NCBI RefSeq assembly: GCF_003675875.1
Contig: NZ_ML014752.1
Span: 166,113-230,112 of the forward strand
Origin: Halostella limicola
Lineage (GTDB): Archaea > Halobacteriota > Halobacteria > Halobacteriales > Natronoarchaeaceae
Length of the DNA: 64,000 bases
Direction of reading: 5' to 3'
Both the position numbers and the translations under genes were made by a program. The notes below the pieces were generated by a model that had not been told where the DNA came from, did no database searches, and was given only the letters and a program-made list of their open reading frames with translations. Positions 1 through 64,000 of this stretch are shown in pieces (position 1 is the stretch's first letter; every line of letters starts with the position of its first letter).

Positions 1-81
1 CACCACCTCCGGCGGCGGGGCGCGCGGGGCGGGTCCCCCGGGGCGCGCCGGGGGGCCCCCCACGGCCTTTTTGCCGCGAGC

Positions 82-119
82 GGTTCGCCCGCTCTGCGGG
101 CGAACCCGAGTGGGAAAAA
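82..119 (-). terminator. T-tract terminator and hairpin behind menB
   Basis: Eight bases past the menB stop the minus strand carries a run of five T (positions 119-115). Archaeal polymerases stop at such tracts. It is followed by a perfect 11-bp inverted repeat with a 3-base loop (82-92 / 96-106, arm GGTTCGCCCGC). A second T5 run on the plus strand lies at about 69-72, on the other side of the hairpin, so it may act on both strands. The first 60 bases of the window are very G/C-rich and I see no gene in them. Confidence 0.5.
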
Positions 120-126
120 GGTCGTT

Positions 127-1014
<888 letters not shown>

Positions 1015-1116
1015 CGTTGCCCGAACTCCGGACGGGAGGGAGAAATAGATTCCCGTCCGCGGACTCGAGACGCTTTTGTCACTGTGCCGATAACGGCCGC
1101 AGTACCCGGTCCCCGC

Positions 1117-2028
1117 ATGGCAGACACGTACTACGACGTCCTCGGCGTTCCCCCCGACGCCGACCAGGACGCGGTCCGCGCGGCCTACCGCGAGAAGGTC
1201 AAGGAGACCCACCCAGACGTGAGCGACGACCCGGACGCAAGCGAGCGGTTCAAGCGGGTCACCCGCGCCGAGGAGGTGCTGGGCGACGAGGACGAACGGG
1301 CGCGGTACGACCGACTGGGTCACGACGCGTACGTCGACCGCGTGAGCGGTCGGAACGCCGCCGGGTCGGAGCGGTCGCCGTGGACGACGGACGAGCGCCG
1401 CGACCCGAGCGAGGCGGCGCGCCAGCACGTCTCCGGGGACGACGGCGGCGCGGCGGGAAGCGGGCGAACCAGCCGCGATCGAACGAGTGCAGACGACTGG
1501 GGGAGCGACGGCGTCGAGTGGGGGCGCGACGGCAAGTGGGGACGCGACCGCGACGAACGGGAGAGCACCGCGGCGCGGGACGGGACCGGCCGGTCGCGGG
1601 CGCAGCGACGCCAGGAGTTCTACCGCGACCGGACCGGCCGGGAGGAGACGAGCTACGCGGTCCACGGCTGGGACGACGAGGGGGGCGCCGACGGCCGCGA
1701 CGCGGGCGTCCCGCTGACCCAGCAACACCTCATGTTCCTCGCCGGGATGGTGTTTCTCTACCCGGTGCTCGCTTTCTTCTCGGTGACGCCGGCGTTCCCG
1801 CTCGTCCTCCGTCTGGTCGTCGGGCTCTGCACGCTGCTCATCACCGGCTACCTGCTGACGATCCCGCCGATCGGGACGGCGATCTTCGGCGTCTGGAGCG
1901 TGCTGTCACCGATAGCGGTCCTCCTGCTCCCGGTCGACCCGCTCTCGCTGCCGGCGCTGTTCGCGCTCGGCGTCTGCTGGGTGCCGTTCGGCTACTCGCT
2001 GGTCGTGGCGCGGGCGCTGCGGGGGTGA
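1117..2028 (+). CDS. J-domain protein with C-terminal membrane segments
   Basis: 303 residues. Residues about 4-65 form a J-domain with the diagnostic HPD triad at 32-34, the part that stimulates DnaK ATPase. A long hydrophilic, Arg/Asp/Gly-rich linker follows (about 70-195). The C-terminal 100 residues hold three to four hydrophobic helices starting with MFLAGMVFLYPVLAF. There are no DnaJ zinc-finger or client-binding domains, so it is probably a membrane-tethered co-chaperone that recruits DnaK to the membrane (inference). It lies divergent from menB and convergent with menD with only 13 bp between stops, interrupting the men genes. Start ATG at 1117 lies directly before the J-domain. Confidence 0.85.
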   Translation: MADTYYDVLGVPPDADQDAVRAAYREKVKETHPDVSDDPDASERFKRVTRAEEVLGDEDERARYDRLGHDAYVDRVSGRNAAGSERSPWTTDERRDPSEAARQHVSGDDGGAAGSGRTSRDRTSADDWGSDGVEWGRDGKWGRDRDERESTAARDGTGRSRAQRRQEFYRDRTGREETSYAVHGWDDEGGADGRDAGVPLTQQHLMFLAGMVFLYPVLAFFSVTPAFPLVLRLVVGLCTLLITGYLLTIPPIGTAIFGVWSVLSPIAVLLLPVDPLSLPALFALGVCWVPFGYSLVVARALRG

Positions 2029-2041
2029 CGGACTCCGCCGC

Positions 2042-3781
2042 TCAGTCCCCGAGCGCGTCGACGACCGCGCCCTGGATCGCCTCGCGCTCGCGGTGGCTCC
2101 GCTCGGCGTCGAACGGTACCTCGATCACCTGCGTCCCGTCGCTCGACAGCGAGGCGCGGTACGTCTCGCGGAAGGCGTCGCGGTCGCGGACGCGGGTGAA
2201 CTCCAGTCCGTAGAGGTCGGCCGCGGGCGCGAAGTCGAGGCCGTGGGGCGTCTTGAACTGCTCCGTGAACGGCGGGTCGAAGTCCTCGACGGGGAGCATG
2301 TGGAAGATGCCGCCGCCGTCGTTGTTGACGACGACTATCGTCGCGTCGACGCCGCAGCGCCCGACCGCGAGCAGGCCGTTCATGTCGTGGTAGAACGCGA
2401 GGTCGCCGGTGACGAGGACGAGCGGGTCCTCGGTCGCGCTGCCCGCGCCGAGCGCGGTGCTGACGATGCCGTCGATGCCGCTCGCGCCGCGGTTGCCGAG
2501 CAAGATGAGGTCGGCCGCCCGGGGCGCGCCGAAGCGGTCGAGGTCGCGGACGGGCATGCTGTTCGAGACGAACAGGGTCGCGGGATCGGGCGCGGCCTCG
2601 ACGACCGTCGCGAGCACGTCACCCTCGAACCGCCGCTCCTCGCGGGCGTCGGCGACGTGCGACCAGTACCGGTCCTCGACCGCCGCGAACCGGTCGCGCC
2701 ACGCGGGGTCGGCGGACGAGTCGATCCGGTCGGATAGGCGCGCGAGCAGACGTTCCGGGTCGGCGACGACGAGGTCCGACGCCGCGAACTCGGCCTCGCG
2801 CCAGCCGCCCGCGGGGTCGACCACCAGCTGTCGCGCGCCGGTCCGGGCGAGGTACTTCCGGAGGGGTTTCGAAGTGGGCGACGCGCCGAACCGGACGACG
2901 AGGTCCGGATCCGGCCAGTCGGCGGTCACCCGTTCGGTCAGGAACGCGTCGTAGCCGCCGACGACCGGCGCGTCCGCGACGTGCGGACCGTACCGGACGC
3001 CGGAGAGCGGGTCCGCGAGGAGGGGGAACCCCGTCGACTCGGCGAACGCCGCCACGACGCTCGGGTCGGGTGCGGCGCCGTCGGCCGGGCCTGCGACGAC
3101 GAGGCCGTGGTCGGCTGCCTCGACCGCGTCCGCGACGTCCGCGAGGCGGTCGTCGCCGAGCGTCGGCGTCCCGGCCGTCGTTCGGACGTGCGGGCGCTCG
3201 GACGCGGTCGTCCGGCGCTCCTCGTTCTCGGTCCCCTCCGGCGGTTCCAGCCGCTTTCGGAAGGGGCAGTTGAGGTGGACGGGGCCGGCGGGTGTACCGG
3301 TCGCCTCGGCGAGCGCGCGCGCCGCCGTCGTCCGGAGCGAGCGCAGGGTCCGCCCCTCGGCGCGCGGTTCCGGGAGGTCCGCGTACCAGCGGACGGCGTC
3401 GCCGTACAACTTCTCCTGGTCGACGGTCTGGTTGGCTCCGCTGTCGCGCAGTTCCGGCGGCCGGTCCGCGGTCAGCAGGAGGAGGGGCACTCGCGCCTGC
3501 GTCGCCTCGATCACGGCGGGGTGGAAGTTCGCGGCGGCGGTGCCGGAGGTGCAGACGAGCGGCGTCACCTCGCCGGTGCGCCGGGCGCGGCCGAGGGCGA
3601 AGTACGCCGCGGAGCGCTCGTCGAGGTGCGAGTACACCGTCACGTCCTCGTTACGCGCGAACGCCATCGTCAGCGGCGTCGACCGACTGCCCGGCGAGAC
3701 GCAGGCCGCGCTCACGCCGCCCGCGGCGAGTTCCGCGACGAGCGCGTCGGCCCACGCCTCGTTGTGGTCTGCGGCGTCCAT
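2042..3781 (-). CDS. menD: SEPHCHC synthase (MenD)
   Basis: Thiamine-diphosphate enzyme of 579 residues that adds the succinyl-semialdehyde unit of 2-oxoglutarate to isochorismate in menaquinone synthesis. N-terminal motif CVSPGSRSTPL (about residues 28-38) and the cofactor-binding C-terminal half are clear, with GNRGASGID, GDLAFYHDMNGLL and NNDGGGIF. Start ATG at 3781 overlaps the menF stop by one base (TGATG), so the two are translationally coupled. The protein is full length for the family. Its product goes next to MenH/MenC, which are not seen in this window. Confidence 0.95.
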   Translation of the reverse strand: MDAADHNEAWADALVAELAAGGVSAACVSPGSRSTPLTMAFARNEDVTVYSHLDERSAAYFALGRARRTGEVTPLVCTSGTAAANFHPAVIEATQARVPLLLLTADRPPELRDSGANQTVDQEKLYGDAVRWYADLPEPRAEGRTLRSLRTTAARALAEATGTPAGPVHLNCPFRKRLEPPEGTENEERRTTASERPHVRTTAGTPTLGDDRLADVADAVEAADHGLVVAGPADGAAPDPSVVAAFAESTGFPLLADPLSGVRYGPHVADAPVVGGYDAFLTERVTADWPDPDLVVRFGASPTSKPLRKYLARTGARQLVVDPAGGWREAEFAASDLVVADPERLLARLSDRIDSSADPAWRDRFAAVEDRYWSHVADAREERRFEGDVLATVVEAAPDPATLFVSNSMPVRDLDRFGAPRAADLILLGNRGASGIDGIVSTALGAGSATEDPLVLVTGDLAFYHDMNGLLAVGRCGVDATIVVVNNDGGGIFHMLPVEDFDPPFTEQFKTPHGLDFAPAADLYGLEFTRVRDRDAFRETYRASLSSDGTQVIEVPFDAERSHREREAIQGAVVDALGD

Positions 3782-5130
3782 CACTCCAGGGTGTCGAGCA
3801 TCGGTCGGTACTTCAACTGGACCTCGTCCCACTCGCGGTCGGCGTCGCTGTCGGCGACGATGCCCGCGCCCGCGAACAGCGTCGCGTCGGTCCCGCTCGC
3901 CACCGCCGAGCGGATGGCGACCGCGAAGGTGCCGTTGCCCGCCGCGTCGAACCAGCCGACCGGGGCGGCGTACCACCCGCGGTCGAACGTCTCCGTCTCG
4001 CGGATGGTCCGCCACGCGAGGTCCGGCGGGAGGCCGCCGACGGCCGGCGTGGGGTGGAGCGCCTCGACGAGGTCGAGCACGTGCTCCACGTCGACCAGTT
4101 CGGCCGAGAGCGGCGTCCGGAGGTGCTGGACCGAATCCAGTTTCCGGATCGTCCGCTGGCCCGTGCGGATCGACGCGGCGTACGGCGAGAGCTGCTCGCG
4201 GATCGCCTCCACGACGAGCTGGTGCTCGTGAACGTCCTTCTCGCTCTCCAAGAGGTCGCGGGCGAGCCACTCGTCCTCCTCGGGCGTGTCGCCGCGTCCG
4301 GTCGAGCCGGCGAGCGCCTCCGTCTCCAGTTCGCGCCCGCTGAGCGAGACGAGCCGCTCCGGCGTCGCGCCGAAGAAGCTGCGACCGCCGTCCCCGGGGT
4401 CGACCAGGAACCGGTAGCAGTCGGGGTACGTCGATCTGAGCCGCGCCAGCGCGTCAGGCGTCGAGAGGGGCGATTCGAGCGAGACGCCCAGCGCCTGCGC
4501 GAGCACGACCTTCTGCAGGTCGCCGCCGGCGATCCGTTCTAGCGCGTCGTCGACCTGATCGCGCCACTCCGCTTTCGAGGTCGTCGGGCGACGCTCGACG
4601 ACGCCCGGCGGGTCGGCGGTGGGACCGGGCGCGGGCAGCGCCCGGAGCTCCTCGGTGAGCGAGTCGAGCCGCTCCTCGACGGCGTCGGGGTCGCCGGGGT
4701 CGACCGCGGTGACGGTCAGCCAGGCATCCTCGCCGTCGCGCGCGACCTGCACGCGCGGCAGGAAGAAGTAGCCCGCGGGGAAGCCGTCCCACTCGCCGTC
4801 GGGGTCGTGGTCGTCGTGAAACGCGAACCCGCCGAACAGCCGCGGTCGGGCGGGGTCGGGCGTCGCTCCGGCGTCGAACGCGGCGAAGAGGTCGTCCGCC
4901 GCCTCGCGGACGGCCGCGAACCGGTCCTCGGCCTCGCGGTCGGCGACGAGGGTCGCCGCCGCCTCGCAGCCGACGACGGTCGGCTCGCCCGGCGCGGTCC
5001 AGACGGCCCGCGGCGAGTCGAACGCCGACAGCACCGCGCGAAAAGAGACCGCGTCGATCGCGCGGCTCCGCGTCACGAGCGGCGTCTCGCCCGACTCCTC
5101 TCTCCACGAGCCGCTGCGCAGCGTCTTCAT
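3781..5130 (-). CDS. menF: Isochorismate synthase
   Basis: Chorismate-binding enzyme of 449 residues converting chorismate to isochorismate, the committed step to menaquinone. The C-terminal half carries the family signatures: GDLQKVVLAQA, FFGATPERLVS, EALAGSTGRG, ESEKDVHEHQLVVEAI (metal-binding acidic residues) and ALHPTPAVGGLP. The ATG at 5130 is preferred to an upstream TTG at 5139. It is the first gene of a menF-menD pair with a one-base overlap. Anthranilate or aminodeoxychorismate synthase is unlikely because the partner is menD. Confidence 0.93.
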   Translation of the reverse strand: MKTLRSGSWREESGETPLVTRSRAIDAVSFRAVLSAFDSPRAVWTAPGEPTVVGCEAAATLVADREAEDRFAAVREAADDLFAAFDAGATPDPARPRLFGGFAFHDDHDPDGEWDGFPAGYFFLPRVQVARDGEDAWLTVTAVDPGDPDAVEERLDSLTEELRALPAPGPTADPPGVVERRPTTSKAEWRDQVDDALERIAGGDLQKVVLAQALGVSLESPLSTPDALARLRSTYPDCYRFLVDPGDGGRSFFGATPERLVSLSGRELETEALAGSTGRGDTPEEDEWLARDLLESEKDVHEHQLVVEAIREQLSPYAASIRTGQRTIRKLDSVQHLRTPLSAELVDVEHVLDLVEALHPTPAVGGLPPDLAWRTIRETETFDRGWYAAPVGWFDAAGNGTFAVAIRSAVASGTDATLFAGAGIVADSDADREWDEVQLKYRPMLDTLE

Positions 5131-5175
5131 TACGGTCAACTGAGGAGTGCGTCGCCTTCAGCCTGTCCCCTTCGC

Positions 5176-5574
5176 TCAGTCCTTGCAGCAGCCGCCGGCC
5201 TCCTCGCCGAAATCGACGTCGAGCGGCGCGGAGATGGCCTCGTTGATCGCTTCGAGGCGGGCGTCGAGTTCGTTCTGCGCTTCCAGGTACTCCGACATGA
5301 CGGGGACCGAGTGGAGCTCCTGCTGCTTGCGCTGGACCTGCTGCAGGTCCTCCTGGGACGCGTCGCCGGTCTGGCGCGCGAGCATGAACTCCTGGCGGAC
5401 CTGCTCGAACTCCTCGATCTTCTCCTGGGCCTCGTCGGACGCCTCGACCGCCGCCTTCGCCTCCTCGAACGCCTCGTACTCGGGCATCTCAGTGATGGCC
5501 TCGCCGAGTTCGCGGCCGAGCGATTCGACGTCCTCGTCGCCGGTGTCTGCGCCCGCGTCGGTCTCGATGCTCAT
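5176..5574 (-). CDS. YlbF/YmcA-family protein with C-terminal GGCC motif
   Basis: 132 residues, mostly charged alpha-helix: helices around residues 15-60 and 65-115 rich in E, Q and K, typical of the YlbF/YmcA (Com_YlbF) fold. The protein ends in GGCCKD. In Bacillus the family forms a complex with a CC-motif and binds Fe-S clusters that modulate RNase Y; the role in archaea is not known to me. The tail cysteines suggest metal or cluster binding (inference). It is monocistronic, 45 bp upstream of menF on the same strand, so co-transcription with men genes is possible. Start ATG 5574. Confidence 0.75.
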   Translation of the reverse strand: MSIETDAGADTGDEDVESLGRELGEAITEMPEYEAFEEAKAAVEASDEAQEKIEEFEQVRQEFMLARQTGDASQEDLQQVQRKQQELHSVPVMSEYLEAQNELDARLEAINEAISAPLDVDFGEEAGGCCKD

Positions 5575-5735
5575 ACCCGATACGTGGGACGCGATCGGTT
5601 TGAACCTGCCGGAAGCGGCGTGCTCGACGCCGGCGACGGCTCGGCCGTCGGCGGTGGGCGCCACTCGCGACGGCACTCGCGGGCGTCGGTCCGAAACGTC
5701 CGCTCGATCACTATCGAAATCCGAGAGATACCGTG

Positions 5736-5749
5736 ACATGGTACTATGT
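5736..5749. promoter_or_regulatory. Near-palindrome upstream of the EamA gene
   Basis: ACAT-GGTACT-ATGT, symmetric at 12 of 14 positions around a central GTAC, followed 4 bp on by a GGTACC palindrome (5755-5760). It lies in the 262-bp divergent spacer between the YlbF-family gene and the exporter gene, in the AT-richer part where a promoter would be. Operator function is inference only. Confidence 0.3.
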
Positions 5750-5836
5750 GATTTGGTACCGTTAGTTCGAGAAATTTGATGTTTCAGGGGTTATTAGTGG
5801 GAGTATCCGCGGTCTTCTCCGCTGGAGGAATGCAGA

Positions 5837-6820
5837 ATGAATATATACAAATTCAGAAACGTATGGGCGTTTATCGCGCTCGCAGTCGTGTGGGGATCGT
5901 CGTTCATCGCGATCAAAGACGGGCTGAACTCGCTGCCGCCGGTGCTGTTCGCCGCGATGCGGTACGACATCGCCGGGCTGTTGGTGCTGGCGTACGCCGC
6001 GCACACGGCCGACAGGTGGATGCCGCAGACGCGCGACGAGTGGCGACTGATCGGCATGGGCGGCACGCTGATGATCGGCGTCCACTTCGCGCTGCTGTTC
6101 GTGGGACAGCAGTACGTGAGCAGCGCCATCGGGGCGATCATCCTCTCGACGACGCCGGTCGTGACCCCGTTTTTCGCCTACCTGCTGCTCGCGGACGAGA
6201 CGCTCTCGCCGTCCGGCATCGTCGGGGTCGTCCTCGGCCTGGTCGGCGTCGCGATCATCGCGCAGCCATCGCCGTCCTCGGTCGACGGCCAGCTGATCGG
6301 CGTCGGGCTCCTCTTCCTCTCGGCGGCGAGTTTCGCCCTGGGGTCCGTGCTGACGCGGCGGTTCGACGTCGGCCTCTCGACCGTGCCGATGCAGGCCTGG
6401 ATGATGGTCGTCGGCTCCGCCATCCTGCACCTGATCAGTTTCGGAGCGGGCGAGTCGCCCGCTGACGCCGTCTGGAGCCCGACGGTGGTCGCCGCGCTAC
6501 TGTACCTGGCGGTCGTCGCCGGCGCGGGCGGGTTCCTGCTCTACTTCGACCTGCTCGACCGCGTCGGGCCGAACGAGGCCAGCCTCGTGAACTACGCCAC
6601 GCCGGCCGTCGCCGCGGTCGCGGGCTGGCTGGCGCTCGGCGAACAGATAACTGCGTCGACCGTGCTCGGTTTCGGCGTCATCGTCGTCGGGTTCGCCCTC
6701 CTGAAGCTGGAGACCATCACCGGCTTCGTCGCGAGCGACCCCGCGGCGGACCGCGACGCGTCGGGCGGCGCGGGCACCGTCGTCGTCGACGGGAACGTCT
6801 ACCTCAAGGACGCCGAGTAG
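5837..6820 (+). CDS. EamA/DMT-superfamily exporter
   Basis: 327 residues with about ten hydrophobic helices arranged as two EamA repeats. Each repeat starts with a typical signature (VVWGSSFIAIKDGL near residue 20; AASFALGSVLTRRF near 160), and the loop GPNEASLVNYATPAVAAV marks repeat two. This is a drug/metabolite exporter of the inner membrane; the substrate cannot be told from sequence. It has a hydrophilic cytoplasmic tail of about 35 residues. Unusually for this window a strong Shine-Dalgarno (GGAGG at 5824-5828) lies 8 bases before the ATG, so this message is probably leadered rather than leaderless. Confidence 0.88.
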   Translation: MNIYKFRNVWAFIALAVVWGSSFIAIKDGLNSLPPVLFAAMRYDIAGLLVLAYAAHTADRWMPQTRDEWRLIGMGGTLMIGVHFALLFVGQQYVSSAIGAIILSTTPVVTPFFAYLLLADETLSPSGIVGVVLGLVGVAIIAQPSPSSVDGQLIGVGLLFLSAASFALGSVLTRRFDVGLSTVPMQAWMMVVGSAILHLISFGAGESPADAVWSPTVVAALLYLAVVAGAGGFLLYFDLLDRVGPNEASLVNYATPAVAAVAGWLALGEQITASTVLGFGVIVVGFALLKLETITGFVASDPAADRDASGGAGTVVVDGNVYLKDAE

Positions 6821-6893
6821 AACCGTTTCTCGTCTCAGCCGCCCCACGCTCGAAGCGTCGCCGTTAAACGGCCTGGGCGGTTACAGCGTTCTA

Positions 6894-7931
6894 ATGAGCC
6901 AGGAGTCTGAGTTCTCCGAGGGAGACCTCCGAAACACGGGAATGAGCCTCAAGCACGACCGGGAGTGGGACTACGAACTCGACCGCATCGTCGACCAGAT
7001 CGAGGAGAAAGACGCGAAGAAGGTCGGCCTGCAGTTCCCCGAGGGACTGAAGCGCCGCGGCCCGAAGGTCGCCGACGACATCCGCGCGCTCGTCGACGAC
7101 GACGTCACCGTCATGCTGTCGGGTCAGCCCTGCTACGGCGCCTGCGACCTCGACACCTTCCTGATGAAGCGTACCGACGTGTTCGTCCACTTCGGCCACA
7201 GCCCGATGAAGAACACGGACAAGGTGATCTACGTCCCGCTGTTCTCGAACGTCGACGTCTTCCCCATCATGGAGGACGCGCTGGAGGAGCTGCCAGGCGA
7301 CGAGATCGGGCTCGTCACCACCGCCCAGCACATGAACCAGTTCGAGGACATGAAGGCGTGGCTGGAGGAGCGCGGCTACGAGGTCCACACCCGCCGCGGC
7401 GACGACCGCCTCACCCACGAGGGGCAGGTGCTCGGCTGTAACTACGCCTCCGCCGAGGTCGACGCCGACCAGGTGCTGTACGTCGGCGGCGGCAAGTTCC
7501 ACCCGCTCGGCCTCGCGATGGAGCACCCCGACAAGAAGGTCGTCATCGGCGACCCCGTCAACAACGTCGTCACCGTCGCGGACACCGAGAAGTTCCTGAA
7601 GCAGCGCTACGCCTCGGTCCACAAGGCGATGGACGCCGAGAAGTGGGGCGTCATCTACTGCACGAAGATCGGGCAGGGCCGCTGGGAGCAGGCCCAGGAG
7701 ATCCTCGACGACAACGACGACGCCTACCTCATCACGATGGACGAGGTGACCCCCGACCGCCTGCGGAACTTCGACATGGACGCGTTCGTCAACACCGGCT
7801 GCCCCCGGATCACCACCGACGACGGCCCGCAGTTCCACAAGCCGATGCTCACGCCCGGCGAGTACGAGATCGCGGTCGGCAACAAGCCGCTCGACGAGCT
7901 CTCCTTCGACACGTTCCACGGCACCTGGTAG
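6894..7931 (+). CDS. dph2: 2-(3-amino-3-carboxypropyl)histidine synthase (diphthamide step 1)
   Basis: 345 residues. Archaeal Dph2 homodimers use a [4Fe-4S] cluster to cleave S-adenosylmethionine noncanonically and transfer the aminocarboxypropyl group to a histidine of elongation factor 2. Cysteines that can serve as cluster ligands are seen at residue 80 or 84 (QPCYGAC), 182 (LGCNYAS) and 303 (NTGCPRI), the spacing expected for the three-domain family. KVGLQFPEGLKR near residue 42 is the usual N-terminal signature. About 25 extra residues precede the conserved core; an internal ATG (MSLKHD, residue 17) is an alternative start. Confidence 0.93.
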   Translation: MSQESEFSEGDLRNTGMSLKHDREWDYELDRIVDQIEEKDAKKVGLQFPEGLKRRGPKVADDIRALVDDDVTVMLSGQPCYGACDLDTFLMKRTDVFVHFGHSPMKNTDKVIYVPLFSNVDVFPIMEDALEELPGDEIGLVTTAQHMNQFEDMKAWLEERGYEVHTRRGDDRLTHEGQVLGCNYASAEVDADQVLYVGGGKFHPLGLAMEHPDKKVVIGDPVNNVVTVADTEKFLKQRYASVHKAMDAEKWGVIYCTKIGQGRWEQAQEILDDNDDAYLITMDEVTPDRLRNFDMDAFVNTGCPRITTDDGPQFHKPMLTPGEYEIAVGNKPLDELSFDTFHGTW

Positions 7932-7954
7932 CGGCTCTCTCCGCTCTCCGTTCG

Positions 7955-8296
7955 CTATTCGTCGTACTCCTCGGTCAGCCTGATCCGCCGCTCGTAGCGG
8001 TCCGCGGGCAGGTCCAGCGCGTCCGCGAGAAAGGGCAGCGCTAGCTCGGCGCGGGCGGTGCCCGTCGCGCCGCCGAACTTCTCGACGGACAGCACCCCGT
8101 TCCGCCGAAGCTCGCCCCACGCGCGCCGCCAGTTCTTCCGGAAGATCAGGTCGGACCGGTCGTTCTCGAAGACGATCGCCTCCCGATCCGCGTCGTAGGC
8201 GAGTTCGCGCCTGCCGCCGCGGCCGAAGGGGCGCACGAACTGCGCCTCCTCCGCGTGGCCCGTGAGCTCCGGCCAGACCTCCTCGAACTCGGTCAT
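7955..8296 (-). CDS. Uncharacterised haloarchaeal protein
   Basis: 113 residues, no recognised domain, signal peptide or membrane segment. The composition is mixed alpha/beta with an unusually basic patch in the middle (FRKNWRRAWGELRRNG, about residues 52-67) for an otherwise acidic halophile protein, which could indicate nucleic-acid contact (inference). It is convergent with dph2 (23 bp apart) and 58 bp downstream of the methylase gene on the same strand, so the two may share a transcript. The codon use looks normal for the window and the frame is clean, so I believe it is real. Confidence 0.6.
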   Translation of the reverse strand: MTEFEEVWPELTGHAEEAQFVRPFGRGGRRELAYDADREAIVFENDRSDLIFRKNWRRAWGELRRNGVLSVEKFGGATGTARAELALPFLADALDLPADRYERRIRLTEEYDE

Positions 8297-8354
8297 GGGG
8301 ATCGGTAGGGCGAGGCGGCGCTTGAGTCCCGGGGGCCAGGCCCTCGCCGTCCCG

Positions 8355-9023
8355 TCAGGCGTCGTTTTCGAACACCAGACAGTACGAGTGATCGAAGCCG
8401 TAGCCGTAGTTGCCCTCCCGGTCGGGGTAGCCGTCGCCCTCCCACGCCACGACGACCTCGCCGTCCAAGCGGAACGTCTCGGCGACGCGGTCCGCGACGT
8501 CCCAGGCGAGCGTCGTCACGTGGCCGTCGTGACGCAGGTTTACGATATCGACGACGACCGTCGCTCCCGGCGCGAGCACGCCCCGCAGTCGCTCGAACGC
8601 CCGTTCCACGTCGCCCAGATAGTCCTCGTAGGTGCTCTCGCCTGCGTAGTTCTCGAAGGGGTTGCGTTCCATCCCCTCGACCATGAACGGCGGCGAGGTG
8701 AACAGGAGGTCGCAGTCCGGGAAGGCGCCCGGATCAAACGCCAGTACGTCGCCGTGCCGGACGTTTTCCGGTGTGTCGAGTCGGTCGCGGACGTGTTCGA
8801 CGCGGTCCGGTTCGTACTCGATGCCGTACGGCACCCGATCCAGTCGCTCCGCGGCGAAGAGCGTAGTCCCGAATCCCGCGAACGGGTCGAACACGCGGTC
8901 GCCGGGATCGGTGTACTCCTCCAGAAAGCGCTCGACGAGGACGTCCGGCGTGCGCACCTCGTCGGGATAGCCCGGCGGGAGTTCGTCGCGGTGACCGTAC
9001 TCCAGCGATAGATGAGTGTTCAT
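8355..9023 (-). CDS. DNA-methylase-family (N4/N6) methyltransferase
   Basis: 222 residues. The SAM-binding motif I DPFAGFGTT begins near residue 46 and the catalytic motif IV TSPPF near residue 109. TSPPF-type motifs are characteristic of N4-cytosine or N6-adenine exocyclic amino methylases. The order I-then-IV and the small size leave little room for a target-recognition domain, and no restriction gene is nearby, so it may be an orphan DNA methylase or an RNA methylase. ATG 9023 is chosen because motif I is then at the usual distance; the longer upstream frame would run into the tandem repeat at 9076-9158. Confidence 0.75.
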   Translation of the reverse strand: MNTHLSLEYGHRDELPPGYPDEVRTPDVLVERFLEEYTDPGDRVFDPFAGFGTTLFAAERLDRVPYGIEYEPDRVEHVRDRLDTPENVRHGDVLAFDPGAFPDCDLLFTSPPFMVEGMERNPFENYAGESTYEDYLGDVERAFERLRGVLAPGATVVVDIVNLRHDGHVTTLAWDVADRVAETFRLDGEVVVAWEGDGYPDREGNYGYGFDHSYCLVFENDA

Positions 9024-9362
9024 GCGATCAGAGCACAGGCACGCGGCAAGTGCTTTGGGACGGTGTGAGAGCGGGTTCCAATAACCGCACACTCCAACAA
9101 CCGTATATCCCAACCCACTGCATACCCCAGCTAACTGCATACCCAACTAACTGCATGGCCGACACGAGCGCGGTCGTCGACGAGGACGACCGCGCTCGCG
9201 TGCGGGGGAGGGCAGGCGCTCGGAGCGTCCCCTCGCGACCGCGAGGGGTCACGCAAACTGACAGTCCTGGTGGACATAGAAAGGGCGAGGCGCGACCGCC
9301 AGGGAGCGCCGAGGGGTTTCTGGGGGAAGAGTCATGGTGGTGCACTCTATAAGCCCTCGTTA
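9024..9362. other. 339-bp spacer between divergent genes
   Basis: Separates the methylase gene (minus) from the membrane-protein gene (plus). Apart from the tandem repeat at 9076-9158 it contains a short imperfect palindrome around 9222-9245 (TCGCGACCGCGAGG region) and a TATA-like TCTATAAG at 9346-9353. No coding frame is convincing. Confidence 0.6.
9076..9158. repeat. Five degenerate tandem units of 16-17 bp
   Basis: Units begin at 9076, 9092, 9108, 9125 and 9142. The approximate consensus is CCCAACTAACTGCATA; the three right-hand units are closest to one another and the left two have drifted (CCGCACA and CCGTATA ends). The array lies 53-135 bp upstream of the methylase start, between two divergent genes. 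The period is close to 1.5 helical turns. Unit lengths are not multiples of three, so it is not a coding repeat. Confidence 0.75.
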
Positions 9363-10259
9363 ATGACCGATAGCACCGACCCGGAGAACAGACTCTTCGA
9401 CTGGTACAGGACCTACATCGGGGAACCCGACGCGCGGACGGACGTCTACCTCGGTTTCGGCCTCTTCTTCGGGGGGATCGCGCTGGGCGTGCTCGCGCTC
9501 GTGCTGTTCTTCTGGGGGAGCCTGGCCGAACCGCGGACCGACCCCTACTTCGCGCGGATCGGCCCGGCCTACACCCTCGGGATGCTCTCGCTCCCGATGG
9601 CCATGATCGGTATCGTGACCCTGCTGCCGGTAGAGAAGAAAGCGCACTACGCCGCGGCCGCGGGCGGCGTCGTCAACCTCGCCGCGGTCGTCTGGTTCAA
9701 CGTCGCGTACCCCGCCGACTGGAACGGCTACGGCGCGGACCAGACGATGGAGGTCGTCTCCGTCTACGCGATTGGCCTGACCGTCGTCGTCGGGTCGACC
9801 GGCGCGGCGCTGGTCGCCCACCAGTTAGCGCAGGCGACGCCGAACCCCAGCGACATCGAGGCCGCGGACGACGGGGAGGACGAGGAGGAGACGATCTCCG
9901 AGGAGCAGATCGAGCAGGACATCGAGAGCGCGATGGAGGGCGTCGACATGTCCTGGGGCGGCGTCGAGAAGCACGAGGGCCGGAAGATCTCCTTCAACAC
10001 TGACACCGACATCGACGCCTCCGCGTTCGACGTCGAGGCGGAGACGGACCGCTCGACGGGCGTCGACGCGCAGGTACAGGGGCTCCGCCAGATGAAAGGC
10101 GGCGACACGAAGACGGCGACCTCCGAGTCGACCGTGGACGACCAGACCGCGAAGCTCAACGAGCTTCGTCAGCAGAAGCGACAGGAGGACGCCGAAGCGG
10201 AGACCGCGGACGGATCCGGGCTGCTGGGACGGCTTCGCAGTATGATCGGCCTGAACTGA
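9363..10259 (+). CDS. Haloarchaeal membrane protein with acidic cytoplasmic tail
   Basis: 298 residues. Four hydrophobic helices between about residues 25 and 155 (FFGGIALGVLALVLFFWG, MLSLPMAMIGIVTLLPV, YAAAAGGVVNLAAVVWF, VSVYAIGLTVVVGSTGAALV). A 140-residue hydrophilic, acidic tail follows with a coiled-coil-like end rich in Q, R and K. I do not recognise a function. It is directly followed on the same strand (80 bp) by an actin-like gene. The tail facing the cytoplasm would be in the right place to touch a cytoskeletal filament; that link is inference. ATG 9363 removes a nonsense-looking N-terminal extension in the open frame. Confidence 0.75.
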   Translation: MTDSTDPENRLFDWYRTYIGEPDARTDVYLGFGLFFGGIALGVLALVLFFWGSLAEPRTDPYFARIGPAYTLGMLSLPMAMIGIVTLLPVEKKAHYAAAAGGVVNLAAVVWFNVAYPADWNGYGADQTMEVVSVYAIGLTVVVGSTGAALVAHQLAQATPNPSDIEAADDGEDEEETISEEQIEQDIESAMEGVDMSWGGVEKHEGRKISFNTDTDIDASAFDVEAETDRSTGVDAQVQGLRQMKGGDTKTATSESTVDDQTAKLNELRQQKRQEDAEAETADGSGLLGRLRSMIGLN

Positions 10260-10308
10260 GATAATCCTACATTATTCCCTGGTAACACTTCTGGAATATA
10301 TCGAGAAG

Positions 10309-10316
10309 ATTTATTA
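10309..10316 (+). promoter_or_regulatory. TATA box of the salactin-like gene
   Basis: ATTTATTA preceded by a purine-rich BRE-like stretch (CGAGAAG), 24-31 bases before the ATG at 10340, so the transcript is expected to be leaderless or nearly so. Confidence 0.6.
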
Positions 10317-10339
10317 CTGGACGGTGGCGTGTCACACTC

Positions 10340-11365
10340 ATGGCTAAAGGCCTAGACGTCGGCACGATGAACATCCTGTCGGCACAACAAGACGGTAGCG
10401 ACACGGTATTCGTTCAGCAGCGTAACTCCTTCGTCGAGATCGAGTACTCCGACATGGCGGAGCAGATGCTCTCGCGCAGCGAGGTCCTCCACATCCGGAA
10501 GGACGACACGGTGTACGTCGTCGGCGACGACGCCCTCAACTTCGCGAACATCTTCAACCGGGAGACGCGCCGCCCGATGAAGCACGGCATCCTCTCCAGC
10601 GACGAGCAGTCGGCCATCCCGATGATGAAGCTCATCATCGAGCAGGTCGTCGGCGAGCCCGACCGCCCCAACGAGAAGCTCTACTTCTCGACGCCCGCGG
10701 ACCCGATCGACTCCGACCTCTCGACGCTGTATCACCAGAAGACGATCGAGTCGTTCCTCGACGACATGGGCTACGACGCCGAGCCGATCAACGAGGGGAT
10801 GTCCGTCATCTACTCCGAGCTCGCGGACAACAACTTCACCGGCCTCGGCATCTCCTTCGGCGCGGGCATGACGAACGTCTGTCTCGCGTACTACGCGGTC
10901 CCGGTCATGAAGTTCTCCGTCGCCCGCGGTGGCGACTGGGTCGACGAGCAGGCCGCGCAGGCGACCGGCACCCCCGTCGACAAGGTCACCTCCATCAAGG
11001 AGGACGACTTCGAACTCGACTTCACGACAGACGTCGGCGGCGTCGAGGGCGCGCTCTCCATCTACTACGAGAACCTGCTCGACTACGTCATCGAGAACAT
11101 CGTCCGCGAGGTCGACGAGGAGGACGTCGAGGAGGGCCTCGACGTGCCCGTCGTCGTCACCGGCGGTACCTCCAGCCCCGACGGCTTCGAGGCGCTGTTC
11201 CGGGACCACCTCGAGGACGCGAACATCCCGTTCTCGATCAGCGGCGTGAGCCACGCATCCGAACCCCTGTACAGCGTCGCGCGCGGTGGCCTCGTCGCCG
11301 CCCGGTCCGACGAGGAAGACCCCGACGCGGGCTCTCAGGAAGCCGAAGCGGCCGCCGACGAGTAA
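10340..11365 (+). CDS. Actin-like filament ATPase, salactin type
   Basis: 341 residues with the actin/Hsp70 nucleotide fold: phosphate-1 loop [10 protein letters not shown] (residues 6-15), phosphate-2 loop [14 protein letters not shown] (near 175) and adenosine motif [12 protein letters not shown] (near 272). It resembles salactin, a dynamically unstable actin homologue described in Halobacterium that assembles filaments from the cell poles and aids DNA partition at low phosphate; orthology is inferred from overall character, not searched. It lies behind a membrane protein gene and has its own TATA box. There is an acidic C-terminal tail of about 20 residues. MreB or MamK-like alternatives are less likely in this lineage. 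Confidence 0.75.
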
Positions 11366-11440
11366 CGACCCCCGTTCTCCCCGTTTTTCGCACCGCCGTC
11401 GACGCGGCTCCCGCCGACGATCACCGGTCGGTGCCTCTCG

Positions 11441-12085
11441 TCACGTCGTCTCGGCGTAGGTCCGGATCACGGCAGCCTCAGCCTTTCGCACGAGTTCGCC
11501 GGCCGTGCTCGTCGAACAGTCGAGCGCGTCCGCGACGTCCGCGAGGGAGCCATCCCGCGGCACGTTGTAGTAACCGGCGGACACCGCCGCTTCGAGCGCC
11601 GCGCGTTGCCGGTCGGTGAGCCGCGACGGCGATCGCTCGCGCTCGAACTCGCGGACCCGCTCGATGGTGAGCGCGCCGATCTCGGCGAGGTCGTCGTGGA
11701 ACGCGCTGAGCGACGCCGCTTCGCCGACCGCCTCGAACGCCACCGCGCCGGATGAGCGGAAGACGACGGGCGGGAGGAATATCACGTCCGCGCCGGCGAC
11801 CGCTTCGAGGATCGGGGCCGCGAACTCGTAGTCGTCCTGCGAGAGGAACGCGTAGATGCCGTCGGCGTCCCGGACGAAGTTCGCCGTGACGAGCGAGTCG
11901 ACGGCGCCGACGACCCGCTCGGTCGCGTCCCGGTCGCCGTCGCACCACAACAGCGTCGTCGCGTCGGCAGTCGGACTCCACATGAGCAACTCGGCGCGCG
12001 AGACCGCGTCGTCTTCCGTCACCCGCCGGTGGAGCGGGTGAGTGAGTCGGTCGGGGTAGGTGACCGAGAACCGGATGCGTTTCAT
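11441..12085 (-). CDS. Bat-type HTH_10 transcriptional regulator
   Basis: 214 residues. The C-terminal 55 residues are the HTH_10 domain of bacterio-opsin-activator-like regulators (LTDRQRAALEAAVSAGYYNV, then a helix-turn-helix over SLADVADALDCSTSTAGELV). The N-terminal 150 residues correspond to the poorly characterised sensor part found in this family and carry no PAS or GAF signature that I can see. It is a probable DNA-binding regulator; the target genes are unknown. ATG 12085 is chosen because MKRIRFSVTYP begins the conserved part. It is co-oriented with the downstream neighbourhood and 128 bp from the hydrolase gene. Confidence 0.82.
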   Translation of the reverse strand: MKRIRFSVTYPDRLTHPLHRRVTEDDAVSRAELLMWSPTADATTLLWCDGDRDATERVVGAVDSLVTANFVRDADGIYAFLSQDDYEFAAPILEAVAGADVIFLPPVVFRSSGAVAFEAVGEAASLSAFHDDLAEIGALTIERVREFERERSPSRLTDRQRAALEAAVSAGYYNVPRDGSLADVADALDCSTSTAGELVRKAEAAVIRTYAETT

Positions 12086-12213
12086 GCCGCCTTCGAGAGA
12101 GGATCGTCCAGCCCGCATATCAATCACAGTGATCGCGCCGGCTGGCCGTCCGGGGCGGCAGTCGTCGCCGTAGTTGCGCCTCCACGGGATCGCTCGATCG
12201 GTTCCGAGATAGG

Positions 12214-13110
12214 TCAGGCACCGCGGCCGTGTGCGTCCAGTACGTCAGGGGCACACTGCAGCAGCGTGCCCAGGTGGTCCGCGTCGTCGAGCACGGCGAG
12301 CCGGGCGGTCGGTATCCGCGACGCGAGCCGTCTCGCGCCCTCGACGGGCACGTTCGTGTCGTTCTCGCCGTGCCAGACGCCGACAGCAGTGTCGAGGTCG
12401 TCGTAGTCGATCCCCCAGTCCGCCGCGGTGAGACGGAGTTCGGTGACGGCCCCGCCGCCGCGTCCGGCGAACGCCTCGACGAGATCCGCCTTCACGACCG
12501 CCGCGGCGTCGTCGGGGATCGGTTCTTCCGACGCCGCGTACTGGCCGACGACGAACGACGGGTCGGCGCGGGCGGCGACCCACGCCTGCACGCGGAAAAG
12601 ACCCTGAAGCACGGAGGGGATCTTCGTCGCCATCTCGCTCAGGAGACGCTGTACCGTCGGGGTGCGTTCGCTCGCCTCGGGCGGGGTCGCGCCGGAGACG
12701 AGGTCGACCCGGGGGATCCTGTCCGGATGCGCGGCCGCCGCCGCGAGCGCGTGCGGCGCCCCGCCGGAGAACGCGACGATCCCGGCCGTCTCGATGCCGG
12801 CGTCGTCGAGCACCGCGGTGACGAACGCCCCGGCGTCGCGGACGGACCGATCGGGCCAGGGCTCGGAGCGCCCGTAGCCGGGCCTGTCGATCGCGAGGAG
12901 CCGAACCCCGCTCTCCCGGGCGGCCGCGTCCAGCAACTCGCCGGAGCGGCGCGACCCGGGCGTGCCGTGGAGAAACACCGCGGGCGTCCCGTCCGGGCGG
13001 CCGTACTCGGCGTACGCGAGCCGTCGGTCGCCGTCTCGGTGAACCGTCACCGTTCGGATCTCGTCTCGTCCGCCGTCGTCGGGCGCCGGATCGGGTGTCG
13101 CCGTTGCCAT
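12214..13110 (-). CDS. Alpha/beta-hydrolase
   Basis: 298 residues with the alpha/beta-hydrolase signatures: oxyanion segment FLHGTPGSRRS (near residue 47), nucleophile elbow AFSGGAPHA with the serine near residue 115, catalytic acid in HGENDTNVP (near 250) and histidine in DADHLGT (near 280). The G-x-S-x-G elbow is altered to F-S-G-G, which occurs in some epoxide-hydrolase-like members. The substrate cannot be predicted. A TATA-like ATATATA lies at about 13163 on this strand. A helical cap domain occupies about residues 150-235. Confidence 0.82.
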   Translation of the reverse strand: MATATPDPAPDDGGRDEIRTVTVHRDGDRRLAYAEYGRPDGTPAVFLHGTPGSRRSGELLDAAARESGVRLLAIDRPGYGRSEPWPDRSVRDAGAFVTAVLDDAGIETAGIVAFSGGAPHALAAAAAHPDRIPRVDLVSGATPPEASERTPTVQRLLSEMATKIPSVLQGLFRVQAWVAARADPSFVVGQYAASEEPIPDDAAAVVKADLVEAFAGRGGGAVTELRLTAADWGIDYDDLDTAVGVWHGENDTNVPVEGARRLASRIPTARLAVLDDADHLGTLLQCAPDVLDAHGRGA

Positions 13111-13329
13111 CGTGTGTACGTATCGTTCGGGGTCGGAGTCGGTGGTGCCGGAAGCGTCCGGCAGTATATATGGCTCGGTTCGTCGGCGTCGGGCGGCGCC
13201 CGGCGGCCGCCGACCCGACTCGACCCGGCTCTCGGCCCGCGTTCGAAGTCCCGTCGCTATCGGCTCCCCGGCTCCCGGCCAGTGGGCGCGAGGCCCGTTC
13301 GACGCTCGCGGAGAGGTGCTACTCGGCGG

Positions 13330-13506
13330 CTACTCGGCGTGTTTCTCCTCGAAGCGGCGCAGCGCCTCCTGCCATGACTCGAACTCGACGGGCTCGCTCT
13401 CGTGTTCGACCGAGACGCCGACGTAGCCGCAGCGCTCGCAGACCTCCGCCTCGCGGTCCCCGAGCGCGTACGTTTCGAGCGTCGTTTCGCAGCGTGGACA
13501 GTCCAT
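13330..13506 (-). CDS. Small zinc-ribbon protein
   Basis: 58 residues. One zinc ribbon, CPRC at residues 3-6 and CERC at 23-26, followed by an acidic helical tail (ESWQEALRRFEEKHAE). Single-domain zinc microproteins of this size are common in haloarchaea and often regulatory, but their partners are mostly unknown. The frame uses normal codons and starts with ATG. It stands alone, 223 bp upstream of the hydrolase start on the same strand. Confidence 0.8.
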   Translation of the reverse strand: MDCPRCETTLETYALGDREAEVCERCGYVGVSVEHESEPVEFESWQEALRRFEEKHAE

Positions 13507-13640
13507 GCTGGTTCCTGATACGGTGCGTCACTAATAATCCCTCGCTTGAGCAACTATTCACGGGTTTTCGGCCGTCACGTCCCTCGCGACGAGGATACTC
13601 CGGGGTCGTCCGACGACATCAGTATTACTTCTGCGTATTC

Positions 13641-13654
13641 ACAAAAGTTTTTGT
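13641..13654. promoter_or_regulatory. AT-rich palindrome at the promoter of the 13681 gene
   Basis: ACAAAA-GT-TTTTGT, perfect 6-bp arms, sits 27-40 bases before the ATG at 13681, exactly where the TATA box belongs. It is flanked by the outer pair TGCG/CGCG-like bases. It could be a promoter with a repressor site superimposed (inference). Confidence 0.4.
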
Positions 13655-13680
13655 ATGCGCGGAAGATATGGTGAGGTACA

Positions 13681-14079
13681 ATGAGTACGACGCCGACCCC
13701 GGACGTGGACCGCACCGTCGAAAGCTGCCAGCGGGCGGACGTCACCCCCGTTCACATCGACGCCGACGCGCTCGACTCGACCGCGCCCGAGTACCTCCGC
13801 GACCTGAAGCACGAACTCGCCGAGGAGAACTACCAGCCCGCCGGCCTGACGGTCGACGCCTGCTTCGACGAGGACTGCTCGCTCGCCACGCAGGAGGAGA
13901 TAGACCGCGTCCGCGGGTACGTCCGCGCCGCCTCCTTCCTCGGGGCCGCCCGCCTCACCGTCCGCTTCGACGACGTGGCGAACGAGGCGAAGGTCCGGCC
14001 CGCCATCGCCGCCTGCGCCGAGCGCGCCCGACGGGAAGGCGTGACGCTCGAACTCGACGCGCCGATCACGCTCGACTGA
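13681..14079 (+). CDS. Uncharacterised haloarchaeal protein upstream of METTL5-like gene
   Basis: 132 residues, acidic, alpha/beta, no known motif. It has two close cysteines (CFDEDC, near residue 60-65) and helices EEIDRVRGYVRAASFLGAAR and KVRPAIAACAERARREG. It ends with TGA immediately followed by the ATG of the methylase gene (stop 14077-14079, start 14080), so the two are co-translated and probably functionally linked. No signal or membrane segment. I do not know its function. Confidence 0.75.
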   Translation: MSTTPTPDVDRTVESCQRADVTPVHIDADALDSTAPEYLRDLKHELAEENYQPAGLTVDACFDEDCSLATQEEIDRVRGYVRAASFLGAARLTVRFDDVANEAKVRPAIAACAERARREGVTLELDAPITLD

Positions 14080-14700
14080 ATGAGCACGCGGAGCGCACTG
14101 GCGCGCCAGCTCGGCGTTGTCGCCGGCTTCGACGACCCCGACGCGAGCCTCGAACAGTACCGCACGCCGCCGGGGCTGGCCGCGTACCTCGTCCACATCG
14201 CGGACATGCGAGACGACATCGAAGGGCGGACAGTCGTCGACCTCGGCACGGGGACCGGGATGCTCGCGCTCGCGGCGACGCTCCGGGGTCCGGACCGGGT
14301 GGTCGGCGTCGACCTCGACCGCGGCCCCCTGCTCACCGCCCGCGCCAACGAGCGCCGCGTCGCCTCCTCCGCGGATGTCGAGTGGGTGCAGGGCGACGCG
14401 ACGGCGCTGCCGCTGTCCGTCGAGGACGCGACCGTCGTGATGAACCCGCCGTTCGGCGCACAGCGCGGGAACGAACACGCCGACCGCGCCTTCCTCGAAA
14501 CCGCCGCCGAGGTCGCTGCGGTGTCGTACTCGATCCACAACGAGGGCAGCAGGGACTTCGTCGAGTCGTTCGCCGCCGACAACGGCGGCGAAGTGACCGG
14601 CGCCTATCGGGCGGAACTGGACATCGACCGGCAGTTCGACTTCCACGAGGCCGACCGGGAGACGATCCAGTCGGAGGCGTTCCGCATCGTCTGGTCCTGA
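14080..14700 (+). CDS. METTL5-family methyltransferase
   Basis: 206 residues. SAM-binding motif I DLGTGTGMLAL (near residue 53), acidic motif II GVDLD, and catalytic motif IV NPPFG (near 126), the NPPF signature of N6-adenine methylases. METTL5-like archaeal proteins match the eukaryotic enzyme that methylates one adenosine of small-subunit rRNA. An RNA substrate is therefore likely, but DNA cannot be excluded. It follows the uncharacterised 13681 gene with no spacing. It is full length with no oddities. Confidence 0.85.
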   Translation: MSTRSALARQLGVVAGFDDPDASLEQYRTPPGLAAYLVHIADMRDDIEGRTVVDLGTGTGMLALAATLRGPDRVVGVDLDRGPLLTARANERRVASSADVEWVQGDATALPLSVEDATVVMNPPFGAQRGNEHADRAFLETAAEVAAVSYSIHNEGSRDFVESFAADNGGEVTGAYRAELDIDRQFDFHEADRETIQSEAFRIVWS

Positions 14701-14715
14701 CTCTCGCCGGCGTTC

Positions 14716-16353
14716 TCAGCGGTACCGCTCCTTCTCCGCGACGCGGACGCGAGTGCCGTCGGCGACCGCGTACAGCGCGTCGTCGCGGCGCTCGATCCGC
14801 AGGTCGTCCAGCGCGACCGACTCGTTCTCCGCCGGGAGCGCCCGCTCGGCGACGGTGCGGTTCGCCTCGGTCGCGCGGAGCGTGAACCCGCCGCCCTCGC
14901 GCGCGACGACGCTCACGTTCTTGCCACGGACCCGCGGCTCCGCGGTCGCCGGCGAGGAGTTGTACACGTGGCGCGGCCGCTCGCCCTCCGCGCGGAGCCA
15001 GACCTGGTACGCGGCGTCGCCGCCGGTCGCCTCCCAGCCGGTCCGGCGGACCTCGACCGACGTCGCCCGGTCGATTCCGCCGACCCGAACCGTCGCGGAC
15101 CCGCTGTACGCGAGTCGCTGTTTCGACACCGCCCGCGTCCAGATGTGGCGGTCCCGGTTGACGACGATGACGCCGCTCGTGCGGACGTCCGTGTCCTCGC
15201 CGAACACGGAGACGTCGAACGCGGGGATCATCCGGTTGCGGACGTCCTCGGCGTACGTGACGGTGTAGCCGTCGACGGCGACCGACCGGTCCGCGGGGGG
15301 CGTCCCGTCGCCGGCCACAGTCAGCGAGTTGACCGGGATGGCCGGCCCAGCGATCGCCGCCAGCGCCACGACGAGGACGACGGCGGCCGCTTGCCGGCGA
15401 GACGCGCCGCCGAGGGCCGGGAGCGAGCGCTCCGACGCCGTTACCGCGAGGGTGACGACCGCCGCGAGCGCCGCGACCAGCGCCAGGCCGACCCCCTGAT
15501 AGAGGACGTACTCGCCGTTGCCGCGGAACCAGTACACCGCCCACAGCCCCTGCGCGACGGCGAACGCGAGGACGGCGAACCACACCCGCACTCCGCCCGG
15601 CGTCCGGTCGCGTCGGTGGGCCACCGCGACGCCGAGGAGAACCCCGATCAGCAGGCCGAGCGCGTGGCCCTGGATCGCGATCTCCGCCCACCACGGCGGC
15701 CCCGGCGGTGACCCGGACGTGCCGGCGGTGACGACCGGCGAGAGAACGACGCGGTACGTCCGGGTGAGGACCGACTGGACGCCCAGCGCCGCGACGACCG
15801 TCGTCAGGGGGTAGTGGACGAGCGCGAAGCCGGCGAACGCGAAGACGACCCCGGAGAAGCCGATGACCGGCCCGATGGCGAACAGTCCCGTGAGCAGGCC
15901 GACGCCGATGACAGCCCCCGGGAAGACGGCGAACGCGCGGACGTAGGGGTTCGTCCGCCACGACGAGAACGACTTGCTCCCCCGTTCGCTCGGGTAGTGG
16001 CCCCACGCGAACTCGACGATCGGCGCGAGCACGAGCGTCCCGGTGAGGTTGCCGAGCAGGTGGCTCGGGCCGCCGTGGGAGAACGCCGCGGTGACGATCC
16101 CGACGGGGTAGAGGTACGACCACGCCCGGAACGGGAGGGTGACGGGGTCGTTCCAGTGGACGAGGCCGCGCTGGACGAACAGATACACCGCGAGGACGAC
16201 GCCGACGGAGACGAGCGTCCCCCAGGGGACGCCGAGGAGGAAGCGCGTCCGCAGTCGCCGCCCCCACGCCTCGCGGGAGCGGTCCGCGTACCAGGCGACG
16301 GCGAGCGAGACCAGCAGGGCACCGACGACTCCGGCGGCGTACGCCAGCGACAT
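14716..16353 (-). CDS. Rhomboid intramembrane serine protease fused to an extracytoplasmic domain
   Basis: 545 residues. The N-terminal ~330 residues hold the rhomboid core: HLLGNLTGT (oxyanion Asn/His region, near residue 97), the catalytic serine in [12 protein letters not shown] (near 172) and the catalytic histidine in [10 protein letters not shown] (near 235), plus three or more extra helices. After the last helix (about 330-345) comes a 200-residue hydrophilic, beta-rich domain with several N-x-S/T sites, predicted outside the cell. Rhomboids usually lack such a domain at the C-terminus. The gene is convergent with the METTL5-like gene and divergent from rpoL. Confidence 0.85.
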
Positions 16354-16442
16354 ATCGGAGGACAGGGACGCCGCTGATATATTCCTTGATGCTCGCGTTC
16401 GGGTTCGTAAACTACAAACGGCGCTCGGCGGAACGTTCGGGT

Positions 16443-16727
16443 ATGGAACTACGCGTCATCGACAACACCGAGGACGAACTCGCCATCGAGATCGGCGGGG
16501 AGGACCACACCTTCATGAACGTCCTCAAGGGCGCGCTGCTGGAGACCGACGGGGTCACCGCGGCGACCTACGACGTGAACCCCGAGCAGTCCGGCGGCCA
16601 GACCGAACCGATCCTCACGGTCAAGACCGAGGCGGGCACGGACCCCCTCGACGCGCTGGAGGAAGGCGCGACGCGCGTGACCGAGAAGACGACCTCCTTC
16701 CGCGAGGCGTTCGAGAGCGCGGCCTAA
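16443..16727 (+). CDS. rpo11: DNA-directed RNA polymerase subunit L (Rpo11)
   Basis: 94 residues matching archaeal RpoL/Rpo11, partner of Rpo3 in the assembly platform of RNA polymerase (homologous to Rpb11 and the alpha N-terminal domain). The diagnostic segment [15 protein letters not shown] (residues 20-34) is clear. ATG 16443 is chosen over an upstream in-frame ATG at 16386 because family members begin MELRV or similar. Its stop overlaps the stop of the convergent CAP-domain gene by four bases. Confidence 0.95.
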
Positions 16728-17557
16728 CAGACCGTCACCATCACGAAGACGTCCCCGTCCGGCGCGACGTGGACGTCGGTACCGATCTCTCGGTGACCGT
16801 CCGAAAGGAGTCTGCTGCCGAAGCTCGGGTCGCCGACGTACGCCCGCACGACCGCGGCCGATAGCTCGTTCTCGTCGTACGTCCGGATCGCTCGCTCGTC
16901 GCCGTCGGTCTGCACGACGTACGGCGCTCCGGCGGGGGTGCGCGAACAGGAGTACCCGACCGACTCGAACGAGTCCCGCAGGTCCTCGTCGGGCGCGTCC
17001 TCGCCGTACTGTCGCTTCACCCGTATCTGATTGTAGCGCTCGGCAACGGCGTCTAGCTCCTCGTCGGTCCGCAGGTCGGCGACGCCGGCGTCCGCGCGGC
17101 GCTCGTTGACGCCCTCGACGATCCCCCGCTCGACGGCCGAGAGGTTCCGCCCGTCGGCCGACTCCGCCTCGCCGGGGACGTCGCCCAGGTCGTCGCCGCC
17201 CAGCCCCGGCACGGGGATCACCCCCGCCGCGACCAGCGCGACGACGGTGACCAGGGCGACGCTCGCGGCGATGTACTCCTTGCCCAGGTCGAAGTAGCTC
17301 CCCGTTTCCAGTTCGGTCTCGTCGAACCGCTGCTCGCGTTTCTCGAGGTGCATGTGCCCGCACCGGCTGCACGGCGGGGAGTTCTTCGGGTGGCTCCGAC
17401 CGCACTCTTCGCAGTCCCAGACGTAGGTGGTGCCGGTGTCGACGGTGCCCGTGCTCTGGCGGACGACCGCTTCTTCGAACTTCCCGTGCCCGCAGTTGTC
17501 GCAGGGCGGGTCGTTCTCCTCGTGGGGTTTCCCGCACCACTCGCAGCGCCACTCCAT
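16724..17557 (-). CDS. Membrane protein with two zinc ribbons and a CAP/SCP-like domain
   Basis: 277 residues. Residues 1-75 carry two zinc ribbons of the same design ([14 protein letters not shown] and [14 protein letters not shown]), probably cytoplasmic. A single helix follows (about 95-118), then a CAP/SCP (PR-1-like) domain to the end ([14 protein letters not shown] onward, closing in VFVMVTVC). In canonical CAP domains a histidine pair lines the cleft; here the first position appears to be tyrosine (AERYNQIR), so the metal site may be lost. The role is unknown. ATG 17557 places the first CxxC at residue 4. Confidence 0.75.
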
Positions 17558-17679
17558 TCGTGAGAACCTTCGGAGGGGTGAAGAAAAACCTGTCGACAAC
17601 GGGAACGGCCGGGGACGTTGGCCGTCGCTACCCTTCCGAAAAGCAAAACCGCCGGGGGTCCGTCGGTCCCGGAACCGTA

Positions 17680-17850
17680 CTACACGTCTCGGATGTTCGA
17701 CCGGATGTTCTGGGTAGTCTCGTCGTCGAGATCCATGTCGGGGTGTTCGCTCTGCGCGTGTTCTTGGGCCTGGGCCATCACCTCTTGCTCGCTCTCGCCT
17801 TCGATAGTCGCGTCGCAGCCGTCGACCATGCAGTCAAGTCTCTTCGTCAT
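17680..17850 (-). CDS. DUF1059 small protein
   Basis: 56 residues, matching the DUF1059 family: N-terminal CMVDGCDATIEGES with two cysteines five apart and the H-rich helix QEHAQSEHPDMD. It is widespread in prokaryotes; function unknown, probably metal-binding. Start ATG 17850, with a TATA-like sequence about 25 bases upstream (AACACGTATAAT region read on the other strand). It is located between the CAP-domain gene and hisF, all on the minus strand. Confidence 0.85.
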   Translation of the reverse strand: MTKRLDCMVDGCDATIEGESEQEVMAQAQEHAQSEHPDMDLDDETTQNIRSNIRDV

Positions 17851-17939
17851 ACTACGTATGTAGGACGTTAACACGTATAATGGTGGGGGACCGCCTCTCC
17901 GAACGACGACGGGGAGAGCAGGAACGGGCTCTGGCCGAC

Positions 17940-18752
17940 CTACAGCCGGACCGGTACGTCGCGCTCGTCGAGGTACTCCTTGACCTCCCTGATAGAGTAC
18001 TCGTCGAAGTGGAAGATGGAGGCGGCGAGCGCGGCGTCCGCGCCGGCCTCGGTGAACACCTCGTAGGCGTCCTCGGGGCCGCCGCAGCCAGAGGAGGCGA
18101 TGACCGGCGTCGAGACGGCGTCGCAGACGCCCTTCGTCAGCGGGATGTCGTACCCCTCCTCGGTGCCGTCGGCGTCGATGGAGTTGACGAACAGCTCGCC
18201 CGCGCCGCGGGCCTCGGCTTCCTTCGCCCACTCGATCACGTCCACGCCGGTGCCCTCGCGGCCGCCCTTGACGGTGCACTCGAACCAGCAGGACTCGCCG
18301 TCGATCTGCGCGTAGTGCTCGCCCTGCTCGTCGAAGCGGCGCTGCGCGTCGACGCTGATGACGATGCACTGGCTGCCGAACGCCTCCGCGCCCTCCGTGA
18401 TCAGTTCGGGGCGCTCCAGCGCGCCGGTGTTGATCGAGACCTTGTCCGCGCCGGCGCGGAGCGTCTCCTTGATATCGTCGCGCGTGCGGATGCCGCCGCC
18501 GACCGTGAGCGGGATGAACACCTCGTCGGCCACGTCCTCGACGACGCCGAGCATCGTCTCGCGGCCGTCCGCGGAGGCGGTGATGTCGAGGAAAACGAAC
18601 TCGTCGGCCCCGGCCTCGTTGTACAGTTTCGCCATCTCCACGGGGTCGCCCGTGTATCGCAGGTTCTCGAAGTTGACCCCCGTGTACACCGCCGCGTTCC
18701 CGTCCTCGTCTAAGTCCACGTCGATGCAGGGGATGACTCGCTTCGTCAGCAT
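17940..18752 (-). CDS. hisF: Imidazole glycerol phosphate synthase cyclase subunit
   Basis: 270-residue (beta/alpha)8 barrel that, with HisH, converts PRFAR and glutamine-derived ammonia to imidazole glycerol phosphate and AICAR in histidine synthesis. The catalytic aspartates are in place: CIDVD (residues 9-13) and ISVDAQ (near 133). Phosphate-binding VGGGIRTRDD and SSGCGGPED are also clear. It is full length. The partner hisH is not in the window; a divergent HisG-like gene and hisC lie 11 and 37 kb away, so his genes are scattered as usual in haloarchaea. Confidence 0.96.
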   Translation of the reverse strand: MLTKRVIPCIDVDLDEDGNAAVYTGVNFENLRYTGDPVEMAKLYNEAGADEFVFLDITASADGRETMLGVVEDVADEVFIPLTVGGGIRTRDDIKETLRAGADKVSINTGALERPELITEGAEAFGSQCIVISVDAQRRFDEQGEHYAQIDGESCWFECTVKGGREGTGVDVIEWAKEAEARGAGELFVNSIDADGTEEGYDIPLTKGVCDAVSTPVIASSGCGGPEDAYEVFTEAGADAALAASIFHFDEYSIREVKEYLDERDVPVRL

Positions 18753-18910
18753 TTACTACCTCACCCTTCGCGCGTGGGGCGTTTGACGGTTTCGACACGG
18801 CCAAGCCCGGCCGCGTCGCGTCGGCGGGCGCCGACCGGGTCGCGACGATCGGTCCGGCGGGACGCCGGGCTTCGGACCGTTTAAGGGCCGCCCGAAACAA
18901 CTCGCCGGGT

Positions 18911-19081
18911 ATGACCGGCGAAGACGAGCACGGCCACCAGGACACGGACGCATCGGACGTAGAACCCGGCCGCGAGACGGCCCCGCAGAGCCCCTACGGC
19001 ATGCGGGAGGTCGGCATCGGCTTCGCGGTGCTCGCCGTCGGCCTCCTCGTCGCGTTCGCCGTGCCGCTCCTGCTGACCTGA
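18911..19081 (+). CDS. Small single-helix membrane protein
   Basis: 56 residues: an acidic, His-containing N-terminus of about 30 residues, then one hydrophobic helix VGIGFAVLAVGLLVAFAVPLLLT to the end. This is a tail-anchored layout with no loop after the helix. I recognise it only as the sort of short conserved haloarchaeal membrane protein of unknown function. ATG 18911 follows a plausible promoter region (GGACCGTTTAAG at about 18873-18884). It is convergent with the crcB pair. Confidence 0.7.
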   Translation: MTGEDEHGHQDTDASDVEPGRETAPQSPYGMREVGIGFAVLAVGLLVAFAVPLLLT

Positions 19082-19116
19082 GCCCGCCGCGCGCTTTCAG
19101 CGCCCGTCCGCCTTTT

Positions 19117-19470
19117 TCAGACAAGACCGACGACAGTCCCGCCGACCAGCACCGCCGCGAGCGAGAGCGCCAGGTTCAGGGCGGCGTTCGCGGCTGCCGT
19201 CCGCCGCTTTCCCCTGTCCCACAGCTGCACTGTCTCCACGGAGAAGGAGGAGAACGTCGTGAACGCGCCGCAGGCCCCGGTGCCGAGAAACAGCAGCGCC
19301 GACTCCGACGCGCCCGCGGCGGTGAGCGCGCCGAGCGCGAGGCTCCCAGCCACGTTCACTGCGAGCGTGCCCCGGGGCACGTCCGCTCCGCGCGAGACGG
19401 CGGCGTAGACGAGGTGGCGAGCCAGCGCGCCGAGCACGCCGCCGACCCCGACCAGGTACGCGGGGTTCAC
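19117..19470 (-). CDS. crcB2: Fluoride channel subunit CrcB/Fluc (second)
   Basis: 117 residues with four hydrophobic helices and the Fluc signatures GTLAVNVAGSLALG (near residue 35), GACGAFTTFSSFSVE (near 66) and a C-terminal glycine-rich helix. Fluc proteins export fluoride as antiparallel dimers; paired genes often make heterodimers. Start is GTG 19470, which overlaps the stop of the first crcB gene by four bases (GTGA). Confidence 0.92.
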   Translation of the reverse strand: MNPAYLVGVGGVLGALARHLVYAAVSRGADVPRGTLAVNVAGSLALGALTAAGASESALLFLGTGACGAFTTFSSFSVETVQLWDRGKRRTAAANAALNLALSLAAVLVGGTVVGLV

Positions 19471-19856
19471 GCTCGCACCTCCGCGGCCAGCCGGAGGGCG
19501 GCCCAGCGACCCAGCGCGACGCCGAGGAAGCCGAGCGCGTAGTTGCCCACGACGTTGAGCGCGGCGACCGCCGGCGACGCCGCCGCTGTCTGGACGGCGA
19601 AGGTGCTGTAGGTGGTCAGCGACGAGAGAAACCCAGTGCCGAGCGCGACCCGCAACTGGCGGGAGAACGCGCCGACGAGCGCCTCTTCGTAGAGCACGAA
19701 CCCGAGCAGCGCGCTCCCGGCGACGTTCGCCGCGAGGGTGGCCGACAGCGCGGGGAGCACCAGGTCCGCGGCGTACCTGACGTTCGCGCCGGCGAACCCG
19801 CCGAGCGCGATCAGGACCGCCGACTCGACCATCGTGAGGCTCTGAGACTCGGTCAT
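19467..19856 (-). CDS. crcB1: Fluoride channel subunit CrcB/Fluc (first)
   Basis: 129 residues, four hydrophobic helices, Fluc signatures ATLAANVAGSALLGF (near residue 38) and GFLSSLTTYSTFAVQ (near 75), where the conserved Ser/Thr-rich track and phenylalanine of the pore lie. It is the first gene of a GTGA-overlapped pair with the second crcB gene, consistent with a heterodimeric channel. No fluoride riboswitch can be recognised in front of it; those are mainly bacterial. Confidence 0.92.
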   Translation of the reverse strand: MTESQSLTMVESAVLIALGGFAGANVRYAADLVLPALSATLAANVAGSALLGFVLYEEALVGAFSRQLRVALGTGFLSSLTTYSTFAVQTAAASPAVAALNVVGNYALGFLGVALGRWAALRLAAEVRA

Positions 19857-19947
19857 CAGTCCGGGGAACTGGTCCAGCGCGCGAATAGCTTCCGACTCGG
19901 ACCGCTACGGAGCGATGGTAAATCTATGAGAAAATATTTCACCAACC

Positions 19948-19955
19948 TTTATATT
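19948..19955 (+). promoter_or_regulatory. TATA box of the glucoamylase gene
   Basis: TTTATATT 24-31 bases upstream of the ATG at 19979, the spacing of a leaderless haloarchaeal transcript. This spacing is the reason for choosing that ATG over the GTG at 19961. Confidence 0.65.
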
Positions 19956-19978
19956 GGTCGGTGATCCGTGTGATCGGT

Positions 19979-22012
19979 ATGCAATTCCGCGTGGCCCTCG
20001 ACGACTTCAAGCGAAACAGTGGTCGCCGGTTTCCGGAGGAACACCGGACCACCGGCGCGTTCTCGGGGGGTGAGGGCCGTCTCGTTCACGTCGCGCCGAC
20101 GGGCGCGTTGCGGGACTACGGCTATCCGCTCTCCGGCCTGTACGGCGTTCAGCGGTCCCGTCTCGGCATCTCCGTCGGCGACCGGGTCCGCTGGTTCGAC
20201 GAACTGGACCCGACCACACAGCGGTATCGCGGCGACACCGCGCTCGTCGAGACCCGGCTCGACGCGGGCGAGTTCACCGTCCGCCAGTACGACCTGACGC
20301 TCGACGACCGCCACCTCACCCGGATCGAACTTCGCGGGGACGTTCCCGACGGCGCCGAACTCGTCGCCGCTTTCACCGCCGCGCCGGACGGCACCGAGAA
20401 CCGCGTCGGCAACCTCGACCACGGGGATGCCGTCGAGGTGTTCCACCACGACGAGCACGACTACTTCGCCGCCGACACCGCGGCCGAGTTCGCCTGCGAC
20501 GTGCAGGCCCCGTTCGACGCCGTGCTCGGCGAGGACCCGGTGCCGTTCCCGAGCGAGGGCGACGCCGGACGCTACGAGTCTGACAGCCTGACGCCCAACG
20601 TCGTCGTCAGAGCCCCGCTGTCGGACGACGACGGAACGGCGAGCGTCACCCTCGGGTCGCTGCTCGCCGACCACGGCGAGACTGACCGCGAGGCGGCGCT
20701 GTCGCGGCTGACCGCCGCCGTCGAGGGCCACGGCTCGCTCGACGCCCTCCTGGACGCCGCTCGCGACCGCCGACCGGCGGCGCTCCCGGAGGAACAGCCG
20801 CTCGGCGCGGTGGCCGCGGCGGACCTCCGAACCCTCGACCTCCTCGCCGCGCCGACCGGCGCGCGCGTCGCTGGCCCCGACTTCGACCCCTTCTACGCTT
20901 ACTCCGGCGGCTACGGCTACACCTGGTTCCGCGACGACGCCGAGATAACGCGGTACCTCGCGGAGGCGGGCGAGGACCTCGGCGTCGACGTGGCCGACCA
21001 CCTCTGCGACACGGCCGCGTTCTACTGCGACACGCAGGGCGACGACGGCACCTGGCCCCACCGCGTGTGGCCCCGCGACGGCACTCTCGCGCCCGGGTGG
21101 GCGAACGGCCGCATCGAGGACGGCGACGGCGTCGATTACCAGGCCGACCAGACCGCGAGCGTCGTCTCCTTCCTCGCGGACTACCTGCGACGGGCCGACG
21201 ACCCCGACGAGCGGGTGGCCGACGCGCTGGCGGCGGCGGTCGACGGCCTCGACGACTCGCTGGCCGACGACGGCCTCCCGGTCCGCTGCCAGAACGCCTG
21301 GGAGAACATGAACGGCCGGTTCGCCCACACCGCAGCGACCTTCCTGCAGGCGTACGCCACCGTCGCCGACGCACCGGTTTCCGAGGGCCTCCGGGAACAC
21401 GCCCGTGAGCGGGCCCACCGCGCGTACGAGGGCGTCGACCGCCTCTGGGTCGAGGGCCGCGGCGTCTACGCCCTGCGAGAGGACGAGGGCGAACTCGACG
21501 AGCGCCTCGACTCGGGCACCCTCGCGCTGGTCGAGGCACACCGCGCGTACGAGGCGATTGGTCCGGTCGACGAGACGCGCCGCGAGCGCCTCGTCTCCCA
21601 CGTCGAGGCGACGATCGAGGGGCTCCGCCGCGACCCGGACGGGAGCGAGGTGCGCGGCCTCGCCCGCTTCGAGGGCGACCCGTGGCGCGTCGACGAGCAG
21701 GCCGACCCGAAGGTGTGGTCCGTCTCCACCGGCTGGGGCGCGGTCGCGACCGCGCACCTCGCGCTGCTGACCGGCGACCGCTCGCACTTCGACCGCGCCG
21801 GCGAACTCCTCTCCCATCTCCTCCCCGACGGGCCGCTGACCACCGAGACGGGACTGCTCGCCGAGCAGGTGTTCGACGACGGCACGTTAGACAGCGCGAC
21901 GCCGCTCGGCTGGTCTCACGCGCTCCGGCTCCGCGCGATCGCGCTGCTCGCCGAACGGGACGAACTCCCGCAGGTCGAGGCCGGCACGCCGGCCGCCGCC
22001 GTGGACGACTGA
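19979..22012 (+). CDS. Glycoside hydrolase family 15 glucoamylase-like protein
   Basis: 677 residues without signal peptide, so cytoplasmic. An N-terminal beta-sandwich domain (about 1-260) precedes the (alpha/alpha)6 barrel. Barrel motifs are GGYGYTWFRDDAEI (near 312), GTWPHRVWPRDG (near 360), the probable acid catalyst in AWENMNGRF (Glu near 441) and the probable base in GLLAEQVFDDG (Glu near 631). GH15 enzymes release glucose from starch or maltodextrin; some archaeal members prefer trehalose or isomaltose. A ThuA-like gene is convergent downstream, which hints at trehalose or alpha-glucan metabolism (weak inference). Confidence 0.88.
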   Translation: MQFRVALDDFKRNSGRRFPEEHRTTGAFSGGEGRLVHVAPTGALRDYGYPLSGLYGVQRSRLGISVGDRVRWFDELDPTTQRYRGDTALVETRLDAGEFTVRQYDLTLDDRHLTRIELRGDVPDGAELVAAFTAAPDGTENRVGNLDHGDAVEVFHHDEHDYFAADTAAEFACDVQAPFDAVLGEDPVPFPSEGDAGRYESDSLTPNVVVRAPLSDDDGTASVTLGSLLADHGETDREAALSRLTAAVEGHGSLDALLDAARDRRPAALPEEQPLGAVAAADLRTLDLLAAPTGARVAGPDFDPFYAYSGGYGYTWFRDDAEITRYLAEAGEDLGVDVADHLCDTAAFYCDTQGDDGTWPHRVWPRDGTLAPGWANGRIEDGDGVDYQADQTASVVSFLADYLRRADDPDERVADALAAAVDGLDDSLADDGLPVRCQNAWENMNGRFAHTAATFLQAYATVADAPVSEGLREHARERAHRAYEGVDRLWVEGRGVYALREDEGELDERLDSGTLALVEAHRAYEAIGPVDETRRERLVSHVEATIEGLRRDPDGSEVRGLARFEGDPWRVDEQADPKVWSVSTGWGAVATAHLALLTGDRSHFDRAGELLSHLLPDGPLTTETGLLAEQVFDDGTLDSATPLGWSHALRLRAIALLAERDELPQVEAGTPAAAVDD

Positions 22013-22231
22013 CCGCGGTCGGCCGGGCCAGCGCTACGTATAGCACCGGTAATACTACGCTCTCCTTCGCCGTCTTCGAAGCGGGCGTCGTTCGAGCGGT
22101 ACGGCTACACTGTCGGGTTCGACGACGCCGCGCTCGGCCGTTCACGGGGCCGTCGGTCGATCGCCGTGCGGACTAGGCGCTGTCACCGAGAAATCGCGTG
22201 GCGAGGTACCGCTACGCGTCGGGTCGGCGGC

Positions 22232-22942
22232 TCACTCCTCGTGCGGGTCCACGCTCTCGTACGTCGGGGACGGCCCGTCGTCGGGCGCTGCCCAGCGGAC
22301 GCCGTTGTCGATCACGTGCTGGATGGTCTCGTCGCGGTAGATGGGGTACGTCTCGTGGCCCGGCCGGAAGTAGAAGACCCGTCCGCTGCCGCGGCGGTAG
22401 CAACAGCCGCTTCGAAACACCTCGCCGCCCTCGAACCACGAGAGAAAGAGGAGCGTGTCGGGTTCGGGCACGTCGAAGCGTTCCCCGTACATCTCGGCCT
22501 CGGGGACGACGAACGACTCGTCGACGCCGTCGGCGATGGGGTGGCCCGGCTCGACCGTCCAGAGGCGCTCTCGCTCGCCGCTCTCGCGCCACTTCAGCGA
22601 GCAACTCGTCCCCATCAGACGTTTGAACGGCTTCGAGTAGTGCGCGGAGTGGAGGGGGAGAAATCCCATCCCGTCGCGGACGCGGGAGACGACCCGGTCG
22701 ACGATCTCGCCCTCGACCTCGTCGTGGGCCGCGTGTCCCCACCAGAGGAGGACCTCAGTCCCGTCGAGGACGTCCTCCGTGAGCCCGTGTTCGGCTTCGT
22801 CCAGCCTCGCCGTCGTGACGTCGTGCCCGCGGTCTTCGAGCGCGTCCGCGAGGACGGCGTGGATCCCGTCGGGGTACACGTCGGCGACCTCGTCGTCCTC
22901 GCGCTCGTGGCGGTACTCGTTCCAGACGGTGACCGAAACCAT
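22232..22942 (-). CDS. ThuA-like (trehalose utilisation) protein
   Basis: 236 residues matching the ThuA family, a class-I glutamine-amidotransferase-like fold: WNEYRHER near the N-terminus, [12 protein letters not shown] (near 70), [17 protein letters not shown] (near 105) and [17 protein letters not shown] (near 195). ThuA acts in 3-keto-trehalose metabolism in rhizobia; its exact activity in archaea is unknown. The gene is convergent with the GH15 gene across a 219-bp spacer in which I see no gene. ATG 22942 is preferred to GTG 22963 because [10 protein letters not shown] is the family start. Confidence 0.85.
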
Positions 22943-23006
22943 GTCCAGTACGGCCACGGCCACGGCTAAAGGTCGATCGGTCCGAGAACGGGAGAAGGGA
23001 GAGCGG

Positions 23007-23222
23007 TTAGAAGACGTACTCGTCTTCGTGGCCCATCATGCCGTCGTCCTCCAGGCCGTGGTCCTGGTCGTCGTCCATGGGGCCGCTGGTCTTGTAGGCT
23101 TTCAGCCCGGTCGACAGGAGCTCTTCGACCGCTTCCTCGCGGTTGACGAACTCGCCCTGCTCGACCATCTGGGCGATTTGCATTTCGAGGTGTTCAGGGA
23201 TATTGATCTCTACTTTCGGCAT
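23007..23222 (-). CDS. Ribbon-helix-helix protein with acidic Met/His tail
   Basis: 71 residues. Residues 1-45 form a ribbon-helix-helix ([39 protein letters not shown]), the CopG-like DNA-binding fold found in many small haloarchaeal regulators. The tail ([20 protein letters not shown]) is rich in Asp, Met and His and might bind metal. No toxin partner lies next to it, so it is not an obvious antitoxin. A TATA-like AAATACC sits 25-31 bases upstream of the ATG at 23222. Confidence 0.8.
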
Positions 23223-23404
23223 CGGATATTGGGTTTTCGGCGGAGTGGTATTTAAGTCTGGCGGGGGAACACACCGTATTCTGGAAATATTCGTTCCGTT
23301 TTGCGTTTGAATCTTCTCACAGTCACAACTGGAGTTCGGTGAATGGCGAAAAAATGTAACGATTGATGAAATACCGAGGGCGGATCGTACCGTCGTCCTC
23401 CGCG

Positions 23405-23698
23405 TTACCGGTTTTTCATCATCTCCTGCACGGCGTCGCGGATCGTGCTGCCGGGGCGGCTCAGGCGTTTGACGTCGTCGCGGATCTCGTTGATCTTGAA
23501 GTAGCTGCCCAGAGCCAGGAAGGTGGGCGGCCAGAGACCGACGAACAGGCCCATCTCCTTGTTGCCCTTTCCGAAGTAGTAGTACCACGACAGCGCGATG
23601 GATCCGACCGCCGCCCAGGAGAGCGGGCTCATGCCCGTCTTTTGCGTCCCTTCCGCCACGTCTTCCATCCTCTCCTGTTGCTGGCTTTCCTGTAACAT
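23405..23698 (-). CDS. Uncharacterised small membrane protein
   Basis: 97 residues. A hydrophilic N-terminus (MLQESQQQERMEDV) precedes two hydrophobic helices (about 24-42, LSWAAVGSIALSWYYYFG; about 48-66, MGLFVGLWPPTFLALGSYF) and a basic/acidic helical tail. It has a hairpin topology with both ends probably inside. No family known to me. It is divergent from the molybdopterin oxidoreductase gene (190 bp). Confidence 0.7.
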   Translation of the reverse strand: MLQESQQQERMEDVAEGTQKTGMSPLSWAAVGSIALSWYYYFGKGNKEMGLFVGLWPPTFLALGSYFKINEIRDDVKRLSRPGSTIRDAVQEMMKNR

Positions 23699-23888
23699 TG
23701 CTTCTGGAGCATGGGCCACGGCGTACTTTGTTATTGAGCGCGTGTCGGGGGTTACACCCGAGTTATTACCGGTTCGCCCACCGTTCTCGTCCGTTCCAGC
23801 TACCGGGAGGCGCCTCGTGTCGGCGTAATCTCCGGTTAGTCGGCTGCAAGTCGTCAGGTCTACTATCGTCCCGCCACGATACCCGAAC

Positions 23889-24482
23889 ATGATCAAAGAC
23901 GTCACGGACCTCTACAGGGAGTTCGGCGACGACCGCCTCCCGGCCGGGCAGCGGAAGACGGAGAAGTTCCCAGTGCTCTCGAAGAGCGGCACGCCGGAGT
24001 TCGACCCCGAGACGTGGGAGTTCACCGTCACCGGCGCGGTCGAGGAGGAACTCTCCCTCTCCTGGGAGGAGTTCCGCGACCTGCCGAACGAGACCCAGCG
24101 TCAGGACTTTCACTGCGTCACGGGATGGAGCAAGTTCGACTGCGAGTTCACCGGCGTCACGTTCCTCGAGATCGCGGAGCGTGCGGGCGTCGAGGACGAC
24201 GCGGTCCACGTGATGTTCTACGGGATGGACGACTACACGACGAACCTCCCGCTGGAGCGGTGTATGCGCGAGGAAGTGCTGTTCGCGTGGGGGTACGACG
24301 GCGACGATCTGCCGCGCGAGCACGGGGGCCCGCTCCGCGTCGTCACGCCGCACCGGTACGCCTACAAGGGGTCGAAGTGGGTAAACGGCGTCGAGTTCCT
24401 CACCGAACCGGAGCGCGGGTACTGGGAGAAGCGCGGCTACTCCAACACCGCGAACCCGTGGAACGAGGAACGCTACAGCTAA
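23889..24482 (+). CDS. Sulfite-oxidase-fold molybdopterin oxidoreductase
   Basis: 197 residues corresponding to the single Mo-binding domain of the sulfite oxidase/YedY superfamily. The expected molybdenum-ligating cysteine is in DFHCVTGWSKFDCEF (Cys76). RMVTPHRYAYKGSKWV-type residues (VVTPHRYAYKGSKWV near 155) bind the pterin. It has no heme domain, no dimerisation domain and no Tat signal, so it is a soluble cytoplasmic enzyme unlike YedY. The substrate is unknown. Start ATG 23889. Confidence 0.85.
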   Translation: MIKDVTDLYREFGDDRLPAGQRKTEKFPVLSKSGTPEFDPETWEFTVTGAVEEELSLSWEEFRDLPNETQRQDFHCVTGWSKFDCEFTGVTFLEIAERAGVEDDAVHVMFYGMDDYTTNLPLERCMREEVLFAWGYDGDDLPREHGGPLRVVTPHRYAYKGSKWVNGVEFLTEPERGYWEKRGYSNTANPWNEERYS

Positions 24483-24552
24483 CGCGGTCGGCGCGGAGCG
24501 CGCGGGGCGAAAGGTCGTAACACTTACGCGGCCGCTGACCGCACGCGGACCT

Positions 24553-25386
24553 ATGACAGTGAGCGACTGGGGCGACTGGCTGCCCCGCGCCGTCGAGGAC
24601 GCCGACCCCGAGACCGTCGCGGTGTGGTATCTCGGCTGCAACGGCTTCGTACTGAAGGGAAGCGAGGGAACGACGCTCTTCATCGACCCCTACCTCGGCA
24701 CCGGCGACCCGCCGCGGACGGTCCGGATGGTTCCCGTGCCGTTCGACCCCGAGGACGTCGACGAGGCCGACGCGGTGCTCGCCACCCACGAGCACGTCGA
24801 CCACGTCCACGGGCCGAGCCAGGCGCCCATCCTCGAGAACACCGGCGCGACGCTGCACGCCCCCGACGACAGCCTCGCCGTCGCGCTCGACGAGGAGGAG
24901 TGGCAGGCCGACCACGACATCGGGGACGACCAGTTCGACGAGGTCGCGGAGGGCGACACGTTCGAGGTGGGCGAGTTCACCGTCCACGTCGAGGACTCGA
25001 ACGACCCCGACGCCACGCATCCGGTGAGCTACGTGATCGAGCACGACGCCGGCACGTTCTTCCACGGCGGCGACACCAAGCCCAGCGACGAGTTCGAGCA
25101 CGTGGGCGAGGAGTACGACATCGACCTCGGCGTGCTCGCGTTCGGCGCTATCGGAAACGTCCCCGACAAGGAGACGGGCGAACCGGTCCGGACGAAGTGG
25201 TACTGCGACGAGAACGAGGCCGTGAAGGCCGCCCGAGACCTGCAGTTCGACCGCTTCCTCCCCAGCCACTGGGACATGTGGAAGGGGATGACCGCGGACC
25301 CGAAGGTCCTCCACCACCACGCGCGGAGCTACGAGTACCCCCGAGACCTGGAGATCGTCGAGATCGGGGACCGCATCGACCTGTAA
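24553..25386 (+). CDS. MBL-fold (UlaG-like) metal-dependent hydrolase
   Basis: 277 residues with the metallo-beta-lactamase fold: THEHVDHVHGP (HxHxDH near residue 78) binds the first zinc, and FHGGDTKPSDEF (near 172) supplies a further ligand. The N-terminal YLGCNGFVLKG and SHWDMWKGM near 238 fit the UlaG-like branch, which includes L-ascorbate-6-phosphate lactonases and N-acyl-PE-hydrolysing enzymes. The substrate cannot be assigned. It stands alone, 70 bp after the molybdopterin enzyme on the same strand. Confidence 0.85.
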   Translation: MTVSDWGDWLPRAVEDADPETVAVWYLGCNGFVLKGSEGTTLFIDPYLGTGDPPRTVRMVPVPFDPEDVDEADAVLATHEHVDHVHGPSQAPILENTGATLHAPDDSLAVALDEEEWQADHDIGDDQFDEVAEGDTFEVGEFTVHVEDSNDPDATHPVSYVIEHDAGTFFHGGDTKPSDEFEHVGEEYDIDLGVLAFGAIGNVPDKETGEPVRTKWYCDENEAVKAARDLQFDRFLPSHWDMWKGMTADPKVLHHHARSYEYPRDLEIVEIGDRIDL

Positions 25387-25417
25387 CCGAACTGTCCCTT
25401 CCGACCGCGGGCTATCT

Positions 25418-25590
25418 CTAGAGCGCGCCGACCTCTGCGGGAAGGACGGTGATCTGTTTCCACCCCTCGCCCTCGCAGGCGAGCGGTCGCCCCGCGTTCG
25501 TCCCGGCGACGACGCGGTCCGGGGCGGACGGATGGGTCGCTAGGGTCCGCACGTGTGTTTCGTCCCGATGAGAAGTCCCGTGCCCGTCAT
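25418..25590 (-). pseudogene. Remnant of a beta-propeller (BNR/WD40-like) gene
   Basis: Read on the minus strand, an ATG at 25590 begins a short frame (MTGTGLLIGTK, stop after 16 codons) that looks like the first strand of a BNR/YCF48-type propeller. A +1/-1 shift leads into THVRTLATHPSAPDRVVAGT, a typical blade of such proteins, then EGWKQITVLPAEVGAL and TAG at 25418. N- and C-terminal pieces are thus joined with most blades missing. I read it as an internally deleted, frameshifted relic. It fills most of the 331-bp space between the MBL gene and the next gene. Identity of the parent family is inferred from motif style only. Confidence 0.5.
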
Positions 25591-25717
25591 ACGTGGTCGA
25601 GCGCCAAAGCGGTAGTGTCAGTCTCCGAAAACCCGCCGAACTGGGCGGAAGCGGGAGGTGTTCTTCCGGCCGCGGCGCCCCGTGTCTTTTATGGTCATGC
25701 CCCCGATAAGAATCGGT

Positions 25718-28144
25718 ATGAGTAGCCAAGTCGACACGGACGAAGAAATATCGATCGCCGCGGACGGCGTGACCGTCCGGAAAGCGTTCGAAGCTGAGGA
25801 GTTCCCCGTTCCAGCTATCAGGTTTGCTATCGAATCCGAACGAGACGCCCCCGTCTCTATTCGCCTCTCCGAGACGATCCCCGACGAGTTCCCGATGGAC
25901 GGCGTCGGCTTCCACCCCGAGTACGAGGACGAGAACTGGACCGCCTTCCAGGACCACCGCGTCGCGTTCGACCGCACGCTCGAACCCGGCGAGCGCGTCG
26001 TCACCGTGTACGGCATCCGCGTGGACGACCCCGAGGACGCCCGCCCCTTCCTCACCGAGCCCTCTCTGGACGTCACGTCGCCCGACGGCGACGGCGAGCG
26101 AGCCGAGGCCGACGGGGCCGTCGAAGACGAGACGAAGATAGACGACATCGCCGGCGAGGAGAGCAACCAGGCGGTCAAGAACATGATCTCCGGGGAGAGC
26201 GAGAGCGTCCCCGGCCTCGACGACGAAGACGATTCCGCCGACGCGGACGACGAGGACGACTCCGGCGGCCTCGACCTCGACCTCGGCGACGTTGACACCG
26301 ACCTCGACGAGGAGGAGACCGCGGACGTACCCGAGGACGAGGAGGAACCCGACATCGACCTCGGCTTCGGCGACGAGACGGAGATCCCCGACGAGGAAGA
26401 CGACCCCGAGCCCGCGACGTCGCCCGACGAGGGTTCCGACCTCGATCTCGACCTCGGCGACGACGAGAGCGCGGAGGACGAGAGCGAGACGGCCGATGAG
26501 TCGGACGACGGCCCCGAGATCGAACTCGATCTGGGCGAGGACGCCGCGGACGAGGACGACGGCGAGGCGGCCGACGCCGACGAGGGCATCGAACTCGACC
26601 TCGAAGCGGCGGCCGAAGAGGCGGACGTCGACGCCGACGCGCTCGACGCTGACGAGGACGTCGCCGACGGCGAGGACGACGAGGCGGAAGCGGCCGTCGA
26701 CGAGTCCGCGGACGAAGACGACGACGCCGCGACGGACGACGCGACCGAGGACGACGCGACCGAGAACGACGCGACTGAAGAAGACCTCTCGGAAGAGTCG
26801 GTCGACGATCCCGCTGTCGACGACACGGACGCCGAGGACGAGGCCGTCGAGGCGGAAGCGGACGACGAGGCGAAAGCGGACGAAGCGGTAGAGGTCGACG
26901 ACCCGGACGAATCGACCGAAGAGGAAGTCGACGACGAACTGGCCGACGAAGCGGCCGATGACGACTCGGCCGACGAGCCAGAGGAGTCCGACGCCGACGA
27001 AGCGGAGGAGACGCCCGAAGTCGAAGACGACGAGACGGTCGAGGAAACGGTCGACGAGGAGCCGGCAGCGGACGACGAACCGGTCGAAGCGGCGGACGAC
27101 GACGAGTCCATCGACGATTCCGAGGACGCAGCGGACCTCGACGATGCAGCAGACACCGACGACGCGGCGGAAGAAGACGCCACCGCCGAGTCGGAGGAGC
27201 CCGCGGAAGCAGCGGTCGACGAGGCCGAGGAGGACCTCGCGGATGCTTCCGACGAGGACGCGACCGGCGAAGCCGAGCCGTCGGCCAACGCGGACGCCGA
27301 GCCCGCTGACGCAGCGAACGAGCCCGCCCCGGCGGCCGAGGGGTCGGTCGCCGCCGCGCTGGCGGACGAACTCCGCGAGGGACGCGTCTCCGAGGACGAC
27401 AAGGCGGTGCTCCGCGAGGAGCTCGACGCCGAGCTTTCGAGCACCGACGCGGCCCGGATCGACCACCTCCGCCAGCAGGTCAACGACCTTGCGGCCTACA
27501 CTGAGGCGCTGGAGGAGTTCCTCGACGAGGAGGGTACGGGCGAGGAGATAATCGACAGCTTCCAGGCGGAAGTCGAGGCGATGCGCGAGGAACTCGACGC
27601 GCTGGCCGACGAGACCGACGCGAACGCGGACGAACTCGACGCGGTCGCCGAGGACGCCGCGACGAACGCCGACGCGCTCGACGACCTCGAAGCCACCGTC
27701 GAGGACGTGACCGGCCGCGTGGAGGCGGTCGACGACCGGATCGAGGACGTGCGCGAGGACGTCCAGTCCCGCGTCGACGACGCCCGCGAGGAGCTCGAAG
27801 CCGACGTCGAGGCAGTCAGCGAGGACGTCGCCGACGTGGACGCCGCGGTCGACGAGGTACGCGAGGACCTCGGCGCGGACGTCGAGGACGTCGAGGAGCG
27901 CCTCGGCGGGACCGAGGAACAGGTCGACGCCGTCGAGAACGCCGTCAACGGCGTCGCGGACAACGTTCAGGTCGTCGAGGGCGAACTCCGCGAACTCGAC
28001 GACGACGTCGAGGGGCTGGACGACGACGTGGACGACCTCGACGAGGAGATCGAGTCGCTGGAGGCCGACCTCGAGGATCTCGAGGAAACCGTCGAGGAGA
28101 TCCAGAGCTGGCGCGACCAGCTCGGCGAGATGTTCTCGGGCTGA
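25718..28144 (+). CDS. Hyperacidic coiled-coil protein
   Basis: 808 residues. Residues 1-125 form a compact domain (with VSIRLSETIPDEFPMDGVGF and ERVVTVYGIRVDD). Residues about 165-540 are a low-complexity Asp/Glu/Ala tract with few other residues and local tandem units (DDATE three times near 345). Residues about 540-808 are heptad-like coiled coil (VEAVDDRIEDVREDV and similar), ending with LGEMFSG. There is no signal or membrane helix, so it is cytoplasmic. The layout resembles rod-forming structural or chromosome-associated proteins, but no family is recognised. ATG 25718 is preferred to upstream in-frame starts. The next gene is 63 bp away, behind an iron-box palindrome. Confidence 0.8.
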   Translation: MSSQVDTDEEISIAADGVTVRKAFEAEEFPVPAIRFAIESERDAPVSIRLSETIPDEFPMDGVGFHPEYEDENWTAFQDHRVAFDRTLEPGERVVTVYGIRVDDPEDARPFLTEPSLDVTSPDGDGERAEADGAVEDETKIDDIAGEESNQAVKNMISGESESVPGLDDEDDSADADDEDDSGGLDLDLGDVDTDLDEEETADVPEDEEEPDIDLGFGDETEIPDEEDDPEPATSPDEGSDLDLDLGDDESAEDESETADESDDGPEIELDLGEDAADEDDGEAADADEGIELDLEAAAEEADVDADALDADEDVADGEDDEAEAAVDESADEDDDAATDDATEDDATENDATEEDLSEESVDDPAVDDTDAEDEAVEAEADDEAKADEAVEVDDPDESTEEEVDDELADEAADDDSADEPEESDADEAEETPEVEDDETVEETVDEEPAADDEPVEAADDDESIDDSEDAADLDDAADTDDAAEEDATAESEEPAEAAVDEAEEDLADASDEDATGEAEPSANADAEPADAANEPAPAAEGSVAAALADELREGRVSEDDKAVLREELDAELSSTDAARIDHLRQQVNDLAAYTEALEEFLDEEGTGEEIIDSFQAEVEAMREELDALADETDANADELDAVAEDAATNADALDDLEATVEDVTGRVEAVDDRIEDVREDVQSRVDDAREELEADVEAVSEDVADVDAAVDEVREDLGADVEDVEERLGGTEEQVDAVENAVNGVADNVQVVEGELRELDDDVEGLDDDVDDLDEEIESLEADLEDLEETVEEIQSWRDQLGEMFSG

Positions 28145-28168
28145 GCGACGGACCGGAACGGTTTTATT

Positions 28169-28184
28169 TTTAGGCACCCCTAAA
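28169..28184. promoter_or_regulatory. DtxR/IdeR-type operator palindrome overlapping a promoter
   Basis: TTTAGG-CACC-CCTAAA: perfect 6-bp arms with a 4-base spacer, the architecture of the DtxR/IdeR box (TTAGGTTAGCCTAA core). It abuts the TATA-like TTTTATTTT (28162-28170) and lies 24-39 bases before the GTG at 28208. A metal-dependent repressor of the DtxR/SirR/Idr family, known in haloarchaea, would block this promoter. A near twin lies at 62260. Confidence 0.6.
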
Positions 28185-28207
28185 TCGTAGCAAGGAGCGG
28201 ACCCCAC

Positions 28208-29119
28208 GTGGTCGGAAACACCCTACGCGAGATCCGCGAGCGCATCGACGCCCTCCGGGCCGGTGACGGGCGGTTCTACGTCGTCTGTGCGCGTACGGGC
28301 GAACGCCCCGTGCCGATCGCCGACGCGCGCTTCGACAGCAGGGCGACCGCCGTCGAGGCGGCACACGTCGCGAAGGAGTACCGGTCGGCGCTGCGGCGCT
28401 ACGACCCCTCGCTCGCGTTTCGCGACCTCATCGTCTGCGAGGACCAGTGGATCACCGCCGACGACGCCGAGACCGACGCCGATGACCTGCTGTCGTTCTG
28501 CCACGACGTCGCCGGCGTGTTCTTCGAGACGCTGTCGGAGCGGGGGTACGACGAGGTGGAGCGCGCCGTGTTCGACGACTACCTCGACGCCGCCGAGGTC
28601 GTCGACCGCGACGAACTGTGTCTGGAGTTGCTTCGGAGCCTCGTCGACGCGCTCGACGGTCGCCTGACGCCGTCGGAGCAGGCCTCGCTGGTCGCCAGCG
28701 CCGCCGACCGCTTGCCGTCGCCCGACGCCGAGGAGCGGGACGCGTCGATCCTCCGGTCCTCCCCCTCTCGCGACGAGGCCGGGCAGCCGGTCGACGCGAC
28801 GCTGACCCGCCTCAGCGACGTCGACCTGATCGCGGGCTACAGCGTCTCCGCGGCGGGCGGGCACGCGCGGACGCGGAGCGTGACCCTGTCCGAGTACGCG
28901 CTCGCGGAGGACGTCCGCGCGTCGGTCGCGGCGGGCGAGGACCCGGACGCCAGGCTGCCGACGCTTCCGCTCGTGGTCGATCTCCTCCGGCGCGTCCCTA
29001 GCGGGGCGGTCGCGATCGAGGACGCGACCGTCACCGAGGACGGCTGGCGACTCGCGGTGACGACGGGCGCCGAGTCACCGACTGGCCTCGTCAGCGTCGC
29101 CGTCGACGGCGTTGCGTAA
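28208..29119 (+). CDS. Uncharacterised haloarchaeal protein behind an iron-box
   Basis: 303 residues, acidic, soluble. I recognise no enzyme motif. The N-terminal segment LREIRERIDALRAGDGRFYVVCARTG and a central helical part (28-170) are followed by a variable linker and a C-terminal beta-rich part with VVDLLRRVPSGAVAIEDA. The start is GTG 28208 with GGAG 9-12 bases upstream. The promoter carries a DtxR/IdeR-type palindrome, so expression may respond to iron or manganese. It precedes the HisG-like gene by 40 bp on the same strand. The stop codon sits inside a GTTGCG/CGCAAC inverted repeat (29111-29126). Confidence 0.7.
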   Translation: MVGNTLREIRERIDALRAGDGRFYVVCARTGERPVPIADARFDSRATAVEAAHVAKEYRSALRRYDPSLAFRDLIVCEDQWITADDAETDADDLLSFCHDVAGVFFETLSERGYDEVERAVFDDYLDAAEVVDRDELCLELLRSLVDALDGRLTPSEQASLVASAADRLPSPDAEERDASILRSSPSRDEAGQPVDATLTRLSDVDLIAGYSVSAAGGHARTRSVTLSEYALAEDVRASVAAGEDPDARLPTLPLVVDLLRRVPSGAVAIEDATVTEDGWRLAVTTGAESPTGLVSVAVDGVA

Positions 29120-29159
29120 AGCGCAACGGGTTTACTGGCCCGGGGCATGAACTGGGACA

Positions 29160-30065
29160 ATGACCGAGACGATCCGAGTCGCCGTCCCCAGGAAGGGGCG
29201 CCCGCTGGAGGCGGTGCTCGAACGACTCGCCGACAGGACCGGCGACGCCGCCCTCGCCGACGACATCGTTTCTACGCTCCGCTACGAGAAGGCCATCACG
29301 AAGGGCAACCAGAGCGACGACCGCGACGTCTACGAGCGCCTCGCCGAGTACAGCACCCTCTCCGACCCGTCCGCGCCGGACTACACCCTCCTGCGCGACG
29401 ACCGCGCCGGCATGCCGCGTCGCATCGTCTTCGACAGCGTCACCGTCGAGAGCGACGGCGTCGAGGTCCAGCTCATCGGCCGCGAGGAGCCGTTCCGCGC
29501 GGTCCGTACCCACGAGTTCGCGCTCGGCTTCGACAGCGCCGACCTCGTCCTCGAGGAGGTCGTCGAGCTCCGCGAGGAACCGCTCGCCTCCATCGCCGAC
29601 GTGAACGCCCGCATCAACCCCAAAGACACCGACGTCCGGGTCGTCACCGGCCTCGGCGACACCGTCTACCACACGCTGATGGCCACACCCGAGACGCTGC
29701 GGACCGGGCCGTCGGCGGATCTGACGAGGGAGTTCGTCGCCGACTACGACGGGCGGCTCTGCATCTCGCCGCGGTACGAGCGCCTCGTTCAGGCCGTCCT
29801 CGGGACGGGCGCGACCGACGACCTGACCTTCTGCTATCCCGACGAGGGCCGAGAGGAGGAAGCCGCCGTCGCGGACGTCGGGCTCGGCGTCTACCTCACG
29901 ATGACCGGGTCTACCGCCCGAGAACACGGGCTCGAACTCGGAGAGCAGCTGTTCCCCAGCGAGACGGTGCTGATGGAGAACGTCGTCGAGATGACCGACG
30001 ACGCCGACGTCGTCAAAAACCTGTTCGCCGAACAGGAGTTCGAGACCGAACTCGCCGTTCAGTAG
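29160..30065 (+). CDS. Divergent HisG-like protein
   Basis: 301 residues. It starts like ATP phosphoribosyltransferase (IRVAVPRKGRPLEAVLERL) and has the family-type PRPP-loop region near residue 250 (TMTGSTAREHGLELGEQLF). The middle differs strongly from HisG: about 60 extra residues and no recognisable active-site stretch between 50 and 130. It may be a paralogue with the periplasmic-binding-like HisG fold but another ligand, or a highly diverged HisG. It lies behind the 28208 gene and overlaps the stop of the convergent FG-GAP gene by 7 bp. Assignment beyond fold level is uncertain. Confidence 0.5.
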   Translation: MTETIRVAVPRKGRPLEAVLERLADRTGDAALADDIVSTLRYEKAITKGNQSDDRDVYERLAEYSTLSDPSAPDYTLLRDDRAGMPRRIVFDSVTVESDGVEVQLIGREEPFRAVRTHEFALGFDSADLVLEEVVELREEPLASIADVNARINPKDTDVRVVTGLGDTVYHTLMATPETLRTGPSADLTREFVADYDGRLCISPRYERLVQAVLGTGATDDLTFCYPDEGREEEAAVADVGLGVYLTMTGSTAREHGLELGEQLFPSETVLMENVVEMTDDADVVKNLFAEQEFETELAVQ

Positions 30066-33000
30066 TCCGCGGTCGTCGAGTTCTCTCCGTCGTCAGCGGT
30101 CGAGTTCTCCACGGTTCCGTCGTCTTCTGGGACTGATTCGTTCCCCTCTCCGGGTTCGTCGACGCCGGCCGCCTCGTCGGCGGCCTCGTCGTCCATCCCG
30201 TCGTCGCCGGCGTTCCCTTCGACTGTCAGCCGGTAGTCCTCGAACCCGTCGAAGCTGCCCGGTTCGCTCGCTCCAGTGACCCGCACGTAGTAGGTGCCGG
30301 AGTCGAATATCTCCACCACCTGCTCGGCGGTGTACCGGTGCTCGATGCCCTTCTCGGTCACGCCGGGGCCGCTCGTGGCGGTCGGGATCACCTTGTCGCC
30401 GCTCTCGTCGTACACCTCGACGCGGACGTTGTTTCCGAGTTCGGTGTCGCTGTCCGTGAGTTCGACCGCGGCGCGGTACGTCTGTCCCTCCGAGAACTCG
30501 ACGGCGTACCAGTCCTCGTCGTCCTCGACCAGCGTCGCGTCGAGGGAGTCGCCCGGCGAGACGGACGCGGCGGACGCGCGGTCGTCGTTCCCCTCTTGGG
30601 CGTCGTCGCCGCTCGTCGAGACGCGGAACCGGTACTGGCCGAGCACGTCGTAGCCCGGCGCGGTCGCCTCGACGTAGTACGTCCCCGACGCGTCGGCCAC
30701 GCCGCCGATCGCGCGGGCGTCGCTCATCGGGGCCCCCTGTGCTATCTGTTCGCCGTCCGGACCGTAGAGCGTGTACTGGACGTCGCCCGTGCCGCCGGGG
30801 AGCGTCAGGCGGATGGCCTCGCCGCCCTCGACCTCGAACTCGAACCGGCGCGTCTCGGCGTCTGTCTCCTCGCCGCTGACGGTCGTCCCCGTCTCGATGC
30901 TCGTCGTCGGCGCCTCCGACTCCGTCTCGTTGTCGGACTCGAACTGGCCGACGACCGCGCTCTCGTTGGACTTGGCGTCGTCGTCGGTCTCCGTTCCGTT
31001 CTCGGCGAGTCCGTCCGACTCGTTGCCCGTTTCGTTGGTCACGTTGTCGGCGTCGTCCGTCTCGTTTTCACCGTCAGTATCGTCACTGTCGTCCGTCTGG
31101 TTTTCGTCGTCGGACTCGTCGTCGCTCGTCTCGTTTTCGCCGTCAGTCCCGTCCGGTCCGTCGTCGGTCTCCGTTCCGTTCGGGTCATCGGTGTCCGTCT
31201 CGTTCGTCCGATCGTCGCCGTTCGTCTCGTTCGGTTCCTCGTCGGTACCGTCGTCGGTCTCGTTCCCGACGATGTCGTCCGCCTCGTCGTCGGTGTCGTC
31301 CATATCGTTCGAGTCGTTCGTCCGGTCGTCGCCGGACTCGTCGGTGTCGTTCTCGCCGTCCCCCTCGTCGGGGCGTTCCGGCGGGTCGTCGTGCGTCGGG
31401 AGCGGCGTGTCGTCCTCGTCGTCCTCCCGCTCTTCCGTCGTTTCCGCGTCCTCGTCTTCCTCGGCATCCTCATCTGCGCGCTCGTCGTCGCGAGGCTCTT
31501 CCCCGGTGTCGATGGGTTCGTCGCCAGTCGCGTCGTCCGTCGGACAGACGCCGCCGACGAGATACGCCGTCCCGCTATCGTTCGCGTTCGAATCGCTGTA
31601 CGGTGCGCCGACGAGTAGCGCTTGGGCGCCCTCGCCGGAGAGGTTCGTCGCGCCGGCGAGCGAGAAGCCCGCGCCGTCGCCGCGCGCTTCGCCGGTGAGC
31701 GTCGCGGTGGCGTCGGCCAGCGAGGCGGTACCGGTCGCGTCGGCCCCGACGACGTGAGCCGCGCCCGTCGCCTCGTCGGTGCCGGGTGCGCCGACGAAGA
31801 CGCGCCCGTCGCAGGGGCCGCCGCCGACGGCGAAGCCGGCGAGGTCGTCCTCGGCCGCGCCGTTCAGGGTCAGGTTCGCGTCGGCGAGGCTCGTCTGGTC
31901 GGCCAGATCGCCGCCGTGGAGGACGTAAGCGGCTCCCGCGTCGTCCGCCGCCGCGTCGCTGTACGGCGCACCGACGATCACGTCGGCGTGTCCGTCGCCG
32001 TTCACGTCGCCGGCGCCGTCGACCGCGTAGCCCGCGTTGTCGTCGTCGCCGGCTCCGACGAGTTTGGCGTCCGCGTCGGCCAGCGACCCGTCGGACTCGC
32101 GCACCTCGTTGCTTCCGTAGATGACGTAAGCAGCCCCGGCGTCGCTCGCGCCGGTGTCGTTGCCGTATGCGCCGACGATCACGTCGCGCAGTCCGTCGCC
32201 GTTCACGTCGCCCGCGTCGGCAACCGACCAGCCCGCGCGGTCGCCGTAGCCCTCACCGGCGTACTTCGTGCCGACGTCCGACAAGGACAGCGCGTCAGCG
32301 CCGTTCGAGTCGAGGTCGCCGCCCGGGAGGACGTAGGCGGCGCCGGCAGTCCGGTTGACGCTGTCGTTGTACGGCGCGCCGACGACCAGGTCCGAGCCGG
32401 CCCCGGTCGTGTCGTTCACGACGTCGACGGCGTAGCCTGCGTGGTCGCCCCACCCTTCGCCTTCGAGCGTCAGGCCCTCGTCGCCGAGAGTGACCGTCTC
32501 GTTGAGGTCGTCGCCACCGGGGACGACGTACACCGCGCCCGCGTAGCGATCGCTGCTGTTCGCGTGGGGCGCGCCGATGACCACGTCTGCGTACCCGTCG
32601 CCGTCGACGTCGCCGCCGGCGACCGAGACGCCGGCTCTGTCGGCGCGCTCCGACCCCTCGAACGTCACGTCCGCGTCGGAGACGTCGAACTCCCTGTCCT
32701 CGACGGGACCGTAGAAGAGGTACGCGGAGCCGCTCCCGGAGCTCTCGTCGTGTCGCCGCGGCGCGCCGACGAGGAAGTCGGTTTCCCCGTCGCCGTTCAC
32801 GTCGCCGGCTTCGGCCACCGACCAGCCCGCGGTGTCGTTCTCGTCCGCGCCCGCGTACGACGCGTTCGCGGTGGAGAGGTTCCGCTCGTCGTCGGTTTCC
32901 TGTACGCCCGCTGCTTGGCCGTCGAACTCGACCGTCGCCGTCGCCACGTCGCCGACACCGATGCCGGCGACGGCGATACTACCGGCGACCAGTAACGCTA

Positions 33001-33073
33001 TCGCCGCGATTCCGGCGCGAAGCCATCTGTCTGTCTGGGGACCCATATCCGCCCGCATCCGGGGAGGGGCCAT
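30059..33073 (-). CDS. Seven-bladed FG-GAP (integrin-type) surface protein with PPC-like domains
   Basis: 1004 residues. An N-terminal hydrophobic helix (WLRAGIAAIALLVAGSIAVAG) acts as signal or anchor. Seven FG-GAP blades follow, each ending in V-G-A-P-like residues; four have the calcium loop DVNGDG or DVDGDG and blades 3, 6 and 7 have degenerate loops. Seven is the number needed to close an integrin-alpha propeller. A long Asn/Glu/Asp/Thr-rich linker with many N-x-T sites (about 500-720) leads to two beta-sandwich domains like bacterial pre-peptidase C-terminal domains (YTLYGPDGEQI, YRAAVELTDSDTEL). It is probably exported and N-glycosylated. ATG 33073 is chosen; 33058 and 33046 are alternatives. 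Confidence 0.8.
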   Translation of the reverse strand: MAPPRMRADMGPQTDRWLRAGIAAIALLVAGSIAVAGIGVGDVATATVEFDGQAAGVQETDDERNLSTANASYAGADENDTAGWSVAEAGDVNGDGETDFLVGAPRRHDESSGSGSAYLFYGPVEDREFDVSDADVTFEGSERADRAGVSVAGGDVDGDGYADVVIGAPHANSSDRYAGAVYVVPGGDDLNETVTLGDEGLTLEGEGWGDHAGYAVDVVNDTTGAGSDLVVGAPYNDSVNRTAGAAYVLPGGDLDSNGADALSLSDVGTKYAGEGYGDRAGWSVADAGDVNGDGLRDVIVGAYGNDTGASDAGAAYVIYGSNEVRESDGSLADADAKLVGAGDDDNAGYAVDGAGDVNGDGHADVIVGAPYSDAAADDAGAAYVLHGGDLADQTSLADANLTLNGAAEDDLAGFAVGGGPCDGRVFVGAPGTDEATGAAHVVGADATGTASLADATATLTGEARGDGAGFSLAGATNLSGEGAQALLVGAPYSDSNANDSGTAYLVGGVCPTDDATGDEPIDTGEEPRDDERADEDAEEDEDAETTEEREDDEDDTPLPTHDDPPERPDEGDGENDTDESGDDRTNDSNDMDDTDDEADDIVGNETDDGTDEEPNETNGDDRTNETDTDDPNGTETDDGPDGTDGENETSDDESDDENQTDDSDDTDGENETDDADNVTNETGNESDGLAENGTETDDDAKSNESAVVGQFESDNETESEAPTTSIETGTTVSGEETDAETRRFEFEVEGGEAIRLTLPGGTGDVQYTLYGPDGEQIAQGAPMSDARAIGGVADASGTYYVEATAPGYDVLGQYRFRVSTSGDDAQEGNDDRASAASVSPGDSLDATLVEDDEDWYAVEFSEGQTYRAAVELTDSDTELGNNVRVEVYDESGDKVIPTATSGPGVTEKGIEHRYTAEQVVEIFDSGTYYVRVTGASEPGSFDGFEDYRLTVEGNAGDDGMDDEAADEAAGVDEPGEGNESVPEDDGTVENSTADDGENSTTADY

Positions 33074-33491
33074 TGTAATTAGTCGCTTGCTCGCCACAAT
33101 CGCCGCTATATCCCGGTGCCAGCGGCGGGAACTATCTCGTTGCAGCACCTTCAGCATCGCCAACCGTTCGCCCGGCGCGAACGAGAGAGCGTTTCTGGCG
33201 TCGGTCTGGGAGGGTCTGTGACGCCACTCTCAGTACGCTGTGAAGTAACGCGTCGATACCTCAGAGATCCGGTAACTGCCGTTCTCCAGTTCGGAGTGCA
33301 CAGTCTAGAGATATCACCCGATTCAGGGGTCGTACGTCGTTAATTCGAAACTACTGACGGTATCGATTACGGATTCTGGCATCTTCTACCCCATTGAACC
33401 CGATCGCTTCGGGATTGGACCGCGCTCATCGCGTCCCTCTCCTCTCCGATAGTACCGAGGGTCGCCGGTCACGGACGTAGCCGGGGAAGGG

Positions 33492-33514
33492 CTCCAGTCG
33501 GCCACGGACTGGAG
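33492..33514. repeat. 8-bp inverted repeat in the gene desert
   Basis: CTCCAGTC (33492-33499), 7-base loop, GACTGGAG (33507-33514). A third copy of CTCCAG follows at 33523. It could be a hairpin in RNA. Confidence 0.5.
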
Positions 33515-33877
33515 GCCAACGACTCCAGATGGAGACTTTCCCGGGAAGCGGACGGACTGGAACGTGTTCCGTCAACCACCGAGCCGGCAACTCACGTAGC
33601 AGCCCGACCGTGTAGCCGACCCGAAAGGAGATTCCCTGAACGCTGCCGACATCACCTCTGGAAGAGCCGCTACGCGTGTCCGCGCCGAGAACGAGAACGT
33701 CGATCCGGATAACCGCCACTAGTCTTCCGACAGCAACTCTCGCGATCCAATACCCAGTCGACCTAATCGTGGAAGCCCCGGCAGTAGCACGTCGCTTCGG
33801 GTGAAAGCGCTCTCCGATCCGGGCCGGTCCTCACGTGGCAAAGCAGCCTAAATCGGTATAGCGACATATGATTTACC

Positions 33878-33893
33878 CGGTCGATTTCGACCG
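33878..33893. promoter_or_regulatory. Perfect palindrome CGGTCGA-TT-TCGACCG
   Basis: Seven-base arms with two bases between, just downstream of an AT-rich TATA-like sequence (GGTATAGCGACATATG, 33855-33870). The pairing of a TATA-like motif with a compact palindrome looks like a promoter-operator, but no gene follows. Confidence 0.4.
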
Positions 33894-33959
33894 TTGATAA
33901 AGTGTCCGGGCTCGGATGTCGACAGGCCGACAATGGGACACAGCGGTGGGAATCCCCGT

Positions 33960-33977
33960 GCGACCCCTAAGGGGCGC
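33960..33977. repeat. Small GC hairpin
   Basis: GCG-A-CCCC, loop TAA, GGGG-CGC: seven pairs with one bulged A. It lies about 0.9 kb from the stronger hairpin at 34867. Confidence 0.4.
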
Positions 33978-34866
33978 AGTAGTGTTACACGGAATCCGAC
34001 GAGAGGGCATCTCGACGCGACGGGCACAGGGAGATTGTTCGACCAGGCGACCCCTCGCAGTCTCGTCCGTCAACGTCGCATTCGAGAGTTATAACGACGA
34101 CAACGACCGGGATCCGACCGTCGCGAAACGGACCATCGCTGTGGCCGCCCGGATCTTCGGGGGAACGAATTCCCAATACGGTGACTGGGATCCCGTCCGC
34201 CTCGTCCGATCAGCTACGAACCGGGGTCCTGACCGTCGCAGGGCGCTCTGTGCCGCCGCTTGCGAGCGCTCACAGGCGACCCGAGCAGTAGTCGTCATCA
34301 GTTCTCACCGCCACGGAATAGGGAGGCGGTTGCAGAGAACGACGAACGTGGAGAATGAGTGCCGGGAGACAGTACGCCAAGCCGCCATCCCACCGCCGCG
34401 GCTGAAGGATCGAGGTCGCTCGCGTCCGGATCGCGATCGGTCGTCCGTCGAACGAATACGCGGTCGATGAATCGACAGGGACTGTACCGAGAACGACCCC
34501 GCCAATCTCGGGCGGGCACACCGTGGCGGGAACGAGTGACATTGGCGACGACCGGGGAAGAACCCCGACGACAGTACGGGACGCCACTCGGCCTTCCGAA
34601 ACGGTTCTTGCAGCTGCGGTGGCCGTTCCCGATCTATCAGGACGGCACCACGTCGTTCGCTCCTTGCCGACGAGGCAGGATCGGTGCCACGCCGAGCGAC
34701 GCACGTTCGCGATCGCGTCGACGGCCGACCGCGTACGATCCTCTCGATCCGACAAACGATCTGTGAGTGCGCAACTACTCCGCCGTCGACGAGCGCCGAT
34801 CGACACCGCGCAGCGAGGGATCTGTTGGTGCTGGCGCGACACATATCGGGGAAATAGAACCCGATC

Positions 34867-34900
34867 TTCGGGCCGCAACCCCAAGGGTTGGAGGCCCGAA
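34867..34900. repeat. Strong nested hairpin
   Basis: Outer stem TTCGGGCC (34867-34874) with GGCCCGAA (34893-34900), inner stem CAACCC (34876-34881) with GGGTTG (34885-34890), loop CAA, and a 1/2-base internal loop. Fourteen pairs in 34 bases. It resembles in style the subterminal hairpins of IS200/IS605-family elements, but no transposase gene is present. Confidence 0.6.
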
Positions 34901-35194
34901 AACACCGCCCCAGATCGGGAGCTCATCCGGCACTATCTGACAAAAATCTATTAAATTATGGCGACGCAGCGATCGTCTCGTCCCTGCGACTGAGATCCGG
35001 CCATCGTCAGGAATACCGCACAGATTGGCCGGCTAATTTTATCTGTGTCTGTAGCACCAGTGTATCTAATATTGAGGCTATATTCGAGGATCAGTGGCCG
35101 AATAAGCCAGAATTAGAGGACCATAATCGAGGATAAACTCTCTTATTTGTGCCCGTGGGACAGATTGAAGAGGGTGGCTCGAGTGCGACGGAAC

Positions 35195-35620
35195 ATGGCG
35201 AGCGAGGGAGACGAGACCGAGCGGACCGTCGTCAAAACGTACGTTCCCCGATACCAAAAGGAGATCTGGACCGACCAGGCCGACGAACTCGGCATGAGCC
35301 AGAGCGAGTTCGTCCGGACGATGGTCCAGGCCGGCCGCCGCGGGTTCGACGGCGGAGGCGCGTCCGAACGCTCCGACCCCCAGGGCCCGAACGCCGAAGA
35401 CGGCGATCCAGCCGGTTCCGACGGTGGGGACGGCGACGGCCTCGACGATCGCGTCCTCTCGGTGCTCGACGGCGAGGAGTACCTCGACTGGGAGTCGCTG
35501 GTCGAGTCGCTCACCGGCGACATCGAGAGCCGCCTAGAGGACGCCCTGCAACAGCTTCAGTCCCGCGACGAGGTGCGCTACAGCGGCCGGCACGGCGGGT
35601 ACACCCGGGTGGACGGATGA
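35195..35620 (+). CDS. DUF5805-like ribbon-helix-helix protein coupled to the integrase
   Basis: 141 residues. The N-terminal part (ERTVVKTYVPRYQKEIWTDQ, then a helix with MSQSEFVRTMVQAGRRGF) looks like a ribbon-helix-helix unit. The middle is acidic and Gly-rich, and residues about 95-141 look like a small winged-helix (YLDWESLVESLTGDIES, DALQQLQSRDEVRYSGRHGG). Such proteins are commonly encoded directly before a chromosomal tyrosine recombinase in haloarchaea. Its stop overlaps the integrase start (ATGA at 35617-35620), so the two are translated together and it may be a directionality or DNA-bending partner (inference). ATG 35195 fits a TATA-like box about 50 bases upstream. Confidence 0.75.
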   Translation: MASEGDETERTVVKTYVPRYQKEIWTDQADELGMSQSEFVRTMVQAGRRGFDGGGASERSDPQGPNAEDGDPAGSDGGDGDGLDDRVLSVLDGEEYLDWESLVESLTGDIESRLEDALQQLQSRDEVRYSGRHGGYTRVDG

Positions 35621-36672
35621 GTACGACCGGTCCCGCCGCCGGCGACGTCGACGACCCCGTGGGCTACTTCCTGCAGGACGTGGCGTACCACGGGAAGAGC
35701 GAGCGCACGAGAGACGCCTACGAGCGCGTTCTACGCCGTTTCGAGGCGTTTCTGGGCGACCCCGGCAGCAATCCGTCGGGGACGGCGACGGCGCTCTCGG
35801 AGGCGACGCACAGGGACTGCATGGCCTGGATCCACGAGATCCGCGGCGACGTCGCCGAGAGCACCGTCGCGACGTACGCCTCCTACCTCCACCGGTTCTA
35901 CGCCTACATGACGCAGGTCGGGGCGTTCGAGTCGAACCCGATGGCGCTGGTCGTGGAAGAAATGGACGAGACCATCGACACCGACCCCGCACGGCGCGAT
36001 ATACCGCTTTCCGATATGCGGACCTTCGTCGTGGAGCTCTCGCACCCACTAGAGTGCGCCGTCGTCGTCACGCTCCTGAAGACGGGAATGCGCGTCGGCG
36101 AGCTCTGCAACCTGGACCGCCGCGACGTGCACCTCTCGGAGGTGCCGTTCGACCGCGACGGCGTCGCGGTCAGAGCGCAACTGGCCGAGCGCCCGGATTC
36201 GCTGTACGTCGACGCCGAACCGGCCCGCGGCGCGGTCACCAACGGCGAGGAGCGGACCGCGTCGAACAAGCGCAAGCGGGCGACGGTGATCCCCGTCGAC
36301 GACGAACTCCGGACGGTGCTCGGCCGCTGGCTGGCAGTCAGGCCGGACAGCCACTCGCCCGCCGATCCGTTGTTCACCAGCACGAGCGGCGACTGGGGGA
36401 GCCGACTGACGCCCGACATGGTCCACCACCTCGTCGAGCGCCACGCCCGCGACCGCGGCTGGTACCAGTCGGGCGGGGGCGCGGAGGTGAACGTCACGCC
36501 GCACTACTTCCGGCACTTCTTCACTACACACCTCCGGGACCGGACGGGCGACCGGGGCGTCGTGAAGTACCTGCGCGGCGACGTGGCGCAGGACATCATC
36601 GACACCTACACCCACAACTGGGGCGACAGGGTGCGCGAGACGTACGAGGCGAACGTGTACGATCTGCTGTAG
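35617..36672 (+). CDS. Tyrosine recombinase/integrase (XerC/D-like)
   Basis: 351 residues. An N-terminal SAM-like core-binding domain (about 10-110) precedes the catalytic domain. Catalytic residues of the family are visible: Arg in LLKTGMRVGELCNL (near 157), the H-x-x-R box in TPHYFRHFFTTH (near 295) and the nucleophilic tyrosine near the end (IIDTYTHNWG, about Tyr 331). It is intact and probably active. Because the RHH-integrase pair stands alone, with no cargo genes, att direct repeats or tRNA seen, it may be a chromosomal recombinase rather than part of a mobile island. Confidence 0.88.
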   Translation: MSTTGPAAGDVDDPVGYFLQDVAYHGKSERTRDAYERVLRRFEAFLGDPGSNPSGTATALSEATHRDCMAWIHEIRGDVAESTVATYASYLHRFYAYMTQVGAFESNPMALVVEEMDETIDTDPARRDIPLSDMRTFVVELSHPLECAVVVTLLKTGMRVGELCNLDRRDVHLSEVPFDRDGVAVRAQLAERPDSLYVDAEPARGAVTNGEERTASNKRKRATVIPVDDELRTVLGRWLAVRPDSHSPADPLFTSTSGDWGSRLTPDMVHHLVERHARDRGWYQSGGGAEVNVTPHYFRHFFTTHLRDRTGDRGVVKYLRGDVAQDIIDTYTHNWGDRVRETYEANVYDLL

Positions 36673-36788
36673 ATCGGGTTACTGCTGTCAGTGCGACAGC
36701 CCAAGATTCGGACGTTCAGAGAAACCGATGGTTGATACCGAATAGATAAACTTCATATCGCTATACTGAATAGCCGGGGAGAGTGCCA

Positions 36789-36829
36789 GGCTCGGTCACC
36801 CCCGATCGCGGGGGCAAAGGGGTGAAGCC
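36789..36829 (+). other. Structured element downstream of the integrase
   Basis: GGCT (36789-36792) pairs with AGCC (36826-36829), and TCACCCC (36796-36802) pairs with GGGGTGA (36819-36825). A competing hairpin CCCCCG-ATCG-CGGGGG (36799-36814 region) would exclude the outer stem. The two mutually exclusive folds lie in the 221-bp spacer before the small gene at 36894 and could form a switch, a terminator or a recombination site. The remaining spacer shows only a TATA-like ATTTATCC at 36862-36869. Confidence 0.4.
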
Positions 36830-36893
36830 GGCTACCGACGTTGCGACGCCGCCGTCACAGCGATTTATCCCGCGCCGGAGAGTACGGGGGAGC

Positions 36894-37169
36894 ATGGCGG
36901 ACGACGAGACCCGCGTCTGGCTGGTCGAGCGAACCTACTCGGACGACGAGCAGAACATGATCATCCTCACCTACGCGACGCCGGACGGCGAGCGGTACTT
37001 CCGGAAGGAGCGGGCGCTCACGTCGTTCGGCGACGTGCGCGACACGACCGCGGCCGTCGAGGTCGGCCCGGACAACCTCGGGTCCGTCGGCGACCCCGAT
37101 CTGCGGGAACAGTACGCGGCGGAGGCACAACGGATGGCCGAGGTACACGATCCGGACGACGTGATCTGA
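36894..37169 (+). CDS. Small uncharacterised haloarchaeal protein
   Basis: 91 residues, soluble, acidic, beta-rich start (TRVWLVERTYSDDEQNMIILTYATPDGERYFRKE) then a helical end. No family known to me. The TATA-like ATTTATCC lies 25-32 bases before ATG 36894, which supports the start and a leaderless message. Convergent with btuD (10 bp between stops). Confidence 0.7.
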   Translation: MADDETRVWLVERTYSDDEQNMIILTYATPDGERYFRKERALTSFGDVRDTTAAVEVGPDNLGSVGDPDLREQYAAEAQRMAEVHDPDDVI

Positions 37170-37179
37170 CGGGCGCCGG

Positions 37180-38436
37180 TCACTGAGAGTCGTCGGCCGA
37201 CGCTGCAGCGGGCACCCCGGTACGGAGTTCCCGCACGGCGGCCGGCACGTCCTCGGCGGGAACGACCGCAGCGCGCCGCCGGATCGATTCGTACGTATCG
37301 CGAGCGTCGTCGCCGGCTCGGTTGCGCTCCTCGAACGGCCGAGTTTCGACGACGACGATCGGATCCGCGTCGGCGAGCGTCCCGAGAATCTCGCGGTTTC
37401 CGGGGGTCAGCACCGGGTCCGCGAGCACCGTCGCGTCCGCGGCGGTCACGCGGTTTTCGAGCGCGGCGAGGGCATCGTCGTCGACCGCCTCGAACGGCGC
37501 GGTCGTGACGAGGTCCACGCCCTGTGCCCGCGCGGTTTCGGCGGCGGCGTCGCCCGCCGCGAGCGGCCCGGCCGAACGCTCGAACCCCGCTGCACCGAGC
37601 GCATCGAGAACCCGCGCGCCGGTCTCCCCGCCACCGACGACGTGGACCGTCGCGTCCTCGGCGGGGCGGTCCGCGAGCGCCGTCACGGAGAGGCTCCCGG
37701 TGACCCCGTCCCGCGTGACGACGGCGTCGGCGTCGAACGCGTCGGCGAGGTTCGCCTCCGAGAGCACCTCGGCCGGCGTTCCGTGGGCCAGCACCCCGCC
37801 GTCCGCGAGCATGACGAGTTCGTCGCAGTATCGCGCGGCCAGGTTCAGGTCGTGGATGGCGGCGACGGCCGTCTTCCCGTCCGCGACGAGGTCGGAGACG
37901 AGTTCCAGCGTCTCGACCTGGTGGTTCACGTCGAGGCTGGCCGTGGGCTCGTCGAGCAGGAGGACGGGCGTGTCCTGTGCGAGTGCGCGCGCGAGGAGGA
38001 CGCGCTGGCGCTCGCCGCCGCTGACCGCCTCGACGGAGCGATCGGCGAAGCGCCCGACGCCGGTGCGCTCCATCGCGCGCTCGACGGCCGCGCGGTCGGC
38101 GTCCGTCGCTCGGCCGAAGCGGGACCGGTAGGGGTGCCGGCCCATCGCGACGGCGGTCTCCACGTCGAAGGAGAACGCGAGGTGCGTCTCCTGTGGCACC
38201 ACGGCGACCCGCCTGCTCGCCGCCTTCGAGGAGAGGCGGTGGACGTCCTCGCCGTCGATCAGCACGCGCCCCGAATCGGGCGAGATCGCTCCGCTGATAG
38301 TCCGAAGCAGCGTCGTCTTTCCGGCGCCGTTCGGGCCGACGAGGCCGACGAAGGACCCCCGGTCAACGGACGCTGAGACGTCCGTCAGCACCTCGGTCCC
38401 GCCGAGCGAGACGGTGACGCACTCGACGTCGATCAC
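37180..38436 (-). CDS. btuD: Corrinoid ABC transporter ATP-binding protein with extra C-terminal domain
   Basis: 418 residues. Residues 1-250 are a FecCD-type ABC ATPase: Walker [10 protein letters not shown] (near 34), Q-loop VVPQETH, signature VSGGERQR (near 137), Walker B LLLDEP (near 158), H-loop AIHDLN. A further 165 residues, not found in bacterial BtuD, form a Rossmann-like alpha/beta part ([19 protein letters not shown] onward) seen in haloarchaeal BtuD proteins. It energises cobamide uptake with BtuC. It starts with GTG overlapping the btuC stop by four bases (GTGA). Confidence 0.88.
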
Positions 38437-39539
38437 AGCGCGGTCACCTCCCGCCGGCGGAGGAGAAAGAGGAAGAAGGGCGCGCCGAGCGCCGCGGTGA
38501 CGATGCCGACGGGCACCTCCGCCGGGCCGGAGCGCGCGAGGGTGTCCGTGGCGACGAGGAACGAGGCGCCGGCGAGCGCGCTCGTCGGGAGCAGGACGCG
38601 GTGGTCCGGGCCGACGACGAGACGCATCATGTGCGGGACGATGAGGCCGACGAAGCCGATGACGCCGGCGACGGCGACGGCCGCCGCGGTGACGACGCTC
38701 GCGAGCGCCAGCAGCAGGCGCTTGGTGCGCTCGACCTCGACGCCGAGGTGGGTCGCGTCCTCCTCGCCGAGCAGGAGGACGTTGAGGTCCCCCGCGAACG
38801 CGAGGAGGACCGCGAACCCGACGAGGGAGACGGGGAGGGCGAACTCCACGTCGCCCCACGTCGACGCGCGGAGGTTGCCCATCAGCCAGTAGACGGCCTC
38901 CCGCAGTTGTTCGCCGGAGAGGACGAGCATGTAGGAGATGGCCGCACCGAGGAACGTCTGGACGGCGACGCCGGCGAGCAAAAGCGTCGCGACGGGCGTC
39001 CGCCCGCCCTCGGTCGCGATGGCGTACACGAGGAAGGCGGCCGCCAGCGCGCCGCCGAACGCAGCCGTCCGCGGACCGACCGGGACGGCCCCCGGGAGCG
39101 CGATGGCGGCCACCGCGCCGACCGCCGCACCGGAGGAGACGCCGATGATGGAGGGATCGGCCATCGGGTTCCGGAAGAAGCCCTGCATGACCGTGCCCGC
39201 GGCGGCGAGCGCGAACCCGACCACGCCCGCGAGGACGATCCGGGGTAGGCGGAGGCTGCCGACGATGCGCTGATCGGTCTCCGGGACGGAGAGCGAAAAC
39301 GGGTGAACGTAGCCCACGTCGAGTCCGGGGACCGGGACGGACGCGGAGGTGAGCGGCAGCGGCGCGCTCGACACGGTGAGGCCCAGCGAGGCGGGGACGG
39401 CGACCGCGTTCAGCGCCGCCTTCGCCACGACCGCGTGGTCGAGCGGGACGGGCCCGATCGCGGCGCTGACGACCACGACGACGACGAGCAGGAGGGAGAG
39501 CGCGGCCGACCAGGCCGTCGCGCGGACGCCGGTGTGCAT
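38433..39539 (-). CDS. btuC: Corrinoid ABC transporter permease
   Basis: 368 residues, about ten hydrophobic helices, FecCD/BtuC family. Signatures: [19 protein letters not shown] (near 102), [19 protein letters not shown] (near 124) and [13 protein letters not shown] (near 292), where the coupling helix meets the ATPase. It is divergent from btuF and overlapped by btuD. A periplasmic-type loop insertion (about 40-90) is longer than in E. coli BtuC. Siderophore or heme uptake is possible, but the BtuF-like partner and the haloarchaeal type of BtuD favour corrinoids. ATG 39539 is preferred to TTG 39548. Confidence 0.85.
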
Positions 39540-39600
39540 GCGTTGCAATCCGAGTTGCGTTAGGTAAATACTTATTGTCTACCCGCCGAACGGGCAGACG

Positions 39601-40773
39601 ATGCTACGAGACGGACTTCGATTGCTAGTCGCGCTGCTCGTCGTCACGGCGGGCGTCGGCGCCGTCGCGACGACCGCCGGCGCGCAGACGGCACAGGACG
39701 CCCCGACCGCCGCGACGACGGGCGCGAGCACCGACGCCGCGCAGAACGACGACTGTACGTTCCCCGTCACGCTGGAGGACGCGAAGGGGACCGAGGTGAC
39801 GATAGAGGAGCGGCCCGAATCGGTCGTGGCGCTCCAGCCGAGCGCCGCCCAGACGATGTGGGCTATCGGAGCCGAGGCCCAGGTGACGGGGATGCCCGTC
39901 AGTCGGTACACCGACTACCTCGACGGCAGCGAGGACAAGACCGACATCAGCCAGAACGACGGCGTGTCGATCTCCGCCGAGACGGTCGTCTCGCTGGAGG
40001 CCGACCTCCTGCTCGCGCCGAACAGCACCCCCGACGAGACCATCGCGCAGTTCCGCGACGTCGGGATGACGGTGTACGAGTTCCGGGAGGCAGAGTCGGT
40101 CGAGGACATCTACGAGAAGACGAACCGCACCGGCCGGCTGACGGGTAACTGCGAGGGTGCGGCCGAGGCCGTCGCCGAGATGCGGACGGAGATCGAGGTC
40201 GTTCAGGAGGCCGTTAGCGGCGAGGAGCCCGAGACGGTCTACTACCAGATGGGCGGCGGCTACACCGCCGGCGCGGACACGTTCATCAACCACGTCATCG
40301 AACTCGGGGGCGGCGAGAACATCGCCGTCGCCGCGAACGTCACGGGCTACGCCCAGCTCAGCGGCGAGGTGATCGCCGAACAGAACCCCGAGTGGGTCCT
40401 CGTGAACGAGGAGATGGGCCTGCAGGAGACCGAGGCGCTCGCGAACACGACCGCCCTGCGGGAAGACCAGATCATCGAGGTGAACGCCAACTACCTGAAC
40501 CAGCCCGGGCCGCGGGTCGTGGTTCCGATCAGCGAGATCGCACAGGCGATCCACCCCGAGGCGTACGAGGAGGCGAACGTCTCCGTCCGCGGCGAGGCCG
40601 AGGCTGAGGCCGAAGCGGAGGCCGGCGGCAACGACTCCGACGGCACCACCGCCGACGACGCGAACGACTCCGGCGGCGAGTCGGACAACGACGGCCAGCC
40701 CGGCATGGGCGTCGCGCCCGCCGTCGCCGCGCTGGTCGGGACGCTCGCGCTGCTGACTCGGCGGCGCGACTGA
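39601..40773 (+). CDS. btuF: Corrinoid-binding protein with archaeosortase-type C-terminus
   Basis: 390 residues. An N-terminal Sec signal ([23 protein letters not shown]) precedes a type III substrate-binding protein (TROY domain: [20 protein letters not shown] near 75, [14 protein letters not shown] near 135, GAGDTF-like [20 protein letters not shown] near 222). The C-terminus has an acidic Asn/Ser/Thr linker, then [15 protein letters not shown], a hydrophobic helix and RRRD. This resembles a PGF-CTERM anchor with Met in place of Phe, which an archaeosortase would cleave and lipidate. It is divergent from btuCD with a 61-bp shared promoter region. Confidence 0.87.
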
Positions 40774-40808
40774 AAAAGTCCTTAACCGCGGCGCGCGGAC
40801 CGGGACGT

Positions 40809-41090
40809 ATGGTCGAAAACGTCATCTGGCCCGCGTATCTCGACGCGGAGAAGACGCGGAGCGAGGGGCGGCGGGTGCCGCAGGACATCGCGGTGCCCGA
40901 GCCCACCGTCGACGAGATAGCGGAGGCAGCGGGACAGGTCGGCTACGACGCCGTGATCGAACGCGACGTGGCGTACTCGCGGGAGGGCCACGAGAAGCGC
41001 GGGCGCGTCCTCATCAAGAACGCCGACGACGACGCGAAAAACGACATCGTTCAGGCGGTCGCCGCGTACGTGACCGCCCTCCGGGAGTGA
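40809..41090 (+). CDS. srp19: Signal recognition particle subunit SRP19
   Basis: 93 residues matching archaeal SRP19, which binds 7S RNA and prepares it for SRP54 in membrane targeting. Diagnostic stretches are [19 protein letters not shown] (residues 6-24) and [10 protein letters not shown] (near 60). A short TATA-like region (CCTTAACC) lies 20-27 bases before the ATG. Its TGA shares one base with the gar1 ATG (TGATG), so the two RNP proteins are translationally coupled. The 7S RNA gene is not in the window. Confidence 0.95.
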
Positions 41091-41317
41091 TGCAGCGCCT
41101 CGGCGAGGTCGTGCGCACCGCGCAGGGCCTCGTGATCGTGCGGGTGCCGGACGACGACGCGCCGGACATCGGGACGGAGGCCGTCGACGAGTCGCTGAAC
41201 GAGGTCGGCCGGGTCGTCGACGTGTTCGGCCCGGTCGACCGGCCGTACGTCGCCGTCTCGCCCGACGACGACCGGACGCTCGCGACGATGCTCGGGCAGA
41301 AACTGTACGCGCGGTAA
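41090..41317 (+). CDS. gar1: H/ACA RNA-protein component Gar1
   Basis: 75 residues, the compact archaeal Gar1 beta-barrel without the GAR tails of eukaryotes. It binds Cbf5 and promotes turnover of H/ACA-guided pseudouridylation. Family-typical stretches are LGEVVRTAQGLVIVRV at the start and VVDVFGPVDRPYVAV (near 42). The preceding GTG at 41087 is in frame, but ATG 41090 gives the usual start and the one-base overlap with srp19. Confidence 0.92.
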   Translation: MQRLGEVVRTAQGLVIVRVPDDDAPDIGTEAVDESLNEVGRVVDVFGPVDRPYVAVSPDDDRTLATMLGQKLYAR

Positions 41318-41356
41318 CGCAACTGCCATACCGCAGGCCTCCGAAGCGACGCGCAC

Positions 41357-42376
41357 ATGGAACAGCGACACCGCGTCTACGCCGCGGTCGCCGCGACCGT
41401 CGGCATCTTCCTGCTGGTACAACTGGGGGCGCTGGCCCTCGTCGAACCGTTCCAGTCGGCGGGCTACCAGGCCGTCGAAGACCCGAACGACCCGACAAAC
41501 AGCGTCGCGTACTTCGCTGCGATCCTCGTCGCCACCGCCGTGATGCTCGCGGCGATCAAGTTCGACGTGCGCTGGTTCATCCGGGGGGTCCTCGTGTTCA
41601 CCAGCGGCCTGCTCACGTGGTACGTCCTCAACGTCGTCGTCCCGCCGCTCGTCACCGTCGCGGTCGGCGGCGTCGCGGTCAACGTCCTCGCGGTGGCGGG
41701 CGCAGCCGCCGTCGTCGTCGGCCTCCTGGTCCACCCCGAGTGGTACGTCATCGACGTCGCGGGGATCATCATGGGTGCGGGCGCGGCGGGCATCTTCGGG
41801 ATCAGCTTCGGCCTGCTACCGGCGCTCGTCCTGCTCGTCGCGCTGGCCGTCTACGACGCCGTCAGCGTCTACGGCACCGAGCACATGCTCACGCTCGCCG
41901 AGGGCGTGATGGACCTCAACGTCCCCATCATGTTCGTCATCCCGACGACGCTACCGTACTCCTTCCTCGACTCGATGGAGGAGGCCGAAGAAGCGGCCTC
42001 GTCGGAAGGGGACGTCGCGACCGCCGACGAGACCGACGCGAGCGATCCGGACGAGACCGGCGTCACCGACGAGTCGCCGCTGGAGCGCGACGCCCTGTTC
42101 ATCGGCCTCGGCGACGCCGTGATGCCGACGATCATCGTCGCGAGCGCCGCGTTCTTCGTCGACGAGGGTGCCATCGCCGTCCCGGGCATCGCGCTGAACC
42201 TCGCCGCGCTGACGGCGATGGTCGGCACGCTCGCCGGACTGGTCGTCCTGATGGGTATGGTGCTGAAAGGTCGGGCCCACGCCGGCCTGCCGCTGCTCAA
42301 CGGCGGCGCGATCGGGGGCTACCTCGTCGGCGCGCTGGCGAGCGGGCTGACGCTCACGCAGGCGCTGGGGCTGTGA
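41357..42376 (+). CDS. Presenilin/SPP-like aspartyl intramembrane protease (A22)
   Basis: 339 residues, about nine hydrophobic helices. All three family motifs are visible: the first catalytic Asp in VYDAVSVYGTEHML (near residue 168), the second in GLGDAVMP (near 252) and the PAL-equivalent GLPLLNGGAIGG near 315. The hydrophilic loop between the two aspartates (about 195-245) is acidic. Archaeal members cleave signal or anchor peptides within membranes; substrates here are unknown. It follows gar1 by 39 bp on the same strand. Confidence 0.9.
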   Translation: MEQRHRVYAAVAATVGIFLLVQLGALALVEPFQSAGYQAVEDPNDPTNSVAYFAAILVATAVMLAAIKFDVRWFIRGVLVFTSGLLTWYVLNVVVPPLVTVAVGGVAVNVLAVAGAAAVVVGLLVHPEWYVIDVAGIIMGAGAAGIFGISFGLLPALVLLVALAVYDAVSVYGTEHMLTLAEGVMDLNVPIMFVIPTTLPYSFLDSMEEAEEAASSEGDVATADETDASDPDETGVTDESPLERDALFIGLGDAVMPTIIVASAAFFVDEGAIAVPGIALNLAALTAMVGTLAGLVVLMGMVLKGRAHAGLPLLNGGAIGGYLVGALASGLTLTQALGL

Positions 42377-42438
42377 AGCCGGTCGAACGCGGGGCGCCGG
42401 AGACAAGATATTTACAGAAACGCGTGTGGCGGTAATAT

Positions 42439-42549
42439 ATGGACTGGGGATTCCGGATCCGGAAGGACGTACCTGCGTGGGTGCAGACGCTCGTGCTGAT
42501 AGCCGCGATCCTGCTTATCGCCGCGCTGCAGCGCTTCGGCGTCGTCTGA
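42439..42549 (+). CDS. 36-residue membrane microprotein
   Basis: MDWGFRIRKDVPAWV followed by a single hydrophobic helix (QTLVLIAAILLIAALQRFGV). It has a clean ATG-TGA frame with haloarchaeal codon use and is preceded by AT-rich TATTTACAG (42409-42417), about 25-30 bases upstream, a good leaderless TATA. The basic segment before the helix predicts the N-terminus inside the cell. It is too short for gene finders. Function unknown. Confidence 0.6.
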   Translation: MDWGFRIRKDVPAWVQTLVLIAAILLIAALQRFGVV

Positions 42550-42650
42550 GGTTTTCGCGCGTCGCAGGACCGTCTCCTGCGCGCAAGCGGTCGGGGTGGC
42601 GTCGCGTGCGGGCCGCCCCGGATCGCGAACCGACGACTCGGGACCGAACG

Positions 42651-43649
42651 CTATCGGCCCGTGAGCGCCTCGCTCGCGGGGGCGAACTCGATCTCCGAGC
42701 CGAGGTCCTCGTCGACGGCCTTGTCGTAGAGCAGTTTCGCCGCGGCGACGGTCTCGATGCCCGTGCCGCCGCTGTCGAAGACGGTGATCTCGTCGTCCGA
42801 CTCCCGGCCGGGGGCTTCGCCGGCGACGACCTCACCGAGTTCCGCGTGGACGTGGTCCTCCCCGACGACGCCTTCCTCCACCGCGTGGATGAACGACCCG
42901 GCGTCCTGCGAGACCCGCGCCCGGAGGTCTGGGACGTACTTCGAGCGCTCGATGGTCGTCGCGTCGAGTTCGCGCTTCTCGGGGTGGTACTGGCCCATCG
43001 CGGTGACGTGTGTGCCCTCGGAGAGGAGGTCGCCGTCGAACACCGGCTCGCTCGCGGTCGTCGCCGTGATGACGACGTCGGCGTTCTCGACGGCCGCGGA
43101 GCTGCTGGCGACCGCCGCGACGGCGGCGTCGAGCCGCTCGTTCATCTCCGCGGCGAACGACTCGCGGCGCTCCTTCGTCGGCGAGTACACGTCGACGGTT
43201 TCGATGTCGCGGACCTCGACCGCCGCGCGGAGCTGGCCGCGGGCCTGCGCGCCGCTGCCGATCAGCGCGACCGAGGTGGCGTCCTCGCGGGCGAGCGCGT
43301 CGAGGCCGACGCCCCCCGCGGCGCCGGTCTTGAACGGGTTCATGCTCGCGCCGTCGAGCACCGCCAGCGGCTCGCCGCTCTCGGCGTCGAAAAGTGGCGT
43401 CACGAACCAGGCGTCCTCGGCCCCGAAGCCGGCTGCGTACATGTAGCCACCCATCGCGCCCGTCTCCGGGAGCACCGCGGAGTAGCCCGTCAGCATCCCC
43501 GGCGGGTCGGCGTTGCCGAGTTTCGTCCGCGGCTCGGCGGGCGCGCCCTCGCCGCGCTGTCGGTAGCCCTCCCTGACGGCCTCGACGTACTCTCGAACGG
43601 TCGCGAGGCCGGCGACGTCGTCGCTCGTCAGAAACCGTACGGACGTCAT
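42651..43649 (-). CDS. Ornithine cyclodeaminase/mu-crystallin family dehydrogenase
   Basis: 332 residues. NAD-binding motif VALIGSGAQARGQL (near residue 130), N-terminal substrate lysine region PAEPRTKLGN (near 40) and the characteristic MGGYMYAAGF and NPFKTGAAGGVG. Family members are ornithine cyclodeaminase, archaeal alanine dehydrogenase, ketimine reductases and imino-acid dehydrogenases; I cannot choose among them. ATG 43649 begins the conserved part. The region upstream on this strand is a long polypyrimidine tract (see 43701). Confidence 0.85.
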   Translation of the reverse strand: MTSVRFLTSDDVAGLATVREYVEAVREGYRQRGEGAPAEPRTKLGNADPPGMLTGYSAVLPETGAMGGYMYAAGFGAEDAWFVTPLFDAESGEPLAVLDGASMNPFKTGAAGGVGLDALAREDATSVALIGSGAQARGQLRAAVEVRDIETVDVYSPTKERRESFAAEMNERLDAAVAAVASSSAAVENADVVITATTASEPVFDGDLLSEGTHVTAMGQYHPEKRELDATTIERSKYVPDLRARVSQDAGSFIHAVEEGVVGEDHVHAELGEVVAGEAPGRESDDEITVFDSGGTGIETVAAAKLLYDKAVDEDLGSEIEFAPASEALTGR

Positions 43650-43700
43650 GTGAAAATCGACGGCCACGAGCGTGAAAAGCGTTGATGAGGTGGGATCGCG

Positions 43701-43800
43701 GCAAGGGAGGTGGGAGAACGGAGGGGGAGTGCGGAGAGCGGGGAACTGAGAGCGGAGAAAGTGGGAGCGGAGAAAGACGAAACGGAGAGAAGCTGAAAGC
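43701..43800. repeat. 100-bp polypurine tract
   Basis: About 84 of 100 plus-strand bases are purines, made of irregular GGAGA, GCGGAG and GAAAG units. It lies between the small membrane protein gene and the cyclodeaminase-family gene, both minus strand, so the transcript there would be C/U-rich. It may form triplex (H-) DNA or serve as a terminator/processing region. Confidence 0.6.
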
Positions 43801-43804
43801 GGTG

Positions 43805-44029
43805 TTAGTCGGCGTTGACCGGCGCGACCTGCGCGGTCTGTTCGCGCGCGGTGTCGGCGTCGTCGACGGGCGCGTTGACGAACATCGCGTGGCCCATGAG
43901 GGCGACGGGAACGCTCGCAGCGATGGGGACAGCGGTGGTCAGGCCGAGGCCGGCGGTGGTGAGGGCGGCAGTGAGTCCGAGCAGTGCAACAGGGATGAGG
44001 CCGAGGACGACGTCGTAATATCCGGTCAT
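43805..44029 (-). CDS. Small two-helix membrane protein
   Basis: 74 residues: two hydrophobic helices (VVLGLIPVALLGLTAALTTAGL and TAVPIAASVPVALMGHAMFV) joined by a short loop, and an acidic hydrophilic C-terminus with VDDADTAREQTAQV. No family known to me; short proteins of this type are common in haloarchaea. The promoter has TATA-like CTTATATGC about 33 bases upstream and an overlapping palindrome (44046-44062). Confidence 0.7.
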   Translation of the reverse strand: MTGYYDVVLGLIPVALLGLTAALTTAGLGLTTAVPIAASVPVALMGHAMFVNAPVDDADTAREQTAQVAPVNAD

Positions 44030-44045
44030 AATTCGTATTACATAC

Positions 44046-44062
44046 TATGCGGGATACGCATA
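44046..44062. promoter_or_regulatory. Palindrome at the promoter of the small membrane protein
   Basis: TATGCG-GGATA-CGCATA, six-base arms with a five-base spacer, 17-33 bases before the ATG at 44029 (minus strand), covering the predicted transcription start and the edge of the TATA box. It is suited to a repressor; none can be named. Confidence 0.4.
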
Positions 44063-44482
44063 TAAGTGTTCCCCATAGGCACCACGTATTTCACCAATTA
44101 GGAACGAATATCACCTGCATTTGATACTCATAACTTATGAAAACCCAATGGATCAAAGAACAACGTATACAGGGCCCCTCCGCAGCAGAATCGGCGTTCT
44201 TCTGAAACGGCGGGTTTCTCCCCGATTCGGCAGCGACAATTGCCGGGATCCGACGGAACCCCCCTCGCCGATCGGGGGTACTGGCATTATTTGGGAGGAG
44301 AGGTGGCTATTAGTGAACGCGTGCCACATTCTGATTTGCGCGCGCGGGGGGCTGCCGTCTTCTGTCGGAGCGCGTCCGAGCGCGTGCTGGGCTCACCGAG
44401 GCCCGTTCTGTCATCCCACCTTTCGGGACCATTCGCCGCTTTTCGAGGAGTTAAAGCAGGCAGCCGCGTAACCGTCGCCAAC
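44063..44482. other. AT-richer intergenic region
   Basis: About 420 bp between divergent genes. The first 150 bp are clearly less GC-rich than the surroundings. The upstream open frame running into the MFS gene is not credible as protein. CGAGGAGTTAAAG at 44445-44457 is a possible promoter or Shine-Dalgarno for that gene. Nothing else recognised. Confidence 0.5.
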
Positions 44483-45691
44483 GTGAACGGCAACGACAGG
44501 TCGATCGTCGGACTCGTGATGGTCGGCCACGCGATGGTGCACACCTACGAGCTGTCGATCCCGATCCTCGTCTCGGTGTGGCTCCTCGAGTTCTCGACCA
44601 CGGCGGCCACGCTGGGGCTGGTCGTCACGGCCGGGTACGCGCTGTTCGGCGCCGGCGCGCTCCCCGGCGGGATGCTCGCCGACACGTACGGCTCCCAGCG
44701 GGTGATCGCCGCCTGCCTCCTCGGGATGAGCGGCTCCTTCCTCGCGCTCTCCGTTGCGCCGTCGATACCGTTCATCACGCTCGCGCTCCTCCTGTGGGGG
44801 ATCGCGGCGAGCGTCTACCACCCTTCGGGACTCGCGCTCATTAGTAAGGGCGTCTCAGAGCGCGGCAGCGCCTTCGCGTACCACGGGATGGCCGGCAACG
44901 CGGGCATCGCTCTGGGGCCGCTCGCGACGACGCTGCTGCTCATCCCCTTCGAGTGGCGCGCCGTCGTCGGGCTCCTCGCGGTGCCGGCCGCGCTCGGCGG
45001 CCTGTACGCCATCCGGGCGGACGTCGACGAGAGCGCCGAGGTCGCCGCGGACGGCGACGGTCGCTCCGGCGCCGTCTCCTCGCTCGAGGAGTTCGTCGAC
45101 GGCACCCGGGCGCTCTTTTCGGGCGCGTTCGTCGGCATCTTCCTCGTCGTCATCATGTCCGGGCTGTACTACCGCGGCGTGCTCACCTTCCTGCCGGAAG
45201 TGCTCGGCGAGTTCGACGCGTTCGCGCCCGTCACCGTCGGACGTGAGGAACTCGAACCCGCGCGGTACGCCTACGTCGCGCTCCTGATGGTCGGGATGGC
45301 GGGCCAGTTCGTCGGCGGGAAGCTCACCGACCGGATCCGGCCGGAACTGGGCATCGGTGCGGCGTTCGGCGCGCTCGCCGTCCTCGCGCTCGCGTTCGTC
45401 CCGGCGGCCGACGCCGGCCTCGGTCCCTTCCTCGTCGTCGGCGCCGCGCTCGGGTTCACCCTGTTCGTCGTCCAGCCGCTGTACCAGGCGACCGTCGCGG
45501 AGTACACGCCCGCCGGCACCCGGGGCCTCTCCTACGGGTTCACCTACCTCGGGACGTTCGGCATCGGCGCGCTCGGCGGGACCGTCGCCGGCGCGGTGCT
45601 CACGTACGGAACGTCGCTGACCCTGTTTCTCGTCCTCGCGGTCGTGGCCGCGACCGCCTCCGCGACCGGCTTCGTCCTCGCCCGCCGCTAG
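44483..45691 (+). CDS. Major facilitator superfamily transporter
   Basis: 402 residues with about twelve hydrophobic helices. Family features are GGMLADTYGSQRV (loop 2-3 motif, near 65) and an equivalent GGKLTDRIRPELG in the second half (near 280). The long central loop (about 175-210) is acidic. It resembles the fosmidomycin-resistance-like MFS group; the substrate is unknown. The start is uncertain: GTG 44483 is taken because it directly precedes the first helix and a TTAAAG box lies about 26-31 bases upstream; ATG 44519 is the alternative. The stop overlaps the convergent DUF3054 stop. Confidence 0.8.
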   Translation: MNGNDRSIVGLVMVGHAMVHTYELSIPILVSVWLLEFSTTAATLGLVVTAGYALFGAGALPGGMLADTYGSQRVIAACLLGMSGSFLALSVAPSIPFITLALLLWGIAASVYHPSGLALISKGVSERGSAFAYHGMAGNAGIALGPLATTLLLIPFEWRAVVGLLAVPAALGGLYAIRADVDESAEVAADGDGRSGAVSSLEEFVDGTRALFSGAFVGIFLVVIMSGLYYRGVLTFLPEVLGEFDAFAPVTVGREELEPARYAYVALLMVGMAGQFVGGKLTDRIRPELGIGAAFGALAVLALAFVPAADAGLGPFLVVGAALGFTLFVVQPLYQATVAEYTPAGTRGLSYGFTYLGTFGIGALGGTVAGAVLTYGTSLTLFLVLAVVAATASATGFVLARR

Positions 45692-46116
45692 GCGTTCCGG
45701 CGCGACGCCAGGAGCCGCCCGGCCGCGATGCGCCACGCCGTCAGCGAGAGGAGGCCGACGCCCGTCATGACGAGCGGGAACGGCCACGTCGTCCCGCCGG
45801 TGAAGTACGGCGACCCGCGGAGCAGCAGGCCGACGTTCGCCGCGCCGAGCCACGCCCCGGCGGCCAGCCGCGCAGCGCGCGCCGGCGTCGCGACCGCGCC
45901 ACGCTCGTGAGCGCGGACCAGCGGCGCGGCGACGAACCACCCGATCAGGAACGGCGCGACGGTTTCGATCACCGCCAGCGGTTGGGAGAGCGGGCTGATG
46001 CCGTGGCTCAGCGATCCGCCGGTCACGAACAGCGCGATGACGAGCGCGTCGCCGCCGACCAGCGGGAGCGAGTCCGTCGCTCCCTCCTCGCGGACCTCCG
46101 AGTCGTACGATCCCAT
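45688..46116 (-). CDS. DUF3054 family membrane protein
   Basis: 142 residues with four hydrophobic helices and the arrangement of DUF3054: a first helix after GDALVIALFVTGGSLSHG, VAPFLIGWFVAAP (near 55), RLAAGAWLGAANVGLLLRG (near 88) and a final helix, ending in basic residues. Function unknown in all known members. It is convergent with the MFS gene (TAG stops interlock) and divergent from the next gene with 133 bp between. Confidence 0.85.
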   Translation of the reverse strand: MGSYDSEVREEGATDSLPLVGGDALVIALFVTGGSLSHGISPLSQPLAVIETVAPFLIGWFVAAPLVRAHERGAVATPARAARLAAGAWLGAANVGLLLRGSPYFTGGTTWPFPLVMTGVGLLSLTAWRIAAGRLLASRRNA

Positions 46117-46249
46117 GCGCGACGGTGCGGTCCCCACGACTATCGTTCCGGCGGTTTCGCGGCGGCGGATCCGCGCCGCCGCGGACAGCCGGGCGGGACC
46201 GCCCGCGACGCGGCGGGTTTTATCACCGTCCGGCGAAGTCGGTTCGGGT

Positions 46250-46816
46250 ATGTCACGGGGCGAGGCGGACGAGGCGGAACCGCCGGACATCGACGACGCG
46301 CTGCAGGAACTGGAGGAGCTGGAGGAGCTCGTCGACTCCGAGGCGGAGCGCGAGCAGGTCAGGGAGACGATGCGTACCCTGCGGGAGGCCAAGGATCCCC
46401 GCCTGTTCGGCAGGATCCGCTCGGCGTTCGACATCCGCGACGCGGGCGAGGCGCTCGTCGGTAGCCTCGTGTTCGGCGTCCCGATGCTCGTCGAGGACGG
46501 CACGAGAGACGTCGGGACGTACATCGCCGCGAACCCGCCGTATTTCGTGTTGACGCTGGCGATCGGGCTGGTCGTCACCGTCGGCATCCTCCACGCCGTG
46601 CGCTTCGAAGAGGTCGAGAGCGACCTCATCCTCGGGATCGTCCCGCGGCGGCTCGTCGGCATCCTGGCCATCGCGGGGATCACCGCCGCGGTGCTGATGA
46701 CCGCGTGGGGACGCGTCGACTGGGCCGACCCGTGGGTCGCCACCTGCCAGACGTCGGTGACGGGCGTCGTCATGGCCATCGGCGCGGCGCTGGGCGACAT
46801 CCTGCCCCACGAGTGA
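46250..46816 (+). CDS. DUF2391-like membrane protein
   Basis: 188 residues. An acidic coiled-coil N-terminus (ALQELEELEELVDSEAEREQV) and a basic helix are followed by about four hydrophobic helices (GEALVGSLVFGVPMLVEDG, YFVLTLAIGLVVTVGILH, LVGILAIAGITAAVLMTAWG, VTGVVMAIGAALGDILP). It matches the general form of the DUF2391 putative integral membrane family. No function known. GGGTTTTATCACC, a TATA-like box, lies 28-36 bases upstream of ATG 46250. Confidence 0.75.
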   Translation: MSRGEADEAEPPDIDDALQELEELEELVDSEAEREQVRETMRTLREAKDPRLFGRIRSAFDIRDAGEALVGSLVFGVPMLVEDGTRDVGTYIAANPPYFVLTLAIGLVVTVGILHAVRFEEVESDLILGIVPRRLVGILAIAGITAAVLMTAWGRVDWADPWVATCQTSVTGVVMAIGAALGDILPHE

Positions 46817-46879
46817 GAACGTGAGGTCGACTCGCGGAGCGCCGACAACGGTTTGTACCGCCCCCGAGAGATGCCGGGC

Positions 46880-47044
46880 ATGAACCGAACGCACGCGCTC
46901 GGCGTCGCGCTGACCGGCGTCGGCGCGCTCGGGTACGCCGTCGGCGTCGCCGTTCCCTATCCCGGTCGCGCGTTCACCGTGACGGCCGTGATGGTCGGCG
47001 TGACGCTGTGGGCCGTCGGCCGGACCGGGGGTGCGGTCGCGTGA
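46880..47044 (+). CDS. Small membrane protein coupled to corA
   Basis: 54 residues: two hydrophobic helices (ALGVALTGVGALGYAVGVAV and FTVTAVMVGVTLWAVG). Its stop overlaps the GTG start of the CorA gene by four bases (GTGA at 47041-47044), so it is made together with the transporter and might be an accessory subunit (inference). No family known. ATG 46880. Confidence 0.7.
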   Translation: MNRTHALGVALTGVGALGYAVGVAVPYPGRAFTVTAVMVGVTLWAVGRTGGAVA

Positions 47045-48021
47045 CCGTCGAGGCCGTCGCGTACGACAACGAGGGGGCGGAGTCGTACGACGACATCGCG
47101 ACCGCCCGGGACGCCGACGGGACGACGTGGGTGCGCGTCGTCGCGCCGACCGAGGCGGAACTGCAGTCGATCCGGGACTGCTTCGGGATCCACCACCTCG
47201 AAACCGAGGACGTGCAGAACAACGTGCGCCCGAAGGTCGACGTGCTCGACGACCACACGTTCGTGCTCGCCAAGGAGGCCGAGATACCGAGCGGCGAGAC
47301 GACGTTCATGGAGGAGCTGAAAGACGACCCCGTCGGCCTCTTCTTCGGCGACGGCTGGATCGTCACCGTCTCGCTCGACCGCATCGAAGCGGTCGAACGG
47401 GCCTGGTCGGCGGTCCACCGGGGCGACACACGGCTGGTGGCGCGCGGCCCGGACTTCACCGCGTACCGGATCCTCGACGGCGTCGTCGACGACTACTTCG
47501 GCCTGCTCGACGACATCGAGGACGACATCGAACTCGTGGAGGAGGAGGTGATCGACTCGCCCGACGTGGGCACGCTAGAGACGATCCACAGCCTCCGCCG
47601 GGAACTGCTCTCGCTCCGACGGGTGGTGTGGCCCATGCGCGACGCCGCCAGCGTGCTCGCGCGCGGCGACCCCATCCACGTCAGCGAGGACGCGGAGAAG
47701 TACTACCGCGACGTGTACGACCACCTCGTGCAACTGGTCGACCTCGTCGAGACGTACCGCGACCTGACCGGCGGCGCGCGCGACATCTACCTGAACACCC
47801 TCTCGATGTCGACCAACGACGTGATGAAGAAGCTCACCGTCGTCGCCACCATCGTCCTCCCGCTGACGTTCGTGGTCGGAGTGTACGGGATGAACTTCGA
47901 GGGGAGCCCGTACAACATGCCGGAACTCGGCTGGACCCACGGCTACCCGGCGGTGATGATCGGGATGGCTCTCGTGTCGGTGATCATGGTGTCGTACTTC
48001 CGGCGGGAGGGGTGGCTGTAG
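47041..48021 (+). CDS. corA: CorA-type magnesium/cobalt channel
   Basis: 326 residues. An N-terminal alpha/beta cytoplasmic domain and a long stalk helix (IDDIEDDIELVEEEV, HSLRRELLSLRRVVWPMRD) are followed by two C-terminal membrane helices with the universal selectivity motif YGMNFEG (near 297). It forms pentamers that pass Mg2+ and sometimes Co2+ or Ni2+. Basic terminal residues (YFRREGWL) fit the family. It starts with GTG inside the stop of the preceding microprotein. Confidence 0.93.
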   Translation: MTVEAVAYDNEGAESYDDIATARDADGTTWVRVVAPTEAELQSIRDCFGIHHLETEDVQNNVRPKVDVLDDHTFVLAKEAEIPSGETTFMEELKDDPVGLFFGDGWIVTVSLDRIEAVERAWSAVHRGDTRLVARGPDFTAYRILDGVVDDYFGLLDDIEDDIELVEEEVIDSPDVGTLETIHSLRRELLSLRRVVWPMRDAASVLARGDPIHVSEDAEKYYRDVYDHLVQLVDLVETYRDLTGGARDIYLNTLSMSTNDVMKKLTVVATIVLPLTFVVGVYGMNFEGSPYNMPELGWTHGYPAVMIGMALVSVIMVSYFRREGWL

Positions 48022-48029
48022 GCGGTCGC

Positions 48030-50321
48030 TCACTCCTCCGGCCGGATCCGCGCCAGCCGCATCGCGTTGCCGGTGACGGCCGTCGTCATCCCGACGTCGC
48101 CGGCCAGCACCGCGACGACCAGCGAGACGTACCCGAGCGGGATGCCGACGGCGAGCAGGGCCTTCACGCCGAGGCTGGCCCAGATGTTCTGCCGGATGAC
48201 GCCGTTGGCGGTCCGGGAGAGGTCGACGAGGTACGGCAGCTTCGAGAGGTCGTCGGCCATCAGCGCGATGTCGGCCGTCTCGATGGCGGTGTCGGTGCCC
48301 GCCGCGCCCATGGCGATCCCGACGTCCGCCGTGGCGAGGGCGGGCGCGTCGTTGATGCCGTCGCCGACCATCGCGACGGTGCCGTACTCCTCGCGGAGGC
48401 GGGAGACCGCGTCGACCTTCTCGTCGGGGAGCAGTTCCGCCTCGTAGCGCTCGATGCCGACCGACTCCGCGATGGCGCGGGCGGTGCCCTCGTTGTCGCC
48501 CGTGAGCATGACGGGTTCGACGCCGGCATCTTTCAGCCGCTCGACGGCCCGCTTCGCGTCCTCGCGCACCGTGTCGGCGACGGCGACGACGCCCTCCAGC
48601 GCGTCCTCGGTCCCGACGAGGATCACCGTCTTCCCCTCGGACTGGAGGCGCGGGATGGTCTCATCGAGCAGGTCGAGACAGCCCTGTCGGTCGCACTGCT
48701 GTCGGGGCTCGCCCACCACCGTCCCACCATCGGTCGCGAAGTGGACGTGGTCCAGATCGAACCCCAGCTCCTCGAAGAAGGCGGGCTTGCCGGCGTAGTG
48801 GGTCGTGCCGTCGAGGTCGGCGCGGACGCCCTTCCCGGTGATGGCCTCGAAGTCGGACACGTCGGCCTCGCCGGTGACGGTCTCGTCGGCCCGCTCGACG
48901 ATGGCGTCGCCGATGGGGTGCTCGCTCCGGCGCTCGACGCCGCGGGCGCAGGCGAGGACGCTCTCCGCGTCGTTGTCGCCGAGCGGGACGACGTCGGTGA
49001 CGGCGAGTTCACCGGTCGTGAGCGTCCCGGTCTTGTCCAGCGCGACGGCGTCGACCTCGCCCATCGTCTCCAGGTGGTCGCCGCCCTTGATCAGGACGCC
49101 GTTGCGCGCCGCGCTCGTGACGCCTGAGACGACGGAGACGGGCGTCGAGATGACGAACGCGCAGGGACAGGCGATGACGAGCAGGGCGATGCCGCGCACC
49201 ACCCAGTCCACCCAGTAGTAGCCCAGCAGCGGCGGGATCGTCGCGGTCAGGATCGCGGCCGCGGTGACGACCGGCGTGTAGTAGCCCGCGAAGCGGTCGA
49301 CGAACTGCTCGCGCTCCGTGCGGTTCTCCTGTGCCCCCTCGACGAGGTCGATGATGCGTGCGATGGTGCTGTCGGCCGACGCCGCGGTGACCTCGACTTC
49401 GAGGTAGCCCTGCTGGTTGATCGTCCCGGCGTACACCTCCGCGCCCGGCGTCTTGTCGACCGGGACGCTCTCGCCGGTGATCGGGGCCTCGTTGACGGCG
49501 CTTTCGCCCTCGGTCACGGCGCCGTCGAGCGGCACCTTCTCGCCGGGTTCGACGACGACCGTCTCGCCGACGGACACGGCGTCGACCGGGACCTCCTCGA
49601 GTTCGCCGTCCCGGCGGACGACCGCCGTCTCGGGCGCGAGTTCGAACAGCTCTTCCAGCGAGCGCCGCGCCCGCGTCACAGAGTAGCGTTCGAGCAGCTC
49701 GGCGAGGTTGAACAGGACGGCGAGCGACGCCGCCTCGACGAGCAGGTTCTCGCCGGGGACGAACAGCGTCAGCCCCGTCGCGGCGAGCACCGCGGCCGTC
49801 ATCAGGAAGTCGATGTCGAGGCTCCGGTTCCGCGCCGAGTAGTAGCCGTTCCGGACGATGACCTGCCCGCCGGCGACGACGCAACCCAGCAGGAGCGCGT
49901 CGACGACGACCCACTCCTGACCGAGCGCCGTCAGGAGCGTCGCGTTCGCCCCGGGGAGGACCCACCGGACGACCAGCGCGAGCGCGAGGAAGACGCCGGC
50001 GACGCCGGTCTTCAGCGCCCGCGGGCTCCGCCAAACGGACTGCGGGTCGTCCTCGACCTCTCGGGGACCGCCCGAGACGACCTCGTAGCCGGCGCGCTCG
50101 ACGGCGGCGATCACGTCCGCCGCGTCGGTCGCGCCCGCGTCGTACTCGATGCTGAGCTTTCCCGCCGTGGGGTTGGGTTCGACGGCGTCGACACCCGGCA
50201 CGTCGGCGACGCTTCCCTCGACCTTGGACGCGCAGGAGGGGCAGTCCATCTCGGGGACCGACAGGGAGAGGGACTCGCGGCCGTCGGCCGCGCCACCCCC
50301 GCCGTGGTCGTGGTGACTCAT
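48030..50321 (-). CDS. zntA: Zn2+/Cd2+-exporting P1B-type ATPase
   Basis: 763 residues. A His-rich start (MSHHDHGGGG), a heavy-metal-associated domain with MDCPSC (near 25), eight membrane helices, the CPC metal site (ACPCAF, near 384), phosphorylation site DKTGTLT (near 428), SEHPIG nucleotide motif and hinge GDGINDAPAL. The last helix region reads GDVGMTTAVTGNAMRL; an Asp-x-Gly there marks the Zn/Cd/Pb group rather than copper pumps. An extra CDRQGC pair in the nucleotide domain is unusual. It probably detoxifies Zn/Cd. Convergent with corA by 8 bp. Confidence 0.92.
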   Translation of the reverse strand: MSHHDHGGGGAADGRESLSLSVPEMDCPSCASKVEGSVADVPGVDAVEPNPTAGKLSIEYDAGATDAADVIAAVERAGYEVVSGGPREVEDDPQSVWRSPRALKTGVAGVFLALALVVRWVLPGANATLLTALGQEWVVVDALLLGCVVAGGQVIVRNGYYSARNRSLDIDFLMTAAVLAATGLTLFVPGENLLVEAASLAVLFNLAELLERYSVTRARRSLEELFELAPETAVVRRDGELEEVPVDAVSVGETVVVEPGEKVPLDGAVTEGESAVNEAPITGESVPVDKTPGAEVYAGTINQQGYLEVEVTAASADSTIARIIDLVEGAQENRTEREQFVDRFAGYYTPVVTAAAILTATIPPLLGYYWVDWVVRGIALLVIACPCAFVISTPVSVVSGVTSAARNGVLIKGGDHLETMGEVDAVALDKTGTLTTGELAVTDVVPLGDNDAESVLACARGVERRSEHPIGDAIVERADETVTGEADVSDFEAITGKGVRADLDGTTHYAGKPAFFEELGFDLDHVHFATDGGTVVGEPRQQCDRQGCLDLLDETIPRLQSEGKTVILVGTEDALEGVVAVADTVREDAKRAVERLKDAGVEPVMLTGDNEGTARAIAESVGIERYEAELLPDEKVDAVSRLREEYGTVAMVGDGINDAPALATADVGIAMGAAGTDTAIETADIALMADDLSKLPYLVDLSRTANGVIRQNIWASLGVKALLAVGIPLGYVSLVVAVLAGDVGMTTAVTGNAMRLARIRPEE

Positions 50322-50517
50322 CGTCCGTCGGTAGGCGACCGACGTTTATTAACTACGCTGTTACGAAACGGCGGCTAAATCGTATTTGCTAATAAAAGAG
50401 CCGGTATTGATTATTAAACCGCCACGAATTCGGTCGAAGCGACGCCGCCCGGCCGCCGATCCGCCGAGACGCCACACGTACAAGACATATATGTCAAGAC
50501 ATACTACCCGTCGCGTG

Positions 50518-51225
50518 ATGGCTGTGACCGACGACAGACGAGGGTGCGAGGGCTGCGGCCGGACGCTCCCCGTCGACGACCTGTACTCGGTCACGATGCC
50601 CGACGGCTACACCGCGGTCTGCTGTCCCGAGTGCAGGGAGTTCGCCGAGACCGCCGCGGAGAAGCAGGCCGAACTCGACCAGCGCCGCCGCGCCTGCGAC
50701 GGCTGCGGCGCCGAGCACCGGCTGGAGTCGCTGTCGGAGGTGACGCTGTCCGACGGCACGTCCGTCCTCTGCTGCGACGACTGCGAGCGCCACGTTCCGG
50801 GACGGGGCGGCTCGACCGCCGCGGGCGGCGGCGAGAGCAGCGCGCGGAACGGCACCGGTGACGCCGGCGACGCGGCCCAGGCCGGGGATACCGTCGGCGG
50901 CGAGACAGCAGCGGTCCGGAACGACTGCGACCAGTGCCGGGAGTCGTTCAGCGTCGAACTGTTCCAGGTCGAGACGGTCGACGGCCGCACCCAGGCGTTC
51001 TGCCCCGACTGCAAGGACGAGGGCCTCGACGACGGCGTGGTCAGGAGCGTCCGGATGCGTCGGTCCGAGGCCTACGCCACGCTCGCGGTCGACGGCGACG
51101 CCGACGAGGAGGCGATACGGGACGCGTACCTGGAGAAGGTGAAGCGGGTCCACCCGGACCGCGCTGACGGGAGCCGAGCGGAGTTCAAGCGCGTCAAGCG
51201 GGCCTACGACCGGCTCACGGACTAG
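50518..51225 (+). CDS. Protein with three zinc ribbons and a C-terminal J-domain
   Basis: 235 residues. Three CxxC-based ribbons (CEGCGR..CCPEC near 11-40; CDGCGAE..CCDDC near 60-88; CDQCRE..CPDC near 138-165) precede a J-like domain at the C-terminus (AYATLAVDGDADEEAIRDAY, HPDR triad near 214, FKRVKRAYDRLTD). The order, J-domain last, is the reverse of classical DnaJ. It may be a specialised DnaK recruiter for a nucleic-acid or protein target held by the ribbons (inference). ATG 50518 fits the TATA-like CATATAT about 30 bases upstream; ATG 50491 is an alternative. Its stop overlaps the TIR gene stop. Confidence 0.8.
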   Translation: MAVTDDRRGCEGCGRTLPVDDLYSVTMPDGYTAVCCPECREFAETAAEKQAELDQRRRACDGCGAEHRLESLSEVTLSDGTSVLCCDDCERHVPGRGGSTAAGGGESSARNGTGDAGDAAQAGDTVGGETAAVRNDCDQCRESFSVELFQVETVDGRTQAFCPDCKDEGLDDGVVRSVRMRRSEAYATLAVDGDADEEAIRDAYLEKVKRVHPDRADGSRAEFKRVKRAYDRLTD

Positions 51226-51824
51226 TCCTCACGCTGGAGGAACCCCATCGTCGCGGGGTCGAAGTGGTACCGCGCGCCGCAGTCCCCGCAGTCGGCGTGG
51301 ATCGTCCTGCCGTGGTCGTGAAGCCGCCACAGTTCCTTCTGGCGCTGGTCTATCGTCAGCGTCACCGGCGCGCCGCAGTCCCCGGCGTTGCAGGGGAACC
51401 GGACGTACCACTTCGGCGTCGACAGCGAGCCGAGCGGCGCCAGCTCCGACCGGAGCCGCGAGAGCAGGTTGAACACCGTCGCGTCCATGTTCTCCCGGTC
51501 GAGTTCCACGCCGTCTATCCCCCGGAGATAGCCCCCGATGTCCGCCTGTCGCTCGAACACCGGGACGATCGGCACGCCGCGCGCGACCGCGTATCCGATC
51601 TCCTGGTTGATCCACTGGTTCGAGGCGGCCGCCTCAGTCACGACGACGACCATGACGTCGCACTCGTTCAGTCGCCCCTTCAGGTGCTCCCTGCTCCGGC
51701 CCGGTTCCACCTCCTCCGCCGCGACGTGGACGTCGAACGGGAAGTTCCGGACCGACCGGAACAGCGATTCGACGACGTCCACGTCCCCCGGCGCGTGCGA
51801 GACGAACACTCGCTCGTCGCTCAT
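51222..51824 (-). CDS. TIR-domain protein with C-terminal zinc ribbon
   Basis: 200 residues. Residues 1-135 are a TIR domain: RVFVSHAPGDVDVVESLF (box 1), CDVMVVVVTEAAASNQWINQ (residue 55 on) and GVPIVPVFE. The S-N-Q-W-x-x-x-E arrangement places a glutamate near 74 where NADase-active TIRs have their catalytic Glu. Residues 140-200 contain CNAGDCG and CGDCG, a zinc ribbon, and end with FLQRED. TIR proteins in prokaryotes cleave NAD+ or make signalling nucleotides in phage defence, or act as scaffolds. No defence partner is adjacent except the J-domain/zinc-ribbon gene it converges with. Confidence 0.8.
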   Translation of the reverse strand: MSDERVFVSHAPGDVDVVESLFRSVRNFPFDVHVAAEEVEPGRSREHLKGRLNECDVMVVVVTEAAASNQWINQEIGYAVARGVPIVPVFERQADIGGYLRGIDGVELDRENMDATVFNLLSRLRSELAPLGSLSTPKWYVRFPCNAGDCGAPVTLTIDQRQKELWRLHDHGRTIHADCGDCGARYHFDPATMGFLQRED

Positions 51825-51994
51825 GTACGCTCCCTGGTACGGTCGGGTCTTAACTGTTTCATGCGACGCCTCGCGCCGGCGGGCGACGAGGGCCGGTCGC
51901 GGCGGGATCCGCCCGTCGCCGTCGTGTCTGACGACTGGTTCGACGTGTCTCCGCTGCGTAGCAATTCCGGGGGTGCCCCCATACGTTTATGCCG

Positions 51995-52010
51995 ACTGTG
52001 ATATTACAGT
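51995..52010. promoter_or_regulatory. Operator-like palindrome of the PadR gene
   Basis: ACTGT-GATATT-ACAGT, symmetric at 14 of 16 positions. It lies directly downstream of a TATA-like GTTTATGC (51985-51992) and ends 15 bases before the ATG at 52026, covering the expected transcription start. Position and symmetry suggest autorepression by the PadR-type product. Confidence 0.5.
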
Positions 52011-52025
52011 AGGATGGGGGGAACG

Positions 52026-52325
52026 ATGCACGATCTAACAGGGTTCCAGCGGGACCTACTGACAGTGATCGCTGGGCTCGACGACCCACACGGACTCGCG
52101 ATCAAAGAAGAACTGGAAAAGTACTACGAGACCGAGATACATCACGGTCGGTTGTATCCGAACCTCGACACCCTCGTCGACAAGGGGCTCGTCGAGAAGG
52201 GGGAACTCGACCGGCGGACGAACTACTACGCGCTCACCCAGCGGGGGAAACGGGAGATCGAGGCCCGGCGCGACTGGGAGCAGCAGTACCTCGAAGCGGA
52301 CTCCGAATCGGCGACGATTTCGTAG
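52026..52325 (+). CDS. PadR-family transcriptional regulator
   Basis: 99 residues: a winged helix typical of haloarchaeal single-domain PadR proteins (LTGFQRDLLTVIAGLDDPHG, HHGRLYPNLDTLVDKGLV, RRTNYYALTQRGKREIEA) and a short helix for dimerisation. It has no long C-terminal helical domain. It binds DNA as a dimer; the ligand is unknown. The palindrome in its own promoter suggests autoregulation. ATG 52026 matches the family start; ATG 52014 in the same frame is possible. Confidence 0.88.
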   Translation: MHDLTGFQRDLLTVIAGLDDPHGLAIKEELEKYYETEIHHGRLYPNLDTLVDKGLVEKGELDRRTNYYALTQRGKREIEARRDWEQQYLEADSESATIS

Positions 52326-52394
52326 CGGGACGGCCCTCCGGCAGGCCGCGCCGCAACGGTTAAACACGAGTACGGCCAGCGCCAACGGAGGGGC

Positions 52395-52781
52395 GTGACC
52401 GACCGCGACAGCTTCTTCGACGACGACAGCGTGGCCAGCGCCGCGGCGTCGACCGACCGCTCGCCGGAGGAACTGCGCGACCTCGTCGAGCGCCATCAGG
52501 CGGGGATGCGGGACAACCCCGGCATCGACGGGCTCGTCTACGAGTGGCGGAAGACGCTCCGGGAGGACCCGCTCCTGTTCGCCGACGGGGACGCGTACTA
52601 CGTCGCTCTACCGCGCCGCATCTGGCGGCAGTTCGCGACGGCACACGGGCTGAGCGACGAGGAGTTCGAGGCGCTGCTCGCCGTCCACGACGACGCCGTC
52701 CGCGACGCGGCGGCGGGCCGCGAGGACGCGGACCTCGGAAAACTCGACGACGACGTCGCGATGGTACTGCTGAAGGAATAG
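52395..52781 (+). CDS. Uncharacterised haloarchaeal protein
   Basis: 128 residues, helical, acidic, soluble. Conserved-looking stretch GLVYEWRKTLREDPLLFADG (near 45) then YYVALPRRIWRQFATAHGLS. No family recognised. The start is GTG 52395 (GTGACCGACCGC), with a TATA-like GGTTAAACAC about 26-35 bases before it. It is convergent with the next gene with no spacing between stop codons. Confidence 0.7.
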   Translation: MTDRDSFFDDDSVASAAASTDRSPEELRDLVERHQAGMRDNPGIDGLVYEWRKTLREDPLLFADGDAYYVALPRRIWRQFATAHGLSDEEFEALLAVHDDAVRDAAAGREDADLGKLDDDVAMVLLKE

Positions 52782-53150
52782 CTACTTTTCCTCGGTCGTG
52801 TCGAGCACCTTCCCCGAGAACTCGGTCTGCGTTAGCTCGTCGTCGCGGAGGCGCTCGACCCACTCGTCCTCGGCGCGCCACGTCCCGATCACCTCGCCGT
52901 CCGTGTCGGTGACCGTCGCGTCCACGCTGACGGCGTCGCCGTGCTCCTCCCTCGCGTCCCAGACCATCTGGAGGACGCGACCGACCTGCCGCTTCGGGAA
53001 GCCGTCCGCGGCGGCGATCGACTCGTACTCGATGGTGAGTTCGCCGTCGGACTCGGTCAGGTTCGTGAGGTAGACGCCCTGTCCCATCAGACGGTCTTCG
53101 AGTCGCTCCTCGAAGGGCCGTTCCTCGTCGTCGGCCTCGGATTCGGTCAT
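52782..53150 (-). CDS. Uncharacterised haloarchaeal protein
   Basis: 122 residues, acidic (starts MTESEADDEERPFEERL), soluble. The core reads VYLTNLTESDGELTIEYESI then DGFPKRQVGRVLQMVWDARE and an antiparallel-beta end (DAVSVDATVTDTDGEVIGTW). It could be a small regulatory or RNA-binding protein, but no motif supports this. It lies 32 bp downstream of the tpiA stop on the opposite side of its promoter; ATG 53150. Confidence 0.65.
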   Translation of the reverse strand: MTESEADDEERPFEERLEDRLMGQGVYLTNLTESDGELTIEYESIAAADGFPKRQVGRVLQMVWDAREEHGDAVSVDATVTDTDGEVIGTWRAEDEWVERLRDDELTQTEFSGKVLDTTEEK

Positions 53151-53182
53151 GGGTCGACTTGGGCTCCGGGGGTGTTATACCT

Positions 53183-53827
53183 TCACAACGGCTCCACGAG
53201 GTCTTCCAGCGCCGCGGCGGGGTCGTCCGCCTTGGCGACGCCGCTGGCCAGCAGGACGCCGTCCGCGCCGAGCTCGCGCGCGGCGACGAGGTCCTCGCCG
53301 GTGGAGATACCCGCGCCGCAGTACACGTCGACGTCCTCGTCGACGGCGGCGGCCGCCTCGACCGCGTCGCTGACGATGTCGGGGTCGGCCTTGCTGACCG
53401 GCGTCCCCGTCCCGATGAGCTCCGGCGGTTCGACGGCGACGGAGTCCGGCCCGAGCGCCGCTGCGGCGGCCACCTGGTCCGGGTTGTTCGCGCAGACGCA
53501 GGTGTCGAAGCCGACGCGCTCGGCCGCGTCGAGCGACCCGTCGACGTCCGCCAGCTTCAGGCGGTTCTCCGAGTGGTTGAGCAGGGTGCCCGTCGCGCCG
53601 GCGTCGGCCGCCGCTTCGGCGAGCGCGCTACCGGTGTGGCTCCCGTGCTCGACCGGGCTCACGTGCTGGGCCCAGGTCTCTACACCCGTTTCGGCGACGG
53701 CCGGGAGGTGCGCCGCCTGCGGCGCGATCGCTATCTCGGCGTCCGTGGTGTCGTTTACCTCCGCCGCGGCCTCCGCGACCGCGACCGGGTCGCAGGGGTA
53801 CGCCTTCAGGTTGACCAGAACGAACAT
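53183..53827 (-). CDS. tpiA: Triosephosphate isomerase
   Basis: 214 residues, the short archaeal TIM that forms tetramers. It interconverts dihydroxyacetone phosphate and glyceraldehyde 3-phosphate. Catalytic residues: lysine in LVNLKAYP (near residue 8), histidine in LLNHSENR (near 89) and glutamate in [12 protein letters not shown] (near 137); phosphate loop GAGISTGED (near 172) and [10 protein letters not shown]. Complete. Last gene of a same-strand run hisC-adk-pgs-mbf1-tpiA, 78 bp behind mbf1. Confidence 0.96.
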
Positions 53828-53905
53828 ACGAATACCGCGTCCACCGCGGGACAAATAGGTTCCGAGAACCGCCGAAATCGCCGGAACCCCAGAGGGGCGC
53901 CGGTA

Positions 53906-54445
53906 TCAGTCCTTGCGCTTGACGACGTCGCCGAGCGTGTACTCGCCGGTGGAGGAGCCGCCTTCCCACTCGCCGCTCTCGCCGCCCTCGCCGGTGAGGC
54001 TGATGTCGAAGTACCGCTCCAGCTTGTCCTGCAGGTCGTCGCTGGGGAGGGTGTCGCCGCGCTCTATCTTGCGGATCAGGCTCGCTTTCTCGTTGAGTTC
54101 GTTCGCGAGGTCGGCCTGAGAGAGCCCCTCGTTCTCGCGGGCGCGCCGGATGCGGTCGTCGTAGTCCTGCGCGAGTTCGTCCATGTCGTCGAACATGTCC
54201 GAACGCCCGCCGGAGCGGCCGCCGCCGGAGGAACCGGCCGACGCGGTCGTGCTCGTCCCGCCGGAGGCGGAACTCGACGACCCCGAGGAGCCCGTGGAGT
54301 ACTTCGTCGAGGCGTCGCTCGACGACTGGGTCTTGACTTCGGTCCCGAAGTCCGAGCAGTTGTCGCAGACGTCGAGTTCGGCGCCTTCGACTTTCACTTT
54401 CTTCGGAGAGGAAGTCTCGGCGCCGCACATCTCGCACTGAACCAT
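53906..54445 (-). CDS. mbf1: Archaeal multiprotein-bridging factor aMBF1
   Basis: 179 residues. An N-terminal zinc ribbon (CEMCGAE, residues 4-10; CDNCSD near 27), a Ser/Gly/Thr-rich linker (about 40-85) and a C-terminal Cro/C1-type helix-turn-helix (NEGLSQADLANELNEKASLI near 105). aMBF1 associates with the small ribosomal subunit and affects transcription/translation in archaea. The tail after the HTH (EGGESGEWEGGSSTGEYTLG) is short and acidic. A T-rich promoter region with TTATACAG lies upstream of ATG 54445. Confidence 0.93.
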   Translation of the reverse strand: MVQCEMCGAETSSPKKVKVEGAELDVCDNCSDFGTEVKTQSSSDASTKYSTGSSGSSSSASGGTSTTASAGSSGGGRSGGRSDMFDDMDELAQDYDDRIRRARENEGLSQADLANELNEKASLIRKIERGDTLPSDDLQDKLERYFDISLTGEGGESGEWEGGSSTGEYTLGDVVKRKD

Positions 54446-54492
54446 ACTCAGTCGTTTATCACGCCGCTGTATAAATGATGCGACGGCGGGGG

Positions 54493-55101
54493 TCAGGAGA
54501 GCCGGCCCCACGCCTCGGAGAACCGCTGGAACGCGGTGAGGTGGCCGACGACCGCGAGGAAGGCCAGTAGCCACCCCGGCAGCGACAGGCCGTACAGCGT
54601 CGCGTCGACGAAATAGGCGACGTAGCCGACCGCAGCGATGATGACCAGCCGGTCCGCACGGCCGACCAGCCCCGCGTACAGCCGGTCGAGGCCGACCGCC
54701 TGCGCCTGGGTGCCGAGGTAGGAGGTCATCAGGACGCCCGTGACCGCGGCGAGGCCGAGGGCGTACCGCTCGACGCCGGCCGCGACGCCGGCGATGATGA
54801 CGATGTCGGCGTACCGGTCGAGGACGTGGTCGAGCAGGTCGCCGGCCTCGGACTGGACCCCCTGCTTCCGGGCGAGCGCCCCGTCGATCACGTCGAACCA
54901 CCCGTTCAGCACCACCAGCGTCGACCCGATCGCGTACCAGACCGGGTCCGCGCCGGCGAGGTAGTATGCGACGCCCGCGCCGGCGGCGACGAGGCCCGCG
55001 ACGGCGCTGACGCCGTTTGGCGTGAGGCCGACGCGGTCGGCGGCGTTCACCCACGGGTCGAGGAAGCCGCTCACGTACGGCCGGAGCTGGTCGAGCGTCA
55101 T
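54493..55101 (-). CDS. CDP-alcohol phosphatidyltransferase (probable archaetidylinositol-phosphate synthase type)
   Basis: 202 residues, about six membrane helices. The family motif D-x2-DG-x2-AR-x8-G-x3-D-x3-D is fully present (DVIDGALARKQG, SEAGDLLDHVLD near residues 70-95), so it transfers a CDP-activated lipid to an alcohol. In archaea such enzymes make archaetidyl-inositol phosphate, -glycerol phosphate or -serine; the position between adk and mbf1 is typical of the inositol-type gene, but the acceptor is inferred. ATG overlaps the adk stop by four bases. Confidence 0.88.
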   Translation of the reverse strand: MTLDQLRPYVSGFLDPWVNAADRVGLTPNGVSAVAGLVAAGAGVAYYLAGADPVWYAIGSTLVVLNGWFDVIDGALARKQGVQSEAGDLLDHVLDRYADIVIIAGVAAGVERYALGLAAVTGVLMTSYLGTQAQAVGLDRLYAGLVGRADRLVIIAAVGYVAYFVDATLYGLSLPGWLLAFLAVVGHLTAFQRFSEAWGRLS

Positions 55102-55604
55102 AGGTAGTCGATGAAGGAGACGGTGCCCGCGCTCGGTTCGCGCTCGCCCGCGACGACGGCCTCGATCTCGTCGGCCACCGCGTCGGGGTCGCGGTCGGTC
55201 GTGTCGATCTCGTACACCGCGTCCGTCCCGTGGCCCTCGACGGCCTCCGTGAGTATCACGTCGAGCGCCTCGCTCTCGGCGTTCTCCTCGGCTTTGGCTT
55301 CGGACTCGCCGCGCTCGCGGAGGCGGCGTTCGAGCTCCTCGGGGTGACAGCGCAGGACGACGACCCGGTCGCTGTCGAGGTGATGGGCGAGGTGGGAGTC
55401 CAGGATCAGGTCCTCCCGGTCGCCCAGCCACTCCTCGACGGCCCCGACGTCGGCGATCACGCTGTCGCGCTCCTCGTCGACCTCGTCGTACAGTTCCTCC
55501 TCGCGGACGACCTCGTTGAGGTGGACCACGTCGAGGTCGGTGTCGAGGCGGTCGGTCGCGGTCGTCTTGCCCGTGCCGGGCGTGCCGGTGACGGTGACTC
55601 TCAT
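55098..55604 (-). CDS. Adenylate kinase, AK6/Fap7 type
   Basis: 168 residues. Walker A GTPGTGKTT (residues 7-15), NMP-binding region VHLNEVVREEELYDE and the LID/AMP motif CHPEELERRLRERG (near 85). AK6/Fap7 proteins convert ATP + AMP to ADP and are involved in small-subunit ribosome maturation by releasing Rps14-like protein uS11. Overlaps hisC upstream and the phosphatidyltransferase downstream by four bases each. Confidence 0.9.
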   Translation of the reverse strand: MRVTVTGTPGTGKTTATDRLDTDLDVVHLNEVVREEELYDEVDEERDSVIADVGAVEEWLGDREDLILDSHLAHHLDSDRVVVLRCHPEELERRLRERGESEAKAEENAESEALDVILTEAVEGHGTDAVYEIDTTDRDPDAVADEIEAVVAGEREPSAGTVSFIDYL

Positions 55605-56722
55605 GCGAGCACCTCGTTCAGTTCGCTCACGGCGGTGCGGGTCTCCTCGCGCGTGCCGCAGGTGACGCGAACCCACTCGGGCAGGCCGTAGCTCGACGTG
55701 TCGCGGACGATGACGCCGCGGCGCTTCAGCGCCTCGTACACCTCGGTGCCGTCGCCGACCCGCACCAGCACGAAGTTGCCGGCGCTCGGGAGCACCGGCG
55801 CGTCAACGTGGTCGCGCATGTACTCGCGCGCCCAGCGGGCGGTCTCGACGGACTCCGCGACGTGTTCGCGGTCGCCCATCGCGGCGATACCCGCGCGGCA
55901 GGCGATCTCGCTCGCGGCGAACGGCGTGTTCACGCGGGCGTAGGCGTCGGCCCAGTCCGCGGGGACGACGGCGTAGCCGAGGCGGACGCCGGCGAGGCCG
56001 TACGCCTTCGAGAACGTCCGCAGGACGGCCACGTCGTCGCGGGTCTCGCGGTCTTCCGTGGCGTCCGAGAGGCCCGCCTCCTTGCTGGCGGCCCCGCCGA
56101 CCAGCGAGACGGCGGAGGGCTCGGCGGCGTACTCGCCGTACGCCTCGTCGACGACGACCAGCGTCTCCTCGTCGGTTTCGGCGGCGATGCGCTCGATCTC
56201 GTCGAGGCTCATCACCTGCCCGGTCGGGTTGTGCGGCGAGGTGACGTAGACGACGCGCTCGCCGTCGTAGGCGTCGAGGACGACGTCGGCGTCCATCGCG
56301 AAGTCGTCGTCGGCCGAGAGCGGGTACTCGTTCACGCGGCCGTGGTGGTAGCGGGCGCTCATCGCGTAGTAGGAGAAGCCGGGGTCGGGCACGAGCACCT
56401 CGTCGCCCGGTTCCAGCGTCGCGCGGGCCAGGTAGTCGAGCGCGCCGTCGCCCCCGTTCCCCAGCCACACCTGCACGTCGGCCACGTCCCAGGCGTCGGC
56501 GACGGCGGCGGTGAGGTCGGTGTGAGCCGCCGTCGGGTAGGCGTTGACGCCGCCGGCCGTCCCGCGGACGGCCTCGCTCGCCGCCGGACTCGGCCCGAGC
56601 GGGTTCTCGTTCGACGCGAGCTTGACGAACTCTTCGGGGTCGCGACCGAGCTCGCGGGCGACTTCCTCGATGCCGCGCCCCGCCTCGTACGGGACGTGGT
56701 CCGACAGGTCGCGTGGTTGCAT
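55601..56722 (-). CDS. hisC: Histidinol-phosphate aminotransferase
   Basis: 373-residue class-I/II PLP aminotransferase: NENPLGPSP (near residue 38), LGNGGDGALDYLARA (near 84), YVTSPHNPTGQ (near 153), the PLP lysine in TFSKAYGLAGVRLGY (near 235) and R of CRVTCG-type WVRVTCG near the C-terminus. It converts imidazole acetol phosphate to histidinol phosphate. First gene of an overlapping operon with the AK6 kinase and phospholipid synthase. ATG 56722 with a leaderless-type start region. Confidence 0.94.
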   Translation of the reverse strand: MQPRDLSDHVPYEAGRGIEEVARELGRDPEEFVKLASNENPLGPSPAASEAVRGTAGGVNAYPTAAHTDLTAAVADAWDVADVQVWLGNGGDGALDYLARATLEPGDEVLVPDPGFSYYAMSARYHHGRVNEYPLSADDDFAMDADVVLDAYDGERVVYVTSPHNPTGQVMSLDEIERIAAETDEETLVVVDEAYGEYAAEPSAVSLVGGAASKEAGLSDATEDRETRDDVAVLRTFSKAYGLAGVRLGYAVVPADWADAYARVNTPFAASEIACRAGIAAMGDREHVAESVETARWAREYMRDHVDAPVLPSAGNFVLVRVGDGTEVYEALKRRGVIVRDTSSYGLPEWVRVTCGTREETRTAVSELNEVLA

Positions 56723-56944
56723 AGACGAGGCAAGTGCGTGACGGGTCTTAAGATTGCTCAAGGAGCGCGAACGGACCCCCACCGTGCACCGAGCGGTGGC
56801 TCGTCGGGCCGTGTGGCCGCCGGTCGCGGGGACGACCGCTCCGGTATACGCCGCCTGAAACGGGCGCAGGCGGTCACTACGGCGGACGGGGTTTCAGAAT
56901 AGATATCATTACGAAGTGATCTCGGGGAGACGGTTAGGACAGAG

Positions 56945-57601
56945 ATGACCGACGACGTAACGAGACGGACGCTGCTCCGCCGCGGCGCCGTCGCGACCGG
57001 CGCAGTGGTGACGGGCGCGGCGGGCCTCTCCGGCACCGCCGCGGCGTCGCTCGACTGCCCTCGGACAGTCGACGAGTGGCGCGACAACTACCATGCGTTT
57101 CACCGATCCCGCGACGGGTTCCGACTCGACCGGAGCGACGACAGCTACGACAGCGACGTCGCATGGGAACTCCTCGGCGAGGACCACGGCGCGGACAAGG
57201 CGGTGTTGCTCGCCCGGGAGGTCGTCGCCGCGCAGGCGAACGTCGCGGCCATCCGGACCGGAGAGGGCGGCGACTGCGCGGACGCGGCCGACGAGATCAG
57301 AGAGACGGTCCAGGCGGCGATCTCGTGGCTCGACTGCTCCGACGGCGCCTGCGCGGACGGGTGGGACTACCTCGCCGCACCCGAGGAGTACGCGTACACC
57401 TACGGGTGGCGTGACGACCGCGGCGTCGACGGCGAACCGATCCTCGAGGACCTCCGGGCCTTCAACGAGGGCCGACACTGCGACGGGTGCGGGTCCGAGT
57501 ACGACGGAACTGCCGAAAGCGTGTCGGACGGTGACGACCGCTGGCGCCCGCCGGACCCGCCGCGGTGGCCGCCGGCGGTCGGGGGCGACGCGAAGGAGTA
57601 G
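56945..57601 (+). CDS. Tat-exported protein, first of a tandem pair
   Basis: 218 residues. Twin-arginine signal RRTLLRRGAVATGAVVTG and AAASLDCP as the likely cleavage site. The mature part is acidic with paired cysteines (GDCADAADEI, DCSDGACADGW, HCDGCGSE). It shares order and motifs with the next gene: LDCPRT at the mature start, a DKAVLLAREVVAAQ helix, AISWLDC and FNEGRHCDGCG. The second gene has the widespread surface motif IGYWKNHPG at the place where this one reads VDEWRDN, so this copy is diverged. Function unknown, extracellular. Confidence 0.75.
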   Translation: MTDDVTRRTLLRRGAVATGAVVTGAAGLSGTAAASLDCPRTVDEWRDNYHAFHRSRDGFRLDRSDDSYDSDVAWELLGEDHGADKAVLLAREVVAAQANVAAIRTGEGGDCADAADEIRETVQAAISWLDCSDGACADGWDYLAAPEEYAYTYGWRDDRGVDGEPILEDLRAFNEGRHCDGCGSEYDGTAESVSDGDDRWRPPDPPRWPPAVGGDAKE

Positions 57602-57773
57602 CAGAGGGTGCGGCCCGGATTTTTCGTCGTGCTGCCGCGTCTTCAGCAGTGCCGCAGTTCGTCGCGCGGTCGTTCTCCCTCTAGAGGAGACGATGGAGTC
57701 GCCGGAATACGGCTCCTACCGACCGCGAACACGTGTCATAACGAAATAGTTGCTTTACTAACGTATTTTCGAG

Positions 57774-58541
57774 ATGACGAACGACCTAACCAGACGCGAC
57801 GTGCTCCGACGCGGTGCCGCGGCGACGGGCGCGGCGACGGTCGGCGTCGCGGGGTTCAGCGGGACCGCGGCGGCGACGCTCGACTGCCCGCGGACGATAG
57901 GGTACTGGAAGAACCATCCCGGTGTCGCGGAGCAGGTCCGATCACAGATCTTAGTCGCCCGCGGGAGCAAGGCGATCGACGTCGACGAAGCGTTGTCGAT
58001 TCTGAATACGCCGCCGCGGGGCGACAAGGCCCTCATCATGGCCAAACAGGTCATCGCCGCGGTCCTGAGCAAGGGCGCTATCCTGTACGAGGACGGCGCA
58101 GTCTGCAAGGAAGCAGCCTCCGACATAGACGAGGGAACGCTCGACAAGGCGATCAACTGGCTCGGATGCGTCGAATCGGAGACGGAGGGGTGGGGTTACC
58201 TCGACGACCCGGAGAACTACGACCCCGTTCGGACGTGGACGAACGACTGCGGAGACGGTGAGCCGCTCAAGGACCGACTGGGCGCGTTCAACAACGGCCG
58301 GCTCTGCGACGGTTGTGGCGGGAGCGATGGAGGAGACGGCGGTGACCAGAATCGTGAGAACGAGAGCGGTGGCGGACGCGGGCGCGGTCGAGGAAGTGGC
58401 GGCGACGGTGAGAACACCGATCGAAGCGGTGAGAGCGGGCACGGCCGCGGGGGCGGTAACGATCCCGGGAACAGCAACGAACGGGGGAGCGGTAACGGCC
58501 GTGGGAACAGCAACGGAGAGAGGAACGGTGACGGCCACTGA
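57774..58541 (+). CDS. Tat-exported GYWKNHPG-motif protein with Gly/Arg/Asn tail
   Basis: 255 residues to the first stop. Twin-arginine signal RRDVLRRGAAATGAATVG; mature protein begins near LDCPRTIGYWKNHPG, a motif frequent in secreted proteins of unknown function. Helix DKALIMAKQVIAAVLSKGA, NWLGCVESETEGWGYL and FNNGRLCDGCGG match the upstream paralogue. The last 70 residues are low-complexity Gly/Asn/Arg/Asp. Beyond the TGA the same frame continues with 15 codons of the same type to a TAG at 58587-58589 (see finding). TATA-like GCTTTACTA lies 20-30 bases upstream of ATG 57774. Confidence 0.78.
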   Translation: MTNDLTRRDVLRRGAAATGAATVGVAGFSGTAAATLDCPRTIGYWKNHPGVAEQVRSQILVARGSKAIDVDEALSILNTPPRGDKALIMAKQVIAAVLSKGAILYEDGAVCKEAASDIDEGTLDKAINWLGCVESETEGWGYLDDPENYDPVRTWTNDCGDGEPLKDRLGAFNNGRLCDGCGGSDGGDGGDQNRENESGGGRGRGRGSGGDGENTDRSGESGHGRGGGNDPGNSNERGSGNGRGNSNGERNGDGH

Positions 58542-58585
58542 AACGGACGCGATCGCGGCAACGGCCGGGGCCGCGGCAACGGCCG

Positions 58586-59857
58586 TTAGACCGACCCGGC
58601 CACGTCGTCGGCCCTCGCCCGCGCCCGTTCGACGACCTCCGTTCGCCCGGTGAACGCGATCCGGACGCGGTCGCCCCCGTAGTCGACGGTCTCGACGCTC
58701 GCGCAGTCGTACAGCCACGAGACCAGGCTCATGGCCTCGCCGCAGTTCGGCACCGCGAGTTCACATCGCTCCGCAGGGAGTTCAGCCGCGACGCGCTCGG
58801 TCAAGACGTCCAGCCCGGTCCCCGCCAGCGCGCTAACGGCGACGGGGTCCCGCCAGTTGTCGGCGAGGACCGCGCGCCGCTCGACGAGGGCGTCGTCGTC
58901 CACCAGATCGACCTTGTTCAAGGCCGGAACGATCGTCCCCTCGACGCGCCCGTCGTGGACTCGCCGGCAGGTCTCGACTCGGTCTCGGAACCGGTCGAGC
59001 GGCGCGCTCACGTCGACCACGAGCACGACGGCGTCGGCGTGATACGTCTCGGAGAGCGTCCCGTGGAACGACTCCACGAGGTCGTGCGGGAGGTCGTCGA
59101 TGAGGCCGACGGTGTCCGTGACCAGCGCGCGGCGGCCGTCGAGCGCCGCGCGCCGCGTCGTCGTCTCCAGCGTCTCGAACAGCCGGTCCTCCACGGACGC
59201 CGTCGCATCCAGGTCGTCGTGAGCCGGGTCGACCGCATCGGCCGAGAGGTCGTCGGCGAGCCGGTGCAGCAGCGTCGACTTGCCAGCGTTCGTGTACCCG
59301 GCGAGCGCGACCAGCGAGAACCCCTGCTCGCGGCGTTCCCTGCGGCGCTTCGCGGCGTCGTCCGCGAGGTCGTCCAGCTTCCGCTTCACCCGGTCGATGC
59401 GGGTCCGGACGTCGTTGAGCCGAGTCCCCTTCTCCGCGGCGAGATTGAGCGGTTCGGGGTCGCCCTCCGCCTCGACCCGGGGCAGTTCGTACCGGAGCGT
59501 CGCGAGTTCGACCTGGAGCTTCGCGCGCCGCGTCGCCGCCCGCTCGGCGAAGATGTCCAGCACGACGCGGCGGCGGTCCGCGACCCGCGTGTCCGCCGGG
59601 AGCGCCTCGACCAGTGCGGTCGACTGCCTGGGCGTGAGGTCGCCATCGACGAGGACCGCGTCCGCGCCGCGCTCGGCGACGCGGTCGCGCAGTTCCGCGA
59701 CTTTCCCGTCGCCGAAGTGTGTGCCGGGATCTTCCGGGCGGCGCTGCGTCACCTCGCTGACCACCTCGTACCCCGCCGCCTCGGCGAGGCCGCGCATCTC
59801 TGTCGTGTCCGCCGGTCCGTCGTCGACGCGTTTCGCCACTATCGCTTGTCGTGTCAT
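58586..59857 (-). CDS. hflX: GTPase HflX
   Basis: 423 residues. An N-terminal HflX domain (residues about 1-100, VAERGADAVLVDGDLTPRQ), a coiled helical linker (about 120-190) and a G-domain with P-loop GYTNAGKSTLL (near 203), switch II DTVGLIDDLPH (near 275), NKVD (near 341) and SALAG (near 370). HflX binds the large ribosomal subunit and can split stalled ribosomes. The archaeal C-terminal subdomain is short. Its TAA overlaps the extended frame of the convergent Tat-protein gene (58586-58589). A 238-bp spacer upstream has no recognisable gene. Confidence 0.93.
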   Translation of the reverse strand: MTRQAIVAKRVDDGPADTTEMRGLAEAAGYEVVSEVTQRRPEDPGTHFGDGKVAELRDRVAERGADAVLVDGDLTPRQSTALVEALPADTRVADRRRVVLDIFAERAATRRAKLQVELATLRYELPRVEAEGDPEPLNLAAEKGTRLNDVRTRIDRVKRKLDDLADDAAKRRRERREQGFSLVALAGYTNAGKSTLLHRLADDLSADAVDPAHDDLDATASVEDRLFETLETTTRRAALDGRRALVTDTVGLIDDLPHDLVESFHGTLSETYHADAVVLVVDVSAPLDRFRDRVETCRRVHDGRVEGTIVPALNKVDLVDDDALVERRAVLADNWRDPVAVSALAGTGLDVLTERVAAELPAERCELAVPNCGEAMSLVSWLYDCASVETVDYGGDRVRIAFTGRTEVVERARARADDVAGSV

Positions 59858-60095
59858 GGAGTATCGTTGCTGTCGCTGTCGGTTCGAGAACGGTGCGACG
59901 CCCCCGGCAACGTCAGTCGAGCGAACGGCGGCGACGAAGACGGAACCGGCGGTGCGCGGCCGCGACGCGGTCATCGAGCGACCGATCGTCGTCCGCAGGG
60001 CGGGCGCCGGTCAGAAACGGGGAGAGATGATCATCGGCCGTGGGGGACCCACGACGGCCCTCGTCAAATCCGTTGGGGAGGTATGCGATCCGTTC

Positions 60096-61712
60096 TCAAA
60101 GCTCCGCGTCGACGTGGTCGGCCGCCTTCAGCGCCAGCGCGGCGATGGTCAGCGTCGGGTTCAGCGCGCCGCCGGTGACGAAGGCGCTGCTGGAGGGGAC
60201 CCAGAGGTTGGCGAGGTCGTGCGTCCGGAGGCGGGGGTTCACGACGCTCGCGGCCGGATCGGTGCCCATCCGCGTCGTCCCCATGTGGTGAAACGCCGGG
60301 CCGGTGTTTTCGGGCCCGACGGACCACTGGATGTCGACGCCGAGTTCCGTCAGTATCTCGCGCTGGATCTCGTTCGCGCGCTCCAGCGTCCGCTTCGTCC
60401 GCTCGTCGAGCGACCAGTGGATCTGCGGGACGGGGTTGCCGTGGTCGTCGGTGGTCGAGGGGTCGAGCGTGATACGGTTCTCCTCGCGGGGGAGCTGTCC
60501 GGCGAGCGCGCCCATCGCGACGTGGTTCCCGTACGCGCCGCGGAGGTCGTCGAGCAGGGCGTCGCCCCACTCGTCGCTCGACAGCGCCGTCTCGACGGGG
60601 GAGGGCCCGGCGTAGTTGAGGAACTCGAGCTTGAAGCTCCCAACCTCGGCGTCGGCGTCGTCGTAGAACTGGTGGGACTCGCTGGTGATGAAGCCGACGT
60701 GGTTCTGCCGGGTCGGCTCGTCGATCGTCCCGCCCATCCCGGCGAACAGGTGGTCCATGAAGTACCGGCCGACGAGGCCGCTGGAGTTCGCGAGGCCGTC
60801 GGGGTACTGCTCGGACGCGGAGAGCAGGAGCAGGCGCGGTGTCTCCACGCCCCCCGCGGCGAGGACGAACTGCCGCGCCTCCTGCCGGTGCTCGCGGCCG
60901 TCCGGCGTCGCGTAGACGGCGGCCTCGACGCGTTCGCCGTCCGCGTCGTGGACGAGCCGCTGCACCGGCGCGCGGTCGATCACGCGCGCGCCCTCGCTCT
61001 CGGCCTTGCGCACGTGGACGTCGGCGCTGTACTTCGCGCCGGAGGGGCAGACCGGCTTGCAGGTGCCGAAGCCGACGCACTCCCCGCGGCCGTCGTACGG
61101 CTCGGAGTTGCGCGCGTTGGGGACGGAGTGCATGGCGACGCCGAGTTCCTCGCAGGCCTCGGCGAACAGCGAGTCGCTGTAGGACGGGCGGAAGGCGGGC
61201 ATGGGGAACGGCTCCTCGCGCGGCGGCGCGAACGGGTTGTCGTCGGCGCCGGCGACGCCGAGTTCGGCCTCCGCGTCGGCGTAGTACGGCCGCAGGTCCT
61301 CGTAGTCGATGGGCCAGTCCGCGCCGACGCCGGTCCGCGATTCGAGTTCGAAGTCCCCCTCGTGCAGGCGCATCACCATGCCCTGCCAGTGGTTCGTCGA
61401 CCCGCCGACGCCTTTCACCCGGGCGCTGTTGAGGGGGTAGAACCGGTCGCCCGCGTTGCTGTAGGCGTCGCGCTCCCCGCCCATGTCCCACACGTCCAGA
61501 TGGTCGTGGCCGGGTCGGATCGACCGCTCCATGCGCTCCAGTCGGTCGGCGGGGTCGAAGCGCTCGCCCGCTTCGAGGACGACCACGTCGTGGCCGCCCG
61601 CAGCGAGGCGGTGCGCGACCAGCGCGCCGGCCGGTCCCGCGCCGACGACGCAGACGTCGACGCGCTCGGAGGGAGTCCGGTCGATGCCGTCCGCGCCGGC
61701 GGACCCGCTCAT
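60096..61712 (-). CDS. GMC-family oxidoreductase (gluconate-dehydrogenase-like flavoprotein)
   Basis: 538 residues. FAD-binding VCVVGAGPAGALVAHRLA (near residue 20), the GMC segment KGVGGSTNHWQGM (near 100), a C-rich CVGFGTCKPVCPSG (near 215) that could hold an Fe-S cluster or structural site, and C-terminal TRMGTDPAASVVNPRLR with histidine AFHHMG (near 480). It pairs with the gene for subunit 3 with a four-base overlap; such pairs oxidise sugar acids or alcohols in the membrane-associated space. No c-type cytochrome subunit is adjacent. The promoter is at subunit 3, with an iron-box palindrome. Confidence 0.85.
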   Translation of the reverse strand: MSGSAGADGIDRTPSERVDVCVVGAGPAGALVAHRLAAGGHDVVVLEAGERFDPADRLERMERSIRPGHDHLDVWDMGGERDAYSNAGDRFYPLNSARVKGVGGSTNHWQGMVMRLHEGDFELESRTGVGADWPIDYEDLRPYYADAEAELGVAGADDNPFAPPREEPFPMPAFRPSYSDSLFAEACEELGVAMHSVPNARNSEPYDGRGECVGFGTCKPVCPSGAKYSADVHVRKAESEGARVIDRAPVQRLVHDADGERVEAAVYATPDGREHRQEARQFVLAAGGVETPRLLLLSASEQYPDGLANSSGLVGRYFMDHLFAGMGGTIDEPTRQNHVGFITSESHQFYDDADAEVGSFKLEFLNYAGPSPVETALSSDEWGDALLDDLRGAYGNHVAMGALAGQLPREENRITLDPSTTDDHGNPVPQIHWSLDERTKRTLERANEIQREILTELGVDIQWSVGPENTGPAFHHMGTTRMGTDPAASVVNPRLRTHDLANLWVPSSSAFVTGGALNPTLTIAALALKAADHVDAEL

Positions 61713-62248
61713 CGCGGCCCCCGCTGGTACGACTCGGTGCCGCCGGGGTGGCCCTGCGGGTTCTCGATGCCGACGAGTTCGCCCCCCGTCGGCGAGGTGT
61801 ACAGCGCGTAGAGCAGTTCGTTCACGACGTAGTAGCGGATCCGCTCGGCGTCGGTTCCCTCGGGGTCCGGGTCCGCCGCGTCGACTCCCATCTCGCGGAG
61901 GTGTGCGTCGCGCTCGGCGGCGTCGAGCGCGAGGAAGTTGGCGTCGCGCCACTCGCGGGCGCGGTCATCGACCGCGGCCAGCGCCTCCCGCATCGCCGCC
62001 CGGTAGCCCTCTCGATCGTCGGCGCGGCCGGCGACGTACGTCTCGACAAACTCGCGGACACCGTCGACTTCGGAGGGGTAGACGACCCGAGCGACGGCGA
62101 CGAGGAGGTCGCGCTCGCGCCCCGGTGTCAGGTCGACCCCGTCGTCGGGCGCGTCGGCGAGCGAGCGCCGGAGGCCCGCCGCACCGACCCCGGCCACGAC
62201 GCCGCCGGAGGCCAGCGCGGCGAGCGCGTCGCGTCGCGAAAGCTCCAT
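61709..62248 (-). CDS. Gluconate 2-dehydrogenase subunit-3-like Tat protein
   Basis: 179 residues. Twin-arginine signal SRRDALAALASGGVVAGVG at residues 4-22; the mature part is helical with YPSEVDGVREFVETYVAGR (near 60) and YYVVNELLYALYTSPTGGEL (near 145) as in gluconate dehydrogenase subunit 3. It likely carries its folded GMC partner across the membrane by hitch-hiking, since the partner lacks a signal. First gene of the pair. ATG 62248 is preferred to GTG 62254. Promoter and operator at 62260-62281. Confidence 0.82.
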   Translation of the reverse strand: MELSRRDALAALASGGVVAGVGAAGLRRSLADAPDDGVDLTPGRERDLLVAVARVVYPSEVDGVREFVETYVAGRADDREGYRAAMREALAAVDDRAREWRDANFLALDAAERDAHLREMGVDAADPDPEGTDAERIRYYVVNELLYALYTSPTGGELVGIENPQGHPGGTESYQRGPR

Positions 62249-62259
62249 GTTCACCCGGC

Positions 62260-62273
62260 TTAGGCATACCTAA
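62260..62273. promoter_or_regulatory. DtxR/IdeR-type operator at the GMC dehydrogenase promoter
   Basis: TTAGG-CATA-CCTAA, perfect 5-bp arms and 4-base spacer, 12-25 bases before ATG 62248. It overlaps the TATA-like AGTTTTAG on the minus strand, and an extra half site TTAGG follows at 62277-62281. Its layout is the same as the site at 28169. Confidence 0.6.
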
Positions 62274-62366
62274 AACTTAGGAGTTGTCGTTCGCCCCGGA
62301 GATCGACCGCGCGGCGGCCGCGCCGATCGACCTTCCTCTCTGCGGTCGACCGACGGGCGGACCACC

Positions 62367-63098
62367 TCAGGGCTCACGGACGCCGTGATCCAGCGTGCCG
62401 ACGCCCTCGATCTCCACCTCGACGCGGTCGCCGTCCTCGACGGGGCCGACGCCCTCCGGCGTGCCGGTGGCGATAACGTCGCCCGGCTCCAGCGTCATGT
62501 ACGTCGTGATCTCGGCGATCAGTTCGGGGATCGAGAAGATGAGATGCTCGATCGACGAGTCCTGGCGCGTCTCGCCGTTGACGCGCAGTTCGACGCTGGC
62601 GTCGTCGGGCACCTCGTCCGGCGTCGCGAGCACCGGCCCCATCGGCGCGGCGTTGTCGAACGCCTTCCCGCGGACCCAGTTCTGCTCCCGCCGCTGGTCG
62701 TCGCGGTTCGAGACGTCGTCGAAGCAGGTGTAGCCCGCGATGACGTCCTCCGCTTCCTCCTCGGCGACGTTCCGACACTGCTCGCCGACGACGACCGCTA
62801 GCTCAGCCTCGTGCTCGACGGTCTCTTTCCCCGCCGGCAGCGTGACGGTGTCGCCGTGGCCGGCGAGCGCGTTCGGCGGCTTCAGGAACAGCAGCGGGCG
62901 GTCCGGGACCTCCTCGTCGCGCTCTTCGGCGTGTTTCGCGTAGTTGCGGCCGATACAGACGATCTTCGTCGGCTCGCTCGGCGGCAGGACGTCGACCTCG
63001 TCCCGGTCGTACGTTTGCCCGCCGAAGGCGACGCCGTCGTCGGTCCACTCGCCGGTCCGGACGGACCCGGCCGGGTCGCGGAATCGCACGCGTTTCAC
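62367..63098 (-). CDS. Fumarylacetoacetate-hydrolase-family protein
   Basis: 243 residues. Family motifs: KIVCIGRNYAKHAEE (near residue 46), FLKPPNALAGHGD (near 72), metal-binding EHEAELAVVVG (near 94), GYTCFDDVSNRDDQ (near 121) and GDVIATGTPEGVG (near 205). Members are acylpyruvases, oxaloacetate decarboxylases/tautomerases or 2-hydroxyhepta-2,4-diene-dioate isomerases; the metal-binding E..E..D set is complete. The substrate cannot be told. Starts with GTG 63098. Confidence 0.88.
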   Translation of the reverse strand: MKRVRFRDPAGSVRTGEWTDDGVAFGGQTYDRDEVDVLPPSEPTKIVCIGRNYAKHAEERDEEVPDRPLLFLKPPNALAGHGDTVTLPAGKETVEHEAELAVVVGEQCRNVAEEEAEDVIAGYTCFDDVSNRDDQRREQNWVRGKAFDNAAPMGPVLATPDEVPDDASVELRVNGETRQDSSIEHLIFSIPELIAEITTYMTLEPGDVIATGTPEGVGPVEDGDRVEVEIEGVGTLDHGVREP

Positions 63099-63205
63099 GG
63101 TCCCTCCGTCGAGCGACGGGGGCTAAGAGCTTGCGGTGGCCGCACCGTGTTTTCGCGCCCCCGGTGGAAAAAATATGGTCGGCGGCGGCGAAATCCGCGA
63201 CCGTA

Positions 63206-64000
63206 ATGGACCGAGACAGTCCCCGCTCGCCGGCCGGCGGCGTCGGTCGGCGGCAGTTCCTCCGAGCGACCGCCGGCGTCGGCGCGCTCTCGCTGCTCCC
63301 GGCGACCGGCGCGCGTCGCTCCGATCGGATCGATCCGGCGATGACGCAGGGCGGCCCGACGACGACCCGGGCGTTCGAGTTCGTGTACGAGCGCGCGCGA
63401 CCCGAGACGACGATACCGACGCTAATCGAACTCGACGACGAGGCGGCGCTGGACGCCGTCACCGAAGTCGACGCCGAGTTCAGGACCCTGACCGACGGCG
63501 CGGTCGCCGCGTACGCCGAACTGACCAGACAGCAGGTCGACGAGGTTCGGTCGGTCGACGGCGCCGCGACCCTGCGGTACGCCACGGGGTCGAACCCGTT
63601 CTGGATCCTCGGCGAGTACCCCGACGGCGTCTTCCCGTCGACGGACGACGCCGTCGACTTCATCGGCGTCGAGCAGGCCGCTGACGGCCTCGACCTGCTC
63701 GAACACCGGCACCCGGACCGCCTCCGCGTGCGGGCGCTCGGGCCGTCTCCCGGCGTCGCCGACGCCCTGGACGACGCGGTCCGGTCGCGGTCGGTCACGG
63801 TGGCTGAGCTGACGGCCGGCGTCCGGGACGAGGCCGCGCTCGCCGAGCGCGAGACGATCGCGTTCGTCTGTTCGATCCACGGCGACGAGCGCTCGGGTGC
63901 CGAGGCGGCGCTGCGGCTGATCGAGGACGTCCTCGAAGACGACGATGAGACGGTCGCCCCGCTGCTCGACGACCTCGCGCTCCTGTTTCTCTTCCCCAAC
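63206..64000 (+). CDS. Tat-exported M14 zinc carboxypeptidase (N-terminal part)
   Basis: First 265 codons; the gene runs off the window. Twin-arginine signal GRRQFLRATAGVGALSLLPATG (within residues 15-36). A pro-like alpha/beta region (about 55-200) is followed by the start of the peptidase domain: FVCSIHGDERSGAEAALRLI (near 222), where H-x-x-E binds the catalytic zinc as in carboxypeptidase A-type enzymes. The remaining zinc histidine and catalytic glutamate would lie beyond the edge. TATA-like AAAAAATAT lies 30-37 bases before ATG 63206. Confidence 0.82.
   Translation, partial: MDRDSPRSPAGGVGRRQFLRATAGVGALSLLPATGARRSDRIDPAMTQGGPTTTRAFEFVYERARPETTIPTLIELDDEAALDAVTEVDAEFRTLTDGAVAAYAELTRQQVDEVRSVDGAATLRYATGSNPFWILGEYPDGVFPSTDDAVDFIGVEQAADGLDLLEHRHPDRLRVRALGPSPGVADALDDAVRSRSVTVAELTAGVRDEAALAERETIAFVCSIHGDERSGAEAALRLIEDVLEDDDETVAPLLDDLALLFLFPN

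Follow-up and report, generated by a model that had tools for sequence, protein, structure and literature searches.

Xer recombinases acting at dif sites have been described in several archaeal and bacterial lineages. The closest relatives of the locus reported here are the XerA/dif system of Thermococcales (PMC2958812) and the XerA of Thermoplasma, in which an archaeal Xer recombinase is paired with an inverted-repeat site of 11-6-11 bp. The thermococcal dif site is found once per chromosome and does not adjoin xerA (PMC2958812). In streptococci (XerS/difSL) and epsilonproteobacteria (XerH/difH), a single recombinase is linked to its site near the terminus (PMC2731167, PMC5357621), and the excerpts of these reports that we used describe no RHH partner gene and no upstream array of half-sites. 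Others showed that the plasmid sites cer and psi associate a core with accessory sequences, at which the DNA-binding accessory proteins PepA and ArgR control resolution (PMC5357621). Finally, the XerL/dif resolution system of Legionellales was exposed by IMEX, mobile elements lodged in the dif site (PMC9765430). As for haloarchaea, replication in Haloferax volcanii was reviewed in 2020, with dif sites mentioned as just suspected and the role of the XerC/D-like genes as undetermined (PMC7776575); no report of a haloarchaeal dif was found in the open-access literature searched, subscription papers lying outside that search.

We analysed a 64-kb stretch of haloarchaeal DNA, hereafter the window, where a long non-coding interval ("the desert") precedes an operon encoding a ribbon-helix-helix (RHH) protein and a tyrosine recombinase. 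Sequence comparison established the anatomy of a dif-like site at this place, its fixed position, its near-uniqueness, its location opposite oriC1, its splitting by proviruses and its presence on replicons of about 1 Mb; taken together, these point with good confidence to a haloarchaeal Xer/dif module for chromosome dimer resolution, with the RHH protein as a likely accessory factor or regulator. The locus shares with Thermococcales the type of recombinase, the 11-6-11 bp layout and the single site per chromosome, whereas its site occupies the upstream region of the operon, accessory half-sites and a partner gene for an RHH protein accompany it, and its recombinase does not reach the cut-off of the XerA equivalog. 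With XerS/difSL, the likeness is restricted to the gene-beside-site arrangement. Core and accessory sequences are combined as in cer and psi, but these are plasmid sites served by host XerCD, by unrelated housekeeping accessory proteins and by about 180 bp of accessory DNA (PMC5357621). Similarly to IMEX, mobile elements occupy the site in two genomes, although these are archaeal proviruses that would depend on the host recombinase. An RHH partner and accessory half-sites are not described in those parts of the related Xer/dif literature that were compared. The proposal singles out one recombinase among many candidates, locates its likely site with base precision, opens chromosome resolution, termination and control without FtsK to testing in genetically tractable haloarchaea, and reveals an integration site used by haloarchaeal proviruses.

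Anatomy and conservation of the dif-like site

The meaningful part of the desert is its last 130 bp (Table 1). The most significant inverted repeat found, ATAA-N6-TTAT at 35133-35146, lies there within a core of 11-6-11 bp, with two accessory half-sites upstream and the RHH/recombinase operon directly after. It occurs once in the window, 0.01 copies being expected by chance in 64 kb. The site consists of two inverted arms of about 11 bp around a 6-bp spacer, in non-coding DNA. The arms, whose outer positions are symmetrical just loosely, extend into an element of about 22 bp (consensus TTATCTGTGnnTGTAGTACC). A half-site weight matrix, trained solely on the left arms of other loci, finds extra copies at offset -61 in reverse orientation and at -94 to -96 in forward orientation, though not in all loci; scores above 8 bits occur at offset -61 in 34% of the 50 loci, the figure for background offsets being 0.013%. 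All four half-site copies are present in the window, while E1 and E2 are clear in part of the loci only.

Table 1. Features of the desert, the dif-like site and the adjoining operon (positions in the window)
Feature	Position	Strand	Basis
Non-coding desert	33059..35034	.	Codon scoring, period-3, no genus DNA match but for the last ~60 bp of the stretch searched, gap statistics
Strong nested hairpin	34860..34918	.	DNA folding z -4.8; one match in own genome
Accessory half-site E1 (TTATCTGTGTCTGTAGCACCAG)	35039..35060	+	Left-arm weight matrix match, recurrent offset
Accessory half-site E2	35072..35093	-	Left-arm weight matrix, offset -61
Half-site E3, includes left 11-bp core arm (35126-35136)	35115..35136	-	Weight matrix
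Dif-like 28-bp core, arms ATCGAGGATAA + TTATTTGTGCC, spacer ACTCTC (35137-35142)	35126..35153	+	
Half-site E4, includes right core arm	35143..35164	+	Weight matrix
RHH + winged-helix-like protein (DUF5805, PF19121), 141 aa	35195..35620	+	Pfam E 1e-24; AlphaFold model
Xer-like tyrosine recombinase, 351 aa	35617..36672	+	Pfam PF00589/PF02899; alignment

In nine aligned genomes of the family, ATAA-N6-TTAT is invariant. Across the order, 50 of 69 loci have the core between -75 and -40 relative to the RHH start, and five further loci show forms with one mismatch; the 674 kb covered by these loci contain 57 copies of ATAA-N6-TTAT in total, 50 of them at the usual place. A second collection of named loci, which overlaps the first in species, presents the core in 63 of 80. 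The remaining 14 of the 69 loci have no recognisable ATAA-N6-TTAT at the usual place. Among these core-less loci, the site lies farther upstream in three (L055, L058, L100) and the palindrome is changed in three others (L064, L068, L075), all of one genus, where both arms were altered together to TCTTA-N6-TAAGA. Within exact-core loci, arm-to-arm coevolution is weak, and the 6-bp spacer between ATAA and TTAT varies among loci. Some 200-250 bp of extra DNA separate the site from the RHH start in L100, L156, L160 and the genomes of genus g81.

It is common for RHH proteins to recognise short inverted repeats within the promoters of their own genes, and the site overlaps the upstream region of the operon, 40-75 bp before the start codon, with TAGTACTA-like palindromes in the arm extensions. 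It might then be a promoter and autoregulatory operator alone, bound by the RHH protein and devoid of recombination. We consider this improbable, as such an operator would explain neither the variable 6-bp spacer, nor the position opposite oriC1, nor the proviruses that split the site at its core. Operator and recombination functions can nevertheless coexist at the site.

Recombinase, RHH partner and chromosomal position

In its AlphaFold model (mean pLDDT 74, linker disordered), the RHH protein has a fold that matches CopG/Arc/NikA-like proteins. Its C-terminal part corresponds to DUF5805, a domain named in no paper of the open-access literature searched. It is likely an accessory or regulatory partner of the recombinase. 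The latter exceeds the cut-offs of both PF00589 and PF02899, its residues R159, K218, H296, R299 and Y331 are invariant in 20 aligned sequences, and its closest solved relatives are the archaeal XerA structures 5hxy and 4a8e (Thermoplasma, Pyrococcus), so that by alignment it appears to be a Xer-type recombinase with intact catalytic residues. Its scores stay below the cut-offs of the XerA equivalog NF040815 (100.5 bits for 220) and of XerS NF003462 (33.7 bits for 267), and none of the genes in 40 haloarchaeal genomes reached the canonical XerA cut-off.

The recombinase is found in 283 of 293 genomes of the order, including all 255 of high quality, mostly as a single close homologue, with 65-75% identity across the order; a sample of 120 genomes of the phylum yielded no member outside the order at E<=1e-20. 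Since a tyrosine recombinase beside its own site resembles an integrase-attachment module, and proviruses use this same site, one could see in it a domesticated integrase of a mobile element, next to a relic attachment site and foreign to dimer resolution. This is very unlikely, considering the universal, mostly single-copy and well conserved gene, the lack of any relative in 50,697 phage records, its occurrence in 2 of 72,556 plasmid records, both of about 1 Mb, and a terminus position that is kept while the neighbouring genes differ.

The counts and position of the site agree with a Xer/dif module. A site profile (R1, 141 positions, threshold E<=1e-4) searched in 293 genomes matched in 186, nearly always beside the operon, and two R1 sites were obtained in one genome only (G015), where a provirus splits the site. 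There is one site per chromosome. In another genome (G011), site and recombinase operon are in inverted orientation to each other (L219, around 6173).

To place the locus on the chromosome, we took 44 chromosome contigs, nearly complete and belonging to eight families, treated each as circular, and measured the angle between the locus and DP1, a marker adjacent to oriC1. In H. volcanii, DP1 has been reported to lie near oriC1 and orc1 (PMC7776575). DP1, an Orc1-like gene and a signal-peptidase-like gene stand side by side in two genomes of family f4, but Orc1 was not recognised beside DP1 in the f5 and f7 regions examined. The distance averages 160.5 degrees (median 169, range 100-180) where a uniform spread would give 90 (Kolmogorov-Smirnov p 6e-20, kinship being handled by family means only). 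The gyrA gene is a weak neutral control of position because it usually lies near the same region, at a median of 14 degrees from the locus, but it is informative where it has moved: in three genomes (G276, G108, G211) gyrA has moved to 33-49 degrees and the recombinase locus stays at 151-174 degrees. The site is near the replication terminus, opposite oriC1.

Such a module would operate as follows. When two circular sister chromosomes are fused by homologous recombination, the resulting dimer has the site twice, near the terminus. The recombinase would then attach to both inverted arms, presumably cut where the arms meet the 6-bp spacer and swap strands, and thereby restore monomers. E1, E2 and the RHH protein would probably assemble into an accessory complex that promotes resolution rather than fusion, and that probably also autoregulates the operon; this complex would take the controlling role that FtsK has in bacteria. 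A bolder proposal, which we advance tentatively and stop short of favouring, is a system independent of FtsK in which the RHH/winged-helix protein and phased half-sites gate Xer recombination, and replicon-specific spacers keep chromosome and megaplasmid sites apart. Haloarchaea are polyploid, and dimer resolution may therefore matter less to them. The 14 core-less loci, the partial occurrence of E1 and E2, the degenerate megaplasmid sites, the XerA score below cut-off and the f5 and f7 regions with no recognised Orc1 beside DP1 also count against a dimer-resolution module.

Proviruses at the site and its copies on megaplasmids

In two genomes the site is split by an inserted element. A virus-like insert of 12.6 kb in G015 (L218, G015:C1:30500-49500) has genes for a DNA methyltransferase, a serine recombinase and a PIN-domain protein, besides a weak match to terminase. 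E1, E2 and the left arm remain in the left copy of the site, whereas the right arm and the start of the operon belong to the right copy, and an identical core, ATAA-GGGCCT, is found at both ends of the insert. In Haladaptatus pallidirubidus (G193; L228-L230, G193:C1:3604000-3652000), the site is split by a tailed-virus provirus of about 40 kb with terminase and portal genes. The spacers at its ends, GTTTGC and ATTTGC, have five of six bases in common. Its operon-side end carries TGCAAGG repeats, common to L025 and L097, two loci with a related end sequence beside the site. No free virus with the Haladaptatus provirus end was present in IMG/VR.

The proviruses likely use the host recombinase, because neither insert yielded a tyrosine recombinase by HMM or motif, in a search that left some small ORFs unannotated; the G015 element does, however, have its serine recombinase. 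The first gene of the Haladaptatus provirus is weakly recombinase-like (E 0.06); it was rejected as an integrase, as it matched no integrase family and displayed no catalytic motif by eye. Insertion into the core constitutes indirect evidence for strand exchange at the site.

The two plasmids with the recombinase (L231, L232) are megaplasmids, measuring 987 kb and 1,163 kb, and each encodes its own RHH gene and recombinase and carries a slightly degenerate site (ATAA-N6-TTAG and ATTA-N6-TTAT). In Halomarina, the spacer is GGCTCA on the chromosome versus GGGCAC on the megaplasmid.

The desert upstream of the site

The initial annotation of this DNA had described a gene desert of 2.1 kb, lower in G+C and with hairpins, in a window otherwise coded nearly end to end, and this description holds in part. 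With a codon-score gene caller, the empty stretch covers 33059-35194 (2,136 bp) at a G+C of 0.60 versus about 0.69 around it. No other gap of the window is as long, the second among true gaps measuring 453 bp. The desert leads straight, as had also been noticed, into the coupled genes of the DNA-binding protein and the recombinase, which overlap by ATGA at 35617-35620. An apparent gap of 1 kb (1015-2041) hides an ORF with a DnaJ domain (1100-2028, plus strand) that was missed by the simple gene caller.

Neither a missed gene nor a decayed transposase, the two possibilities against which the annotation had warned, came to light: the ORFs of the desert matched no Pfam family, and no period-3 signal was found, the spread of GC by codon position being 0.03-0.17, where the 95% limit of shuffles is 0.17 and nearly all coding windows reach 0.3-0.58. 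An overlooked coding gene was ruled out on these grounds. The window is devoid of tRNA, which ruled out a tRNA-linked integration scar.

The comparison of related loci that had been suggested gave distinct answers for distinct parts. The terminal site is conserved. In DNA comparisons with other genomes of the genus, in which the recombinase is 83-92% identical, the desert was unmatched except for the last 60 bp or so of the stretch searched, and even in a sister species with a 92% identical recombinase no conservation of the desert is seen. Its length is another matter, as a long non-coding interval of unconserved sequence recurs before the operon across the order. Gaps that precede the RHH gene measure 977 bp at the median, versus 117 bp for 347 other gaps of the same loci (Mann-Whitney p 1e-28), or 963 bp after dropping three loci with a possible missed gene, and in 49 of 68 cases such a gap is the largest of its own locus. 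The genes upstream of the gap vary between families.

The inverted repeats, of which the annotation had considered four or more noteworthy, did not withstand comparison with dinucleotide shuffles: 10 hairpins with a 7-bp stem and a loop of at most 30 were observed, against 6.3 +/- 3.1. As a group, the hairpins are at chance level, and a hairpin-rich locus was rejected. The exception is the strong hairpin of Table 1, about 120 bp upstream of E1, and it is the one feature that speaks for a long structured non-coding RNA. This option of the annotation is scarcely credible, given the chance-level hairpin count, the lack of conservation in the genus and a search of the window against Rfam with 0 matches above gathering score; the latter two led us to reject it. 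Its second option, a recombination locus, applies to the last 130 bp or so (35039-35164).

Its remaining option, the decayed remains of an element once integrated beside the site, concerns 33059-35034 and seems to us rather unlikely, though clearly less so than an RNA. Elements do integrate at the site in other genera, the G+C of the desert is lower, and a sister genome (G004) has a desert of 4.9 kb that holds a hisH-like ORF (L010, 7123-7767, minus strand). Against this, coding periodicity is lacking, a search of distant sensitivity revealed no plasmid or phage similarity, on which a plasmid or phage remnant was rejected, and the 64 kb contain no second core within two mismatches, so that a second core as attachment scar was discarded. 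Furthermore, both known provirus inserts lie on the operon side of E1/E2 and not on the desert side, and provirus scars alone therefore do not explain the DNA upstream of E1. The simplest reading of the desert would be junk DNA tolerated at the terminus. The gene that adjoins it (30059-33058) encodes an FG-GAP repeat protein that is absent from the locus in two sister species and is 47-51% identical in others, where its neighbours are 80-93% identical.
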